The notes under the pieces: model-generated | Seen by the model: only the letters and a program-made list of their open reading frames with translations | Database searches by the model: none | Told to the model about the DNA's origin: nothing | Program-made: the position numbers and the translations under genes | DNA from: Parietichytrium sp. I65-24A | Lineage: Eukaryota; Sar; Bigyra; Thraustochytrida; Thraustochytriidae | Assembly: GCA_012862575.1 (NCBI GenBank) | Contig: BLSF01000058.1 | Span: 186,001-250,000, forward strand | DNA: 64,000 bases | Direction: 5' to 3' | In this document: positions 1 through 64,000 of the stretch, one piece after another | Layout of the letters: each line of letters starts with the position of its first letter | How positions within the stretch are numbered: position 1 is the stretch's first letter

Positions 1-302
1 ACTTTCGGAAGCGCAACTCGACCAGCTGGTACTGGTTTAGAAAGCCTTGGACACGCGGCGACAAGTACGACTGTTGCTCCAAGACATACACGTGGGGCAT
101 TCATGGGTACAAGAGCCACCGTCGCCTTTTAAGAATGGACGAAATGCTGTACGTCTGGACTACGGAACAGTTGGAGATGAAAAGAGACGCAAATGAATTT
201 ATGACCGACGAGTGGGCAAAATTCCAGTTCATCCTTGATCTGAGACGCAGCATTTCCTCAGACGAATTTAATTACACACCGCGTCTAGCAGATACTTCTT
301 AG
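1..302 (+). CDS. C-terminal end of a probable family-31-like glycosyltransferase (5' truncated)
   Basis: The third frame is open from the window edge to a TAG at 300-302 and gives about 99 residues. The segment contains a Cys-Cys-Ser motif (DCCSKT), then HGYK, then a hydrophobic MDEMLYVW stretch. This order resembles the end of C1GALT1-type beta-1,3-galactosyltransferases, where CCS..T, HY and a Tyr/Leu-rich helix occur in the same sequence. If right, it would be a Golgi enzyme adding a sugar to glycoproteins. The catalytic DxD lies outside the window, so the family call is inference from a short tail. The frame is rich in Trp, Cys and Tyr, as expected of real coding. It converges on the dioxygenase gene, with 373 bp between the stops. 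Confidence 0.5.
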   Translation, partial: FRKRNSTSWYWFRKPWTRGDKYDCCSKTYTWGIHGYKSHRRLLRMDEMLYVWTTEQLEMKRDANEFMTDEWAKFQFILDLRRSISSDEFNYTPRLADTS

Positions 303-675
303 CATGTTGCTGTCGCGGCTGATAGCACGTCCAACTCTGCAATTTTATGTTAGACAGTGAAACGCCTTAAACTCAGTAGTTGCTAATCAAAAACTGTTGT
401 TTGCTTTGTTGAATCAATTGGCTGATGTTCTCATCTGTTGTCGATCACCTTGCACAACAGCAATAGAAATCCTTCTTTCTTTCTCGTTTTTGAAAAACAT
501 GAACAAAATCTTTCTTTTCTTCATTTCATTGAACAAATTCAAATTCAAATCGTGGCATGTACATGAGAAAGGCCAACAGCACAGGGATATTCAGAATGGC
601 AAGCCAGCCCATGTGCTGAAGGGGGAAAGCCGCTAACGCGTTCGCGCTCGACATCTCAATGCTCGAGCTGGACTA
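303..675. other. intergenic, convergent 3' flanks
   Basis: This is the spacer between two convergent genes. It is AT-leaning around 330-540. One 79-codon open frame at 397-636 has no recognisable content and is regarded as chance. No RNA gene or repeat was seen. Confidence 0.5.
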
Positions 676-1737
676 TCACTGAGGAGATGCCTCTCGAACC
701 TTCACTTCGTAGATCTTTCTAGAGTGCACAAATTTGACACCCTCTGGCTTGAATGCTTCGTCAAAGTAAGGGTGAATGCCAACCTTTCCGCATCCGAAGG
801 GTTCAAGTTAGGATGCTGTCAGACAAAGCGTGGCATGAGATAGTTGCCGCGGAGCGACCAAACTTACTCTGAAATCGATGGAGATGCGCGTGTGCGGCGA
901 CTCATTTGCCGGTACATGATGGCTGCAACTCGTCCCGTGAAAGCACAGGATCTCTCCGTACTCCAACGGGACGGGCTCATAATCTGCCGCGCCTGGTGCA
1001 CTTTCCAGCCACAGGGTGGTACCCGTCTTAGAGTAATTCGTCAGGGGCATCCAAAAGTTCACCTCGCCGTCCTGGTGCCCATATCTTTGCAAGCCGTAGT
1101 CGTCCGTTCTTCACACGTCAGTCTCACCGCCATTTCAACCCAGACGCACATGCCGCAAGCTCTTGACCGACCGACCGCCTTTCCAACACGTGATTCTCCC
1201 AACTCACTCTTCGTCGTTGTGCGCTCTCCGGAACGTTTTCTCGCCGCCTTTCTGTATCCTGAGCGTGGGCGGGAACTGATACGAGAACCTGATGCTGCCT
1301 TGGCGCACGCACAGCGCCGACATCTCCGGGTCCCGCGCGATCATCCCCGCCAAGAACTCTTCGCACACCACCTTCCGTATCAGCTCCTCCGCCGCGTCCA
1401 GCACTTGACTGTTCTGCGCCACCGTTTTCTTCAGCGCCAGCTGCTCCTTGAAGCTCGTGAACACATTCGGCATGCCGCTCGGCGCCAGTGCCCGCAATTC
1501 GCTCTCGCCCGAGTCGCCGTCGTCCTCGCACTCCGCAATGTCCGCAATGTCCGCAATGTCACCTCTGACTTGGCAGTTCTCCCGGTCCCCGGAGACCGTG
1601 CCGATGGGGCCCATGCCAGGCCGCGGCTGGAGCAACATTCCGAGAACGGCGCGCGCGACGGCGTGCTGGCTCGTGGAGAAGCGCAGAACGTGCGGCGAAC
1701 GGAGCGCGGACGGGAGAGGCTGGCGCGTGGAGTCCAT
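676..1737 (-). CDS. StrG/PhyH-like Fe(II)/2-oxoglutarate dioxygenase, three exons
   Basis: The reconstructed exons are 1737-1208, 1108-868 and 783-676. The introns are 1207-1109 (GTGAGT...GAAG, 99 bp) and 867-784 (GTAAGT...GAAAG, 84 bp). They join in frame into 292 residues ending VREASPQ. Joining exons 1 and 2 creates AHNDEETDDYG...GHQDGEVNFW, which supplies the His-x-Asp iron motif. The second exon ends with the distal His region (FHGTSCSHH) and an Arg (HTRISIDFR) expected to bind 2-oxoglutarate. This order matches the streptomycin-biosynthesis StrG-like branch of the phytanoyl-CoA dioxygenase superfamily. The substrate cannot be inferred. Residues about 60-69 include a DIA repeat encoded by three tandem 9-mers (1532-1558). 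The N-terminal 45 residues are Arg/Ser/Pro-rich and could be a targeting peptide. Confidence 0.75.
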
Positions 1738-2110
1738 CTCTGGCTTGGCTATCGCGTCGCTTCTAAGCGCCGCGGTAGAGCAGCAGCCTAGCCCCTAGCC
1801 CGCGGTGCACCAGCGCACTAGCAAACCGTTACGCTCAGGGATAGAACGTGTGTACGCGCAGCGTATGTGCCAGTGTCCGCGCAAGTTGTTGCGGGCTCGA
1901 GTTTGCCCGAATTGGTGGATGACACGTCGTCTGGTAATGTGCAAAGGCATTTGGGTGTAGTGGTGTTGCTGAGGTTGTTTAGTGTTTACTGTGGGAATGA
2001 ATGGTCATTGTCTGAAAGAGAGACTGGGGGAGTGGGCGCCATTGCTTTTGCTCACGTTTGACGTTTCCGAATGAGATAGGGCTCAAATTCTCTCGACTCG
2101 GAAGTGGGTT
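1738..2110. other. intergenic between two minus-strand genes
   Basis: This is the upstream region of the dioxygenase and the 3' flank of the receptor gene. Short open frames here (for example 1867-2061) have no recognisable content. No promoter element can be assigned with confidence. Confidence 0.4.
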
Positions 2111-5100
2111 CTATACTGCGGTGACAGTCACGACCCTAGTTTGTTCCTTCTTGAAGGAGCTCAATGGGTCCTCCGGGCGAAAGAGCGAGCGAGTACTGCT
2201 GACGCTGTCGATGTCCTCCCTAGTCCACAAAGAGTTGCGGTACGAAAGGGTCATGAGGACGATGAAGACAATGCCCTGCAGGACCAGCGTGGAGAATGCG
2301 AAAGAGGACGTGAAGCTGCTTTCAAAGAGCTCAGCGTCGCTCTGATCCTGCACTACCTTTAGCAAAGCGCAGCAGCCCAGCAAGTACAAGAGAACCAGCG
2401 AGAGAATGGCATGAAAGTAGCAATACCTGTCCTGGAAAGGTTTGACGGTGAGAAATAGTGCGAGAAATACGCAGGCTACGATCAAATAAAAGGCGATGCC
2501 CAAAGCCGGAGACGAGTTGAAGATGAGAGCCGTCACGGCTGTCATGAGTAGTTTTCGAGTCAGCTCCAGCACTTCAAAGTACGCGAAACTGTATGACTTG
2601 CACAAAAATGCCATGCTCCGCAAAAGTTCGTTGTGGAGCGGGCTTCTGTCCTCAGCGGTCTTCCCCGCGGCGTTACGGTTGGCGTAGTGATAGGAAAGTG
2701 CCGCAAAGAGCCCGATCACTCCGACGGGGTAAAGCGCCACCATGACTGCAGCGTAGAGCCTCCAGGTGATACTAACGTCGGTGTCAAAATCGACGGTCGG
2801 GTCCTCGTAGAGTGTCCGAAACGTTGAGGCCTTCTGGTTTTCATCAAGCACAAAGACACGGGGCTCAAAAGACTTGAGGACCTTGGTTGAGATACCGGGG
2901 TAGGTTAGGTACAGAACAATCAAAGTTATCCAGAGGCCGGTGCCAGCGAGATGGGCAAGATTGCGAGTCGAAATCCGGAACGAGAAGCATGTGATGGTGA
3001 AGAAAATACACCCAGTGCAAAGAAGAGGCGAAAGGGTATAGGCCAACAGCATGTGATAAAAGTTGGTGTTGGCATAGCATGCTGTCGTGAAAGACTGAGC
3101 AAGGCTTGCCCAATCAAGATTTAGAATCGCTTCGGCCCTGCGGAAAGCCCCTGAGGAAAACACTCCACTGGAGGCGCAAATCGAGGCAGCCACCTGAAAG
3201 AATCCAAGAGATGTGCGAATCATAGTTTTCGAGGAGGCGTCCAAGTGAGACCACGCGCGGAGAGAGCGTCGGCAACCCCTGAAGAGCTTCCGAAGGGATC
3301 CAACTTTTGCGCCTTGTTCTGGGGTGGAGCACACCTTTGCGATGAGGTAAATGGAGGGCGAAAGAGTCAGCATCAGACTTATGAGCATCCATGCGTAAAA
3401 CGTTCCGGCATCCGACTGAATGCGGTCGTCGGTGCACTTTTCACAAGATTCCGTTCCCATTCCATAGCCTTCGATGCAGGATGCACAAAAAATGCCAGCA
3501 TGAAACTCCCGGCAGTGCTGCGTGTACTCCAGAGGACTCGCTGCGCCAGGAATATAAGTGCTGTTGTCCGAAATACAGAATGACGGATCAGGGCATTCAT
3601 AGATCTCCAAGGTCCTATTCGAGGCGCGCCAATAGCCTTCCTTGAGCTTTACTGTTTCTACAGTGGTTCCGATTTCGTCACAAGAGATGAGCCCGGCCAC
3701 TTGAGATTCGCTGCATGGGATTACAGTCCTAGACCCCGGCGATGAAAAGGTGGTCAACATGTTCTTCTCAGAGAGGCAAGCACTGGAAGAGGTGGATCCA
3801 GTGAACCGTGTTCGAGGGAACTGCTCTGGACATTTTTCGCAAGACGAACCAGAGGCAGGACCTCGATATGTATCAACGGGACATGGTTCGCACAATGCGC
3901 TTGCGCGAGCAGGTCTCTGATGCCCGATTGGACAAGTGTCAAGAGTCTTTGCGTTTGCAGGTTTCGTCCAAGGTCCGTAACCGGCTTCAGTCTGAGCACG
4001 TGCGATGAAAGAGTAGCTGGAACTCGCGTTCAACCCGTACACTGTGGCGGCAGTGGCCAGAGTTTCCTCGCAGCCCAAGGTTGAACCATTGCCACGCCAG
4101 CAGTACTCGTATGCGCTAAGCTGCCCGTTAAGTTGTGATGGTGCCACCCAAAAAAACGACAGACTCGTTTCGGATGTGTCCGCCGCACTCACGTTCAGAG
4201 CCATCGGGGAATCCTTAGGTACACCTTCTGCGGTGTAGATGAGTTGGGTGGAGCTGCGAGGCCCGCTGTAGACCTCGTTCATCCAGTCATAGGTTGCGGA
4301 GATGCGAACGGAGTAAGATGTGAATGACTCTAGGTCGCCAACCTGAACACTGTTATAGACCGTGCAAATGCGGTCCCATTTCTCGTTCTCCACTGCAACA
4401 GCGCTCTTCCACTCCACAGTGAAGATTGCGAGAACATTTTGTGGACCATCCACCTTTGTTCGAGGGATGCACGCGAGGGACGCGTTCTCTCTGCTTGTTG
4501 ACTCCCCGTTCTCACACAACTCACAAGAAAACGTCGGTGTTGAGACGAGCGGCAAGATCCGCTCGATCTGTGCATCGCTGTAATTTAAGCCGCCAAAGCC
4601 TGCCCACGCACCTTGGAATTCGTCGGTGGACCATTCGAGGAGCACAGAGTCCTCTGTTGTGCTAATGTTTGAAAACGAAGGAGATGTTGGAGGCTCTTTT
4701 GCTGAAAATTTGAGGTGCGACAGAGAGAGCCCATCGAATTCGTTTTCTGAGGAGCATTTGACTTCGTCGGCCAACAAGACCAAGTTTTGCCAATCCTCTC
4801 CGAGCCCTCCCACATGGTCGTAATCGCACACCAGCGGGTTCTGCGGAAGGCTTAGGCTTGAAAGCTTCAACTGATTAAAGTTGGTCGGAAATGCGGAGAT
4901 CTCTGTCTCGGAAATATCCAGCTCGCGAAGGTTCTGCAGATTCACTATATTCTCAGGTATGCGCCCTGTGAAGTTGTTGCTTTGGAGGTTCAGAGAAATC
5001 AAACGTGAGCAGGCCCAGAGATCCTCGACCCCTTCCCACGTTAATAAATTGTCTCGCAGATCTGCAAATTGCAATCTGCAAGTCCGGTTCCACATGCCGG

Positions 5101-5653
5101 GCAGTGGGATCCGGGATAGGCTATTGCCCTTGAGGTACAGGTCCTTCAAATTGACTAGCTCGCCAAAGCGGCTCGGGAGTGTCTTTAAAAACGGGGAGTC
5201 CGTGATCGCAAGGGCTGTTAAAGCGGTCAAGTTTCCCACTGATTCTGGAAGGCTGGCCAGCGCAGTGTGCGAAATGAGAAGGCGCTGGAGGTTGGTGAGC
5301 TCTCCAATCTCGTCGGGCAATTCTGAGAAACCGCAGTTTGCTAAATCAAACTCTTTCAATTTCCTCAGTTTCCGGATCGACGACGGAATTGGGCCCGTCA
5401 AGCCGGAAACCGAGATGGATTCTAATTCGGTGAGGTCCCCAATAGATTCTGGAAAAACCTTGGGCCCAGAACAGTCTATGTTTGTTGCCGAGCAAAGACT
5501 GTCCCAGCCGTCGATCTTCTTCACCACCTTCATTACCAAAAAGTCGGATTCCTCTTGATTCACGAGCTCGGTTTCCAGTGCCACCAGACGCGAAGGTGCG
5601 AGGCAGCTCGCCGCGCCGAGCAGGAGCGCCACGCGGGCTCTGGTTATCCACAT
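2111..5653 (-). CDS. LRR-FN3-cysteine-rich multi-pass membrane receptor
   Basis: The protein has 1,180 residues. The start is placed at the ATG at 5651-5653 because it opens a clear signal peptide (MWITRARVALLLGAASC). The open frame runs further upstream only from a GTG at 5752. In order it has about ten leucine-rich repeats (residues about 55-300, consensus L..L..L.L..N.L..LP), one or two fibronectin-III-like domains (about 320-580, ending YSFIARAQTEAGYGPW), a cysteine-rich GCC2/GCC3 ephrin-like region (about 585-740, CPIGHQRPA.., CEPCPVDTYRGP), then seven or eight hydrophobic helices (about 750-1141) and a short cytoplasmic tail. This layout is familiar from stramenopile cell-surface proteins of unknown ligand. 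The extracellular part predicts protein or glycan recognition. Signalling through the helical bundle is inference. Confidence 0.85.
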   Translation of the reverse strand: MWITRARVALLLGAASCLAPSRLVALETELVNQEESDFLVMKVVKKIDGWDSLCSATNIDCSGPKVFPESIGDLTELESISVSGLTGPIPSSIRKLRKLKEFDLANCGFSELPDEIGELTNLQRLLISHTALASLPESVGNLTALTALAITDSPFLKTLPSRFGELVNLKDLYLKGNSLSRIPLPGMWNRTCRLQFADLRDNLLTWEGVEDLWACSRLISLNLQSNNFTGRIPENIVNLQNLRELDISETEISAFPTNFNQLKLSSLSLPQNPLVCDYDHVGGLGEDWQNLVLLADEVKCSSENEFDGLSLSHLKFSAKEPPTSPSFSNISTTEDSVLLEWSTDEFQGAWAGFGGLNYSDAQIERILPLVSTPTFSCELCENGESTSRENASLACIPRTKVDGPQNVLAIFTVEWKSAVAVENEKWDRICTVYNSVQVGDLESFTSYSVRISATYDWMNEVYSGPRSSTQLIYTAEGVPKDSPMALNVSAADTSETSLSFFWVAPSQLNGQLSAYEYCWRGNGSTLGCEETLATAATVYGLNASSSYSFIARAQTEAGYGPWTKPANAKTLDTCPIGHQRPARASALCEPCPVDTYRGPASGSSCEKCPEQFPRTRFTGSTSSSACLSEKNMLTTFSSPGSRTVIPCSESQVAGLISCDEIGTTVETVKLKEGYWRASNRTLEIYECPDPSFCISDNSTYIPGAASPLEYTQHCREFHAGIFCASCIEGYGMGTESCEKCTDDRIQSDAGTFYAWMLISLMLTLSPSIYLIAKVCSTPEQGAKVGSLRKLFRGCRRSLRAWSHLDASSKTMIRTSLGFFQVAASICASSGVFSSGAFRRAEAILNLDWASLAQSFTTACYANTNFYHMLLAYTLSPLLCTGCIFFTITCFSFRISTRNLAHLAGTGLWITLIVLYLTYPGISTKVLKSFEPRVFVLDENQKASTFRTLYEDPTVDFDTDVSITWRLYAAVMVALYPVGVIGLFAALSYHYANRNAAGKTAEDRSPLHNELLRSMAFLCKSYSFAYFEVLELTRKLLMTAVTALIFNSSPALGIAFYLIVACVFLALFLTVKPFQDRYCYFHAILSLVLLYLLGCCALLKVVQDQSDAELFESSFTSSFAFSTLVLQGIVFIVLMTLSYRNSLWTREDIDSVSSTRSLFRPEDPLSSFKKEQTRVVTVTAV

Positions 5654-8600
5654 CTTGCCACGCGCAGCCGACTGTACAATCGATTGAGGGTTTTGGGGAG
5701 CTTTCCTTGCTTTTGTGGAAGGCTTGCCTCCGCTTGTTCGGTTTCGTACCACTCATTCGAGTTGCAAATCACGATCAGGTGGATGGATAGGCGGACGATT
5801 GATGAAGCCCACTTTTCACTTTCCCGGTAGCTACGCCTAGGCAGTTCGGTCCATCGCGAGGGGCAATCTCGTGGGATGCACCAGCCCATTTCCTACATGC
5901 ACCATTCCGACTAGCACATGCACGCCCACGTCTTTCACGTCTTTCGCGTTTCGACCCCGACTGGCTGGCTAATCGTGCTACTCTCAGAGTCCAATGTCTT
6001 GCAATGTATTGGGCCAATGCTTTGATGGGTTGGTCACAAAGATGAACGAACGTCCATGCACTGCACATTTCCGATCGAGTGTGGGAAACCGCCTGTGAAA
6101 CTCATCGACACTAAGTACGAATACCGGCGCCGGCCCTGGCGTTAGTCTCGAGTATCTATCTTTCGTGGCCGAGATTGCACCTCCTCTTTCTCTCCCACAT
6201 TCTCCATCCACACTCCCCATACCCTCCACTATCGCATCAGACTCGATGGACTCACAGATAGCAACCCCGTCAGAGGAATGCAGAGATTCAGACTTCGCAA
6301 ACTCGCCACCTTTGGAATTCGATAATTCGATAATTCGATAGCATGATGATTCGATACGCGCCATCACGCCTTCAAACCTTCCTATTTCTTGATCCCAATC
6401 ATTCCCAATCAATCAAAAAGACACTCCAACTCTTCTTTGCCATGATTTGCCCGTTGACAAACAGGTCGCGTCACGAAGGGGCTCTTGTAACTTGTTAAGA
6501 ATGCACTATATCATCGTGCTTATTATAGGCATGCAATAACTGCGAGTAGGTCTCTGCGAGTCGCAAAATGAGCGACTACGTGTGATGTAAGGATATTTAA
6601 GGAGTGGTATAGTGGAAGTGCCTTACTATAAGTTGAACGTTTCATAGCGTTTCAGTAGAAGCTGGTGAGTACGTACGCACTATTCGAAGGCATAGCCTAA
6701 CAGCCTGAACATTACTTGTCCCGTCCGCTAGGGTTCCGCTCATCAGAACCGGTCCATAACTTACCGTAAAATGGGTTCTTCTGAGCAAATCAACGTGGAG
6801 CAGATTTCAACATGCGCATGAGTCGCTGGTGCGTGTCACGCATAGGGAGACCTTCTTATCAACTATTCAATGGCCACTCCGTTTCAGTTCAGAAGAAATC
6901 TGGAGCGACGACTACCTGTGCTAATAATTATGTGCATTTTCTTCAACCTTCGGTGCAAACCCGCAGTTTAGTCGCGGATTCGTTCCAGACAAGAAGTCCC
7001 ATAATTTACCCTAGCAAAAGTGATAAAGAACAGGGAAGCACTTTGTCATGAGGAGGCACAGAGATGTAGAGTTTCACCTAAGCAAAGTAGTGAAGGGAAA
7101 AAGGGGTCATTTTCCGATCAGATTAATGTCAATTTTTTTTCTCCTGGTGCTACGGTGAGAGGTAAGTAGCGTTATCCAGAGTACAAACGCTGGTTAGTGG
7201 GGAGAAGTGCAAAGTGAGACGGCCACTTATCTAGCTAAACGTGTAGTAGTGTAAGTCTCCAAGTTCTTTCTTCGTCGAGCCTTCGTTCAACCTCCCTTCA
7301 CAACATCATCCCCTGAGGCTATGGGATCTTAATTTAAACACTAGCGGCTCGGATGCCGAGACTTTGCTCTCGGAGATTCCGTGGGGCGAGTTAATACTTG
7401 TGGCTATCTCGTTAATGCCGGTACTAAGTACTTATAGCGAGGACTAAGTGTTAGTTAGACTCAATTGGAACGCATTCATTCTAAGAGGCTTCCTCACACC
7501 GGAAAATGTCGCCCATTTCCCTCCTCACAACCCCTTGCTACTATAATATTAGTAAACAGTACCAGTCCTGCCATTTTCGGGGAATTTGAACATCCTCCCA
7601 GCGTCTCCTGTTACCTTGATTCCCTATCTCCTCTTAGGACCCCGCCTCGTAGTACCTTGTTCCACGTGCACTTTCCCGTCTCGCTCCTACCGCCTCTGGT
7701 AACCACAGCTACCCGTCTTCCCCGCACCTCCGCCCAGTGGATACCTTAGCGAACAACTCGTCGTTCTCCGTCAGCTAGCGTGGGGCTATCGGGTGAAGTA
7801 AGACCATGCCCGCAAGGCGGGAGGAAGAAGGATAGTTTCGCCGGAAGAGAGGAGCAGCGGAAAGAGAAGGGGCGGGTAAACCTTCTTCGTTCGCGAGAGG
7901 AGAGTTGGGAGAATTGGAAGGCAAGAACTTGTGAACATAGAAGAAAGAAAACGAGCGTGCTTGCAGGGCTTCCGACACATCCGATATCATCCGATGCTTT
8001 CAGATATTCCATTCAAAATCAGTACGCAAATCAAACTAAACTTTCGATCAATCAAAATTCAATACAATCATTCAACCAAACAGAATCAAACACATCGGAA
8101 TTCGGAGCATCTGCAGTGGATGGATGAACGAAGCCTGGGCCAACCCAGTCAGGTTCCGAGCACAGCGACACCAAAGACTTCAACAAAGAAAGACACCAAA
8201 AAAGAAACCAGTCTCCCAACGCTTGAGAACGCTCGAGACCTTGCTTCTCGGTCCACCGGAACTCAGAGTTTAGTTAATTTCTTGGTTTGTTGGTTTCTTC
8301 AAACTTCATTTCGCCACTGGGCCTAGACTCGCTCCGATCCTTTGCAAACCAACGCCATTCAACAACTTTAACATCATCATCAACAATCAACAATCAACAA
8401 CGCCTCGTCAAAAATAGACAGTCGTTCACTGTCAGTCAACCCACTCACTCACTCTCTCTCTCTCTCTCTAGCTCACGCACCTGCACTCTTACCGCTCGCG
8501 CTAACCGCCGCACTAATCGTGGCACTTCTCTCTCTCTCTCTCTCTCTCTTATTTTCTTTTTCTTTTTCTTTTTCTTTCTCCCTTTCTCTCAGTTGTGTTT

Positions 8601-8958
8601 GGCTGACCAACAACAAAGAGAGAGAGAGAGAGAGAGAAAGAGAAGCAAAGAGGCAAAGTGCGAGGAGGCACTCGCGGGAAGGAACAATCCCGGAACGCCA
8701 CGTACAGCGTACGCTGCGCACCTCTTCCCCGCAGCTAGGAGCCCCGCAGCAAGTACGTCACTTCCGCACTCGCGTACTCTCGTACTGCACAAGTAGGGTG
8801 GTTCGATTCCGTGGGGGCCAAGTAAAAGCAGTAAGCAGTAAGCAGAAGCGTAAAAAACGCACACGGAAGGTGTCCGCGGAACGTTGCGGGAACGTTGCGA
8901 GGGTCAGCAGCAGGAAGAGCAGGAGGAAGAGCAGGAGCAGCAGACCCCGAACGCCGGC
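5654..8958. other. gene-poor 3.3-kb interval
   Basis: No convincing coding region was found. The longest frames (5984-6412 minus, 7780-8127 plus, 8287-8796 plus) lack domain signals, and several consist of translated low-complexity DNA. About 7250-7760 is a C-rich block, dense in TAG/CTA words, that differs in texture from the genes. 8030-8110 carries CAATCA-type repeats. 8449-8645 is a CT/GA microsatellite block (annotated separately). No tRNA or rRNA was recognised. Confidence 0.4.
8449..8645. repeat. CT tracts followed by a GA tract, potential inverted repeat
   Basis: There are two (TC)n runs at about 8451-8469 and 8527-8549, a T4C-type stretch to about 8590, and a (GA)n run at about 8616-8640. 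The TC and GA runs are complementary, so the strand could fold back on itself. The block lies 300-500 bp upstream of the FHA-RING gene start and may belong to its promoter or 5' leader. Any function is unknown. Confidence 0.8.
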
Positions 8959-10794
8959 ATGGCGGCGAGCCTGCGGGCGGTGAGCGTGCCGTGCGGGGCG
9001 AACGAAGTGCCGCGGGAGGTGCGTCTGGTGGCGGATGTGACGACGGTGGGGCGCAGCAAAGCTTCGTGCACGGTGTGCTTGCAGGTGGAGCCCAAGGTGT
9101 TCTCACGGCTGCACGCGTCCATCCTAAGGGACGCGGCTTCTGGCACGTACTTTGTGCGCGATGAAAGCAGCCTCAACGGCACGTACCTCAATGGCACGCC
9201 CATCGCGCCACTCAAACCCGTGCCCGTGACGCACGGCGACGTTATCAGCTTTGGCAGCCACGGCACGCCCGGCGGAAAAGTGCAATACAAGTTCGAATCG
9301 TGCTGCGAGGACGACGAAGACACGGACGTGGAGGAGGAGGAGGAGGAAGAAGAGGACTTTGACGAAGGAGTGGAGAATGGGGAGAACGAGAAGGACAAGG
9401 ACAAGGAAGCGGGCAAGGGACGGCTAAGAGGGTGCATCGCGCTGGAAAAACTGAGCCTGGAGAGCTCGCCCGAGTTTGACAACTTTCCGCTGTCGGACTT
9501 GGCCAAGGACGAGGAGCTGTCGTGCGCGGGCGCGAGGCAGAGCGCGGGCTGCCGAGATCAGAGCGCGTCGTGCTGGTTTAGGGGCAAGGCGAAGGACCCG
9601 CAACAGGCCGCCAAGGAGAGGTCCAAGTGCGGTATGAAGCGCTGCCGGTCTCAGCCTGCTGGGGAAGCGGATCCATGCCCTTTTGCCTCGCTCATGCGCA
9701 TCGTAAAATCACACGCGAAACGTCTGTGCCTCACCGGGTGTAAGGAAAAAGCCAACGAGGTCATGGCCGCAGCGAGCGCGGCGTGCAGTGCCGTGGCGCA
9801 GACGCAACAATCTCTGTGCCAGTCGAAGAGCCAAGGCCCTGTAGACCTTTGTTCCGGCTCCCTTGGTGCGATCTCAAAGTCGAGCGCGGAGCACCCGTGC
9901 TTTGCTGCTTCTTCGTCCAAGCACTCGGAGGATAATCTCACAGGGGATGATTCGGCGTCTTCCCTAGGGCGTACTTGCAGCAGCACGAGCTTACATAAAA
10001 TGCTGGTGGAGGAAGACGAGGACAAAGCGAGCGCGGTTTCGAAGTGCGCCGGACCGTGCATCCCGCTCTCGGACCACCAGGACAACGACAACTTTGTGTC
10101 GCTGGAAACTCCTCGCTACCACAAGATGAAAAGCGACGATGTCGTACGCGCTTTGACTGAAGCCGGCGAAGATTCCTCCGTATCTTTGTCCAGACGGATT
10201 TCCGAGCTTCGCAGTGAATTGACCTGCCCTATCTGCCAGGACTCGTTCCTGAACACCAACACCTTGGAGTGCGGGCACTCATTCTGCGAGCCTTGTGTGA
10301 GTGCATGGCTGTCAAAGTGCCTAAGCTGCCCAATTTGCCGTGCGTCTGTGGACAAACCCCCGATTCGCTCACGCACAATCGACAAGGCCGTGGAAGTGAC
10401 CTTGCAGAGCAACAACCAAGCCGCCTGGAAGGCATTAGAGGAGAGAAAGCAAGAGTACGAAGAAGCGCTTATTAAAGATGTTGAAACCAAGCAAAAGCTG
10501 GAGGAGGCACTTGAAAAGGCCATGATTAAGGGCCTAAAGTGTGTCCACATCGCCCGGCACTGGAGTGAGAGAGAGCAGGTTAGATTTCTTCGTGGAGTGA
10601 AGTCGTATCACGGTGCTCCGCGTGAGGCATATTGCAGCAGCGTCTCTCTAACTCCGTGCTTTGTACAGCGCGCTTCTCTCAAGGACCTTGCCATCGCTGC
10701 GCGTAACGTCCGCTTGGGCGGTCCTGAAGGCTGCAATCAGATGGATGCTGTCCAACTTCGCAATCGTCTCCACATGTTTCTTAAATATTGTTAG
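8959..10794 (+). CDS. FHA-RING E3 ubiquitin ligase (RNF8/CHFR-like)
   Basis: The protein has 611 residues from the ATG at 8959. The frame is open upstream only from a TTG. An FHA domain spans residues about 20-105 (VGRSKASC, FSRLHASI, DESSLNGTYLNG), predicting phosphothreonine binding. A long Glu/Asp/Lys stretch (about 120-155) and a Ser/Cys-rich linker follow. A C3HC4 RING lies at about 422-465 (CPIC, ECGHSFCEPC, CPICR), followed by a helical, coiled-coil-prone segment (about 485-530). The FHA then RING order is that of RNF8 and CHFR, which act in DNA-damage and mitotic checkpoint ubiquitination. Orthology is inference. The C-terminus (HWSEREQVRFL...LKDLA) looks like an interrupted SANT/Myb fold. 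The interruption at 10622-10668 has intron-like ends, so the last 60 residues could be modelled differently. Confidence 0.85.
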   Translation: MAASLRAVSVPCGANEVPREVRLVADVTTVGRSKASCTVCLQVEPKVFSRLHASILRDAASGTYFVRDESSLNGTYLNGTPIAPLKPVPVTHGDVISFGSHGTPGGKVQYKFESCCEDDEDTDVEEEEEEEEDFDEGVENGENEKDKDKEAGKGRLRGCIALEKLSLESSPEFDNFPLSDLAKDEELSCAGARQSAGCRDQSASCWFRGKAKDPQQAAKERSKCGMKRCRSQPAGEADPCPFASLMRIVKSHAKRLCLTGCKEKANEVMAAASAACSAVAQTQQSLCQSKSQGPVDLCSGSLGAISKSSAEHPCFAASSSKHSEDNLTGDDSASSLGRTCSSTSLHKMLVEEDEDKASAVSKCAGPCIPLSDHQDNDNFVSLETPRYHKMKSDDVVRALTEAGEDSSVSLSRRISELRSELTCPICQDSFLNTNTLECGHSFCEPCVSAWLSKCLSCPICRASVDKPPIRSRTIDKAVEVTLQSNNQAAWKALEERKQEYEEALIKDVETKQKLEEALEKAMIKGLKCVHIARHWSEREQVRFLRGVKSYHGAPREAYCSSVSLTPCFVQRASLKDLAIAARNVRLGGPEGCNQMDAVQLRNRLHMFLKYC

Positions 10795-11851
10795 TGAATT
10801 CTCTTCAGCTTGCTTCTGCATCTGGAGGGTTCAACCTTTTGCCACATACTATACAAAAGTTGTCGAGTTGTTTCTTAATTTCTTTGATTTTCGATTGAGA
10901 GAAAACTTTTTAAAATTTAGGAGATAAAAAGTCTTTATTTATTTTTTAAGGTCGTTGCGTGCTCATTCACTTGCCGGAATCTCCTGGACAGATGTGCGTA
11001 CATTAAACTTACCCTTCGGAGCCTTTCGGCAAATTTCAAGAGGTATTCCCATTCCATAATCAAGTGCATCCGTCTTTTCGCGGCTTTCCTGTGCTTCTCC
11101 CGAAAGGACTCACGGTGAAACCATCCTTCCTCATTAAAAAAAAAAGAAAAGTGAAACTGGCAAACAACCGTGAGCCTATACGTGCCATGAGACAACTGGA
11201 GAAACCTTGCGCAACTGTCAACAAACAACTCTGGCAAACACTGCCCTCTCCCTCCTCAGGAAAGCATTCATCGACTATGAAAACTTATTCCCGACCGGCA
11301 AAACAGCCAAAACACAAATCCGGGTGCGGAACCCTTCTTCCTAGCTCTAGCTATTACTTCACCATAACCAAAGCGCGATGTTCCTATGCGGGAACTATGA
11401 AAGGAAGTGTAATTCGAGTAAAATTGCAACGGAACAAAAGCAACGATGCTATGCTAACCGTATTGACCTGCGTAGACGGAAGGGTCGTCAACCGCGAGGA
11501 CCAAGAGCGCGAGCGAGCGAGTGAGTGGCGCATGCACACGGCTTCCAAGAGGGAGTCTCCTCTTCGCTCGACAGTCGCATAGGTCGGCCACTCTTCATTC
11601 TTCATTCTTCATCCTTCATTCTTCAATCTTCAATCTTCGGTCTTCACTCTTCACTCTCCTGTTGGCTGAACGCTGACCATTTTGGTTTGTTCAGTCATTG
11701 GGCACAGCGCATTGCTCTCTTGCTCTCTTGCTCTTCGCGGTTGTCCTGCGGAGAAGAAGAGCCCTTCTTGAGGTCGCCGGCATCCGCACTCTCTCGAAGG
11801 TAGTGTGCAGTGGTCTGGACGGAACGGCCATACACGCGGGCATTGGCCGAC
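10795..11851. other. intergenic with TTCATTC-type tandem repeat
   Basis: This is the spacer between two plus-strand genes. The first 150 bp is AT-rich (TTTAAAATTT near 10910) and probably contains the 3' end of the ligase transcript. 11591-11658 is an imperfect tandem array of TTCATTC/TTCAATC/TTCACTC units on the promoter side of the coiled-coil gene. The open frame 11064-11582 has no recognisable protein content. Confidence 0.5.
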
Positions 11852-14371
11852 ATGGAAGGCGTCGCCGGAAAGGACGCGAATGCGGGCAAAACGTTGACGG
11901 AGATGGTGGTGGCGACCGCAAAGTCCGCCACCTCCCCGTTCGAGAAAAAGGAGGACCTCACAGACTGGGACGGTGTCGGCCTGCAGAGATTAGACTCCTC
12001 GGGCGGTGATTCTGGCATTTTCTCACCGACACCGCCAAACCTCGGGAAGAGCGCCTCCAGACCGGGCATGCCGATGATGTCTCCAAGAAAGTCCAAACTG
12101 AAGAACCCGACGGAAATCAATCTCACCCCTGTAAAACAGCACGAGTTGGCAGTGCAGCAGCAATATCTCCACTCGCTTCACCGCGATTACAACTCGCGAA
12201 AGGAAGAAATTGGGGCGAACACCAAGCGCATCCAGACACTGGGGCAGGATCTTGAGGACGTTCAGGAGAAGCTGAGGGTCATCAAAGAGCAACAAAGTGC
12301 GCTGGAGAAGCACGGCGAGCTTGGCGAACAGCAGGACAAGGAGCTGAAAAAGCTCAGGGCAGAAATTCATAGGTACAAGTCGTACTTTCGCACACTACAA
12401 TTTATGGGCGAGCGATTGGAGAGGAACAAGCTCGTGAGCGACTCCAGGGTCGAGGATCTAAAATTTTCTATCGGCGAGGCCAAAAAGGAACTCAATGGCC
12501 ACGTTATTAGGCTTCGCGAGGCGGAGAACATGGAGCGACTAGCCATTCTTGATCTCGAAAAGGCGAAAGAACGAGCGCATCTGGACGAAGAGGAGTGGAA
12601 GGACAGGTTGTTGGAGCGGCGCGAGGTGATGGATGAGACGAAACAAGTGCTTGAATTCAGAGAAAAGCAGCTTCAAGAGAAAACTGCAATTATTGCCGAG
12701 GTCAAAGGTGATCTCGATGCGGACGGGGAACAGAGGCTTCAGCGGAAGGTGGTCACGAACAAAATGAAGCAACTCCGCCTTGCAAACGATATCGCAAAGA
12801 AAACAGAGCGAATTGATGAGTACGAGCAGGCATTCAAACGGATTGTTGAAGCCACCGGAATTAACAATATGAACCAAGTGGTGGAGAAGTTCTTGTCGCA
12901 AAACGAGACCGTGCAAAACTTGAAGGCTATGATTGAAGAGGCCACCTCCAAGATCACCCGCCTGACGGACGAGAAGAATGTTCACAGGCGCGAGGCCGAG
13001 CAAATTCGGTTTTCTGGCATTGGGCACACCAGCAAGCAGAGGAAGCTGATCGATGATAAGGAGGCAGAGATTGAGAGCACTGTCAAGGTGAATAAAGGAT
13101 TACAAGAGCGCACCGACTTTCTGCAACAAGTCCTCCGTGGTATCAAAGACGGGGTGCTCCACATCTCAAACCAGCTCGACGGAGCCAACATCCCTGGGGT
13201 TGCATTGCAAGAGAAATCCACACTTCACATGAACGCTCTCGCAAGCCCGAGCATGACGAGCGGCTCCATCAACATAAATGGAGCCCCAGGGTTTCTCGAT
13301 CTTATGGAGGAGTCTTCCACTAAAGACGGGCAAGGCCCTGACGGGGGTGCGCCTGGTGGCTCTTCTAATCAGCAACAGAGCCCAACTCCAGCTCTGGCTA
13401 ATTCGCCCTCGGCCGCGAACGAGCTGGAGGGCTTCAAGTCTGACAACAGCGATGCGGAGTGGTTTCTCCAGGCACTGTCAGCGTGCGAGGCAAGAGTCTT
13501 GAAAGTGCTAGACTCGCTTCCGAACAAGGAGTTACACATTGACGATTTAGATCAACGGCTGCTGGACCGCTACGGAAATAGCAAGATCGTGATCAATCTG
13601 AACAAGAATCGTAATAATAAACTCGCGAGTGGCAAAATGAACATAAAGAAAGCTGTTCAACTGAACAGCAAGCGGACAGACGACAAACGAGGCAAACCTG
13701 GAAATTCGAAAAAGATAAATCAGCTTTTGGTGTCCAAAGCGTTAGCCAGAAGAAAGCAGCTTACGGACATCCAAGAAAAGTATGCAGCCAAGTGCGAGCA
13801 GTCCGAAGTTTTGGCACAGGAAGCGGAAAAGATTCTGCAGATCACGAAGGAGAATTCTGATTTACCCCTGGATCAGCTTGCTGCTGCTGAAAGCAAGGCG
13901 GTAAAAGCCCGCGAAGTCTTCGAAGCCGCAAAAGAGTCTCTCAAACAAGTGCGGGCAAAGATTGACGCCAACGAGGCAGACATTGCCAGCACAGCGAAGA
14001 AGCTCGATGGTGAAGATGGCTCTCTTTCGGACGAAAGCTTTTCGGACTCGGCAGACGAAGACGTGGATGAGTATGGAAACCATACCCCGATTATTGGAGA
14101 TCGCCAGGGTCGCGAACTCATCAAGGCCGAGAATCGCCGCATCATGAAATTCGCAGAGAAGAAGCGGAAAAAGGTTCAAAAGACCATCGCAACCGAGAAA
14201 AATGTCAAAGACAAAGGGGAGGTCGTTGAGCAAGAGGTCGTCAACGCGACGTTACAGGAAGCCAAAAAGATTTCTGTGCTTCGTTCAAATCGCCAAACCA
14301 GACTGTCACAAGCCAAAAAGGGGCTGGAGCGGAATGCGTCAAGGCAGTCGGACTTTTCAACTTCGTCTTGA
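11852..14371 (+). CDS. long coiled-coil protein, ODAD3/CCDC151-like dynein-arm docking candidate
   Basis: The protein has 839 residues from the ATG at 11852. The frame upstream starts only at a GTG. Residues about 105-450 are nearly continuous heptad-rich helix (Glu/Lys/Arg/Leu/Gln), ending in a QRKLIDDKEAEIEST...LQQVLRGIKDGVLHIS pattern. That pattern resembles the conserved part of outer-dynein-arm docking-complex coiled coils (CCDC151/ODAD3, CCDC63/114). A disordered linker (about 470-530) is followed by a DAEWFLQALSACEARVLK segment and a second helical, lysine-rich half (about 600-835) with an acidic insert. If the assignment holds, it would sit on axonemal doublet microtubules. Coiled coils match each other easily, so family membership is moderate and a generic structural protein is the alternative. 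It converges with the aminotransferase, with 396 bp between the stops. Confidence 0.6.
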   Translation: MEGVAGKDANAGKTLTEMVVATAKSATSPFEKKEDLTDWDGVGLQRLDSSGGDSGIFSPTPPNLGKSASRPGMPMMSPRKSKLKNPTEINLTPVKQHELAVQQQYLHSLHRDYNSRKEEIGANTKRIQTLGQDLEDVQEKLRVIKEQQSALEKHGELGEQQDKELKKLRAEIHRYKSYFRTLQFMGERLERNKLVSDSRVEDLKFSIGEAKKELNGHVIRLREAENMERLAILDLEKAKERAHLDEEEWKDRLLERREVMDETKQVLEFREKQLQEKTAIIAEVKGDLDADGEQRLQRKVVTNKMKQLRLANDIAKKTERIDEYEQAFKRIVEATGINNMNQVVEKFLSQNETVQNLKAMIEEATSKITRLTDEKNVHRREAEQIRFSGIGHTSKQRKLIDDKEAEIESTVKVNKGLQERTDFLQQVLRGIKDGVLHISNQLDGANIPGVALQEKSTLHMNALASPSMTSGSININGAPGFLDLMEESSTKDGQGPDGGAPGGSSNQQQSPTPALANSPSAANELEGFKSDNSDAEWFLQALSACEARVLKVLDSLPNKELHIDDLDQRLLDRYGNSKIVINLNKNRNNKLASGKMNIKKAVQLNSKRTDDKRGKPGNSKKINQLLVSKALARRKQLTDIQEKYAAKCEQSEVLAQEAEKILQITKENSDLPLDQLAAAESKAVKAREVFEAAKESLKQVRAKIDANEADIASTAKKLDGEDGSLSDESFSDSADEDVDEYGNHTPIIGDRQGRELIKAENRRIMKFAEKKRKKVQKTIATEKNVKDKGEVVEQEVVNATLQEAKKISVLRSNRQTRLSQAKKGLERNASRQSDFSTSS

Positions 14372-14767
14372 CGAGCTCTTCTTCTCCCCACTGTATTTCT
14401 CATTCATAAATGAACTTGACGAGTCCTGCTGTCCCCTTGGGTCATAAGGGGGCTGAGGTGGACCAAAAATAATATTTTCTCTTACACTTGACTCGCGTCT
14501 TGCATTATTCTATTCTTTGACATTGATTTTGCTTCTACCTTTGGATTTGGGTTCAACGATTTTGAGACCTGACCCGAGAGCAATGCAGCGCGAGCACTCA
14601 AGGCTCGCACGATCCAACCTGAACAAAGTCCGGCACGAGCATTCAACGGCCGTGCTCTCCACGCCGGCGTGGTGCAAGAACCTTCACGAGAGTCAAGTCT
14701 AATTCTTGTGACTTTCAGAAAGTGCGAAAGATAAATTTAAAATCATTTGCTTTTGATTTTGCTTTTT
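14372..14767. other. convergent 3' intergenic region
   Basis: This spacer separates two stops. AATAATATTTT near 14469 and AAATTTAAAATC near 14730 are AT-rich stretches suited to 3'-end formation on either strand. No gene was seen. Confidence 0.4.
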
Positions 14768-16030
14768 CTACAGCACTGCACGGATGGCTGCGACAAGTTT
14801 TGGAATGTTTTCGTCAGTAACTCCAGCGATACTGATACGGCCGTTCGAGGTCATGTAAATTCTGTTGTTCTTTTCCATGAGTGCCACCTGGTCGGCAGAG
14901 AGGCCGGTGAAGGTGAACATGCCAATCTGCGTGGTGATGAAAGACCAGTCCCCTGGAGCACCGGCATCCTCAAGAGCTTTGCGCATTCCAGCACGCATAT
15001 TCTTGATACGATCGGTCATACCCTTGAGCTCCTCCTTCCACTCATCTCGAAGCTGAGGATCCGATAGGATCAGCGCAGCGATAGCAGCACCGTGGCGCGG
15101 CGGATTGGAGTACATTGGACGGATGACTAGCTCAAGCTGGCTCATGACGCGCTCCATAGCATCGGTGGACTTGCAAACAAGGTTGAGTGCGCCGATTCGC
15201 TCGCCGTACAGCCCCATGTTTTTGCTGTATGACTGCGCCACCAGCAGCTCCATGCCTAGCTTCTCGAAGATGCGTACCGCAAGAGCGTCGTGCTCAGCAT
15301 CCCCGCTGGCGTACCCCTGGTACGCCGAGTCAAAGAACGGAAGGAGCTTGTTTTTCTGGCACAGGTCCCCAATCTTCTTCCACTGCTCCTCGGTGGGATC
15401 CACCCCGGTTGGGTTGTGGGCACAGACATGCAGCACCACGACGCTACCGGCAGGAGCCTTGCTCAGATCCTCCATCATGTTGTCAAAGTCCAGTCCCAGA
15501 GTCTCCTGCTTGAAGTACCTGTACGTCTTGGTCTCCAGGCCCGCATTGCCGAAGATCTTGAAGTGGTTTCCCCATGTAGGATTGCTGATGTACACCACCG
15601 CTCCCGGGTAGTGCGTGGCAATGAACTCCGCCCCTACGCGCAACGCTCCGGTACCCGACAGCGCCTGTACGGTCGCAATGCGGTTCTCTTTGACCGACGC
15701 GGCGTCCTTGCCGAAGCAGAACTCCTTGGTCGCCTGTCTGAACTTGGCGTCTCCCGCGATAGGCAGGTACTCGATGTTCCTGGACGCGTCCTTCATGATC
15801 ATCTCCTCTGCCTTGCGCACCACCTTGAGCACGTACGGCTTGCCGTCCCCGTCACGGTACGCGCCCACCGAGACATCGACTTTGTCGTCCGAGGGGTCTG
15901 CCAGATACCGCTTCTTGATTCCGAGGATAGGGTCCGGAGGGCCCATCTCCACGGAGTCGAAGCTGGTGAAGCCCACTTTGTCAACCTTGCTGCCGCTCAT
16001 CTTGCCTGCGCTGGACTCGCCGTTGCCCAT
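14768..16030 (-). CDS. aspartate aminotransferase
   Basis: The protein has 420 residues from the ATG at 16028-16030. It is a class-I PLP aminotransferase converting aspartate and 2-oxoglutarate to oxaloacetate and glutamate. Family hallmarks are visible: DPILGI near the N-terminus, SGTGALRVGAEF, NPTWGNH, HNPTGVDPT, and the PLP lysine in SYSKNMGLYGERIG (Lys about residue 270). It ends with RISIAGV and the short helix typical of the family. Length fits eukaryotic AAT. The N-terminus reads MGNGESS, which fits the MGxxxS pattern for N-myristoylation. No mitochondrial presequence is evident from this ATG. The frame continues open upstream without ATG through a tandem-repeat leader, so an upstream exon supplying a targeting peptide cannot be excluded. 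Confidence 0.93.
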   Translation of the reverse strand: MGNGESSAGKMSGSKVDKVGFTSFDSVEMGPPDPILGIKKRYLADPSDDKVDVSVGAYRDGDGKPYVLKVVRKAEEMIMKDASRNIEYLPIAGDAKFRQATKEFCFGKDAASVKENRIATVQALSGTGALRVGAEFIATHYPGAVVYISNPTWGNHFKIFGNAGLETKTYRYFKQETLGLDFDNMMEDLSKAPAGSVVVLHVCAHNPTGVDPTEEQWKKIGDLCQKNKLLPFFDSAYQGYASGDAEHDALAVRIFEKLGMELLVAQSYSKNMGLYGERIGALNLVCKSTDAMERVMSQLELVIRPMYSNPPRHGAAIAALILSDPQLRDEWKEELKGMTDRIKNMRAGMRKALEDAGAPGDWSFITTQIGMFTFTGLSADQVALMEKNNRIYMTSNGRISIAGVTDENIPKLVAAIRAVL

Positions 16031-17623
16031 CAAATCGACTCTGCTACTCGGTACCAGAAAAGCGTCCTGTGAAACCTGTGAAACCTGTGAATCCTGTGAA
16101 TCCTGTAAATCCTGTAACCGAAAACGAAGAAGAGAACAGCCAGTCTGTCTTCTGTCTCCTGTCTCTCTGTGTCTGCTCCCTTGCGTTGTGTTGTGCCGTG
16201 TTGGGTTTGTTGTGTTGCATAGGCATACGCTACTGACAATCCTCAGAATCCTCAGAGACACGAGCCTATGAGCCTATGATCCTATGAGCATCTATGAGCC
16301 TTCGGGCATGCGAGCCTACAGCCTGGGAGCCTTAATCGAAACAGTACGAAGCGAGTCGCCGACTTGGGATCTTTCGCTTTCGCACTACGGTGACATAGCT
16401 GTTGCACGGGCAAAGATCCATGGAATTTATTCCGAGTTACTAACAGTTGTGTCAAATCCTTCCATTCCGCATCATTCCGCACTTCTTTCTGTACGTTCTC
16501 TGACTGACTGACTACCTCTGCCGCTTCCTCTTGGCAATTCAATTGACCCGTGCAAGTTACTCCGAGTTTGGCTTCTGGCTTCTGGCTTCTGGCTGAGGGT
16601 GGAGGCAATCAATGAATCAATCAATGAATCAATCAGATTGATTGACTGTGAATCGATCGATGCAATCGATCAATCATTTATTCTTTCACATTTCCATACA
16701 TTTCCATACACTTCCAAAGACGTCGTCTCCTACACCAGTTCCGGGAATCGAACACGCAATCATGTGTTACCGGAGTTACCGGTGCCGGTAACAAAACACT
16801 GCCAGATAGTGTCAGTGTAAATCAAATCAAGTCAAATCACAACAATTCAATTCACAGTCAATTCAGACTTTGAACTTTAAAATTTCGAAGAAACAAATCT
16901 CAAATCAAGTCCACGAAACTTGTGAGCGAATCGCACCACACTCCTGCAACACGCAAACACGCACATGGCACCATGGCTCCCTTAAAATCAATCAATACAA
17001 CTGTAAATTAGAACTACGAATCAATCAAACGAAACGGCAAGCATCAAGAACCCGCCGCCACCGAACCCCCAGCCCCCACTACTCCCCGTTACCATCTCCC
17101 TAAATAAACTCTACCATTTCGGCGTAAGAACCAGCAAAGAACCGGCGAAGAACCCAGAAAGGTGCTCGGAAAGTGGAGTGAGCCAACGCTCACTCATTGC
17201 AAGCATTGTGTGCATACAGCATTCACAGAATTGACAGAATTGACAGCTGTTGCAAGCATTGACAGCGCTGTGAGCCAACGCAACAAGATCCCAAGAGCCC
17301 AATCCGCGACTAGTCAGCAGGCACGCAGGCACTAAGGTAAGGCACGCCGAGAGAGTTGCGACCGGAATTCAGATTCAGAAGTTTGACCGCGGCGATCTTG
17401 CGGAGAACGCTCGGTTATCCGCGAGCAGAGCTGCAAAGGCTACGGATTGGCTGGCGAATTTGTGCGCATTCTTGTGTTTTGGGGCTTTGCGAGCTTTGCG
17501 AGCTTGGGTGCTGGCACACCGGAGAGGGAGGTTCCGCGTGTTGCTGAGGATTGGTGTGTATTTCATTTCAGGTTGTGCGGTTTTTTGGACGGGAAGTAGG
17601 TTTGTTGGGATTGGACGCAGAAT
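16031..17623. other. divergent promoter interval, aminotransferase / helicase
   Basis: This is the 1.6 kb between two divergent start codons. 16066-16118 holds a CCTGTGAAA/CCTGTGAAT tandem array just upstream of the aminotransferase ATG. 16571-16593 repeats GCTTCTG. 16605-16677 is CAAT/GATT-rich. 16775-16792 is a perfect 8-bp inverted repeat (GTTACCGG, 2-base loop). A tRNA-like TTCGATT loop on the minus strand near 16748 lacks pairing stems and was rejected. No gene was seen. Confidence 0.5.
16066..16118. repeat. tandem CCTGTGAAA-type repeat in aminotransferase 5' leader
   Basis: About six imperfect 9-mer units (CCTGTGAAA, CCTGTGAAT, CCTGTAAAT) stand 36 bp upstream of the chosen ATG. On the minus strand the array is read as an open frame (DSQDSQVSQV). 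The frame has no upstream ATG, so leader sequence is the simpler reading. Confidence 0.8.
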
Positions 17624-20600
17624 ATGACGGAGGAATTTGGGGTGGAGGCTGTGAGTGGGAATGCCGAAGATGACGCGTGGGCGCAGCCTTTTGCGGAAGA
17701 GCTTCGGCAGAATCTTAGCGGCGATGGTAGGAAATCCAACTTCATGCAAGCCTACTGTGTTGGGACGGCGTCTGCTTCGGACAAGATGGATTTGTGCGCC
17801 CTGAATGAATGCGCGGATGCGGACTTGCCGAGGCGAGTGCTGTGCGCTTTGCTAGAGCAGGGGGAGTTTCGCGAGAGGTTACAGATCAATGGACCTGCCG
17901 GGAAAGTGCTCCAGCAACTCTTGCAGCGAAGCTTGCATGAGCAGCGGGAACTCGGAGTGGACTCGTTACGAATTGGGTTTCCGCTGATCGAGTGTGGGGG
18001 CGATGGGAAGAGCGGTGCTGAAAGTAGTTTAAGTCCTTTGGTGCTCTGGAAAGTCAGACTGGAAGCTGGTACGGGCGGCAAGCTGGTTCTCAGTCGCGAG
18101 TGCGACGATCAAGTTGACTTGAACGATATCTTGCGGGAATTTTTGCTAGAAAAACGTGACAGGGACATAACAGCGATACCCAGTGGAAACTCATCGAGCA
18201 ATGGAAATCAGGCATTTCAAAGTGGTGGAAATGGAGGCGCAGGGCAGTACAATTACTCGCCCTTCTCAGTAAATAATTCATATGTTCAGCAACGAGGGTG
18301 GTTCAATGAAGTGGATATCGAGCGTCTAGCTTCAGCTGCAGTCGGAAATGCTACTGCTTCTCAGACCCAAGCCGCGCTAGAGAAAGTCATTCGCAAGAAA
18401 GGTCCCGAGGCAGTTCCGACAAGTCCATCATCGTTCGCTTCATACGACCCAACGGCAAGCGGGAAGAAATCGAAAACCAAGAAGGAGGGGAGGGATCGCA
18501 TTGTGTGGGGCGCAGTTTTGGGCCTGTTTAAGAGTGCCAATGCCTCAGCGTTGAAAGACCTCGAGGCATACATCCGCAAAGGCAACCTCTCCGTGCCCAC
18601 GGAGTCCCTTCTGAGTGAGAGAGATATTGTATACTCAGGCTTGCCGCTGGACCCGAGCCAGTTTGAGGCCATCCAGGCGCTCTCCGAGAAAAAAAATCTT
18701 GTAATTGTGGGTCCGCCAGGCACCGGCAAGTCTCAGACTTTGGCAGGCGTATTGTCTTGCGCTGGCGCAAATGGTCTAAAGACTCTGGTGGTTTGCGAGA
18801 AAACCACCGCATTGGAAATCTTGCAGCGAAAACTCGTAGAGATGCAGTGGAGAAGGTGGACGGGAGAGCGGTTCTGTGCCTTGATCACAAATGTGCAGAG
18901 CCGCGAAGGGGTGATCGCTAAGGCGCTGCAGAATCGCTCCGAGTTGGAACAAACGACCCTTGCGGAGTGCGACGAGGCGCGGCAGAATATTGTGGGCGAA
19001 ATATTTCGTCTGCGCTCCGAGGTAGAGGAGGAGGAATCGAAATTCGCGCGCCAACAAGGCGTCATAAACCAGATTGTGTCCTTCAACATGACTGCTCAAG
19101 ACGCGATTTCTTTTGTTGTCAAGAAAAAGCTCGAAGGTTATTCTGTTCTAAAGATTCCTTCCAATCTCGACCTGCCCAAGAAAATATTTGCCGCAGATCA
19201 CCTGATGATGCTCGACCGTTGCCAGGAAAACATCGGCAAGGATACCATCGAAGCACTCAAGATGGTCAAGCTGAGTCAAATGGGGCAAACTTTCAATCCT
19301 GAAAAGCTGCTTGACGCTGCCACCCAACTCTGCGCCACCATGGAGGGAGAAGTGCAGAAGAGATTCGAGATTGTCAAAGCTGCTAAACAAGCTGTCGAGG
19401 CTGACTTGGAAACTCGTTGTGAAAAGTGGACAAACCACTTCATGGACCTTTCAGCAATGGCGTCTCAAATTTCCAAATTCGACGCGGCAACCGTACAAGC
19501 CTTTGACGCTCCGAGCTGGCTGGATTCGATTCTCGGTCCGTTTTGGGGAAATAAAAGTCTGCGGTACTTTCACAGCGCCCTTCGGAAGGCGAAGGAAAGT
19601 ATTGCCGATCTTAGCAAAGATATGAGCGGCACAGTGTTGCCCACAAACTTTACCCTTTCAAACTTGGACAGAATCGTGGAATGGTGTAAGAAGAAGAAGG
19701 ACGTTGTCATTGCTGAATGTGAGCAAGTGAAAGCCGAGAAAGCCGGGATGTTTTGGTTCGCAAATCAAGAGCAGATCCCCGAGAAATTTAAGGCACAGTA
19801 CAAAGCAGCATCGGACGCAATGGAAGCGATCGCCAAGGCTAGCATCTTCAGCTCGGATCAGTCAATGAAGCTAATACGAGCTGCATTGAATGAGCCGGAG
19901 ATTGACGGGAAAACCACTTTTTATCAGATCAAGAAACTCTTGCTTCCTTTCGCGCGAGAGTCACTCTCTTCATGGCGCAAGGCAGGAGACTCTCTGGAGT
20001 GTCTCTTTGACTTTGGTCTTGGCCAAGACGATGCTGTATTTCACGAGCTCTTGAACAGCAGCTCCGTGCTACGGTGGGGCGAGCGCATTAAGCTTTGTAT
20101 TCTAACCAATGAACTGGAGGCAAAGTGTAAGGGCCTGCTGGCCTCTGATTTCGTTCTCGACAAGCTCAGCGACATGCTGAGCCAGATACAGGCGAACATT
20201 CGCAAGCTTTACTGCATTCAGTGCATCATTAAGATGCACAAAGCAATTAAGGTTTACGAAAACCGTGCCGGCCAAAAGTTTGAACAGCTTTACAATCGCC
20301 CATCCAAAAAGATGAGGAAGAACTCCCTGCGGGAGGTTGTCAAGGAGCTTGATCTGTTCACGGCTTGCTTTCCGGTCGTTTTCTGTACTCCTGAAGTTGC
20401 GAGCATTCTTTTCAAGGCGCGGCACAAATATTTCGACCTTGTGATCGTGGACGAGGCCTCCCAAGCACTGACTCATGACACTTACACGGCTATTTTAAAA
20501 GGCCGCAAAGTGGTCATCGCGGGGGACAACAAACAAATGCCGCCCACGACGCTTTTTGGGGCGGGAGGAAACGCTGATAGAGCGAGTTTACTCGACTTGG

Positions 20601-22699
20601 ACTACGATCTGGGATTCGAGAGTCCTATGGATCCTTCCACAGTGTCCGAGGCTGTCGGATTTTCGAATCGCAATACGAAGGCGTTGAGCCACTTGAGTAA
20701 AAACGCTGCCAATGCCGAGTCCTTGCTGGATTTTGCCACCGACCACTCCTTTGCATTCAAAACCGTGGAGCTCATGTTTCACTACAGATCTTTGGACCCC
20801 GTTCTTATGAACTTCCACTGCTCGGCAATCTACCCAAACTTGTCTTTGTGCCCGAAAGGAGCAGGACCGCCAAGCGCAGATCCGGCAATTGAATTGATCC
20901 AGGCTAACGGTGTCTATCGCGACCAGGCCAACAAAAAAGAAGCCTCTGTGATTTTGGAGCTGCTCGAACGCATAGCTGACAAGTGTTTGAGTCAGGGACT
21001 CTCTATCGCTGTCGCGACCTTCAACGACGTCCAGAAGAAGCTGATTGTCAAGCTCTTAAAGTCGCACCACTCGCTGTTACACCTCTTGAAGCCAAGCAGC
21101 AATTTCTTTGTAAAGAACTTGGAGAACTTGCAGGGCGACGAAGTCGATGTCCTCATTATTGGCACGACGTTTGGACCAAGCGCGAGCGGAACGTTTGCTC
21201 AAAGATTCGGCCGAATCAATTTTCAAGGGCTGGGATACCGTTACCTGAATGTTTTATTCTCGCGAGCGAAGCAAAAGCTGTATCTAGTGACCTCAATTCC
21301 TGAAAAAGAGTACCTCAGCGCAGAGAAAATCATGGATGAAACTGGTGTGTTGAGTGGGGCATCAATGCTGTACGGCTTCCTTGCATACGCGCATGCCGTC
21401 ACCAGCAATGAGCCCGCACGCGTTAGCGCAATCCTCAAGGAGTTCAGATTTGCTTCTGATATTCCAAAGTTTGGGAATGCTGCGCCGATGAGTCGTCTAG
21501 AAAATGTCATCTACCAGCACCTGAAACAGAGGAAGACGCCTCTCTCCGAGGACATCACGCTGTTACCTGGTGAAAGCTCACAAGACATCTTGAGAGGCAT
21601 TGTCGTTCGATTGCATGACCATCGTAGTCTAGTCATTGAGTGCAACGCGCATGAAAGCTCTAGATCATGCCTTCACCGACGTGATGTGTTGAGCAAGTTC
21701 AACTATGATTACTACCATATTTGGCCCGTAAATTGGCTCTTTGATGACCCTCGTAGGGAGTTTGAAAAGCTTCGGGACATCATTAAAGAGCGGCGTTTGC
21801 GTAGTCGATCGGCCGCTGTTGATTCTCGCCGTCCGTCCTTCCAATTTTCGGATCAAATTCCAGACACCCCGGAAAGTCTTGAAGACCGCAAGCGCAAGTC
21901 ATCCAGTCTCTTAGACGCCTTGGATTCAACCAACTCTCAGGAAGAAGGAGTGGACGAAGCGGATTTGGCAAGGGCCAAGTCAAGCAAGCGCGCCAAGATT
22001 GGCGCTTCTGGGCTTGGTGCTGCAAGTGACGATGAACTTGAAGAAGCGGATTCATCAATGTCGAAGGGTAGACGAAGTACCAAATCTACATCATCGACGC
22101 CTCCGCGTCAAAGGATAACGGAAATCGACACTGGTCTCGCAGCAAGCACTTCCAGCGCGGAGAACACCCCGCGTTCGCAAATTGGGGAAATAGAATTTGG
22201 AAAGCCGTACCTTGTCAGATATGGTACCAGACGCAAGTATATTGTATTTTGTCCACTGAGCCATGTTCGTGGGAAGAAGAACATTCTCAAAGGCACCTGT
22301 GGCTCCAAGACAATTAGAGTGAGTTCGGACAGATGCCTTCCTCTTCGTGGCGATGTGCCGATAGAGCAATTTCTGGACAAAGTGGAGTACCAAAAAGCAC
22401 AGCACTTCATGACAGGGCTGGTAAAGAACGAGTTATCTCCCGAAAAGGCTTCAGAGGATATGAAAGACTTGAAAGATGTCAACACGGTGGAAGAACCGCC
22501 TTTGCAACCAACTACACAGAGAGGATCTAAAAAGCGGAAAGAGTCGCAAGTTGCTTCGTACCCGTCTAATCGCCGAAAGGAGAAAACAAAGCAACCACGG
22601 ACTGTATCTGCCAGCTTTTACGATTCGGAAGAAGATGAAAGCTCCGAGTTCAACCAATCTGAGGCCAGTTATGATGAAGACTGGAATTTTAACGATTGA
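17624..22699 (+). CDS. giant SF1 helicase with prokaryote-type DUF4011 and Vsr/MTES_1575-like nuclease fold
   Basis: The protein has 1,691 residues from the ATG at 17624. The N-terminus (about 105-180) ends LSPLVLWKVRLE...DLNDILREFLL, like the DUF4011 domain that precedes helicases in bacteria. Walker A is GPPGTGKSQTLAGVL (about 363), followed by VVCEKTTALEILQRKL. Helical insertions run to about 880. Walker B is LVIVDEASQAL (about 939), then AGDNKQMPPT, FHYRSLDPVL, VATFNDVQKKLI, NLENLQGDEVDVLIIG (about 1165) and LNVLFSRAKQKLYLV (about 1210). Residues 1286-1386 match the plan of Vsr/MTES_1575 endonuclease-like tails (SRLENVIYQHL, SLVIECN, YYHIWPVNWLFDDP). The usual catalytic Asp and the ECD Asp appear replaced, so the nuclease may be inactive. 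A disordered basic linker and an unrecognised globular segment (about 1522-1592) finish the protein. DNA or RNA unwinding is predicted. The cellular role is unknown. Transfer from bacteria is inference. Confidence 0.85.
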   Translation: MTEEFGVEAVSGNAEDDAWAQPFAEELRQNLSGDGRKSNFMQAYCVGTASASDKMDLCALNECADADLPRRVLCALLEQGEFRERLQINGPAGKVLQQLLQRSLHEQRELGVDSLRIGFPLIECGGDGKSGAESSLSPLVLWKVRLEAGTGGKLVLSRECDDQVDLNDILREFLLEKRDRDITAIPSGNSSSNGNQAFQSGGNGGAGQYNYSPFSVNNSYVQQRGWFNEVDIERLASAAVGNATASQTQAALEKVIRKKGPEAVPTSPSSFASYDPTASGKKSKTKKEGRDRIVWGAVLGLFKSANASALKDLEAYIRKGNLSVPTESLLSERDIVYSGLPLDPSQFEAIQALSEKKNLVIVGPPGTGKSQTLAGVLSCAGANGLKTLVVCEKTTALEILQRKLVEMQWRRWTGERFCALITNVQSREGVIAKALQNRSELEQTTLAECDEARQNIVGEIFRLRSEVEEEESKFARQQGVINQIVSFNMTAQDAISFVVKKKLEGYSVLKIPSNLDLPKKIFAADHLMMLDRCQENIGKDTIEALKMVKLSQMGQTFNPEKLLDAATQLCATMEGEVQKRFEIVKAAKQAVEADLETRCEKWTNHFMDLSAMASQISKFDAATVQAFDAPSWLDSILGPFWGNKSLRYFHSALRKAKESIADLSKDMSGTVLPTNFTLSNLDRIVEWCKKKKDVVIAECEQVKAEKAGMFWFANQEQIPEKFKAQYKAASDAMEAIAKASIFSSDQSMKLIRAALNEPEIDGKTTFYQIKKLLLPFARESLSSWRKAGDSLECLFDFGLGQDDAVFHELLNSSSVLRWGERIKLCILTNELEAKCKGLLASDFVLDKLSDMLSQIQANIRKLYCIQCIIKMHKAIKVYENRAGQKFEQLYNRPSKKMRKNSLREVVKELDLFTACFPVVFCTPEVASILFKARHKYFDLVIVDEASQALTHDTYTAILKGRKVVIAGDNKQMPPTTLFGAGGNADRASLLDLDYDLGFESPMDPSTVSEAVGFSNRNTKALSHLSKNAANAESLLDFATDHSFAFKTVELMFHYRSLDPVLMNFHCSAIYPNLSLCPKGAGPPSADPAIELIQANGVYRDQANKKEASVILELLERIADKCLSQGLSIAVATFNDVQKKLIVKLLKSHHSLLHLLKPSSNFFVKNLENLQGDEVDVLIIGTTFGPSASGTFAQRFGRINFQGLGYRYLNVLFSRAKQKLYLVTSIPEKEYLSAEKIMDETGVLSGASMLYGFLAYAHAVTSNEPARVSAILKEFRFASDIPKFGNAAPMSRLENVIYQHLKQRKTPLSEDITLLPGESSQDILRGIVVRLHDHRSLVIECNAHESSRSCLHRRDVLSKFNYDYYHIWPVNWLFDDPRREFEKLRDIIKERRLRSRSAAVDSRRPSFQFSDQIPDTPESLEDRKRKSSSLLDALDSTNSQEEGVDEADLARAKSSKRAKIGASGLGAASDDELEEADSSMSKGRRSTKSTSSTPPRQRITEIDTGLAASTSSAENTPRSQIGEIEFGKPYLVRYGTRRKYIVFCPLSHVRGKKNILKGTCGSKTIRVSSDRCLPLRGDVPIEQFLDKVEYQKAQHFMTGLVKNELSPEKASEDMKDLKDVNTVEEPPLQPTTQRGSKKRKESQVASYPSNRRKEKTKQPRTVSASFYDSEEDESSEFNQSEASYDEDWNFND

Positions 22700-22909
22700 G
22701 CGGCTATTTCAAAAAAGTTTGTCAATTACTGATAGTAAACATAAACAAGTAAAGCTTCTTCTCTAGAGCATTTCGTGCAAAAAGCTTGCGCCGAATTTTA
22801 TGCCCTTTCCTTTCAATTATAAAATTTTAAAAATTTAAAATACTGTTGCATGTTCAAATCATAGATCCTACCCGCAGGCATGAACACTTGGCGAGTGCTG
22901 GCTGCGCAT
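22700..22909. terminator. bidirectional AT-rich 3' region between convergent genes
   Basis: Only 210 bp separates the helicase stop from the WW/ankyrin stop. 22818-22842 is a nearly palindromic A/T run (ATAAAATTTTAAAAATTTAAAAT) that could serve 3'-end processing on both strands. This is inference from position and composition. Confidence 0.4.
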
Positions 22910-25900
22910 TTACAGCTGATTGGCAAGTTCGTGGTGTGTGTTTCTCTGAGATTGCAGCTCGTGATCCGACGGCGGGGCTGGAGGGGCAGAATTTGTGATT
23001 GGCATCGTTGGCTCAAAATCAGCCTCCGAGCCAGAGTCGTCCGCACTGTAGAGTACCTTGCCGAGAAAGCTGGACAACCAACCCCCTTTTGGCTCACTAG
23101 CTTCTTGATGCTTAGTCTCTGGAGGCATCGCCTTGGCAATATCTGCGAGATCGGTTCGGGGCCACTGTGTGGTGGTCCGTGTCCTTCTATACTTATTTGT
23201 AGGACTTGGGGATGCGCTGGTGTCACCTCTCTCGTCCTCGTTCCTCGACTGACTCCTTCTTGAGCTGAAAGGGTTTGGTTCTCCTTGCGCGACTTGTACA
23301 AGTTGTTGTAGAATATCAGACATTTGTCGAAGCGAACGAGACGGGTCTTCCGTCAGCTCGAGTTGAATTCTTGCACAGTCCGCAGGGGTGTACCCTTGCT
23401 CGTTTCTTAAATTTACATCGGCGCCAGCTCGGGTAAGGTATTGCAAGCTCTTCAGATGACCCTTACTGGCCCCGCTCGAAGCGGCTGCGTGAAGGGCGCT
23501 ATCCCCATTTGCGTCGACAATTCCAACTTCAGCACCGCTGTCAAGGAGCATATGAACGAGCGACGAGTTTCCCAATGTACTTGCAAGGTGAAGAGGAGTA
23601 ACCCCTCTGGCGTCTTGGGAATTCACATCAGCGCCGCTATCTAGGAGTATAGAAGCAATGACAACAATTTGGCGTTGCAACGCTTTGTCCTTGTCCCACA
23701 TGAGGCTGCAGCAGCGGTGTAGCATCGTCTCTCCTTCGTCTTCATCACTGAGATGTCCGCTAGCCCTTGCTCCCATTGACAGAGCAGCTTGAACTGCGTT
23801 GGGGTCAATCAAGTCAATAGCCGTTGCTAGCTGAGCGCGCGACGATCGGTTTCCATGATGGGCAGTGGAGGTGGACGGTTGTGGACTGTTCGACTGATCG
23901 TTCTCCGATCCCGGAGAGTAGTCTGGCATGTTGTTCTTCTTCAGAAGAGCCACTTTCGCTGCCCTTTCGAAAAACTTGGCCCAGACTTTACCAACTGTCT
24001 CTGCTTTAGCATCAATTTCTTCTGGGGAGAGCGGCCCTTCAGAATGAGACAAAACGGTGTGTGATGAAGATCCTGCCTCCGCCGCGCTACCCTCATACCA
24101 CTGACTTTCGCCTGTTCTGGAGTTGTAATAATACAAGTGGCCATCCCCGGAATCGTAGAGCTCCCATTCCCCTTCTTCGCAGTTTTTCGAAGTGTCAATT
24201 TTGGAGAGGCCAGAGATGAGCTTGAGTCTCTCGGATTCATCATTTGTTGGGTACCCCTCCAGTCTTTCGTGCTCGTCAAGTTCTTTTCCGCGCAGAGACG
24301 CGGAATCCTTGTGCTCGGTGTCCACTTCGTGATACGAGATACTGTTTTCACCTCCATACTCGGACAACTGTGTGTAGTCGTACTGGCTATGCGAGTCATC
24401 GCCAAACTCATAAGTTGCTAATTCCGGCCTTTGCGTGGCGTGGGTTTCGTACACGGCGAGTTGGCCATGGAGCGAATCGATCTCAGCCTTGGTATTGTAC
24501 AGCTCGGCTTGAAGAGATTCCAACTTGCTCTGCAAATGGTCATTCTCCTTTTGATAAAGTTCGCACTGTCCCTCAGCGTGCATCGCTCTTTCCTTCCAGC
24601 TATCCAGCTCTGCGGTAATTTCAAGCAGCCTTTCTTCCCAGTGTTTTTCAGTCTCCGCATCAAAAAGCGCCTGAACCTCTGCATTATTACAAAGATCGGC
24701 AGCAGTGTCGCCGTTGGAGTTCTTCCACGTCAAGATGAGGTCTCCGTCCACTTTTGCATAGAAAAAAAATTTCACCGCGTCCACGTTTCCATGTTTTGAA
24801 GCAATGTGGAGTGGTGTCTCCTTGTTTTCGTCAAGAATTGGAATTCCCGAGTCAAAGAGCTCGAAAGAGTCCCGGCTTTCTGAGGAGCTACCAAAGTCCG
24901 AGTTGATACAAAGAGCGAGTCCCTTGAGGATTTGCTGAGACCCATTCTGTGCGAAAAAGTGGAGCACGGAACCGTGAGAAATGCTGGAAAACGACCCTGT
25001 CACTCTCGCTCCAAGATTTACCAGGAAATGTACCATGTCTTCAGTGCGTGCGTAGAACAAGCTTGGCCAACCATGCGCGTCTACCGCATTCACATCAATG
25101 CCCGCTCCAACGAGTGCATTCACCTCCGCGAAGCTATTCTGCTCCACGGCGGAGTGCAACTTCTGGATAATTTCGAGGGCCTGCCGAATTAAGATTTGCG
25201 AAACACTCTCAGTTGCTTGGACTTCAGGGACCTGTTCAGCGACAGCAAAGGGGCTATCCCACTGTGAGACCCCTGTCTGGGAGTTGTACCAGTACTTGTC
25301 GCCATTCTCAGTGCAGCATTCCTGCCATTCGCTGTCTTGAGTTGCTTCCTCGGAAGATACTGCAAGTTCTTCTGATTCTGTGGCCGAGTCTTCGTTCCCT
25401 GTTATTTGGCTGTCATTGACGTCGTTTTCTATCAAGGCGTCGTCGGCACATGAATCGCTCCTTTTCTCCAGCGACAAAAGCTCGTCTTCTGCTTTTGGCG
25501 CTTTTATTTTGTCGCCTTCCTTATTTGGCGGATTTCCTTCCTGAGACCGCCACGACTGCGTCCGCCTCACTTCCTCCAGTTTCGTTTCGATCTCCTCCAC
25601 GATGCCTTTCACCGAGCCCTTGTGATCGTTCCCTGCGTCCAGCGCTTCCAAGAGCTCGTGTACTTTTGGCGAGAAAGGAAAAGTGAGCTGCTCTCCGCCG
25701 TTTTTTTCGGGCCCAGCTTGAGTGTCTTTGGTGCTCACGCGCATGCCGTTGGAGTGTACTTCGCCATCTTGCTCCAGCAAAGCTTCCGTGAAACTGTTCT
25801 CAGTGACGCTCCGATCGCTCCGATCGCTCCGATCTTGTTCATCATCTGAGGCATTTTGGGCGCTTTCTTCTCGCTGTACGTCTTCTTCCCAAGCTCGAAG

Positions 25901-25921
25901 CTCCGCGCTGAAGTCCGCCAT
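22910..25921 (-). CDS. WW-ankyrin scaffold protein
   Basis: The protein has 1,003 residues from the ATG at 25919-25921. An acidic, disordered N-terminus is followed by a first WW domain (about 200-228, WQECCTENGDKYWYNSQTG..QWDSP), an ankyrin block (about 250-410, with NKETPLHIASKHGN), a coiled-coil segment (about 410-485), and a second WW domain (about 582-610, WELYDSGDGHLYYYNSRTG..QWYEG). A second ankyrin block (about 707-860, GVTPLHLASTLGN, DSALHAAASSG) and a Ser/Pro-rich tail complete it. WW domains bind proline-rich peptides and ankyrin repeats bind proteins, so an adaptor role is likely. No catalytic domain is visible. DRSDRSDRS near residue 33 comes from a 9-bp tandem repeat (25809-25834). 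It sits head-to-tail upstream of the TPR gene. Confidence 0.85.
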   Translation of the reverse strand: MADFSAELRAWEEDVQREESAQNASDDEQDRSDRSDRSVTENSFTEALLEQDGEVHSNGMRVSTKDTQAGPEKNGGEQLTFPFSPKVHELLEALDAGNDHKGSVKGIVEEIETKLEEVRRTQSWRSQEGNPPNKEGDKIKAPKAEDELLSLEKRSDSCADDALIENDVNDSQITGNEDSATESEELAVSSEEATQDSEWQECCTENGDKYWYNSQTGVSQWDSPFAVAEQVPEVQATESVSQILIRQALEIIQKLHSAVEQNSFAEVNALVGAGIDVNAVDAHGWPSLFYARTEDMVHFLVNLGARVTGSFSSISHGSVLHFFAQNGSQQILKGLALCINSDFGSSSESRDSFELFDSGIPILDENKETPLHIASKHGNVDAVKFFFYAKVDGDLILTWKNSNGDTAADLCNNAEVQALFDAETEKHWEERLLEITAELDSWKERAMHAEGQCELYQKENDHLQSKLESLQAELYNTKAEIDSLHGQLAVYETHATQRPELATYEFGDDSHSQYDYTQLSEYGGENSISYHEVDTEHKDSASLRGKELDEHERLEGYPTNDESERLKLISGLSKIDTSKNCEEGEWELYDSGDGHLYYYNSRTGESQWYEGSAAEAGSSSHTVLSHSEGPLSPEEIDAKAETVGKVWAKFFERAAKVALLKKNNMPDYSPGSENDQSNSPQPSTSTAHHGNRSSRAQLATAIDLIDPNAVQAALSMGARASGHLSDEDEGETMLHRCCSLMWDKDKALQRQIVVIASILLDSGADVNSQDARGVTPLHLASTLGNSSLVHMLLDSGAEVGIVDANGDSALHAAASSGASKGHLKSLQYLTRAGADVNLRNEQGYTPADCARIQLELTEDPSRSLRQMSDILQQLVQVAQGEPNPFSSRRSQSRNEDERGDTSASPSPTNKYRRTRTTTQWPRTDLADIAKAMPPETKHQEASEPKGGWLSSFLGKVLYSADDSGSEADFEPTMPITNSAPPAPPSDHELQSQRNTHHELANQL

Positions 25922-26558
25922 CGCTCACCGTTGCTCGTGTCTTGGTGGCCGCGCTGTTCACATCGGCCAGTCCGGAATCCAAAGAGAGAGATAGAGAGAG
26001 AGATACGCTCGAGTCAGGCAAGTAGATGTGGAGTTAGCTGTGAAGTGTTCCACAGTCCAATCGAGAATACTGACTCTCCTGACTGTGAGTCCTTCCTTCT
26101 CACAACTCATCAACTTGAACTTGAAGCTCTGTAATGCAACGGTCAAAAAATACTAGACGCTCCCAACACAAGGCTACCATGATGGGGTAATCACTGTCAA
26201 TGTGTCAATGTCTGTTCTTTCACTCACTCGATCGATTGACATGTGAATTGAAATTCATTTGACAATTATTTGTTCACGTTCATTGATCTGAAATGAATTC
26301 TGATGAGCTAGTGGGAGGAAGGACGAGGGAAGAAATACGCACAAGGTGTGATTCAACAACTTCAAAGCAAGTGTTGGTGAAGGCGATGTGGGCCGTTGCA
26401 GATGTGCATCGCGCGAATGGATGGATGCACATAAGATTCATTGGAATGAATGTTCTCAGGGACTCACAGAGGAGACAGACGAAGCTGAAGACGGGATCGT
26501 GTGATTGTGTGGTCTTCCTTCCAAGGGGAAAAGATCGATTGGTGAAACACATTATTAT
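25922..26558. other. intergenic between WW/ankyrin and TPR genes
   Basis: Both flanking genes are on the minus strand. 25981-26006 has GAGA repeats. 26195-26300 is rich in CAATG/GATTG words. The open frame 26293-26796 overlaps the TPR gene on the other strand and is a shadow. No gene was seen. Confidence 0.4.
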
Positions 26559-28709
26559 TCATAAAGAACCATTCAGTAGCTTGTCAAGCCTTTCACGGGC
26601 TAGAGTGGTCTGGCGGTGGTCCTCGCCAAGGGTGGCGGTGTATATGTCAACAGCTTCGCGAACGCGTTCGGTCGCGAGCTCAGTGTTGCCTTCCTGCTCC
26701 AAAGCGCTCGCAGAGGAGAGCAAGGCCATGGCAAACGAAGGCTGGAGCTGGCCTTTCGGGGAACTTGCTTTAATGATGCCAAGAGCCTGGCCATAGATTC
26801 TGACAGCTTTCTTTGGGCTCTCGACTTCGTACAATCTCCCGATCTGAAGCATCGCAGTCGCCACGAGAGGGTGATTGTCCCCCAAATGCATTCTGCCGAT
26901 TGCAAGTGCCTCGCGGAGAGCTTTAATCGCATTATCGTTGTCGCCCGATTCGCTGTACACATTAGCGATAGTGACCAGGGTTTGCGCCATCTCCGGATAG
27001 CCGCCGAGGTCACGATGTATGTTGAGCGCTTTCTTCAGCCACTGGAGGGCCTCCTCAATAGACCCTTCGGAGGAGTAAAGTAGGCCGATGGACCTCAGCG
27101 TATCGGCGACATCGGGGTTCTTCTTGCCTAACTTGTCAACCCGAATGGCGAGAGAGCGCTCAAGCTTTTCAAAAGCTTCTGTGAAAAGGCCCTCAGAAAT
27201 CTGGACTTCGGCGATGTTATGAAGCGCAGAGGCGACATCCAAGCTGTTGGGCCCTTCAAGACGCAAAAAGATTTCGTAGCTCTGCTCAAAGTAAGTCAGA
27301 GCTTGGCCTTGTTGATCCAGCTCAACGAGGATCTCACCCATACTGTTCAGTGTGCGGGCGATCTGCTCGTCAAAGGCACCGTTGCTGTTATTAGCGTTCC
27401 TGGTGAACCTTGCGAGCGCCTGCCCGTAGCACGACAGGGCTTTGTCGTAATCGGCTAAGCTGTTGAGCACGTTCGCGATGTTGCCATAAATCGCAGCGAT
27501 GATGACGTCACTGCCGCCGAGGCTCTTGAGAAGACGCAAAGCTTCGCGATAGTATCGCACGGCTGTTACAGGTTGCCCAAGCTCATCCATGAGGCGGCCA
27601 GCATGCGTAAGAAGCGTTGCGCAGGCTTCCGTCTGACCATTTTTTAGTATGTCCATGCCTTCGTTTTGACGGAACTCAATCACGGCATCCTTGGTATTTT
27701 GCACCAACCAACTGCTTACAACAGCTCCAATAATTCTGTTCAGATTATCAAAGCCTCCGTTTAGCTTTTCCACAGCTTGGTGTATAAAGCCAAGGTGGAC
27801 TTCATTGCTGCACACGGCCTTTTGCATGTCGATTTCGGTGCAACCGGGATGCAACGAATCATAATCGTTTTGGAGGACGTCCAGCAATAGAGTGGAGGCC
27901 TTCCGGACGTAGAGAACTGTCGGCTGCCGTTTCGCAGCAATCATGTTGTATATCTCCCATAAGCACCGCGCGCGCCTGAGAGGGTATGGGGCAGCCCAAG
28001 AGTTGAGAAACACAATCGATTGATCAAACTTTTGCATGGCAATGAAGAGTCCATGGTGCAGCAGGTTCCTCTCTCGCATAAGCACCGACGCCTCCATAAT
28101 TCGCCCGGTTTGATTGAAAAGATGCAGGAACACCTGCTGTTTGCTGAGTGGTTTGCTCCTTCGTGAAAAGTGGTCCAACAGCGAGTCGAGAAGGTCTGCG
28201 AAGTTCGTTTCCCCGGCATGTGCAACGAAAACGCCTTCGAAAGGTTTTCCCTGTTTGTACGCTCTCTTTCCCAAGGTGTTCAACATCATTTCAAAGGTGT
28301 TGGCTGCAATAACAAAGTCTGCCACGTCCTGCACAGACCACTCCGAGCGAGGTTTTTCTCTCGCCTCATCTTCCCCAAACTCGAAGGTCTCCGATCTGAA
28401 CGGTCCTCGGCCGAACATTTCTCCTTCCGCGCCTCTAGACACCAGCTCAAAAGTCATGCCCTGCCTGATTTCCGACGAGATGTTGCACTTGGCTATGAAC
28501 AGTTTGAGCGATTTGCCCACTGTGCCCTTTTCGATTCCTCTGCGCAGGTCCTCCAGGAAGAGCATCGGCACGCCTTTGAAGACAGACCCCATCTCGTCAT
28601 CAAACTCCCCCGACGGCGACGATCTTCTCTTGAGCGTCAGCGACCCAAGACTTCTTCTGATGGACGAAGTCATGCTCGACTTGAACGAAAACGAATTCAT
28701 TCTCTTCAT
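26559..28709 (-). CDS. TPR-repeat protein, kinesin-light-chain-like
   Basis: The protein has 716 residues from the ATG at 28707-28709. The N-terminal 340 residues are helical, with RARCLWEIYNMI and FLNSWAAPYPL motifs that recur ahead of TPR arrays in stramenopile proteins. From about 375 to 700 there are about eight tetratricopeptide repeats of 42 residues (for example AVRYYREALRLLKSLGG, VADTLRSIGLLYSSEGS, ALQWLKKALNIHRDLGG). The 42-residue spacing and the A..Y..AL.I pattern are those of kinesin-light-chain/TPR_12 proteins. It probably binds partner proteins or cargo. No kinase, TIR or motor domain is seen. The very start (SFKSSMTSSIRRSLGSLTLKR) is basic and Ser-rich. Confidence 0.85.
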   Translation of the reverse strand: MKRMNSFSFKSSMTSSIRRSLGSLTLKRRSSPSGEFDDEMGSVFKGVPMLFLEDLRRGIEKGTVGKSLKLFIAKCNISSEIRQGMTFELVSRGAEGEMFGRGPFRSETFEFGEDEAREKPRSEWSVQDVADFVIAANTFEMMLNTLGKRAYKQGKPFEGVFVAHAGETNFADLLDSLLDHFSRRSKPLSKQQVFLHLFNQTGRIMEASVLMRERNLLHHGLFIAMQKFDQSIVFLNSWAAPYPLRRARCLWEIYNMIAAKRQPTVLYVRKASTLLLDVLQNDYDSLHPGCTEIDMQKAVCSNEVHLGFIHQAVEKLNGGFDNLNRIIGAVVSSWLVQNTKDAVIEFRQNEGMDILKNGQTEACATLLTHAGRLMDELGQPVTAVRYYREALRLLKSLGGSDVIIAAIYGNIANVLNSLADYDKALSCYGQALARFTRNANNSNGAFDEQIARTLNSMGEILVELDQQGQALTYFEQSYEIFLRLEGPNSLDVASALHNIAEVQISEGLFTEAFEKLERSLAIRVDKLGKKNPDVADTLRSIGLLYSSEGSIEEALQWLKKALNIHRDLGGYPEMAQTLVTIANVYSESGDNDNAIKALREALAIGRMHLGDNHPLVATAMLQIGRLYEVESPKKAVRIYGQALGIIKASSPKGQLQPSFAMALLSSASALEQEGNTELATERVREAVDIYTATLGEDHRQTTLARERLDKLLNGSL

Positions 28710-30634
28710 TCACAACTAAATGGCTTTCCGATTCTTCTTTCCTTCCTTCCTTCCTTCCTTCCTTCCCTCTACTTTCACACCAAAGATTCCGTGTTGCAAA
28801 ACCTCAACCAATCACGCCACACCACACACAACAGCCAAACTCTGTCTGATCTTGCGCGCCTTGTACTCTGTACTCAGTCTCAATTTCAGTCTCAATCTGA
28901 GTCTCAGTCTATATCTGAGTGTCAATCTCTCTCTTATCCGAGTCGCCCCAACCTGCAACGCTCATCACACGGAGCCCCACTCCCGCGCACTTTACACTTT
29001 ACACTTTACACTTTACGCTGCCACTGCCCCTCCACTCGCGAAGAAATTTCCCGCGAGGACCCTTTCTTCCTTTCTTCCTTTCTTCCTTTCTTCCTTTCTT
29101 CCTTTCCCAACTTGACGTTTTGGTACTCACTGTCAGTACATCTCAGTACCAGTACTCACTCTCAGTAGTTAGTGTGGTACGAGTACTCACACTCAAGCGA
29201 TTGTTTCCTGTCTCCTGTCATCTCCTGTCTCCTATCTCCTACCTTCTCCCTCCTCTTCCAAATTAAAAAATTCCACTCGTCCAGAGTCAATCGAAGCGCG
29301 CGCCAGGCCGTCTTTTCAAGGACCCGGCCCTTATGGTTTAATTTATCTAGTTTTAGCGTGGGCACCTGTGGTGCCGAGTTACAAGACGCTAAACGAGCGA
29401 ATAGCGTAGTGATTGATAGCAGTGTGGGTAATATAATGTGTGCTACCTGAGAAGTAGCCGCCGGGTGTGTGAGACCGGAGGGAGTGGCGAGACGTAGAAG
29501 TGTATATGCACGGGGTAGGACCCTCCTTCCGCGATGTCCGTAGCTTAGCTTTGTGAATAGGCGACGCTGTTATGAGCCTTGTAGTAGTTCCCACGTGCGA
29601 GGCCAGTCGGAACTGGCTAAGAGCCGTCACGGTAAACAGCTAGACGACATAGAGGATGTGTTAGGAGTATGCACTAAGGGCAAGGGGCCGACTAGGCTGC
29701 AATAGGCTGGCGTATGGGGTATGTGCCATATAGATAGGTTATAAGCGTAGAGGAGGTGTGCGCCAGAGGCGTGTGCAATCATTTGGGAATTTATTTTACA
29801 TTTTCTTTTCTTTTCTTTTCTTTTCTTTTCTTTTTTTTCTTTTTTCTTGATTGATTTCTTGATTTCTTGATTTCTCAATCAAAAGACAGATGACAAAAAA
29901 TTATTTTTTGCATTTAAAAGTTATAGGTTGATTGTCGATGGAAAACAATGCGCCACGGATCTTCTTTTTTTTTTCTTTGTTTCGTCAACTGCGATAGGAC
30001 GGAACTGCGCGGAGGCAAACGGTCTGGAGGAGCAGTGATTGGGATAACGGGCGCAGGCACAGGCAATATTGCGAACTCGCGCTCAGTTTCTTTTTTTTCT
30101 TTTTCTTTTTCTCGATGAAAACAACACGCACCATTTGGAATGCGTTGAAAAGGAGTTTCAGGAAGGAGGGAATGATGGCGAAAGTGTGAAATAAATCGAA
30201 GCTTAAGAAACCAGCGAGTTCCTTGTGTCCATGTCGCGTGCTTCTTGGCTCTACCTTTGTTAAGAGCTCGCTACGCCGAAATCCCGACATCGACGCGAAT
30301 GCTTTGATATTTTGGAGGAGGCATCAAAAGTATGTTTCCTAGACGGAGCTAGCCCTTCGCAGCACGAGGAGGAGACAGAGAAGACCACTTTGGAGGGCCG
30401 TGGCCTCGCCGTTCCCACCATTACCACCATACATGGCGCCAAAGAGGATGCGGCCGATGCATTCTTTTTCTTCTCTCCGGGAGACTCAGCGATTCTTTGT
30501 GGGAGACAAGATGGCGCACGTCTCACTGACCATCCAACACTGACCCACTCAAAGAGAGGAAAGAGATCTAAGATCATTATTTAATTTAATGGATAAAAAA
30601 TCGAAATGTGTGAGCTTTTGAAAACTAGACCTGG
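28710..30634. other. 1.9-kb interval of simple repeats and atypical-composition DNA
   Basis: Repeats include (TTCC)n at 28738-28767, ACACTTT units at 28989-29016, TTTCTTCC units at 29061-29107 and TTTTC units at 29800-29848. About 29330-29790 is a G-rich, TAG-rich island with stops in all frames, unlike its surroundings. The long plus frame 28170-29168 is translated repeat plus a shadow of the TPR gene. No RNA gene was recognised. Confidence 0.5.
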
Positions 30635-32623
30635 TTACTTGGAAAATTCCATGAGGGCAATCGTTGTGGACAAAATCGCGGCGACAATTCCGGTCAAGAA
30701 GAGAGCAGCTGCCGGAACGTATTGCCTCCAAAAATCTTGAGCACAACCGCTCTTGATGTAGAATAGTGGGGGGTACACGATGGCCAGAGGAACGCAAAAC
30801 ATTCCTCCAATGATGGCAACCATCTTGTCGACCTTCTTTCCTGCGCCGATACTGATTACAACGCAGATGAGGACAATGGATGTGCGAATGAAGTTTTTTT
30901 GCCACTTGTACCCGGACCTTCGAAGTTTCTTGAAAAGCCTCTTCTCCACGATGCGCGCTGCAGGGAAGACCATTAGAGGAAACATGAAAAGCGCAACGAG
31001 ACTGAACATGATCGTCACGGCCATGCCTCCTTCGTTTGGCAAGTTGTCGATGATGATGGGCTGAACGTTTTGGCCATAAGCTGCAAAGTTGAGCACTCCA
31101 AAGGACACAAACATAACAGTCACGAAGGCGACCACACCCTTCAAGAGGCTTGGGAGCTTTTCAGGCTCGCGCATGGAGTTTTGCACTGGGAGAACCATTG
31201 TGATGCCCTCGAAGACGTACACTGCCGAGCCGAGAAACATAGGAAACGTGGACCGGTTAATCCAAAAGCAAGCGGTGTTTTTCTGGTCATCAGCATTGCA
31301 GCTCCAGTCGACCTCCTTGCGACGCTCGCTAGACGCAAGCACAGAGATACAGACACCAAGTGCGTACGAGATTGAGATGAGCACAAAGACGGTGGCAACG
31401 CTGTTTGGGATGCTAAAGTGCTTGAGATGACGGATGAACGTCAGCGGAGTTACGAATGGGATGATGGAAACCATGTAGCCCCAGAGTGGCACACCGGACG
31501 GCTCGTCATTGAAAAAGTTTTTAGAGATGGTGTCTGACATGGTGTTTCCGATAAAGCTGACGTACACACAGCAGAACCCAATCTGGGAGAACAGGATGCT
31601 CGTTTGTACAAGGTATTTTCCCCATTGACCCACGGCGTGCAAGCCGAGCTGCGAGTAAGACGACACCTGGACTGGTGCGCGTGGGAACAAAGCCGAGGAG
31701 ACAACCGCGGAAGCTTCGGACGAGAGCAGCGGGGTGCTCGGGGTGATCGCCTGGCCGCCTTCTTTCAAAAAGGCACGTGTCTCGATGAGAAGATTCATTC
31801 CGTAGAGACTGATAAGGCCGACGATCAATAAGGTGATGAGGCCTGCAACGAGCCCCGCGTTTTTGAAACCGGAGGGCAGGAACATGATTCCGGTTGCGAC
31901 AAAGCATTTGAACAAAGTGATAAGCGTTTTCTTGGTTCCCGATTTGACGGACTCGTCGTTAGCAAAGTCGGACATACGGCGCTTCAATGACGACCGCATA
32001 TATGTGCTAAAGACCATGTTGAGTCTGCGTGGGCCTCGGGACGGGCTAGTTCCAGTGCTGGCAGTGTCCTCGACGTCCTCCTCGTCATCTTCGTCGTCGT
32101 CGAGTCCGCGCTCCACCCAAGCGTAGAGAGTGGTGGAGTTGAGCCCCAGGAGCCCCTGGATGAACGGGACGTCCGCTTGCGCAGGGACCTCTTCATGGGT
32201 GTCTGCTTCTTGGCGGACAAAATCCCTGCGAAATCCTCCCGGGACGTTGATATCCGAGGCGTGCTGAAGCTCTGGGTATGTGGCTTGGGGAATAGCAGGG
32301 TGTGAGGTGCTGCGGTGCAAGCCCCCATGTTCTTCGCCCGCCACAGCGCCCTCCTCTCCATCTTCACCGTTCGTTCCCCTGTCCAAGTCCTGGACGTACT
32401 TTTCTACAATGAGGTCCTTGACCAAGTCGCGCACCACGTCCGGAGTTCCGACCAGAATCTTCTCGTACGCATCGTCCTCGATAGCGGACTCCATCGCGCT
32501 CTCTTTGGCTGCTTCTGCGGTGATCCCGGTGTGCACCTGCTCGAGATCATCAATGCGGTCAGTCCTGGTCGGCTTCGACTCGCTCTCCCCAGTGCTCACG
32601 GCAGTGTACGACCCTGAATCCAT
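30635..32623 (-). CDS. amino-acid transporter, AAAP/SLC36-AVT3 type
   Basis: The protein has 662 residues from the ATG at 32621-32623. The frame runs upstream only to a GTG through a CT microsatellite. A 200-residue, acidic cytoplasmic N-terminus precedes about eleven membrane helices (about 220-660). The first helix region reads KKTLITLFKCFVATGIMFLPSGFKNAG, split here as KTLITLFKCF and GIMFLPSGFKNAG. This is the signature of the Aa_trans (PF01490) family and is closest in style to AVT3/AVT4 and SLC36 proton-coupled carriers on vacuoles, lysosomes or the plasma membrane. Conserved later motifs include YVFEGITMVLPVQNSM and GYGQ-like AAYGQNVQP. The long N-terminus recalls vacuolar AVT proteins. 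Substrate and membrane are inference. Confidence 0.9.
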   Translation of the reverse strand: MDSGSYTAVSTGESESKPTRTDRIDDLEQVHTGITAEAAKESAMESAIEDDAYEKILVGTPDVVRDLVKDLIVEKYVQDLDRGTNGEDGEEGAVAGEEHGGLHRSTSHPAIPQATYPELQHASDINVPGGFRRDFVRQEADTHEEVPAQADVPFIQGLLGLNSTTLYAWVERGLDDDEDDEEDVEDTASTGTSPSRGPRRLNMVFSTYMRSSLKRRMSDFANDESVKSGTKKTLITLFKCFVATGIMFLPSGFKNAGLVAGLITLLIVGLISLYGMNLLIETRAFLKEGGQAITPSTPLLSSEASAVVSSALFPRAPVQVSSYSQLGLHAVGQWGKYLVQTSILFSQIGFCCVYVSFIGNTMSDTISKNFFNDEPSGVPLWGYMVSIIPFVTPLTFIRHLKHFSIPNSVATVFVLISISYALGVCISVLASSERRKEVDWSCNADDQKNTACFWINRSTFPMFLGSAVYVFEGITMVLPVQNSMREPEKLPSLLKGVVAFVTVMFVSFGVLNFAAYGQNVQPIIIDNLPNEGGMAVTIMFSLVALFMFPLMVFPAARIVEKRLFKKLRRSGYKWQKNFIRTSIVLICVVISIGAGKKVDKMVAIIGGMFCVPLAIVYPPLFYIKSGCAQDFWRQYVPAAALFLTGIVAAILSTTIALMEFSK

Positions 32624-32646
32624 TTTCCTGTTCTGCTGCTGCTGCA

Positions 32647-32677
<31 letters not shown>

Positions 32678-35640
32678 CCTATCTGTCTATCTCTGTCTGC
32701 CTGTCTGCCTATTGCTCCAAGCCTCCTTGAGCTCCCAGACGGAGGTCTCTTGCGAAAGGAAGATCTGCGGTGGTGGTGGTCTGCGAGTGAGCGTCTGAGA
32801 CTGCATGACCCAAAAATAATCCCCAAAACAAAAACAGGATACTGTACAGCAACCAGGACTTGTGCTAATCTGAACTGCTGACACTAACTTACTTGACTTT
32901 CTCACGCGTCAGTGGCTACTGCTTGGTGCTGAGTACTGGGTACCTGGTACGCAGTATACTTACCGGCACCAACGCGATCAGCTCCCGTGCTCTTACACGA
33001 TCGACTAGGCCACCCATCCTTCCTTCCCTTCCCCCCCTCACTGAGGCTTACTCGGTTGGACAAAGTCTCCCGAGTCTGCAGATTTGCAGGGATGATGACG
33101 TTCGGCCATCTTCATTCTTCCACTTTTGTTCGTTCATTCTCGATGAACATGTCTTCGACAAACGAACGGGCAAGCAAACTGAGCAGAGGAATCAGTCGCC
33201 CGTCGTCAGTGAATGCAGTTCGATTGACTTGCGAGTTGAAGTTAGGATCTTTCATTCGTTGACGGTGCGACAAACTTGAACAAATTTGATGAGAACTCAG
33301 CGCAGCGCCCACAATTAAGGCTCGCGTCTCTCGCATCCGTGCGAAGGCTCCGCGATTGACGCAAGTTGACGGGGCCCCGGCAAGTGAACCCCGCTCACGA
33401 CACCAAAGACAAGCCTGCGGACTGTCGCACTGCTCAGTTTTGCGAACCGCGACAAGCTTCGAAATCAAATCTTGGAATCTGGGGGATTCTGAGCGGTCTT
33501 CCCAAGCCAAACTCGTGCTTTCTTTCACATGAATTCAATCGATCGATATCGGTCGGTCGGTTCACTGGTTGGTTGGTTGGTTGGTCCAGGTAGTCCGGGT
33601 CTTCGTGGCGATGTGACTTCTTCTTCTTCTTCTTCTTCTTCTTCATCTTAGTCATTGTGCAGCAAGTACTGAGCGCAGTGAATGTTGAGCGGGCGGGCCG
33701 CGGTTCGATGACTTTTTTTTCTCAGATTCAATTTTATGAACGACTGAAACGTTTGAAGTGCTTGCCAAATAGGATGATTGTAATGATTGTGTTACCTTAA
33801 CCGTGTTTTGGCACAATGGGTTCTGTATGAACTTTTTTTTTGTTCCTTTGGATTGAGATCATCAAAATCCAACATTCAACAAGCAATCAATCAATCTTCA
33901 ATTTTGAAAAACATAATAAAGAAGCACAAGCATTGTTCATGTTCATTGAAAAGATAACAGCGAAGTCATCTTCTCCTTTTCGTAATTTTGTCACGTGCGG
34001 TGCGGGGACCGGTCTCTACCGATCATATAGCCAAAGTATTAATCTTTCTCGCTTCCAGCCGTTGCTCTAGCACACTGTGTAGGCTCCCGGAGTACTCGTA
34101 AGCGATGACGCAAGATAGTCCATTGTAGTTGAAGCTTATTTATGGTAGAGGGCAGCTATGCGGAGAGCTAAGGCACCTGCAGCACTTTTCTTGTCTTTTG
34201 ATTGATGAGACGAAAGCTGACGACTGACAAAATGATTCAATTGAACCATCCATGAAATCAGAGGTATTTATTTCTCCATGTGAATGAAAAAAGTCAAAAC
34301 AATTTTGCTACTGATTTGGTCGCGCACTTGATGTAGTACTCGTGGTCCTCCGAGCGTTTCCTGTGAGCACTGGTTTCTGGCACGTTGAAGAAAATTCATG
34401 CAGAATCCACATCAGAGAACGCAGAACGAGGAGAGTTCTCTTCGTTCTGACACAAGACCACGTTGGCAGCTACGAGTTCCTATTTTGTAGAATCTGAAGC
34501 CGCAGCAAAATTTTTCTCTACTGCTGTCGGCGATTTATCGACATGTGGTTGGTGCTTGAGAACCTGCAATGCCATGCCACATATCAACACCGAGATTTGG
34601 GTTCTCGGCTCACGAACCGATCGCGGAACAACGATCCCAGACCAAGAACCAGAAGAAGAATACGCGACTGTTCTGCGGAACTAGGGCTAGGGTATTCATT
34701 CTCGCTTCACATCACAACTCGTTCGAGGAACAGCTGCTTATGCCAATCTCCTAACAAACCATGGATCAACCAATTGCTATCTCGAAGTATAGCAAAGTCC
34801 GTAAATATTCATCCAAGTTAATTGTTACATCTAATCATAAAAATTTGATTGATAAGGCTGAGTATATTGTGTTAGACGACCAGGGTCTATAACTAATGAT
34901 TCTAGTTGATTTACAGCGCGTATTAGTCCGGGCAGCATAGCATCCCTCTACATAATTCCCTATCCGGATGTAATGGATGGCCCATTCCCTTAGTCTTTCC
35001 ATCCACAATCTCCCCCAGCCACCCATCCCTACTTCTACCTATCCCTTCCTACTCTCCTCCCCGCACAACTAGCCCCGTCCTATTGCCCACTACCGTCCCT
35101 GCTACCCTCTCCCATATCACCCCTCTATCCCTCTAGCACGGCCTACTCCTACCGGCTCAATAGCCAGCACTTACGACCAATGAGTGGCTTGTAGTAACCC
35201 GCGTCGTAGCGCCTCATGCGCCAGCCTAGTCCATTCCTTAAGTCCACTTAACACTCCTTAGGGCCACCCGGCATGGTGGGGAATCCGGTAGCGTCATCCT
35301 AGCGCGAAAAGAGGAAAGCGATGCGAGCGCAGAGAGAGAGAATTGGGAGGTTAAGGAGGGTCTAGAACTAGAGGCAGAGAGCGCGAGAATGAGAGGAACG
35401 GAGTGAATGGAGCGTAATGGAGAGCGATAGATTTAGAGGGAGATGTAGCGACAAAGTAAGAGGCAACTGGGGCAGGAAAGCAAGGGTCATAATAGTGTAG
35501 CATAGCAAAGGTAGTAAAGGCAGTAAAGGTAGCAAAGGTAGCAAGCAGAGCAGAGCAGAGAGCAGTCGCGAAAGAGAGTGCTTAAACTGAGTCACAACGC
35601 AGATTGGGATCTCCGCACGTACACGCATCGCAGGAAGACA
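32624..35640. other. 3-kb gene-poor interval
   Basis: Features seen are a CT microsatellite at about 32647-32680, GGTT units at 33551-33586, a (TTC)n run at 33617-33645, and a C-rich/TAG-rich island at about 34820-35290 of the same texture as 7250-7760 on the same strand. From 35330 to the P1 gene the strand is purine-rich with AAAGGTAG and AGCAG repeats. Short frames at 34463-34821 look fortuitous. No tRNA or rRNA was recognised. Confidence 0.45.
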
Positions 35641-35994
35641 ATGGACCTCAGCAAGGAGCAGCACGACGAGAGCTGCTGCGTCTACGCAGCGCTCATCCTC
35701 CAGGACGGAGGCGCAGACATCACCTCGGACAAGCTCTCCGAGCTCATCACCGCCAGCGGCAATGAGGTGGAGGCCTACTGGCCAGCCCTCTTCGCAGGGC
35801 TTCTTGGCAAGGTCGACGTGAACAACCTCATCATGGAGTCCGTCAAGGTGGGAGGCGGCGGCGGCGGCGGTGCTGCTGGAGGCGCTGCAGGAGGCGCTGC
35901 TGCTGAGGAGGAGAAGGAAGAGGAGGTCGAGGAAGAGGAGGTCGATGTTGGTGGAGGTGACCTCTTCGGAGGCGGCGGCGGCGGTGCATACTAA
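35641..35994 (+). CDS. RPLP1: 60S acidic ribosomal protein P1 (stalk)
   Basis: The protein has 117 residues from the ATG at 35641. The frame extends upstream but P1 homology begins here (MDLSKEQHDESCCVYAALIL). Residues 1-65 match the P1 dimerisation domain (DKLSELITASGNEVEAYWPALFAGLL). A Gly/Ala hinge and an acidic run follow. P1/P2 heterodimers form the lateral stalk that recruits translational GTPases to the large subunit. The end is unusual: instead of the near-universal eukaryotic SDDDMGFGLFD tail it reads VDVGGGDLFGGGGGGAY. The core DLF is kept but is followed by poly-Gly-Ala-Tyr. P2 is distinguished by different N-terminal residues, so the P1 call is firm. Confidence 0.93.
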   Translation: MDLSKEQHDESCCVYAALILQDGGADITSDKLSELITASGNEVEAYWPALFAGLLGKVDVNNLIMESVKVGGGGGGGAAGGAAGGAAAEEEKEEEVEEEEVDVGGGDLFGGGGGGAY

Positions 35995-37115
35995 ATTGCT
36001 GAATGGTGGTTTGGTATGGAGCGGCCGGTTTGTTTTTGGCGCGTTGGGGCGTGTCACCCGGTGGCCCGGTTTGACGGGTGGTGGGGCTCTGCTCTGGCGG
36101 TGGAAATAAGCTAGTTTTCGTTTTCCTTTGATTCGTTTTTTTTCTTCTTTTCTTTTTCAGTTCTTGTTTTGGTTGCGGCGGAGGAATCCGAGTTTTGCAC
36201 ATGTGCGATCTTTCTCCTTCTTGCAGAGACGACTGCTCGTTTTGTCCCTTCATTTCCTTCCGACAAATGTTCTACATTCTGCTTTTTTGCTGCTGTCATC
36301 ATGTCAGTCAAAGTTGCTTCTTTGTTGCTGTGATCGTGTCAGTCCAAGCGGAATACAAAGTCCGACAGATGTTCTGCTTCTTTGATGTCGTGATCGTGTC
36401 AGTCCAAGCGGACTACAAAGTTGCTCAAAGCTGCTGTGAGCGACGTCCGCAACCCTGAGTCTCTTAGCCAGAGAAAATCTTGCCCGTCATTTGCAATCTG
36501 GGCACTTGCTGACGCTCTTGTGGCAACCTTGCTGGTTCTCAAGTTGGCTATCATGGTTTTGGACTATCGTCAAATATCTTCAAATCGTCAAGATGTAATG
36601 GAATGATCGATCAGCCGGCGATCAACACAAATGGAACTACAAAGTTGCTCAAAGCTGCTATGAGCGACCTCCGCAACCCTGAGTCTCTTTAGCCAGAGAG
36701 AATCTTGCCCGTCATTTGCAATCTGGGCACTTGCTGAGGCTCTTGTGGCAACCTTGCTAGTTCTCAAGTTGGCTATCATGGTTTTGGACTATCGTCAAAT
36801 ATCTTCAAATCGTCAAGATGTAATGGAACGATCGATCAGCCGGCGATCAACACAAATGGAATTGCGGCCGGCGTTCGTTGACCAGGCTGTTGTTGAATAG
36901 CTCTTTTTGCTTTTACCAAGTATTTGTCAGACGACCAATATTTGTCCTGTGAAGAAAACAATAAAATGATGATGATGATGCGGGGGAAATATAACAAAAT
37001 GGCGATCAATCGACGCTTCAGCACAGACTTTAGGAAACAAAAAGACAAAAACATATGGTAGAAAGTTATCGTCTCGGCGCGGCTATTAGTCTACAAACAC
37101 AATTTCTAGTTTCTA
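35995..37115. other. intergenic downstream of P1, with tandem duplications
   Basis: This stretch contains the 224-bp tandem duplication described separately. It is preceded by shorter repeats of a GTGATCGTGTCAGTCCAAGC unit at about 36331 and 36391. AATAAAATGATGATG near 36960 is AT-rich and near the MAP-kinase 3' end. No protein or RNA gene was recognised. Confidence 0.5.
36413..36861. repeat. 224-bp tandem duplication
   Basis: Copy 1 is 36413-36636 and copy 2 is 36637-36861. Both start CTACAAAGTTGCTCAAAG and end ATCAACACAAATGGAA. They differ at only a handful of positions, including a 1-base insertion, which indicates a recent event. No open frame is conserved between the copies. A related partial unit (CTACAAAG/ATACAAAG after GTCAGTCCAAGCGG) occurs just upstream. 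Confidence 0.9.
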
Positions 37116-39149
37116 TTATACAGACGCAGAGTGCTCGAAATACTGCGATCGTTCACTGGACTTGTTAAATTCGTACTCCAACCAAGCGCGATCCTCCGGG
37201 TGGAAATGCAGCACCTCCAAGAGAATTTGGTCCTGGAGATCCCGCTTCTGCAACTTGTCATCCGGCTTGCTGTCCTCAAACATAAAGAGATTGTCGCAAA
37301 CAGGCTCATCGTCCGGCTGGTGCAAGGAAGCCAAGTAAGGATGCTTGAGAGCGTCCTCCACGGTGATGCGCTTCTCAGGGTCAAACTGGAGCATATCATC
37401 AAGAAGACTCAGACACTCCTTGGAGGCTTTGGGGAACAATATGGCCAAGCGCTTTTTGCACTTCAAGGGCTGATTTCGCATGAACCTTTTCGCCTTGTCA
37501 CTTGTGATAAAGTTCATGTCAGACTCGGACGGTGTACCTAAAACGTCCGTAATCAGCTGCAGCTGGTGGATATAATCTTCACCGGGGAACAGCGGCTTGC
37601 GGGCGAGCAGCTCTGCGAAAATACAGCCAAGCGCCCACACATCGATCGCCTTGGTGTATTCGCGGCACGCAAGCATGATCTCCGGGGCTCGGTACCACCG
37701 AGTGACAACGTACTCGGTGAGCTCTAGCTTCGAGTCCTCCAGCCCGCGGGCCAGGCCAAAGTCGCAAACTTTTAAGTCACAGTTGGCGTTCAGCAAGAGG
37801 TTGGATGGCTTGAGATCGCGATGAATCACATTTGCGGAGTGAATGTACTTGAGCGCGCGGAGGGTTTGGTATACAAAGTACTGGATATGGTCCTCTGTCA
37901 GTTGCTGTTTCGAATAGATCACACGGTGCAGGTCAGTCTCCATCAGCTCAGACACAATGTAAATGTCTTCAAAGTCGTTGTACCCTCGAGGCGCGAGGAG
38001 GTCCTTGATGTGGATTATGTTTTCATGATCAAAGTGGCGAAGCAATTTAATCTCTCGCAGAATCCGCTTCGCATCCACGAGGTCTTCAAAGGCGCGAGTC
38101 ACCTTCTTGATGGCCACCTGCTCCCCTGAGGTGCGATCGTTTGCGCTGATTACCACCCCGTAAGCACCGGTGCCCACTGGACGGATCATGGCGTACCGCG
38201 TGTCCACCTCGAAAGTCGTCGTAGGGGTCTGGAACTTGTGGGTAGGTCTGCGTTCAAATACAGGGCGAGCGCTGCCAACTTTTCCGCTGCCTTCGCAGCT
38301 ACTCGCTCCATCGTCCTTTGACTTGCAGTCTGGACTGGTTCGCGGAGCGTCCGATGCCCAAGAGTCCTTGGCCATAGATGCAAAGCTTGTGTCTCCGGCA
38401 GACGAGCTTGCCGGATGGGAGACTTGACTACTTTGCGACACAGGTTGTGGCGGCGCTGCGGCTGTGCTGTAGATATTCTTGGTAGATGTCTGTGACTGTT
38501 GTTCCTGCTGCTCATCAGTTTGATCTTTGTCCTTCTCTACCTCCATGTTGACGTCATCCCCGTCGTCGATGGAGAAAGAGGTCAAACTCCGCGACACATC
38601 TGAACTCTTGATGCTGTTTGATCCCGTCAAACTACTGCTGCTCCGCCTCCGATGTTTTAAGCGCTTGAAAATACCGCCTCCACGGCTCGTCCCACTTGCA
38701 GAGGTGTTAGACTTGCTCTCCTCTTCGTGGAATGACCTGCCGTCCTCCTCGTTCAACTTTTGCTGGAATCTCGCGTCTGCCTCCGCTTTGGCGTCCGTCA
38801 GGCTCTTCGTCCCACTGGAGCCTTTCTCCGTCTTCGCCAGCTGAATAGACTTGTTCAGGGTATCGAGCCACCGGCTCTGCAGCTCCGCTGACTCTGCGCA
38901 GATGATGAGCACGAGCCTATTCGTCGACAGCTCCATGCTGTTCGGCTTGTAGTGCGACACTTTGACAAACGCATCGCCCGTGATCATTATCTCCCCCCGC
39001 GGTTTCGCGTCCCCCGCGGCTCGAAAGTAACGGAGCACCGTCCCATCCAGCACGAAATACCTACGTTTCCAGCCCCGTCCGGCCTTCACCGTGCGCTTCA
39101 CCAGGTACCCTTCTAACCGCACTTTCCTCTCCATGTCGCCAATCATCAT
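37116..39149 (-). CDS. MAP kinase with N-terminal PH domain
   Basis: The protein has 677 residues from the first ATG at 39147-39149 (MMIGDMERKV). The frame continues upstream only from a TTG. Residues about 8-107 form a pleckstrin-homology domain (VRLEGYLVKR, WKRRYFVLDG, terminal Trp in LQSRWLDTL). A Ser/Gln-rich linker (about 110-300) follows. The kinase domain spans about 313-600, with GTGAYGVV, VAIKK, HRDLKPSN, DFGLA, the TEY activation motif (ELTEYVVTRWYRAPE, about 477-479) and the MAPK CDVWALGCI equivalent (AIDVWALGCIF). An acidic common-docking segment follows (HQPDDEPVCDN). All catalytic residues are present. The TEY motif makes it ERK-like. The PH domain suggests direct recruitment to phosphoinositide membranes. 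Confidence 0.95.
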   Translation of the reverse strand: MMIGDMERKVRLEGYLVKRTVKAGRGWKRRYFVLDGTVLRYFRAAGDAKPRGEIMITGDAFVKVSHYKPNSMELSTNRLVLIICAESAELQSRWLDTLNKSIQLAKTEKGSSGTKSLTDAKAEADARFQQKLNEEDGRSFHEEESKSNTSASGTSRGGGIFKRLKHRRRSSSSLTGSNSIKSSDVSRSLTSFSIDDGDDVNMEVEKDKDQTDEQQEQQSQTSTKNIYSTAAAPPQPVSQSSQVSHPASSSAGDTSFASMAKDSWASDAPRTSPDCKSKDDGASSCEGSGKVGSARPVFERRPTHKFQTPTTTFEVDTRYAMIRPVGTGAYGVVISANDRTSGEQVAIKKVTRAFEDLVDAKRILREIKLLRHFDHENIIHIKDLLAPRGYNDFEDIYIVSELMETDLHRVIYSKQQLTEDHIQYFVYQTLRALKYIHSANVIHRDLKPSNLLLNANCDLKVCDFGLARGLEDSKLELTEYVVTRWYRAPEIMLACREYTKAIDVWALGCIFAELLARKPLFPGEDYIHQLQLITDVLGTPSESDMNFITSDKAKRFMRNQPLKCKKRLAILFPKASKECLSLLDDMLQFDPEKRITVEDALKHPYLASLHQPDDEPVCDNLFMFEDSKPDDKLQKRDLQDQILLEVLHFHPEDRAWLEYEFNKSSERSQYFEHSASV

Positions 39150-41279
39150 CCTCGCTCGGCTTCTCCCGCCCCAGCTCCCTCCGGGCCGCGCGCCCGAAAC
39201 AACTTGGCAAGTGCGAGCGAGGCGTGCGAAGCTTGCGAAAATCAAGCAAAGAGAAAAGAGGACAACACAACGCCGCGCGACACACGGAACGAACGGCGAG
39301 CCAAGAACAGTCAAGTAGTCGAGTAGTCAAGGTCCCTTGGCGCTCTACAACCTGTGCGAGGCTCAAAGCAAAGTATCCGCCACTCCGCGCGCGCCTGTCT
39401 TCTGCTGCTCCCTCAATCTGACACTTGTGCGACTCCAACGAGTCTCCATTCGAAAGCCACTGTGACTTCCGAGACGGAAGAGAGAGAGATAGACAGAGAG
39501 ACAGAGAGACAGAGAGAGAGAGAGAGAGTGCTAGCAAGCACACAGCACATCGACGGCGCGGTGCGGTTAGATCCGAACGTAGACGGGCGTAGACCGGAGA
39601 GTGCGTTCGCTGTAGACAACTGGTACCAGAACGAACAAGTCGCTCTCCGACGAGGCTCCTAAATTAGCGATGTCGTAAGAGCCAACTCTCTGCGCTCTCT
39701 GCGCTCTGCACTGAAGACTGAATGAACACTCAGGACTGACTGGCAGAAAGACCACATTCCAGAGAAATGGATGTCTTCGCCACTTTTCTTTTTCTTTCTC
39801 TTTCACTTTCGCTTTCTCACCTCCCGCCGTGCGCGCTCTCCCCACGGGACGGCCGGACATGAGCATTCCATCCTGTCCCATCCTATCCGCTGCCTCACTA
39901 CTGCTACACTGCTACATTTCGCGTTCAAAGCTTCATCGCCAAAGGTCAATTATTAAATAATCAAACAAACAACAAACAAACAAACAAGCAAACAAACGTT
40001 GAATGAAGGTGGCATCGGAGCGGGACGCGTTAGTGTAAGACAAACGAAAGTCAAGTTGTCCGTCCATCAAAGTCACAATTCACTGTCAAATTCTATTTTT
40101 ATAATTCTCTCCGCCTTTTCCTCTCTCTCCTCTCTCTTTCTCTTTCTTCGATGAGCACTGAATTTGATTGATTGATTGACTGATTGTTGACTTGATTGAT
40201 TAGAATTTAGATAGATTCTGTGCTCAGCTGCGCGACTTTTCCGCGTTTCCAAACTAATTAGATGATGTTCACATCCAATGTGGGACGGAGTTACTTTTCA
40301 CTCCCGCCCGACTACCTTTACCCATAGCCGTCGACAATAACACAGGGATGATAAGGGATTCGCTACTAGGTTGGCTAGGATTAGGTTAAAGTGCGATGTA
40401 CTGTCTCCTGTCCATAATGGTGTTACAAGGGCTGTTATGTAGCTCTAGTTATCGCTATTTATAGTTCCATTTTGCTTGTATTCATGTAACAGCTGATTGC
40501 TAGTGTTATTTTTAAATAGTCGGTATGTAGGCAAGTAGCAGTGGTTGGGAGAGAAAAGGGTTCAATTATTGGTCGTCCGAATTGAAGATGGCCATCACGG
40601 CCAGTGAAGCTTTGCAACACAAGAGAAGAAGAGAAGCAAGCTACGAAAGCAAGCAGCCATGGAAGGATGGCAGGCTGGACTTGAAAAGCGCGCGCGTCTT
40701 TCATAGCTTCCGGGCCGAGTCATGGATGTGAGCGAATGTTGTGCAACGTATGCGCCGGGCGACTATTAGGCGCGGTAGTAGCTCGGTGCTACGCCTCCGA
40801 ACGGATTTATTTCCTGGGCCATCGCGAGATGAAGGTGCAACGAAACTTGGGAGACGCATTTCGACCCTTCCAAGTTAAAGAATCACAGCGCGATTGATCG
40901 ATCGATGGGCAGCTAGCCTTTGGAAAGCTTCTGTGCAGTGGTAGCTACGAAGCTGGGCCGGGGCCGTAGCACGATTCAATGTCTGTGTTGTTACGAAGCT
41001 ACCACTGTGTATAGTGAGCGCTTTCTTACCTGACTCTGCGTGCATGAGGTCTCATGGGTGGAGGCAAAGCTCCGTGCTTGTCTAAACAAGAAGATCAATC
41101 AAGACAGAACTAGGAGGCTAGTCGTGTTTGTAGAGAGCCCGCAAACAGCGGCGACTTCCGCCACAAGGTGAAGTGGTTGCGGGCTAGCTTTGGTCACGGC
41201 TGCAGGTCGATACGACGGTATCGACGAGGCTTGCAGCAAGAGCGCACAGGCGCCGTGACAGACTGCGCTGCTCGAAAAG
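39150..41279. other. 2.1-kb intergenic interval
   Basis: Repeats include a GA microsatellite at 39478-39529 upstream of the kinase and CAAA units at 39962-39998. GATT words occur around 40165-40205. About 40240-40480 is a TAG-rich patch like those noted elsewhere. The frame 40459-40704 (minus) has no recognisable content. No RNA gene was recognised. Confidence 0.4.
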
Positions 41280-42156
41280 ATGTTTGCTCGCCTTGGGGAG
41301 TTTCAAGTAAGTGCGCAAGTGGCTTTTGACGATTGCATGCGGTCAAGAAGCTGACAACGGAGGACGGAAAGATCCCTTTCGGAACAGCTATCATGGAAGA
41401 CGGGACGACATTTCTCTCAGACACCAATGGCAATAGGATCCAGTCGTTCACCATTGATGGCGAGGAGATCTTCTCCGTTGGAAAAAGGGGCAATATGCCA
41501 GGCAGCTTTGACTCCCCCAGGGGGATTTGCATGGTTGGCAGGGATATGTTCGCTGTTGCCGATACAGGAAATGCACGCTTGCAACTCCTGCGCTGCGGCT
41601 CCGGGCGGCCGGTTCGAACCATCTCCAGTGGCCAACTTAGACGGCCCTGGGATGTGGCTTACTCGCCAGATGGGTACCTTTTCGTGGCGGATATGAAGCT
41701 GAGCGAAGTTGTCGTGTTTACGGCGAAAGGCGAGCTCGTTCACAAATTTCCTTCGCAACATTTTGAAAGCCCGTGCCGCATCGAGTATCACTCGCACACG
41801 AAAATGATTCACGTTGCGGACCGGCAAAACACGAGGGTCCACACTCTGGACCCGAGCCCCGGTAAACTTGCGTACAAGGGAAGCAGAGACCTTGACTTGC
41901 ACGCCAAGCCATGGTAAGCCTTGCTCGTTTTCGAAGGGCATTTTTCTTGCTGTTCCTTCCGAGTCAAATAACTACGCTTGGCTATGTACTTGGCTATCAG
42001 CGTGGGAGAATAGCTCAGTTGTTCGCTGTTGTCGCTGCGCTTGCGTCCTGCGACAGACGAACAAAGGAACTCGCCGGTGTGCGCGGCGCACACGGCTCGA
42101 CTGTAAACTTTGAAATCATCTTTCGCGGCAAGTGTTCTAACCGGAGGCCCTGGTAA
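41280..42156 (+). CDS. NHL-repeat beta-propeller protein, tentative three-exon model
   Basis: The robust part is 41348-41913, about 189 residues with four NHL-like blades (FLSDTNGNRIQSF, SPRGICMVG..FAVADTGNARLQLL, RPWDVAYSPDGYLFVAD, IHVADRQNTRVH). NHL propellers usually mediate protein or RNA contacts. Both ends look spliced. A GTAAGT at 41307 follows a short ATG exon (41280-41306, MFARLGEFQ) with acceptor at 41347, giving a 41-bp intron. A GTAAGC at 41914 pairs with TTCCTTCCGAG ending 41963, giving a 50-bp intron, and leads into 41964-42156 with stop. The phases fit, yielding 261 residues. The first exon is uncertain and more upstream exons may exist. A gene fragment is the alternative. Confidence 0.45.
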
Positions 42157-43551
42157 TCGATGATATTGATCATTGCCGATCGTTAAACGGCCTTGACGGG
42201 CGAGACGAAAGTGAGCAATAAAAAATTAGGTCCTAGTTCTCTTCTTGACTTTCTTTCATTCACAGATTCAGAGATGCTGTACAGACTCACGGTCAAGTAG
42301 CTTGCTGTTTACAAAACTTTGTTCTCAAAGTGTAAGCGAGGGCTTTCCTTCTTTGCGTGGCGTCCCTCTCTCTTTCGGCGCTCTCACTCATGCTGCGAAC
42401 GCGGTGTGCTACTCATACTCTCTCTGACTCTGTCTCTGTCTGCCTTTCTTGAATGACGTAAAGACTTTAAAGACGACTCGCACGGCTCACATGTCAAGAG
42501 ATGTGGCGCCGTGGAGAGACTGACTACAAAGTCGCTGACTGCCAGTGCAAACATGTCCAAACTGCGAAAACAAAAACAAGTTCACAGCACTTGTCCCTCT
42601 TGTCATCTGCAAGCACTCCTACTATGCACGCCGATCCGGCGTGCCAAGTGGATGGCGAATGTTTCCTCTCCGGCAACAGCAAGTGTACCTCGCAAGCGTT
42701 TGTGATTCACTGTCAATCAGTCAATCTCAATCAATCAAGGATAAAAAGTAAAGTCTGCAGGAGATCTTGGCAGGCTGGCGATCCCATGGTAGTGGAATGC
42801 AGAGAGCAGGGAGTGCAGTGCACTGCAGGCATCGTTTGTCAGGGTGAGAGAATCGCCCGATTCTCACGCATTCTCAAACGCCCTGCAGCCCCTTACTCGC
42901 CAGCGCTCAGAGATGATGTGCATGCTGCCAGGGAGATCGCGAAGAACAAAAGGATATGACAGAGAGTTCAACGCCACTCCCATATAAAACAAAACTAACT
43001 GCAAACCAACAGTAAGCAAAGGTGCACACGTTGCTAATAGCTACACCTCACACCTCACGCCTCTCCCGACCCTGAGGCATGGAGTGAGAGGTCCATGATT
43101 GTAAGATTATTCGCTGCTGCCAAACAAAACTTTGAGCGTGAACCAAAGCCTGCCTTGGGGATAGGCGTCGACCAGCTGCCATTGCCATTGCCTTCGCCTT
43201 CCATTTCGCACTCGCACTCGGACTCTATGAAGCTTTTCTTCTTCAAACGGTTCAGGACGGTGTGCGCATTTGCAGTGTCGTTTTACATAGCGGCGAGGAT
43301 AGAAACGGTGCGCACCACTTCTTTCTTTCCTTGCTTCCTTAGCTTGCCGCCTTTTCACGTTCTCTCCTCCACGCACTTCACCCATCTTCACCCTCTGAGT
43401 CTGAGACTGGGTAACCTTTGTAGTCTCATGTAAAATTTTCGACAGTCTGCACTTGTGTGGAGCCGAATGAGACAGTGGCAATTCCCCAACTCGGCGCGTC
43501 GAAACGACTTGGCACTCGTGTGAAGACTCGCGGAGCTAGCAATCTATCATC
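42157..43551. other. intergenic upstream of START-domain gene
   Basis: Several overlapping short frames at 42501-42959 are open in all three phases and have no recognisable domain, so none is called. TCTCTGACTCTGTCTCTGTC lies near 42420. CAATC words lie near 42715. No RNA gene was recognised. Confidence 0.4.
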
Positions 43552-44520
43552 ATGACGGTCTCGGAAGAACTCGCTGCCGTGGAGGACAGGCGACAGTCTC
43601 TGCTGGCTGCCAAGTTGAACCTGGAGAAAGCTCGCGTTGAGCAGGCCAAGCACGCAAATGTGTACGCCAAGACTGGCGCCGAGAAGGTCAGGGCGGCTGG
43701 ACAAGAGATACAGCTTGAATCCACCAAGAAATGGTACAACTTTTGGGAGAAGGCTTCCCGAGCTCCGCGCAACTTGACTCTCAGCACTGGAAAGTCCATG
43801 GCCTGGGACCAGGCAGCAAAGCAGATGCTCGCCGAAGTTAAGACAGCGTTCATCGATGTTCCTGCCAACATGATCAAGATCACCAAGGACCTCCCTGTTG
43901 AACCACGGAATGTTCTTCTCACTCAGATCCGCGCTGAGCAACAAGGAAGCAGCAACTCTAAAGTGGTTTACATGCGCGAGCACTACACATTCCGCGGAGG
44001 CAAGACTTACTTGTTTCATCAGGTCAAGTCGTATGGCCCATCCATGATCGCACCACGCGATGCTGCCGTGTTTCTCACCTGGGAGGAGGCTGAGGACGGT
44101 GTGATCACCGTCGCTGCCCGTTCTGTTGACGGAAGCATTCGCGCAAAGGCTCTTCCAAACGTTGTTCGTGGTGCTGTCATGTTGTTTGGCATGCAAATCA
44201 AGCCAAAAACTGTCGTAAAGTCCAAGTTCTTGGTTGGTGGCTCCGAGGTCGAAGGCAGTGAGGTTACAATCATCTCCGAAGCAAAGTTGAACGGTCTTGT
44301 GCCTGGCTTTGTCGCCAAGGAGCTTGTTCGCATGGAACTGTCAGCCTATCTTGCAAATGTGGAGTCTGTCTCTGCGAAGCTAGTCAGCGAAGGCGTCCTC
44401 GAAGATATGATCAACAAGTACGTGGTCTATCCAGACGGCCCAGACGAGGACGACGAGGACGAGGAGGAGGATGAGAAAGCTGGAGCTGACGAAGAGCCAG
44501 CGCCTGCAGATGACAATTAA
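43552..44520 (+). CDS. START-domain lipid-binding-like protein
   Basis: The protein has 322 residues from the ATG at 43552. A helical N-terminus (about 1-70, Glu/Lys/Ala-rich) is followed by a START-like domain (about 75-285). Its hallmarks include the central PRDAAVFLTWEE..DGVITVAARSV, then RGAVMLFGMQIKP, KFLVGG..VTIISEAKLNGLVPGFVAKEL and a long C-terminal helix. START domains hold a single lipid or sterol in a deep cavity. The ligand here cannot be inferred. The protein ends in an Asp/Glu-rich tail (about 293-322). There is no signal peptide or membrane segment, so it is probably cytosolic. It converges on the prolyl hydroxylase, with 380 bp between the stops. Confidence 0.78.
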   Translation: MTVSEELAAVEDRRQSLLAAKLNLEKARVEQAKHANVYAKTGAEKVRAAGQEIQLESTKKWYNFWEKASRAPRNLTLSTGKSMAWDQAAKQMLAEVKTAFIDVPANMIKITKDLPVEPRNVLLTQIRAEQQGSSNSKVVYMREHYTFRGGKTYLFHQVKSYGPSMIAPRDAAVFLTWEEAEDGVITVAARSVDGSIRAKALPNVVRGAVMLFGMQIKPKTVVKSKFLVGGSEVEGSEVTIISEAKLNGLVPGFVAKELVRMELSAYLANVESVSAKLVSEGVLEDMINKYVVYPDGPDEDDEDEEEDEKAGADEEPAPADDN

Positions 44521-44900
44521 TTTTCTTGTTGATAATGGCAGACCGCACGATTTCTTGATAAGCTTAAGCCCGACTTCAAAAGGATCTGAGCTAGCCGTTT
44601 CAAGGAGCAAGAATGAAGGCATGTCATTCAAGGGCTTCACCTGTTGCCTTTTCACGTTGGTACTTGTCTTTACTGATGCAGCACGACGATTCAAAGTGTA
44701 CCTGGTATAAAGAGATTTGTCTTGAGGTACCGCAGCAGGCTCAAGCGCGGATTCAACATTTGAGTAGTAAATTTGCAACGCAATCGCGCCAAGCATACTT
44801 TGTGAAAATAAAATATCAAAATCGACACTCTATATATACTCAACATGTTGTGGGCGATAGTATTATTAGCGAAAACAAAGAGCGAGCACTTGCGTGTTGC
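44521..44900. other. convergent 3' intergenic region
   Basis: This 380-bp spacer is AT-rich at 44805-44835 (AAAATAAAATATCAAAATC), a plausible 3'-processing zone for the START gene. No gene was seen. Confidence 0.4.
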
Positions 44901-46398
44901 TCAACTGAATGCTCCCGTGCATCCCCACAAATTACTTTTCACAAAGTCGTGCTGTAGAAGAGAAGCGTCAGAAATTTTTTGAGAGAGAGCTGGTCTCACA
45001 TCCTCGAAGAATGAAACTTACACTATGAATCCAATGGTTGCTCGCATACTTGACCCCCTTGACGGGAGGAAGCGCCGCGTGAATTGTGCGCGGATCTTGC
45101 TTATACGGGTCCTCGTCCAGAACGCTTGGCCACAGGACAGCACGGCCGGTTTTAGGCTTTACTTTGATTCCGTCCAAAGCTTTCGGGAAGTGTGTCTCTC
45201 CGCCTTCTGCAACATCCGACAAATAAAGGAAAAAGGTCAGAATTCTAGGGCCTGCGGGGTCAAGATCATTCGGGGACATGTCATGATGCAATTTGTAGAA
45301 TTCGCCATTGTGGTACTGAAGCAGCTGGAATGATTCAAAGTTTTCGCTTGGGACGCGCGTGACCTCCTCGATGCGTTGCGAAACACCTTGGACTATTGGA
45401 TCGTCAGCGCACTCGCCTGTACACCACGTGTTAGAGGAAGTTCGAGAGAGAGAAATTGTTTTCGTCGTTTCGCCTCTCTCATTGCGGGCTCCAGTTTCGC
45501 TACTTCGTTCAAAGCCCAGCTCCTTGCCCCAATCAATTAAAACACGCGCCTCTTCTGAAGAGAGAAAGTCCTCAAACACAAGAATCCACGGTCCTTCCGG
45601 GGGACGGCTCGCGACCTGAACGGGATATTTGGCCACAATCTCTTCGAAAAGGGCGTTCAATGAGCCAGGCTGCCACACATGCGCTTCGCTTATGTTCAAG
45701 AAGTTTCTGTCGCAGCGTTTAGTAGGGTCTAAGAGCTCGCACGCTCTGCAGGACCGTGGGCAATTGACAATCATCCAACCAGGGTTGACTTCGCACTCTC
45801 CCTGAGCTGCGTACCTCGCGCAGCGTTTTGGCATTCTGTCCGAACAAGTGCCACCGTCCGACTCTGCCCATCGTTTGCTCCCTTTTTCCAGCACGATCCT
45901 GTCTTTTTCGCAATCGACACTCGCCACTTCTCCAACGAAATCTCGTGTTCCTTCTGTGGCGAAGAGAAATCGGTGACCTGTGAAGGTGCGCATGCTCTCG
46001 GAGGTTTGAAGGGAAGGAATCACTTGCACCCATTCATCTTCATCTTTCTCCCAGAACACAGACACCGGTCTGCCCCACTCATTCACAAACACGACATCTT
46101 TGGGAAGGTCCATTTCGCACTCTTTGCGGTGCTCTTTTCCATCACTAGCCACTTTGCTTGCCTCTACCGGCGACTGGAAGAACTCCAATGCCTGACCACC
46201 TTTGTCACCTAACACTACGCTTGAAACTGCGACGGCAGCGGCTGCAACGATCGCCCAGAGCCACCATTTGCTGCCTTCAGACTTCCCGTCGCCTTTATCT
46301 GTCGCTTCCACTTCTCGAGAATGATCATCTTTTCCCTTTGAGGAATCTTTCGCTTCTTCCACCTTTGGAGAATCTTTGGCTTCCATCTTCGTTTCCAT
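44901..46398 (-). CDS. membrane-anchored ShKT-prolyl 4-hydroxylase, two exons
   Basis: Exon 1 is 46398-45022 and exon 2 is 44951-44901. The intron 45021-44952 is 70 bp (GTAAGT, CTGAC branch-like site, CTTCTCTTCTACAG). The spliced protein has 475 residues ending WIHSHDFVKSNLWGCTGAFS, which fits the WIHQ.DF....GCTG end of plant and algal prolyl 4-hydroxylases. A charged cytoplasmic N-terminus and one membrane helix (about 44-63, type II) come first. A ShKT domain lies at about 180-219 (six Cys, CSDRMPKRC..CRAC). The 2OG/Fe domain follows, with His-x-Asp in LHHDMS (about 371), the distal His in RTIHAALPP (about 440) and Lys in VKYASN. It hydroxylates prolines of secretory proteins in the ER or Golgi. 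ShKT plus P4H is a known combination. Confidence 0.9.
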
Positions 46399-47818
46399 CG
46401 CTCTCGTTCTTTCTTTCTATTGTGTGACGTGTGACACGTGCAACTTCGTTCCTCTTCTCTCTGAATTCTGAATTCTGATGTTAATTAAAACTTCACTGAA
46501 CAGGTTTGTGGATGTTTGTGGACTCGTTCAAACCTACACAAAGCCTCGCCCAAACCAATTTAAACTATAAAACACACGAGGACATCATTAGAACATCATT
46601 AGAACATCATTAGATGGATCTCTGGCAAAGGCATCGATTGAGTACACATGGCGAGTAGTACGCGCTCTTGCAAGAGACAAGAGACAAGAAACAAGAAACA
46701 AGAAACAAGAAACAAACTCACGGTTAGCCCAGCTTTTCCACTGACTTAACTCAACTGTACTCGTGACGTACAGTGCAAAGGACGCCTTTAATGCCGCGAG
46801 TCCCTGACGGTTTCGCAAAGTACAGAGAAATTTCTTCGCGGACCTCTGATAACGTACTCTCGTACGTACACGTACGTCTGGGTACAGTACGATATTGCCG
46901 TACAATGCTCTACTCTCTCGCGTAGCTACTCTATAGCTATCTAACTGACTGACTAACTAACGATCGAAGTAGCTTGAAGGGGTGCATCGCAGAGCGGAAT
47001 GTTCCGCATCGCGAATCAGGGTTTTGGAGAGAACCAGAGTTGGGCGGGTTCTCCGTGCAGGAACCAAGCTAGCCGTTGGAAGGGTCTTAGTGGATAGTAA
47101 ATGACGACTATAGTGAGGTTGTGCTTCCTTTCTAGGTACTATCTCGATTCATTTTTTCGAACATTTTCATTCACAATGACAGAGAACAAGAAGATGTTTG
47201 TTGACAATGAAAATGAAAAGTATTGAACGTGAACGCAGCAGTTGAGCCGCATCAAAAGGACGGCAGAAAAGACACACGAAAAAAACGTAAAAACGCTTTG
47301 TCAGCGAACTGTCGCATCGCGCGTATCAGGCTCTATTTTGATAGAACGAAGTCGAGGGACAAGCTGAGCAAGGCACCTGACGAAGGAAAGAATTAAGTAA
47401 GTAAGGAAGGAAGGAAGGAAGAGAGAAAGGATCGAGAGCACTAGTACTGACACACCACTCTTTTGCGCTGCAAGCAACACCGAGCGTCGTACGGGTTTGC
47501 TAAATATCATCCCTGTCGCAATCGCCACTGTTGCGGCATTTGAGATCACCTAAGGCACCGGAGACAGTGGCGCTCGTATCAGCAGTGTTGCAGACTCTTG
47601 GTCAAACTGCATGTTGTATTCTGCATACTGCATACTGCATACCGCAGACTTCATACTGCACCGGTACTTTACTACGCCGTGCTTATCCTTGGTTTCGTGC
47701 TTGCTGGACGCGCAGCACAAGCCTTGAAAGCTCCAAGCTCTCGAACTTGGCGGCGGCGTGAAGGGTGGCCATTGACTGCGAACGCAGAACGCAGAACGCA
47801 CAGCGAATTGCAAGCAAG
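46399..47818. other. 1.4-kb divergent intergenic interval with tandem repeats
   Basis: 46580-46613 has three copies of an 11-mer (ACATCATTAGA). 46672-46717 has about six copies of a 7-mer (ACAAGAA). 47400-47420 has GGAA units. 47613-47660 repeats CATACTG. The interval lies between the divergent starts of the hydroxylase and the armadillo gene. No RNA gene was recognised. Confidence 0.5.
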
Positions 47819-48712
47819 ATGGGATCCTCAGAGTCAAAGAGCGGGGAGCGCGTGAGTCTTTTCCGAGGGAAGAACAGGAAGAAGGCGGCTGCAGAAGAGG
47901 AAGAGCGGGAGTTCGCGAAAACGACTCTGGTGGAGGATGTGGATGAGATGGAAGACGAGGAGTTTGTAGAGCAGCTGCAGAAGAATCTCAAGCGGCTCAT
48001 CGCGTACGCCCAGTCCGCCGACCCGGAATTGCAGCGTGAGGTGGCAGAGACATTGGCGAATCAGGCTGTCCATTCGGCCAGGCAAAGTTTGATCGTGCAG
48101 AACGGGGGGTTGGACCTCCTCCTGCCTCTGACGGACAGCATGGATGTGGAGGTGCGCAGACTTGCGGCTCATGCGCTTGCAAACTTGTCTGTTGACGAGG
48201 AAAATCAGATGCTCATGGCAGAGGAAGGTGGGGTAGAGATGATCGTCAAGCTGCTCGAGGACACCTCAGAAACCGAAAAAACGCTGCGGCAAGCGGCAAA
48301 GGCTATCGCAAACCTGGGCGTAAATGCAAACAACAAGCGAATGATTGCTAGCAGAGGAGCGCTCAAGCCTCTCGTTCGGATTTTGAGCACGTGTGAAGAA
48401 AATGTACAAATTGAAGCTGCAGCAGCCTTGGCAAATCTTGCCGTTGATGACGACAACGAAATTGAGATTGGCGAGCTGGGGGCGCTGGAGCCCCTCTTGA
48501 ACTGCATGAACAGTGGTAACGAAGAACTGGTTCATCAGTGTGCCCGAGCTCTCCGAAACCTCTCTGTGAACGATCGCAACAAGCGACTCCTCATAGAACT
48601 GAACGCCTCGTTCACCATCAAGCACTGCATGTCTCGCGGAGGCAGCGACATCGAAGCCCAGTGTAAGCGTATCCTTGCCAACCTCCAAACCTCCTCCAAA
48701 AAGAAGAAGTAG
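47819..48712 (+). CDS. armadillo-repeat protein with candidate N-myristoylation signal
   Basis: The protein has 297 residues from the ATG at 47819-47821. The frame upstream starts at a GTG. The N-terminus MGSSES fits MGxxxS for N-myristoylation and is followed by a basic patch (RGKNRKK) that would strengthen membrane attachment. Residues about 55-297 form about six armadillo repeats of 41-42 residues (LQREVAETLANQAVH, RRLAAHALANLSVDEENQ, LRQAAKAIANLGVNANNK, IEAAAALANLAVDDDN, HQCARALRNLSVNDRNK). Small acylated ARM proteins such as Vac8 and apicomplexan ARO tether organelles. A similar adaptor role here is inference. No F-box, U-box or importin-binding domain is present. Confidence 0.85.
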   Translation: MGSSESKSGERVSLFRGKNRKKAAAEEEEREFAKTTLVEDVDEMEDEEFVEQLQKNLKRLIAYAQSADPELQREVAETLANQAVHSARQSLIVQNGGLDLLLPLTDSMDVEVRRLAAHALANLSVDEENQMLMAEEGGVEMIVKLLEDTSETEKTLRQAAKAIANLGVNANNKRMIASRGALKPLVRILSTCEENVQIEAAAALANLAVDDDNEIEIGELGALEPLLNCMNSGNEELVHQCARALRNLSVNDRNKRLLIELNASFTIKHCMSRGGSDIEAQCKRILANLQTSSKKKK

Positions 48713-50070
48713 CTTCGCCCCATTATGTTCTGCTAGACTCCATTTCGACTTAGAAAATACACTTTCTTATCGCCCCGATTCAAGACGCATTCAAATCACC
48801 AAAACGCAAAAGTTCAAACCCCTTCGCCGATGACTTGCCAGGATTGACTTGTGATTGAAGCTTCCTTCACATCGGCAGACATACTTGGCCAAAACGCCAT
48901 CGGCTCGTGGTCAACTCCGCTCTTCACGTCCGAAAGCCAATCTGCAAATCTTTTTTACGACAACTCTCACGCCACCAGAGCGCACGTCTACGTCCACACC
49001 ATCTGCCGCTTCTCTTCCATTTTTTCCTCAGTGGACCTCGGCGCTCCTCCAACTATCCTTCGGCCACAAACAAGATGACACAAGCATAGAGAGGCAGGCC
49101 ATCATCTCGTGCTCATCCTCATTCTGTTTCTCATTCAGTCGGTTGCGCATTCTCGTTGCTTTGGCTGATCTCTTTCCATGGAAGTCCTGATCAATTAAAA
49201 CTTTCGGCCAGAATAGTGTCCGACAAAAAGAAAGTCCATTCCTCCGATTCTTGAGAGCAGTTTAGTTTGTTTAGTTATTCTCAATTCTCAATCAATCACG
49301 AAACCAAGTGAAGCAATGAAACAATCAACCAAAGACAAAACACAAAATGATTGCATGAATACTCTGCGTCGTCTACAAATTGTTAAGCGCGCTCCATCTA
49401 TACCTACAATCCAGCTATGCTCCCTTCCGCTTCCGACTGCTACTCCCCTTCTAAATGCCTTGGCTAAGGGGAAGGTATCTTTTAGGGGAAAGAAGAAGAG
49501 TGTGCGCGCACCCAAGTCCTCGTCCCAGTGGCCCAGTGGCCCAGTGTCCCCGCAGTGCTCTAGGCTAGAGCTGTACTTGTGTTAGATGGCAATTAGCGTG
49601 CTAACCCTGACCTTTTAATAGATTCACGGTGGCAAAAAGCGAGTGCAGAGAGTAGTTGCGTGCGTCTCCTCACAAAGCATACGCGACGGAAACGCTTGTT
49701 TGTGGTGAAAGTTGAATGTTGCTTTCGCCCTGGACTGACAGTGTGAAGACTGAAGTGGAAAGCAGAGCCGTGGTGTAGGTGGTGTTGGGCGGGAACTCGA
49801 AGGATCGCTAGAGAAACACAAGGAGGAACGCCTAGACGGTCGAACATATTGAGACTGGCGTCCAAGTTGTCCAAGTCACGGCTGGGAGTGATTTTGACAC
49901 GTATATCGAGGTCTCGATTGAGAGAGTTACAAGCACAAGTCATCACAAGTCAGACGCACATATTGTTCAGGCACAGCGAGGCTAATACACGAGAGGCGGA
50001 GGACTACATATCGTGGTCGATCTTACAGGCAAACGCAGAAGAAGACAAGCTTGCCAAAGTGTGAGAGAAC

Positions 50071-50109
<39 letters not shown>

Positions 50110-50138
50110 TAGCATACCGAGTCCTAAACTGCGGCGCA
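48713..50138. other. 1.4-kb intergenic interval before DENND4 gene
   Basis: CAATC/TCAATTC words occur at 49275-49320. 50070-50110 is a (TA)n(GA)n microsatellite. Short frames (48851-49190, 49316-49585) have no recognisable content. No tRNA or rRNA was recognised. Confidence 0.4.
50070..50110. repeat. (TA)n(GA)n microsatellite next to DENND4 start
   Basis: About ten AT dinucleotides run directly into about ten AG dinucleotides, ending 29 bp upstream of the ATG at 50139. It is probably in the 5' leader. Length polymorphism is expected. Confidence 0.85.
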
Positions 50139-53100
50139 ATGCGCGAGGGGGCGACAGGGTCGTCTCGCTTGGCGGAGTATTTTGCAGTCTGTGCATTGGG
50201 AAGCAGCCCAATTCGCGCTGCGCCAAACGGAATTAGCGGTGACGGTACAATAGGACGCGTGCAGTCATGGGAAGACCCTAGTGGCAGCCTTCGGGCGCTG
50301 AACGGGCCTTTGTACGGGGGGCAGCAGCAGCAATATGACCAGAGCCACGGCCAGCAGCAGCGAAGGAAGCGGGGAAGCGCGTCGTTGTTTTTGCAGACCG
50401 AGCACGATGATCCGATTGTGGATATTTGTGTAATATTTCCTGATCACAAGGAGAAGATTCCCGCGGGGTACTCGTGCCTTGTTCGCACTCCATTTGGGCA
50501 CCGAGGAGATTGCAACTCTGGAGTCGTAGGCGGTGAAGGTGTCTTTATTTGCGTGAAGCATGCGCGTAATGGCCAAGGTCGGGTCGCAGACGGCAGCGTC
50601 ATCACCGACGTTCAGGTGATATTTGTCGAGAAGGAACCTGTGCCACCAGGTTATGAGCTCATCAAGTACTCCCGAACAGGTGTTATGCCTGCAAACCTCA
50701 ACTCTGGCTATCTTGCACAGGCAATTCACCTTGCTGTAAAGCGGGCGTCGCTCAGCCAGGTGTCCCCTGCGGAGAGGTATCATTCAATTCGCCCGATAGT
50801 TGACATGTGCATAATAAATGCATCCAAGAACGAGACAGTTCCTCACGGGTTTGAATGCTTAGCAAAGAGCACGAGCGACGGTAACTGGACCGGAAGTAAA
50901 ATGTACATTTGTATTCGACGCGCCGGGCCGTATGGTATGCTCGATCAAGCCTTTGCATCATCTCTTGTTGACCGGGTTCCGCGTGAGGATCGACCTGAGC
51001 TAGAATTTCCTTCTGAAATAGCAATGCTCACGGCTCCAAATGGGATGCAGCTTTATAGACGCGAGGTCACCAACGTCCCATTACCACAATTTTTTGCGTA
51101 TGCATTGAGCGGCAACGAATTGTACGCAAACTGCTTCACGTTTTACGAGACATTGGACGAAAAGAGTGTAGAGTATCTAGAGAGCAGCTATGATTTGTAC
51201 CTTAGCGAGCTGAACAAAACTACAGAGAATCCCATGATCCAAAGGCAGATCGTGGCATCCTCAATGCACGGCAGGTGTGAGGTGGAGGGTGGAGGTCCGT
51301 CAAACGCTTCCTTTCGGCGAGGGACTGTGCGATTCTTGAGCTTTGATTCGGCCGAAACCATCTGCGAGTCAGGTTCTGAGGATGACTCCTCGGACGACGG
51401 TGGCGGTCAGGCAACGAACAGCTTAATGAAATCTATGTCCAAGTCCAGTCTTAGGGGGACTGGCAGTCGGCACAGAAAAGTCACAAAGTCAGGGCCAAGT
51501 GATCACAAGATATATTGCCCCGTGACCCTGTGCGTCCTGTCCAAATTTCCCTTTTTCCGCGAGTTCAAGAAATTCTTAATGCTCCTCTATCAAGTCTCCA
51601 TATCGAAGACAGTTATACCAGTGGAAGCATACATTGGCCAGCTTCTGTTTCAACTGCCTGTTCCCCGCCCGGGTTTGGGGGGTTACGAGCTTCAGTTTGG
51701 TTCTGGAGATCACACCATTCGATTTTCGCTTCCGTCAGATAGCGGGCTGCCTTTGTGCTCTGTCAATTACGAAACGCTTTTCAAATGCCTGGCTCCAAAG
51801 GAGGTTGCGCAGGTGCTCACTCTCATGCTGCTAGAGAAGCGAATTATCCTTCACTCGCGTTACACGTCCGTCTTGAATCAGATTGCGGAGTCCGTGCGCC
51901 TGCTGATGTTTCCGCTAAACTGGCAACACGTTCTTGTGCCCGTTTGCCCAGCAAATTTGATAGAGTATATTCACGCACCTATGCCATTCCTGCTAGGATT
52001 TCACTCGGACGCGCTCAACTCCACCACGCTTCCCGCAGACGCATGGGAAGTAGACTTGGATGAGGGGAGAGTGTATTATCTGGACAGCTTGACAAATGTG
52101 ACAAGTGTGGGCGTCTCGTCACTGCTCCAAACGCCACCGGGAGGATCAGAAATCGACCCTCACCGAGTAGTACGAAGTACGAAAGCGCCACCTACACTGC
52201 CCGCATCGATTTTGAACGTTTTTATTCGAAATCTTAACAATGGTATTCGACGATGTGCCCCATCATTGCTGGAGGAGATGGGCCAAGGCGCATCCAAAGC
52301 GTTCGGATTCCAAAGCCCGGACATGGCGTATGCGATGTCTCCGTTGGAGGCGAGTGGTGAGCAGGCTCTGTACGCGTTGCAGCTCGTTGTTCGAGACGCC
52401 GCCATCCAAGTAATGATCGAGCTGATCGGTTCGTACCGGGAATATCTGTTGCCGCCCAAGCTTGCCAAGAAGGGCCTTGGCCAGATTGGGGTATCGCCGA
52501 CAAGTTTGAGTAATATTTTCAATCTGCAAGGGTTCTTGGCGAATGTTCCCAAACCGAATCGATCGTTCGTAACAGAACTGGCCAAATCGCAGCACTTTAC
52601 CAAATTCATAGACGAGCGTACGTTTTCCACATTACTGGGGTACAAGTTTCTCTTTTTTGATGCAGTGACGACGGAGTTCAATCATCGCCAAAACAACACT
52701 GGAAACAACTCGAGCGGGTTAGACTTTGCTGTCGATATTGGAAGCCCAACATCGGATGGAGGGAACTCGCCACGGTCCTTTCTGGCATCCTCGCCGCCCT
52801 CATCGTCTGCATCGTTCTCCGGCATAAGTAACATAGCTGTCGCTTCTGGCGAGGTTGGACGATCGCTAGCTGCCCAGTCAAACACAAAGACACTCAAACG
52901 GCCGTCTTCGTTTGCCTTCAAGTCTATCCGACCCGGAAGCCTGTTTTCGCCGAGCAAGTCTGCGTCTGGTTCGGCCTCGAAGACCTCTAGCCTTAAGGGC
53001 ATGAGAACTACGGGCGGGGGCGACCTCATGGAAAAAAGCACTCTGGGGAGAAAGCAAGACTCTCCTGGTGGCTCCCAGCTGCTCGTTCAAAAGGTCCTCA

Positions 53101-55535
53101 ACACGCTCGGTCCTTCGATTGGCGGCCACGAAGGCGCGGATTCGCAGCGGTATCAAGCTGGAGGCGGAGAAGAGCACTTTACTAAACTTCGAGACCTACA
53201 GATGAAGAGTGTGAGACGACTTTCACTGGAGAGCGACCGCACAACAACGCCCTGGAGGACCTCCTACTCGTATGACCACTTTCCGCAGCTCAATGACGTG
53301 CTGCTCATGTCATATCTCCCTGTCGAAGACGGTGTGTTGCGTGCTGTTCCGGGAAAAGCGGAGGTCTCGTTACCGCCTTCCGGAAGACAGCGTTCGGCTT
53401 CGACTCCTCCCCTCGCCATGGTGCGACAAAAGTCAAACGCGGCCATGTTTTCTCCGAAAGGTGTGACTAGAAATATTTGGGACGAATCTCCTGATGAGAA
53501 TGTTCCGAAAATACCGAAAACGGGAAGCGCAGCCTCCATCCCGGTTCCCACGGTGACGGATGTAAAGCTGGAGAGTATTGACGACGAGGCGAGGGGCGAC
53601 AAGATCACTCGCGGGACTGGGGGCGCTATTCAGCGGCCTAGCTCTTTTGACGAGCTTCATCACTCGCCAGAAATGATCAGGCGCTACAGCACAATGTCAG
53701 GTTGGATGGCTCGCATTCAAGAGTCCGCCCTCACAGCAGAATCTGCAATTCACTCGCAGCGATCCCCAGGAGCGCAACTGCACAAAACGCTTGGTCAAGC
53801 AAAGGGCGTGAGCGCTAGGGCTCGGGTCGATGATACCCTGCGACGATACGCGTTTGCAGGGATAAGAATGGGCGAGGAAATAAATCTTGCCAGGTTGGAC
53901 TTGCAGTTTGCGTTTTCTGAGATTCACACAGGGATACCACGCGCTAAGAGCTGCCTTACACAAGCACTTGGTGCGTGGCTCGCGTTGTTGCCACCGCTGC
54001 TCGCAACTAAGCAGAGGAGCGGCTCACTGGTGCTCTCCAAGGGTCTTGCTCAAATTGCCAAGGTGCTGAAAGATCATGGTTTCGTGCTCGACGAAGCAGG
54101 TGCACGGGCAATTCTGGCCGGATGTGCATCCGCAGGTCAAGTGTTTGCTCCTGACGCAAACCATATTTTTCACTTGCTGGTGGCGAAGGGGCTCAAACCA
54201 AATGCAGTGACGTACGGTTTCTTCACGCAAGCGCTGGCTTTGCGTAGGCCCGATTTGGGCGCCGGGGCCAGGACAAAGCAGGCTCTCGTTATCTGGAAAA
54301 AGCTGAGAACGTTTTTAGCTGCACAAAACGGTTTTCGTGCAGCTGGTGCAGGAAACTTGAAGAAACTTGAGGGCTGGAAGTTGGAGAAGGGCTCCAAGGT
54401 GAAACTCATCTGCATCTCAAGCGGGACAAAGTGCGCAAACTGCAATTCCCGCCTTACGGATGAGCACATTATGAATGGATGGGTGGCGGATGACAGCCAG
54501 CTTGCGCAAAATTGCCCGTATTGCGACTTTTTGGTGGTGCCGCGCCTCAGCTTTGCTGAACATGCTTGCGCACTGGATTCTGACACGTTTACGGCAAGTA
54601 TGGTGGAACATGGACAATGCGAATATATGAGCCCCCTGGTTCTCCGGCGAGCAATTGAGGTGTTGCTGGAGGAATCAGAGGAGGCCACATCGTTTCTCGT
54701 GTCGAGTGCGTATTGTAAAATGAAAAACATTGCAGTCTACTATAATCTGCTGTGGTTTATGGAGCGAATGAAGCTCTCGGAGAGTTTCCTGGTTCCTACT
54801 CCCATGCGTCAGGAGACGCTTGTGTACTGCACATGGCAACAGGTCAAGAGCGACACCCGGACACTTGAAAAGATTGTGATTGACCTTGTTCAAAGGAGGT
54901 GCGGGAAGTCTGGTCGGGACAAGTCTGAGGGCGGGCGCAAGCTGCTCCGGAAGAAGTATGCCACATCGGGGATGATAGAAACCTTGGATGCGTCCATGTA
55001 CGTTGTTGACAACTTGCGTAGTTTCGATCCTTTGGACGGTTGTACTATCTGGGGGAACGAAGAAATTGCCACGCTATTTGAGGACGAGGAGCTTGCGAGA
55101 ACCAAAATCCCGGAGACGTTTTACGTGACTTCGGAGAGCACGCCGGTGAATGTGATTCGCAAGCTGGTTTATTACCTTCGTGAATCCAGACTTGTTTTTG
55201 CGGTGCGGCTCTTCCTCTCCGCACGCATGGCTTCACGTGGTGACGAGGAAAGCGAAAACTACAGTGAGTATGACTCGATCTATGTCCTTAGGGGATGGGA
55301 GGTGTTCTCGAACAGCATCTACATCGAATTGAATGCCCTGACCTTCATCTCAAGGCGTTCTCACCTCGAAAACGTCGATATTATGGAGCTCGAGTTTGAG
55401 CGTTCTCTTGCCAAAGTTTTGAGGGAGATGGACAAGCTTGATCCGACGTTGGCGTCGTACTTGACGCCGCAGGATTTCCCGCCAAGTATGGTGGCCCTTG
55501 CCTTTCGGACGTACTTTAAGCAGCTCTATCCTTGA
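50139..55535 (+). CDS. DENND4/Crag-type Rab guanine-nucleotide exchange factor
   Basis: The protein has 1,798 residues from the ATG at 50139. The open frame extends upstream only from a GTG through the microsatellite. An MABP domain lies at about 85-245 (two halves, VDICVIFPDHKEKIPAGY and PIVDMCIINASKNETVPHGF). The uDENN domain is near 315 (FFAYALSGNELYANCFTFYE), cDENN at about 455-635 (YCPVTLCVLSKFPFF, ALLGFHSD-like FLLGFHSD) and dDENN at about 745-835. A long disordered Ser-rich region (about 840-1230) precedes a PPR-like segment (about 1340-1370). A zinc-ribbon-like CANCNSRLTDEHIMNGW..CPYC (about 1430-1465) and YMSPLVLRRAIE follow, both characteristic of DENND4. Family members activate Rab10/Rab11-type GTPases in secretory and basolateral traffic. 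The Rab partner here is inference. Confidence 0.92.
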   Translation: MREGATGSSRLAEYFAVCALGSSPIRAAPNGISGDGTIGRVQSWEDPSGSLRALNGPLYGGQQQQYDQSHGQQQRRKRGSASLFLQTEHDDPIVDICVIFPDHKEKIPAGYSCLVRTPFGHRGDCNSGVVGGEGVFICVKHARNGQGRVADGSVITDVQVIFVEKEPVPPGYELIKYSRTGVMPANLNSGYLAQAIHLAVKRASLSQVSPAERYHSIRPIVDMCIINASKNETVPHGFECLAKSTSDGNWTGSKMYICIRRAGPYGMLDQAFASSLVDRVPREDRPELEFPSEIAMLTAPNGMQLYRREVTNVPLPQFFAYALSGNELYANCFTFYETLDEKSVEYLESSYDLYLSELNKTTENPMIQRQIVASSMHGRCEVEGGGPSNASFRRGTVRFLSFDSAETICESGSEDDSSDDGGGQATNSLMKSMSKSSLRGTGSRHRKVTKSGPSDHKIYCPVTLCVLSKFPFFREFKKFLMLLYQVSISKTVIPVEAYIGQLLFQLPVPRPGLGGYELQFGSGDHTIRFSLPSDSGLPLCSVNYETLFKCLAPKEVAQVLTLMLLEKRIILHSRYTSVLNQIAESVRLLMFPLNWQHVLVPVCPANLIEYIHAPMPFLLGFHSDALNSTTLPADAWEVDLDEGRVYYLDSLTNVTSVGVSSLLQTPPGGSEIDPHRVVRSTKAPPTLPASILNVFIRNLNNGIRRCAPSLLEEMGQGASKAFGFQSPDMAYAMSPLEASGEQALYALQLVVRDAAIQVMIELIGSYREYLLPPKLAKKGLGQIGVSPTSLSNIFNLQGFLANVPKPNRSFVTELAKSQHFTKFIDERTFSTLLGYKFLFFDAVTTEFNHRQNNTGNNSSGLDFAVDIGSPTSDGGNSPRSFLASSPPSSSASFSGISNIAVASGEVGRSLAAQSNTKTLKRPSSFAFKSIRPGSLFSPSKSASGSASKTSSLKGMRTTGGGDLMEKSTLGRKQDSPGGSQLLVQKVLNTLGPSIGGHEGADSQRYQAGGGEEHFTKLRDLQMKSVRRLSLESDRTTTPWRTSYSYDHFPQLNDVLLMSYLPVEDGVLRAVPGKAEVSLPPSGRQRSASTPPLAMVRQKSNAAMFSPKGVTRNIWDESPDENVPKIPKTGSAASIPVPTVTDVKLESIDDEARGDKITRGTGGAIQRPSSFDELHHSPEMIRRYSTMSGWMARIQESALTAESAIHSQRSPGAQLHKTLGQAKGVSARARVDDTLRRYAFAGIRMGEEINLARLDLQFAFSEIHTGIPRAKSCLTQALGAWLALLPPLLATKQRSGSLVLSKGLAQIAKVLKDHGFVLDEAGARAILAGCASAGQVFAPDANHIFHLLVAKGLKPNAVTYGFFTQALALRRPDLGAGARTKQALVIWKKLRTFLAAQNGFRAAGAGNLKKLEGWKLEKGSKVKLICISSGTKCANCNSRLTDEHIMNGWVADDSQLAQNCPYCDFLVVPRLSFAEHACALDSDTFTASMVEHGQCEYMSPLVLRRAIEVLLEESEEATSFLVSSAYCKMKNIAVYYNLLWFMERMKLSESFLVPTPMRQETLVYCTWQQVKSDTRTLEKIVIDLVQRRCGKSGRDKSEGGRKLLRKKYATSGMIETLDASMYVVDNLRSFDPLDGCTIWGNEEIATLFEDEELARTKIPETFYVTSESTPVNVIRKLVYYLRESRLVFAVRLFLSARMASRGDEESENYSEYDSIYVLRGWEVFSNSIYIELNALTFISRRSHLENVDIMELEFERSLAKVLREMDKLDPTLASYLTPQDFPPSMVALAFRTYFKQLYP

Positions 55536-55967
55536 AAGGGGGAGTGTAGGCTTTTGATGAACGGCTTTTCTGTCTTGCGTACGCGCGTGCATGTGAGAGA
55601 GAATTACTGCCAATTGGCTGCGAAAGAAAATATCTCGCGAAAAGAACAAAGTAGTTGTGAATTGAATGTACTGAAGAGCCTTTTTCTCTTAAATTGAAAC
55701 CACTAAAAGCAATAGATGCATTTTTTCCAAATAATTCGGAATCCCAACCATAAATCAGACGTGTGAACGGGGGGAGGAAAGACGGAGGACGGGAGATGGG
55801 GTGGCTGACAAATAGCTTCCACGCTGGCCTAGCGCATAAAATCGAGAACTTTGAGGGGGGGGGGGGCTCGCAGTATTTCGATGAAATAAGACGACAACAA
55901 CTCTCGTTTCGTCGTCAACAAAAACACAATGACGCAAAATCCCAACAAACAAAAACCTGAGGCACCT
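55536..55967. other. convergent 3' region with a 12-G run
   Basis: This spacer holds an AT-rich segment (55690-55740) after the DENND4 stop and an uninterrupted run of 12 G at 55855-55866. No gene was seen. Confidence 0.5.
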
Positions 55968-56387
55968 CTATTTGTGAAGCCTTGCTCCAGGCTTCATGAG
56001 TTCGTCCACTGCGAGCCCGCAGGTGTACGAATCGCACATTTGCAACGTGGAGTCAATTTCGGACGGTAACTTGACATTAATCTGTGCCTTGATTCTCTCG
56101 CGAAGCTCCATGACTGCAGATATTGCCTCAATCGAAGCATTTTGGGAGAATGTGTATGCTTCTCGAAGTTTCTGCCACATCTCCAAGCTTTTTCTCTGTG
56201 TCCCTCTGCCTACATTCTTGGTGTCCCGCGGCCCAACTTGCCCACTTTGCACGGCATTCTCGCCCTCAAAGGTACCAAGAAGCTCGTCTATCCTCGAGTC
56301 GCCGGACTCGTACTTTGACATTTCCGGGTCCGCGCACGAGTAGAATGACTCCTCCTCCATCATGGAGTCGTCGAGTCTGTTTTCCAT
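55968..56387 (-). CDS. small helical protein of unknown function
   Basis: The protein has 139 residues from the ATG at 56385-56387. The N-terminal third is acidic and Met/Ser-rich (MEEESFYSCADPEMSKYE). The C-terminal half is predicted helical (KSLEMWQKLREAYTF, AISAVMELRERIKAQ) and ends near DELMKPGARLHK. No family was recognised. Length, amino-acid balance and its position tail-to-tail with DENND4 favour a real gene. The size and helical character recall small subunits of membrane-tethering complexes, but no motif supports a name. It could also be the last exon of a larger gene, since an intron upstream cannot be ruled out. Confidence 0.55.
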   Translation of the reverse strand: MENRLDDSMMEEESFYSCADPEMSKYESGDSRIDELLGTFEGENAVQSGQVGPRDTKNVGRGTQRKSLEMWQKLREAYTFSQNASIEAISAVMELRERIKAQINVKLPSEIDSTLQMCDSYTCGLAVDELMKPGARLHK

Positions 56388-57379
56388 TTTACTTGCTCAA
56401 AACTAGAGCTGCTGCAAACGCCGTCGCTTCTGAAGGGCTTGGGGTCACCAGGTCGTCCTGAGGCAGCGCAGTGCGGCAGTGCAGCAATGCAGCGGACAGA
56501 CAGTCGAGAGTTGGGTGTCAGTCGCGCGCCAGCGCTGTCTGCACTGCACTCACAGTCAGTACTCTGCGGTTTGGTGCGCGACAGTGGCTGACTGCCGCCT
56601 CAAATAAAACAGTTTGGTACTATCTGGGAATGTGTACCCCACCCAGTGCCGTGGCAATCCAGGGGTCTCGGAAGCTCTCGTGCCTCAACAGACCAAGGTC
56701 TTGACGGTTTCTTCACGAGGCTAAAGCCCCAGTGGGAAGGTCAAAACAAAAAAGGAGCAGCCAGACAAAGCGTGACTCCGACACATGCGCAGTCCAGCTC
56801 TAGAGAGCAGTAGATCACACTTGCTTACCAGACCCCAACTTTGGTTGACGCCAAGAGTCAGTCAGTCAGTCAGTCGTCCACATTTACATCTACATCCACA
56901 TCCACATCCACTTCGACTTTTACTTGCACATCCCAAGCCCGTTCCGACGTCCAAGTAGTCCAAGTCAAGCCGACCTGCGAACGTCAGACGCGGTGGTCTT
57001 TTCGGTAAGTAGCTGCTTTGCATGCGTGCGAGACGGCGCTTACTGGTCCTTTCTGACTGAGAATGTGATTGAATTTGAGCGAGAATGTGACACCACTTGC
57101 CCTGGCGTACTCAGTACTGTACACTCGGAAGCAATGTCCCGCAGAATGACATTTTAACAAGTTCGTGCAAAATGCGCAATGCGCAATGTGCAATGTGCAA
57201 TGCAATGTGCAATGCCAGTGTCGGCCGACACTTTACCGGTACTCACACAGTCGGTACTGCGCTGCTCTGACTGTGAGAGGGAGTCAGAATATACCTAGTG
57301 CGGCTCCAGCATGCCTCCTCCGACTCAAAGCACACGATGCGCACGGAGGCGTGCCTTTTCAGGAGCACTTTTATGACCT
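56388..57379. other. intergenic interval with short tandem repeats
   Basis: 56856-56875 repeats GTCA. 56880-56930 repeats CATCCA/CATCTA. 57172-57214 repeats GCAATGT. Short open frames in both strands have no recognisable content. Confidence 0.45.
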
Positions 57380-58627
57380 CGTGCTACGGCGTCGCGTATA
57401 ACGCCGGGTCGCGCGATGAAACATGAAACCGCGGAAAAGAAGGCTAGTTTTCGTAGTTTTTCGTAGTTTTCGTTGCTGACGTGTACGAGTCGGAGTTGGT
57501 TGGCGGCGGGGAGGGATGCTTAGGCGCGCCGTAGGCTGCAGAAGCAGGCTGCGACTCTTTTCTCTCCGTGCAAATGTGTCTGGACGTGTTTGGACGGCGG
57601 AAAGTGTCGGAACTCTCGTCTTAGTGCATCGCTGGAAGAGCGCCATACCACCGAATGAAAAGAGTGGCCGGGAACTCTCGTGAACGTAGCCCTTGACTGA
57701 GTTCCCTGGACGCAGAACAGAATTCTCTCGCGCGGAACATTCGATCGCCTTGCCATGGCCACAGTGGCCGTGCCCACGGTCAGCACTGGTAGGATTGGCT
57801 GGCATGATGACATATGATGCTGATGACGATATGCGTTGCGTTGCATGGAAAGCGGTCAATTGCAGCGCGATGCCGGATGCATGTCACCTGGCACGCGAAC
57901 ACAAAAGCGCACAGGGTCCTCCTGTGTCACCTTTGGAAAACCCTCGCAACCCGAGCTACGTTTCACTGCGAGTCTCGAATCTCGAATCTCAACTTCCGAC
58001 TCTGTAATTACAATGAATTATTTCGAACTTTGAACTTCGAAAGATTCCCTTGCAACGGATAGATCTAATCTCGCCTACGATGAGGGTGAGGCTGAACTAA
58101 CTGCGCCATAGGCTCGTCGAGCATAAGATATGAGCTAATTCCAGGAGTTAGAGATCAATTGACTGTACATGAACAATAGTACGTGAGTTTGTTCTCTGTT
58201 GGAGGTGAGGAAATAGAGGAAATAAATAGAGCAAAGTGATGCATGTCTCGGTCTAGAATTCAGAATTCAGAATTCAGAATCATGCAGAAACTTTCATTCC
58301 CGAAACTCCGCTCGGAGAGGGGTAAGCGCAGAGCACACTTTATTCATTCAGAGGGGTCCGAGGTCTTTCCTCCGAGTCTTCTTCCTTCCTTGTAAAATCG
58401 GAATTCAGAGTTATTTGGAATAATAATTCTAATCTCCCATAAGAGAAATATTAAGCGCTGGAGCTTCTGGAAGCTGGAGCTTCCAGCAAGGCGGAGGCGG
58501 TGCTGGCGGTTCTGGCGGTGCACAATTTTTGGAAACTAACTCATCAAGCGGCCAGCTCTAGCTACTACTAGCAAAGCATTGTGGAACAGCATCTGCCTCT
58601 TCTACTTGGCTAATATTTTTAGCTAGC
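57380..58627. repeat. 1,248-bp long direct repeat, copy 1
   Basis: This copy matches 59216-60463 at roughly 98% by eye, with about 20 substitutions and a few short indels (for example around 58210, 58240 and 58262). Its left limit is set by the N join in front of copy 2, so the true repeat may start earlier. A minus-strand open frame at 57371-57859 is preserved in copy 2, but it has no recognisable content and an Arg/Thr/Ser-rich composition, so it is not called as a gene. Confidence 0.9.
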
Positions 58628-58941
58628 CTAGCACGCATTATACGCTTCAGTACCAACGGCTCGATCAAATTGTGGCTTGGTCGAAATTTAATTAAAGAGG
58701 AGGCATTGCGAGTTATGATTTTTAAACGATATTGTTGAGTAGATCTTGATAAAAGGAATCCATCGATGCCTTTGATATTTCATAACTCTTCTTGGTTCGA
58801 GAGAAATCGAGCTTCGCAAGTTGTACTTGTCCAGCAAGTTTAGCCTAAGTAAGTAGGAGTTGACTAAGACCTTCGCGAATTATGGAAAAGTGAACAACGT
58901 TGTTGATAAATTTGGTTCTTGAGGTTGGTTTTAGTTAGCTT

Positions 58942-59214
58942 TTAATTGATTTGTGTCGCCCCCAATCTCTTTTTGAGCATGTGCTTGACATTGTTGACAC
59001 GCGTCTTGAATCTCTTGCATGACGCATCGTCCGAGAGCCAATCTTGCTCGTGAAAGGCCTCTCTCGCACGGTTGAGCAAGATTGTCGGCGCGAGGTTTGG
59101 ATCCGTCTCCAGACTGTTGTGAATGAACGCCTCCAACTCCGCATGAATTCCAAGCCGTCCAGACCTTCCACCAGTAGAGGCAGTCTGCGTGGCAGCAGAA
59201 GGTGACACGTTTGA
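58942..59214 (-). CDS. C-terminal coding-like fragment cut by an assembly join
   Basis: An open frame of about 88 residues runs from the N at 59215 to a stop at 58942. Its composition is protein-like: helical, with LEAFIHNSLETDPNLAP, ILLNRAREAFHEQDW and KRFKTRVNNVKHMLKKR patterns. No family was recognised. The 5' part is missing beyond the N, so the real gene or element is truncated by the assembly here. It may derive from a mobile element, given the repeats around it, but nothing in the fragment proves that. Confidence 0.4.
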   Translation of the reverse strand, partial: SNVSPSAATQTASTGGRSGRLGIHAELEAFIHNSLETDPNLAPTILLNRAREAFHEQDWLSDDASCKRFKTRVNNVKHMLKKRLGATQIN

Positions 59215-59215
59215 N
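59215..59215. other. single N, contig join
   Basis: The ambiguous base separates unique sequence on the left from the start of the second repeat copy on the right. The coding fragment at 58942-59214 ends abruptly here. Distance and order across this point should not be trusted. Confidence 0.9.
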
Positions 59216-60463
59216 CGTGCTACGGCGTCGCGTATAACGCCGGGTCGCGCGATGAAACATGAAACCGCGGAAAAGAAGGCTAGTTTTCGTAGTTTTTCGT
59301 AGTTTTCGTTGCTGACGTGTACGAGTCGGAGTTGGTTGGCGGCGGGGAGGTATGCTTAGGCGCGCCGTAGGCTGCAGAAGCAGGCTGCGACTCTTTTCTC
59401 TCCGTGCAAATGTGTCTGGACGTGTTTGGACGGCGGAAAGTGTCGGAACTCTCGTCTTAGTGCATCGCTGGAAGAGCGCCATACCACCGAATGAAAAGAG
59501 TGGCCGGGAACTCTCGTGAACGTAGCCCTTGACTGAGTTCCCTGGACGCAGAACAGAATACTCTCGCGCGGAACATTCGATCGCCTTGCCATGGCCACAA
59601 TAGCCGTGCCCACGGTCAGCACTGGTAGGATTGGCTGGCATGATGACATATGATGCTGATGACGATATGCGTTGCGTTGCATGGAAAGCGGTCAATTGCA
59701 GCGCGACGCCGGATGCATGTCACCTGGCACGCGAACACAAAAGCGCACAGGGTCCTCCTGTGTCGCCTTTGGAAAACTCTCGCAACCCGAGCTACGTTTC
59801 ACTGCGAATCTCGAATCTCGAATCTCAACTCCCGACTCTGTAATTACAAAGAATTATTTCGAACTTCGAACTTTGAAAGATTCCCTTGCAACGGATAGAT
59901 CTAATCTCGCCTACGATGAGGCTGAGGCTGAACTAACTGCGCCATAGGCTCGTCGAGCATAAGGTATGAGCTAATTCCAGGAGTTAGAGATCAATTGACT
60001 GTACATGAACAATAGTACGTGAGTTTGTTCTCTGTTGGAGGAGAGGAAATAAATAGAGCAAAGTGATGCAAAGTGGTAAGCATGTCTCGGTCCAGAATTC
60101 AGAATAATTTCAGAATCATGCAGAAACTTTCATTTCCGAAACTCCGCTCGGAGAGGGGTAAGCGCAGAGCACACTTTATTCATTCAGAGGGGTCCGAGGT
60201 CTTTCCTCCGAGTCTTCTTCCTTCCTTGTAAAATCGGAATTCAGAGTTATTTGGAATAATAATTCTAATCTCCCATAAGAGAAATATTACGCGCTGGAGC
60301 TTCTGGAAGCTGGAGCTTCCAGCAAGGCGGAGGCGGTGCTGGCGGTTCTAGCGGTGCACAATTTTTGGAAACTAACTCATCAAGCGGCCAGCTCTAGCTA
60401 CTACTAGCAAAGCATTGTGGAACAGCATCTGCCTCTTCTACTTGGCTAATATTTTTAGCTAGC
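59216..60463. repeat. 1,248-bp long direct repeat, copy 2
   Basis: This is the near-identical partner of 57380-58627. It begins exactly at the N and diverges from copy 1 after AGCTAGC at 60463. With the right-hand join at 60641 it makes up most of a 1,425-bp piece bounded by Ns. An allelic or collapsed-repeat contig placed in tandem is as likely as a true duplication. Confidence 0.9.
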
Positions 60464-60527
60464 TAGTTAGAGAGCGAGCTTGCTAGCTGCTCTTTCATGA
60501 AGTCCCTGGCAGGTACTTCAGCCTTCG

Positions 60528-60754
60528 AGTGAGAATCTCATACTACCTAAGCAGTCCTGACATTTTATCCCTGAGCTTCAGCGACAATTAGGAGGAACAC
60601 GATACTAGTTAACAACCCCCCCACAGACAAGGTGCAGAGCNAGTGAGAATCTCATACTACCTAAGCAGTCCTGACATTTTATCCCTGAGCTTCAGCGACA
60701 ATTAGGAGGAACACGATACTAGTTAACAACCCCCCCACAGACAAGGTGCAGAGC
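60528..60754. repeat. 113-bp perfect duplication flanking an N (unmerged contig overlap)
   Basis: 60528-60640 and 60642-60754 appear identical base for base, including a 7-C run, with only the N at 60641 between them. This is what two overlapping contig ends look like when joined without merging, so the true sequence probably has one copy. Confidence 0.9.
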
Positions 60755-63700
60755 AGAAGCACGGATGAAAGCATTAAACAGGAGGACGCCTTCTTTCTTG
60801 AGGTTGCAGGATTCGAGAAGCTTGCTGCAGGCTTTCCAGTGCTTGCAGTGCGGAGTGCTCTCCTCCACACGCTGTCCTGCGAGCGAAACACTCAGCATTT
60901 GCCTCAGAGGTCTTAACCTCTTGGTTACCAGAACCAGATAGACTTCTCCAATGCGCCTCCTCACGTAGAGTCAAAACCCCACTCGCCATGCTACGCCTAG
61001 GTGCGGGACTAAAGGGGTGGCGACCCTTGCAGGGCATATCCAGGAGATAGTAATAGTGTGGTTTGACTCGATCAGAGGGGAGGGCGGGAGGAGGAAGGCG
61101 GGCAAAGTCAAGGTCTGGGAGGGATGCGGAAGGAAAGTTGAAGGGTTTGCCCCCCCTGAACGGACGGAACGTCAGTATTGCGTCACAATCACTGTAAGAG
61201 AAGACCAAACCTTTCGAGCGGGCGAAGATCCTCATTTGATTCCTGGTACGGAGGATTTGTTCAGGTGATGTGGGCGGCTGCAAAGTTGAAAATTAGCTGA
61301 TGACTGTTTCCTCTTTTTCTCACTTCTCCTAAATTATGGGCAGAAGTATATAGCTGTAGTAATGAGGTAGGGAAAAAGAAAAAAAACGGTGCCTCGAGTG
61401 AGAGCTGTGAGAGCTTTTCATCGAACAGAAATCTTCGAAATCCAGAATCAAAAATTGACTGAGGTTCACATCATAAGGGAAGCGTTTGCACACTCAAACC
61501 GCGCTCCCATCATGGTTTCATACTTTTTACAATCCGTAAAACCTCAGAGAAAAGGTTAACCATCGATTACGGGCGGTTGCAGTCACGTTCGCGACTCAAG
61601 AACCTGAAATTATAGCGCCGTGTAACTCGGTTGCAAATCTCACAACTGCAGGAGAGCGTGCGAAGAATGCGAAGATCGACTCACGTGTGCAAGAGGAAAA
61701 AATAGAACAAAAAAAACACAGAGACTATCAGTCAGCACAGAGACAAAACAAGCTTGTTTTCTAAATTCTAAAATCTGGGCGCCCTCTTTTCTCTTTCTCC
61801 AGTCCACCCAGTGAGTCACCCACCACATGCGGCGTCCAGTCAATTGAAGAAAAGGAAGGATTGATTCACAGCTAAAAACTTTATACTTCTCTTCTGAACT
61901 TCTCTAAAACATAAAATTAGGCATCGAGGGAGAGGCCGAGGGAGAGGCCGTTGCTAGCAAGGTCAAATTTCATCCGGAAAGACCCAAGATGAAAGGGGCA
62001 AAGCAGCTATAAACAGCTGCAGCTTCTCTTGATGCTTTTTCGAGCTACTGTAGGCGGTTGGAAGGGCTCTGAGGGTAGGTCACGGTGTCTTCTTCACCAA
62101 AGATCAGGGAGAATCCAGGAGTTCGTGGATGGAAGGAAGGCCGTGACCTGTCAGGAGTGGGAGGCGCGAAAAAAATGTTTGTCGCTTCAAATCCTGACTG
62201 TCCTGACTGCTTCTTCACAAGATCCGCAAAATCCGAAAATTTCAGTTCAGTCGAGATCAACAGAAGGCTATCGTTGTGCCCATAAACAAGGTTAATGAAA
62301 ATAGGACCTCCTCTCGTTCAGGTCACCTCCACGGATTTCCCTTTCTTCATTCCTTCTTTCGTTCTTTCTCCCCTCACTCACCTTCCAACTTGTAACGCGT
62401 GGCTCCGAGACCTCGAGCGATACTATCGCGCGCGTTTGGGGAAACTTTGAGTTTGTACATTCGGCCCCGAACGACTTGAACGCGGGCTTGCGATACAAGC
62501 CGCCTATGGCGCGTTGCAGGACGAGTCATCATCATTCTGACTTTCTGTTACTGATACTGAACTCTTCTTGGATTTTGGTGGTTGTTGCTGTCGACATCGA
62601 CACATGGACTGCTCACCACAACGAGTGACACCGGTCGTCAACAATTGATGAAAAAACACCAAGAAAAGAACGCCATGGCCAAGCAAAACTCGTTCTGATG
62701 CGGGATTTCAAGACTCTCTTTTCCAGGCAAGAATTTCCAGTCTTACGATTGCGGTGCGAGTTGTTTAATTCTTTTTTCTTTCGGGTTCTTTCCTGACCGT
62801 CAATCACAGTAAAAAATATAAGTCACACTTCGGAGCTCGGCTGGACTCGCTTTGGTTTTGTCCCACTCCAAATTTAAGGATTGGTTTGTTAGGACTTCTT
62901 CAAGACTTATCATGGAGCTGTTGGAGTAGTACTAGCATCCGGTAAACCGAGTACAGACAGTGAAAACGAGGACCTTCGGATACCACAGCCAATTTGAAGT
63001 TGGACGGTTAGTGTGTGACATAATGGGGCGACTAAGACCCCGTTGGAAAAAGGGTCATCACAGGGGATCGACCGTTTCTACGTAAACGCCTAGAAGGTAT
63101 AACAACACTAAAGAATATGTATACAAGCGTGGGCTCGATTAAACAACTTGTACTCCCCTATTAGCCATCTTTTGAGTCAAATCGAGGGGGAAAAAACTGC
63201 GACTTCTGGCATCTCCATCTTTCTTCCGAGTTTTCCACCTTCTTCCCAGATATGGAACATTATGCCTTGCTAATAAATTTCATCTTTCTCCTGCCTCAGC
63301 CTCCGTAATCTTTTCGGGGCATTTCGGTGCACCAGTGAGTGGAGCAGTACTAGTCATTGCGCAAAACAAGAGCCCCCTCACAACAACTCTCTATCCTTGT
63401 TTACAGTAGCACTGTCAAGTAGGGGATCTCATCGAAGTGGAATTCGTCTCGCCATCTGGGAATAACTACTGGGGAATTAATATAAATCTCCTCTCATAGG
63501 TAGGGCCTCCCTCCCAAGGATGGATTTATCAGATTTCATTTAATAGCTCAAACGCTAAGTGAGATGCTTTTAGTTTAAGTCCTAACGTCTGTGTAAACGC
63601 TGGCCAGGCTGGAGTGGACGTGCGTCTCTTACGAGAATATCTCTTTGTTATTGCACTACTAAATTATGACGTAAATCAAGCAACGTCAACAGAGTCTTTT

Positions 63701-64000
63701 CTCGATTCTCGTGAGATCATGTGAGATCTTCAGAATTTACCATGCTTACTCATATTGGAGTCTTATTCTCACAAGTACAATAGCCCATACGGTGAGTTGC
63801 CTAAGCCCCTGTAAAGTCGCACGGTACTGACACCGACAAAACCGTACAACCATATATCACACATTAGAGAGAAGTGAGGTTGAAGAAAGTTGAAGAGCAG
63901 CAAAGAAATCAAAGATGGGAGAAATCGTCGACGAACCTGATGGGGCGTAATGGCTACACACCTGCCCTTACACAAGCAATTAGCTTGTGCTCTTTACGAG
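60755..64000. other. 3.2-kb terminal interval without recognisable genes
   Basis: Frames of 60 to 170 codons occur on both strands (for example 60774-61283 minus and 62029-62295 plus) but show no domain, motif or codon pattern like the genes in this window. 61370-61390 and 61700-61720 are A-rich. 63000-63560 is AT-leaning and rich in TAG and CTA, like the other odd islands. No tRNA, rRNA or terminal repeat was recognised. Confidence 0.4.

Follow-up and report, generated by a model that had tools for sequence, protein, structure and literature searches.

A DUF4011-SF1-Vsr helicase gene of prokaryotic type, with an altered nuclease site, in Parietichytrium sp. I65-24A

The window analysed here, a stretch of 64,000 nucleotides from contig BLSF01000058.1 of the thraustochytrid Parietichytrium sp. 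I65-24A (positions 186,001 to 250,000), contains a long reading frame which a preliminary description had taken for a complete, possibly transferred copy of a large bacterial SF1 helicase, starting with DUF4011 and ending in a Vsr/MTES_1575-type nuclease fold. The locus raises the question of whether this eukaryotic gene indeed belongs to the prokaryotic DUF4011-SF1-Vsr family, how it came to be in the genome and which of its activities it is likely to have retained.

The gene and its genomic setting

The reading frame extends from an ATG over 17624..22699 of the forward strand (1,691 codons plus stop, encoding 1,691 amino acids) with no internal stops, and all features of the gene given below lie on the same strand. 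An in-frame stop 8 codons upstream of the first ATG gives a stop-to-stop length of 1,699 codons, while the longest open frame in a chance control of 50 simulated windows (order-1 Markov) reached 303 codons. The open reading frame is a genuine gene. A protein search of the genome containing the window (42.5 Mb, 172 contigs) recovered it once, as the sole full match, the other match at E <= 0.01 being a 43-residue patch in another helicase. A ttcatttcag tract (17562-17572), some 50 bases upstream of the ATG, resembles a 3' splice site and is perhaps the 3' end of an intron in the 5' UTR.

Pfam analysis of nine open reading frames of the window returned mostly eukaryote-type proteins, among them a PH-protein kinase fusion, FHA-RING, ankyrin-WW, armadillo and TPR proteins. 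The PH and protein kinase domains, the latter MAPK-like by eye, lie in one protein encoded on the reverse strand at 37116-39314, and a large protein at 2111-5752, also on the reverse strand, combines leucine-rich repeats, a fibronectin III domain and an ephrin-receptor-like cysteine region. The GC3 of the helicase gene (0.56) falls within the range of 11 neighbouring reading frames and its codon-usage correlation of 0.79 compares with 0.53-0.86 for these neighbours; its GC content of 0.502 is the lowest of the twelve. Nine Upf1-type SF1 helicases are encoded elsewhere in the genome, which was also searched for chlorophyll a/b-binding and FabA domains, neither being found.

An SF1 motor between DUF4011-like and Vsr-like domains

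The six helicase motif strings quoted in the preliminary description are all present in the translation, and every SF1 helicase motif of the DUF4011-SF1-Vsr family was found. Pfam gave AAA_11 at 1.2e-18 and AAA_12 at 3.2e-9, related P-loop models being likewise significant; in NCBIfam, ProA (4.4e-81) and Hhe (1.3e-54) came ahead of the IGHMBP2 family (1.6e-22), and PDC-S37 led in PADLOC (2.4e-81). Models of anti-phage proteins from bacteria (ProA, Hhe, PDC-S37) thus gave the helicase its highest scores, although the window protein stayed far below the curated cut-offs of ProA (NF058533; 273.1 bits against 1500), Hhe (NF042953; 185.2 against 2000) and the IGHMBP2 family (79.8 against 348.9).

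Motif I, the Walker A sequence GPPGTGKSQT (residues 363-372), lies at 18710..18739, its K369 and S370 being present in 30/30 aligned bacterial proteins (hereafter rows). Alignments place a long insert of low conservation between motif Ia and motif II (approximately residues 441-900; 18944..20323). The active-site alignment located motif II (VDEASQ, 942-947) at 20447..20464, motif III (GDNKQMPPT, 967-975) at 20522..20548, motif IV (HYRS, 1053-1056) at 20780..20791, motif V (KNLENLQGDE, 1164-1173) at 21113..21142 and motif VI (LNVLFSRAK, 1208-1216) at 21245..21271. The window protein shares nine of nine helicase residues (K369, S370, D943, E944, Q971, R1055, Q1170, G1171 and R1214) with all 30 bacterial rows, and the motor looks intact.

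The two end domains were analysed with profiles built from bacterial rows only, a slightly favourable test, as the alignment used to set the region limits contained the window protein as well. A DUF4011-like domain was located at residues 26-187 (17699..18184) by these profiles and the predicted model, in which residues 20-330 have a mean pLDDT of 77. Against the N-terminal 340 residues, a profile of 12 subfamily rows scored 29.6 bits and one of 18 other rows 30.6 bits (25.8 and 27.4 bits on the whole protein). The 29.6-bit match covered residues 26-177, and a longer profile gave 29.3 bits over 26-187. The best of 600 shuffled sequences reached 4.1 bits, and the organism's own Upf1-type helicases scored below 0. 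The N-terminus was thus recognisable as DUF4011 with our own profiles but not with the Pfam DUF4011 model, which gave no match to the window protein at E <= 10 and none in the whole genome at E <= 1, so that the curated model misses this gene too. A further segment, 'IVWGAVLGLFKS' (residues 293-304; 18500..18535), resembles the Bacteroidota subfamily in alignments, though its segment-only profile was weak (11.1 bits against 5.5 for shuffles).

At the other end, a Vsr/MTES_1575-like domain with an altered active site occupies residues 1291-1389 (21494..21790), as placed by a bacteria-only profile, the alignment and the predicted model, which has an alpha/beta segment in this region. Three bacteria-only nuclease profiles scored 19.5, 16.7 and 22.3 bits when run against the C-terminal part and 17.0, 14.1 and 19.7 bits against the whole protein, the highest value of each set coming from the 30-row profile, whose 19.7-bit match spans 1291-1389. 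The best shuffled sequence gave 5.5 bits, and none of the organism's own Upf1-type helicases exceeded 2.0; scaled to a nominal database of one million sequences, however, the nuclease matches are weak, with E-values of 0.0053 to 0.28. The scores of 16.7-22.3 bits, together with the position in the collinear alignment, identify the tail as Vsr-like, as had been proposed, although the Pfam MTES_1575 model reached just E 0.16 (12.5 bits, cut-off 38.2) and matched nothing in the genome at E <= 0.1, so that here again the curated model misses the gene.

That the copy is complete in function is not supported, as the nuclease residues are not conserved. The catalytic D...E.D is intact in 23/30 bacterial rows and reads L...E.N in the window protein, which does not carry the signature of an active MTES_1575 endonuclease; its N stands where 29/30 rows have D, and the histidine of 18/30 rows is replaced by E. 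The window protein retains both tryptophans of IW..NW as well as the glutamates of helix 1 and of the ECD motif. Which residue corresponds to the first catalytic D varies with the alignment: D1321 precedes the aligned column by two residues, and the strand in the predicted model begins at residue 1325. The nuclease looks decayed. Departures from D...E.D were also found in 7/30 bacterial rows (L144, L019, L023, L028, L055, L067 and L049); decay recurs in bacterial members of the helicase family as well and may therefore predate the transfer.

It could be envisaged that the nuclease still cuts through shifted residues such as E1293, D1321 and E1339, the protein then being an active restriction-like anti-element factor. 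The retained glutamates and tryptophans and the nearness of D1321 speak for this, but the asparagine at a nearly invariant aspartate position, the absent histidine, the shortened stretch behind the altered site and a Pfam score far under its cut-off speak against it, and we regard it as improbable.

Beyond the nuclease-like domain follows a low-confidence and probably disordered linker (1395-1515; 21806..22168; pLDDT mostly < 50) with an RKRK cluster at 21887-21898; the five bacterial rows of the collinear alignment stop near the start of this linker. The predicted model then contains a small, five-stranded beta-barrel-like domain (1529-1573; 22208..22342; pLDDT ~66-73), of which a genome search at E <= 1 returned no second copy and which the tails of the five bacterial rows did not match. 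The protein ends with a basic cluster, KKRK (1636-1639; 22529..22540), possibly a nuclear localisation signal, and an acidic tail (1652-1691; 22577..22696) with 12 D/E in the last 40 residues. In contrast, the five aligned Bacteroidota rows are without the basic linker, the beta-barrel and the acidic tail, and the C-terminal stretch of some other rows of the subfamily differs from that of the window protein. The anatomy described here supports the reading of the locus as a eukaryotic gene with a DUF4011-SF1-Vsr architecture of prokaryotic type, to which further regions have been added.

Relatives, trees and the origin of the gene

A tblastn search of a plasmid collection with the window protein (E <= 1e-3) matched 381 records, headed by a Flammeovirga protein (3e-54), and one record was matched in a phage collection. 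The Flammeovirga protein, which in Pfam gave DUF4011 at 3.8e-11 and MTES_1575 at 1.2e-18, is collinear with the window protein in alignments, and the order DUF4011, SF1 helicase with long insert and Vsr-like nuclease is common to the window protein and ten Bacteroidota proteins. Bacterial and archaeal genomes were scanned with patterns derived from the window and Flammeovirga proteins, and among the best 80 of 559 relatives the three lowest E-values belonged to Bacteroidota. Matches at E <= 1e-20 occurred in 24/395 Bacteroidota genomes, nine of them at 4.6e-53 or better with 35-38% identity and the rest at 7.8e-29 or weaker; further members of the same clade had intermediate E-values (1e-41 to 3.5e-45), and in one order 3/128 genomes matched at E <= 1e-40. 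Given so few matching genomes, the Bacteroidota subfamily is patchy.

Summed BLAST scores to the window protein were 285-377 bits for ten rows of the Bacteroidota subfamily, 216-228 bits for three other prokaryotic rows and at most 218 bits for 18 loci on 15 viral contigs; the nine Upf1-type helicases of the same genome gave at most 57.8 bits, in one segment. The best matches by HMM and BLAST are thus not of the Upf1, senataxin or ZNFX1 type, and the window protein is nearer to bacterial DUF4011-SF1 helicases, as had been suggested from its motifs.

Phylogenies that combined prokaryotic rows with the organism's own Upf1-type helicases set the latter apart. In a 53-row tree with all nine of them, these formed their own side (100), and the window protein grouped with five Bacteroidota rows (96), as it did in an 80-row FastTree (99) that included L098, the only viral-contig relative placed in a tree. 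A 34-row careful tree placed it beside the Bacteroidota subfamily at 100/99, and a 38-row tree with closer relatives joined it to 13 Bacteroidota rows at 100/100, these 13 alone being held together at 100/99; the 80-, 34- and 38-row trees are midpoint-rooted and do not fix a direction. When a 39-row tree was rooted on five of the Upf1-type helicases, the window protein and 11 Bacteroidota rows were again united (100/99). Long branches and uneven composition drew warnings from the tree program, the rooted tree being among those flagged, and the branch of the window protein is very long (1.6-2.0). An AU test did not reject a position basal to all sampled prokaryotic rows (p 0.131), whereas three constraints placing the window protein inside Upf1-type groups were all rejected (p 1.8e-5, 3.8e-6 and 8.4e-5). 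Diagnostic columns at 60% conservation (n=41) comprised 15 of Bacteroidota-subfamily type, 12 of the other type and 14 of neither; at 70% the counts were 5, 2 and 5, and at 80% 2, 0 and 3.

Membership of the window protein in the DUF4011-SF1-Vsr family is solid, and its exact attachment moderately so. The support of 100/99 beside the Bacteroidota subfamily favours the proposed transfer, although the AU test leaves a basal position unrejected; a bacterial origin by transfer is therefore likely, with an uncertain donor. An old eukaryotic or pre-eukaryotic DUF4011-SF1 branch, kept by descent in some eukaryotes, would suit the unrejected basal position, the 12 diagnostic residues of other type, the very long branch and the host-like codon usage; it sits poorly with the placement in the tree rooted on the Upf1-type helicases, with which the midpoint-rooted 34- and 38-row trees agree, and with top scores that all fall in Bacteroidota, though this is the sole phylum sampled deeply, and we hold it to be rather unlikely while deserving of serious consideration. 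That the family is an old eukaryotic one is possible, the comparison having covered prokaryotic, plasmid, phage and viral sets and the organism's own genome.

Large DNA viruses of eukaryotes carry bacterial genes, and on this general ground such a virus could have delivered this one; the three viral-contig scans yielded 0, 3 and 15 relatives (three contigs recurring), with a top single BLAST score of 161 bits against 213-285 for the ten Bacteroidota rows, which makes a viral route highly unlikely. A derived Upf1/senataxin/SMUBP2-type helicase that converged on bacterial motifs was rejected under the model used: the second half has an Upf1-like fold and SMUBP2 is the top match among solved structures (4.1e-16), but the scores against the organism's own Upf1-type helicases (<= 58 bits), the HMM differences, the AU rejections (p <= 8.4e-5) and the DUF4011- and Vsr-like ends leave it scarcely any room. 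Bacterial contamination of the assembly, with which an uninterrupted reading frame would agree, can be practically dismissed in view of the eukaryotic-type neighbours on both sides of the gene on the same contig, its neighbour-like codon usage and C-terminal regions that the bacterial rows lack. We thus consider it probable that the gene is a eukaryotic member of the prokaryotic family, most likely through ancient acquisition from the Bacteroidota subfamily or a nearby bacterium, with a domesticated motor, a dead nuclease and perhaps a nuclear location.

Known systems and a possible role

The Bacteroidota DUF4011-SF1-MTES_1575 proteins, for example Flammeovirga kamogawensis WP_144077066.1, share the domain order, the insert after motif Ia and the helicase motifs, but D-E-D is kept in 9/12 rows of the subfamily and altered in the window protein. 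Hhe, ProA and PDC-S37 share the SF1 helicase with significant scores, and Hhe, by its NCBIfam name, DUF4011 as well; much of each protein is unmatched, however, and the Hhe and ProA scores (185 and 273 bits) lie far under the cut-offs. MTES_1575 is described as an REase of the Vsr type that in giant proteins is joined to SF1 helicase, HEPN, transglutaminase and wHTH domains, and for which action without modification enzymes was proposed (PMC3710099). The window protein shares the helicase-Vsr fusion, but its nuclease residues are altered, and Pfam found no HEPN, transglutaminase or DUF3320 match in it at E <= 10. In CnuH of type III-B CoCoNuT, too, an Upf1-like helicase carries a large insertion and is fused to a Vsr-like domain, but CnuH works with McrBC-type genes, and the available part of the article does not mention DUF4011 (PMC11090510); no McrB/McrC-type family was found by Pfam among the nine window reading frames. 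Upf1, SMUBP2 and senataxin have the SF1B RecA fold and motifs in common with the window protein, whereas the Upf1-type helicases of this genome take a separate side in trees, and the bacteria-only profiles detected no DUF4011- or Vsr-like domain in them.

In the excerpts available, a DUF4011 gene served as flank of a defence hotspot (PMC10250203), Hhe was only named, among systems left out of a figure (PMC11291487), and shared defence domains were reviewed (PMC10952713). Bacterial relatives, which had been described as often linked to defence, gave a mixed picture. Twelve relative loci were listed and the neighbours of two (L140, L143) scanned with PADLOC. The Bacteroidota relative at L140:1454-11516 follows genes for a type I methyltransferase and specificity subunit, while two other neighbours gave no match, and that at L143 adjoins a kinase matching many defence-kinase models. 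At L145:6256-12791 and L146:8708-15243, with the same gene order at both loci, the relative lies between a gene which, by its start, we take to be radA and another conserved gene, a setting that looks more like housekeeping than defence. A defence role is thus suggested to be present in the Bacteroidota subfamily but not general.

On the basis of its SF1B core, the motor would hydrolyse ATP and move along single-stranded nucleic acid like Upf1 and SMUBP2. The DUF4011 domain and the decayed Vsr domain may recognise or gate the substrate rather than cut it, the altered active site suggesting that cutting was lost. Action in the nucleus may be read from the RKRK and KKRK motifs together with the acidic tail, and the basic clusters and added beta-barrel may hold the protein there at chromatin or RNA. 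Its likely job would be to survey or remodel nucleic acid, perhaps of foreign origin, with no cutting by the nuclease it carries, and a non-cutting factor of this kind is the best fit to the anatomy read from the sequence. More tentatively, and with considerable doubt, a bacterial helicase-nuclease of the anti-phage type could, after capture by a eukaryote, have forfeited its cutting site, acquired nuclear-type regions along with a new beta-barrel, and turned into a factor that senses or remodels foreign or aberrant nucleic acid in the nucleus without cutting it.

Some eukaryotic immune proteins derive from bacterial defence genes, according to the parts available of two articles (PMC10732462, PMC11291487), and no report of a eukaryotic DUF4011 protein was found among the matches listed in open-licence full text, as far as these texts were available. 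A eukaryotic DUF4011-SF1 helicase would extend this picture by one more family and, if the proposal is true, give a defence family a new branch among eukaryotes. With its motor intact and its nuclease decayed, the protein would let one ask if the motor was the part that was kept; the helicase-nuclease may have been put to a new and possibly nuclear use.
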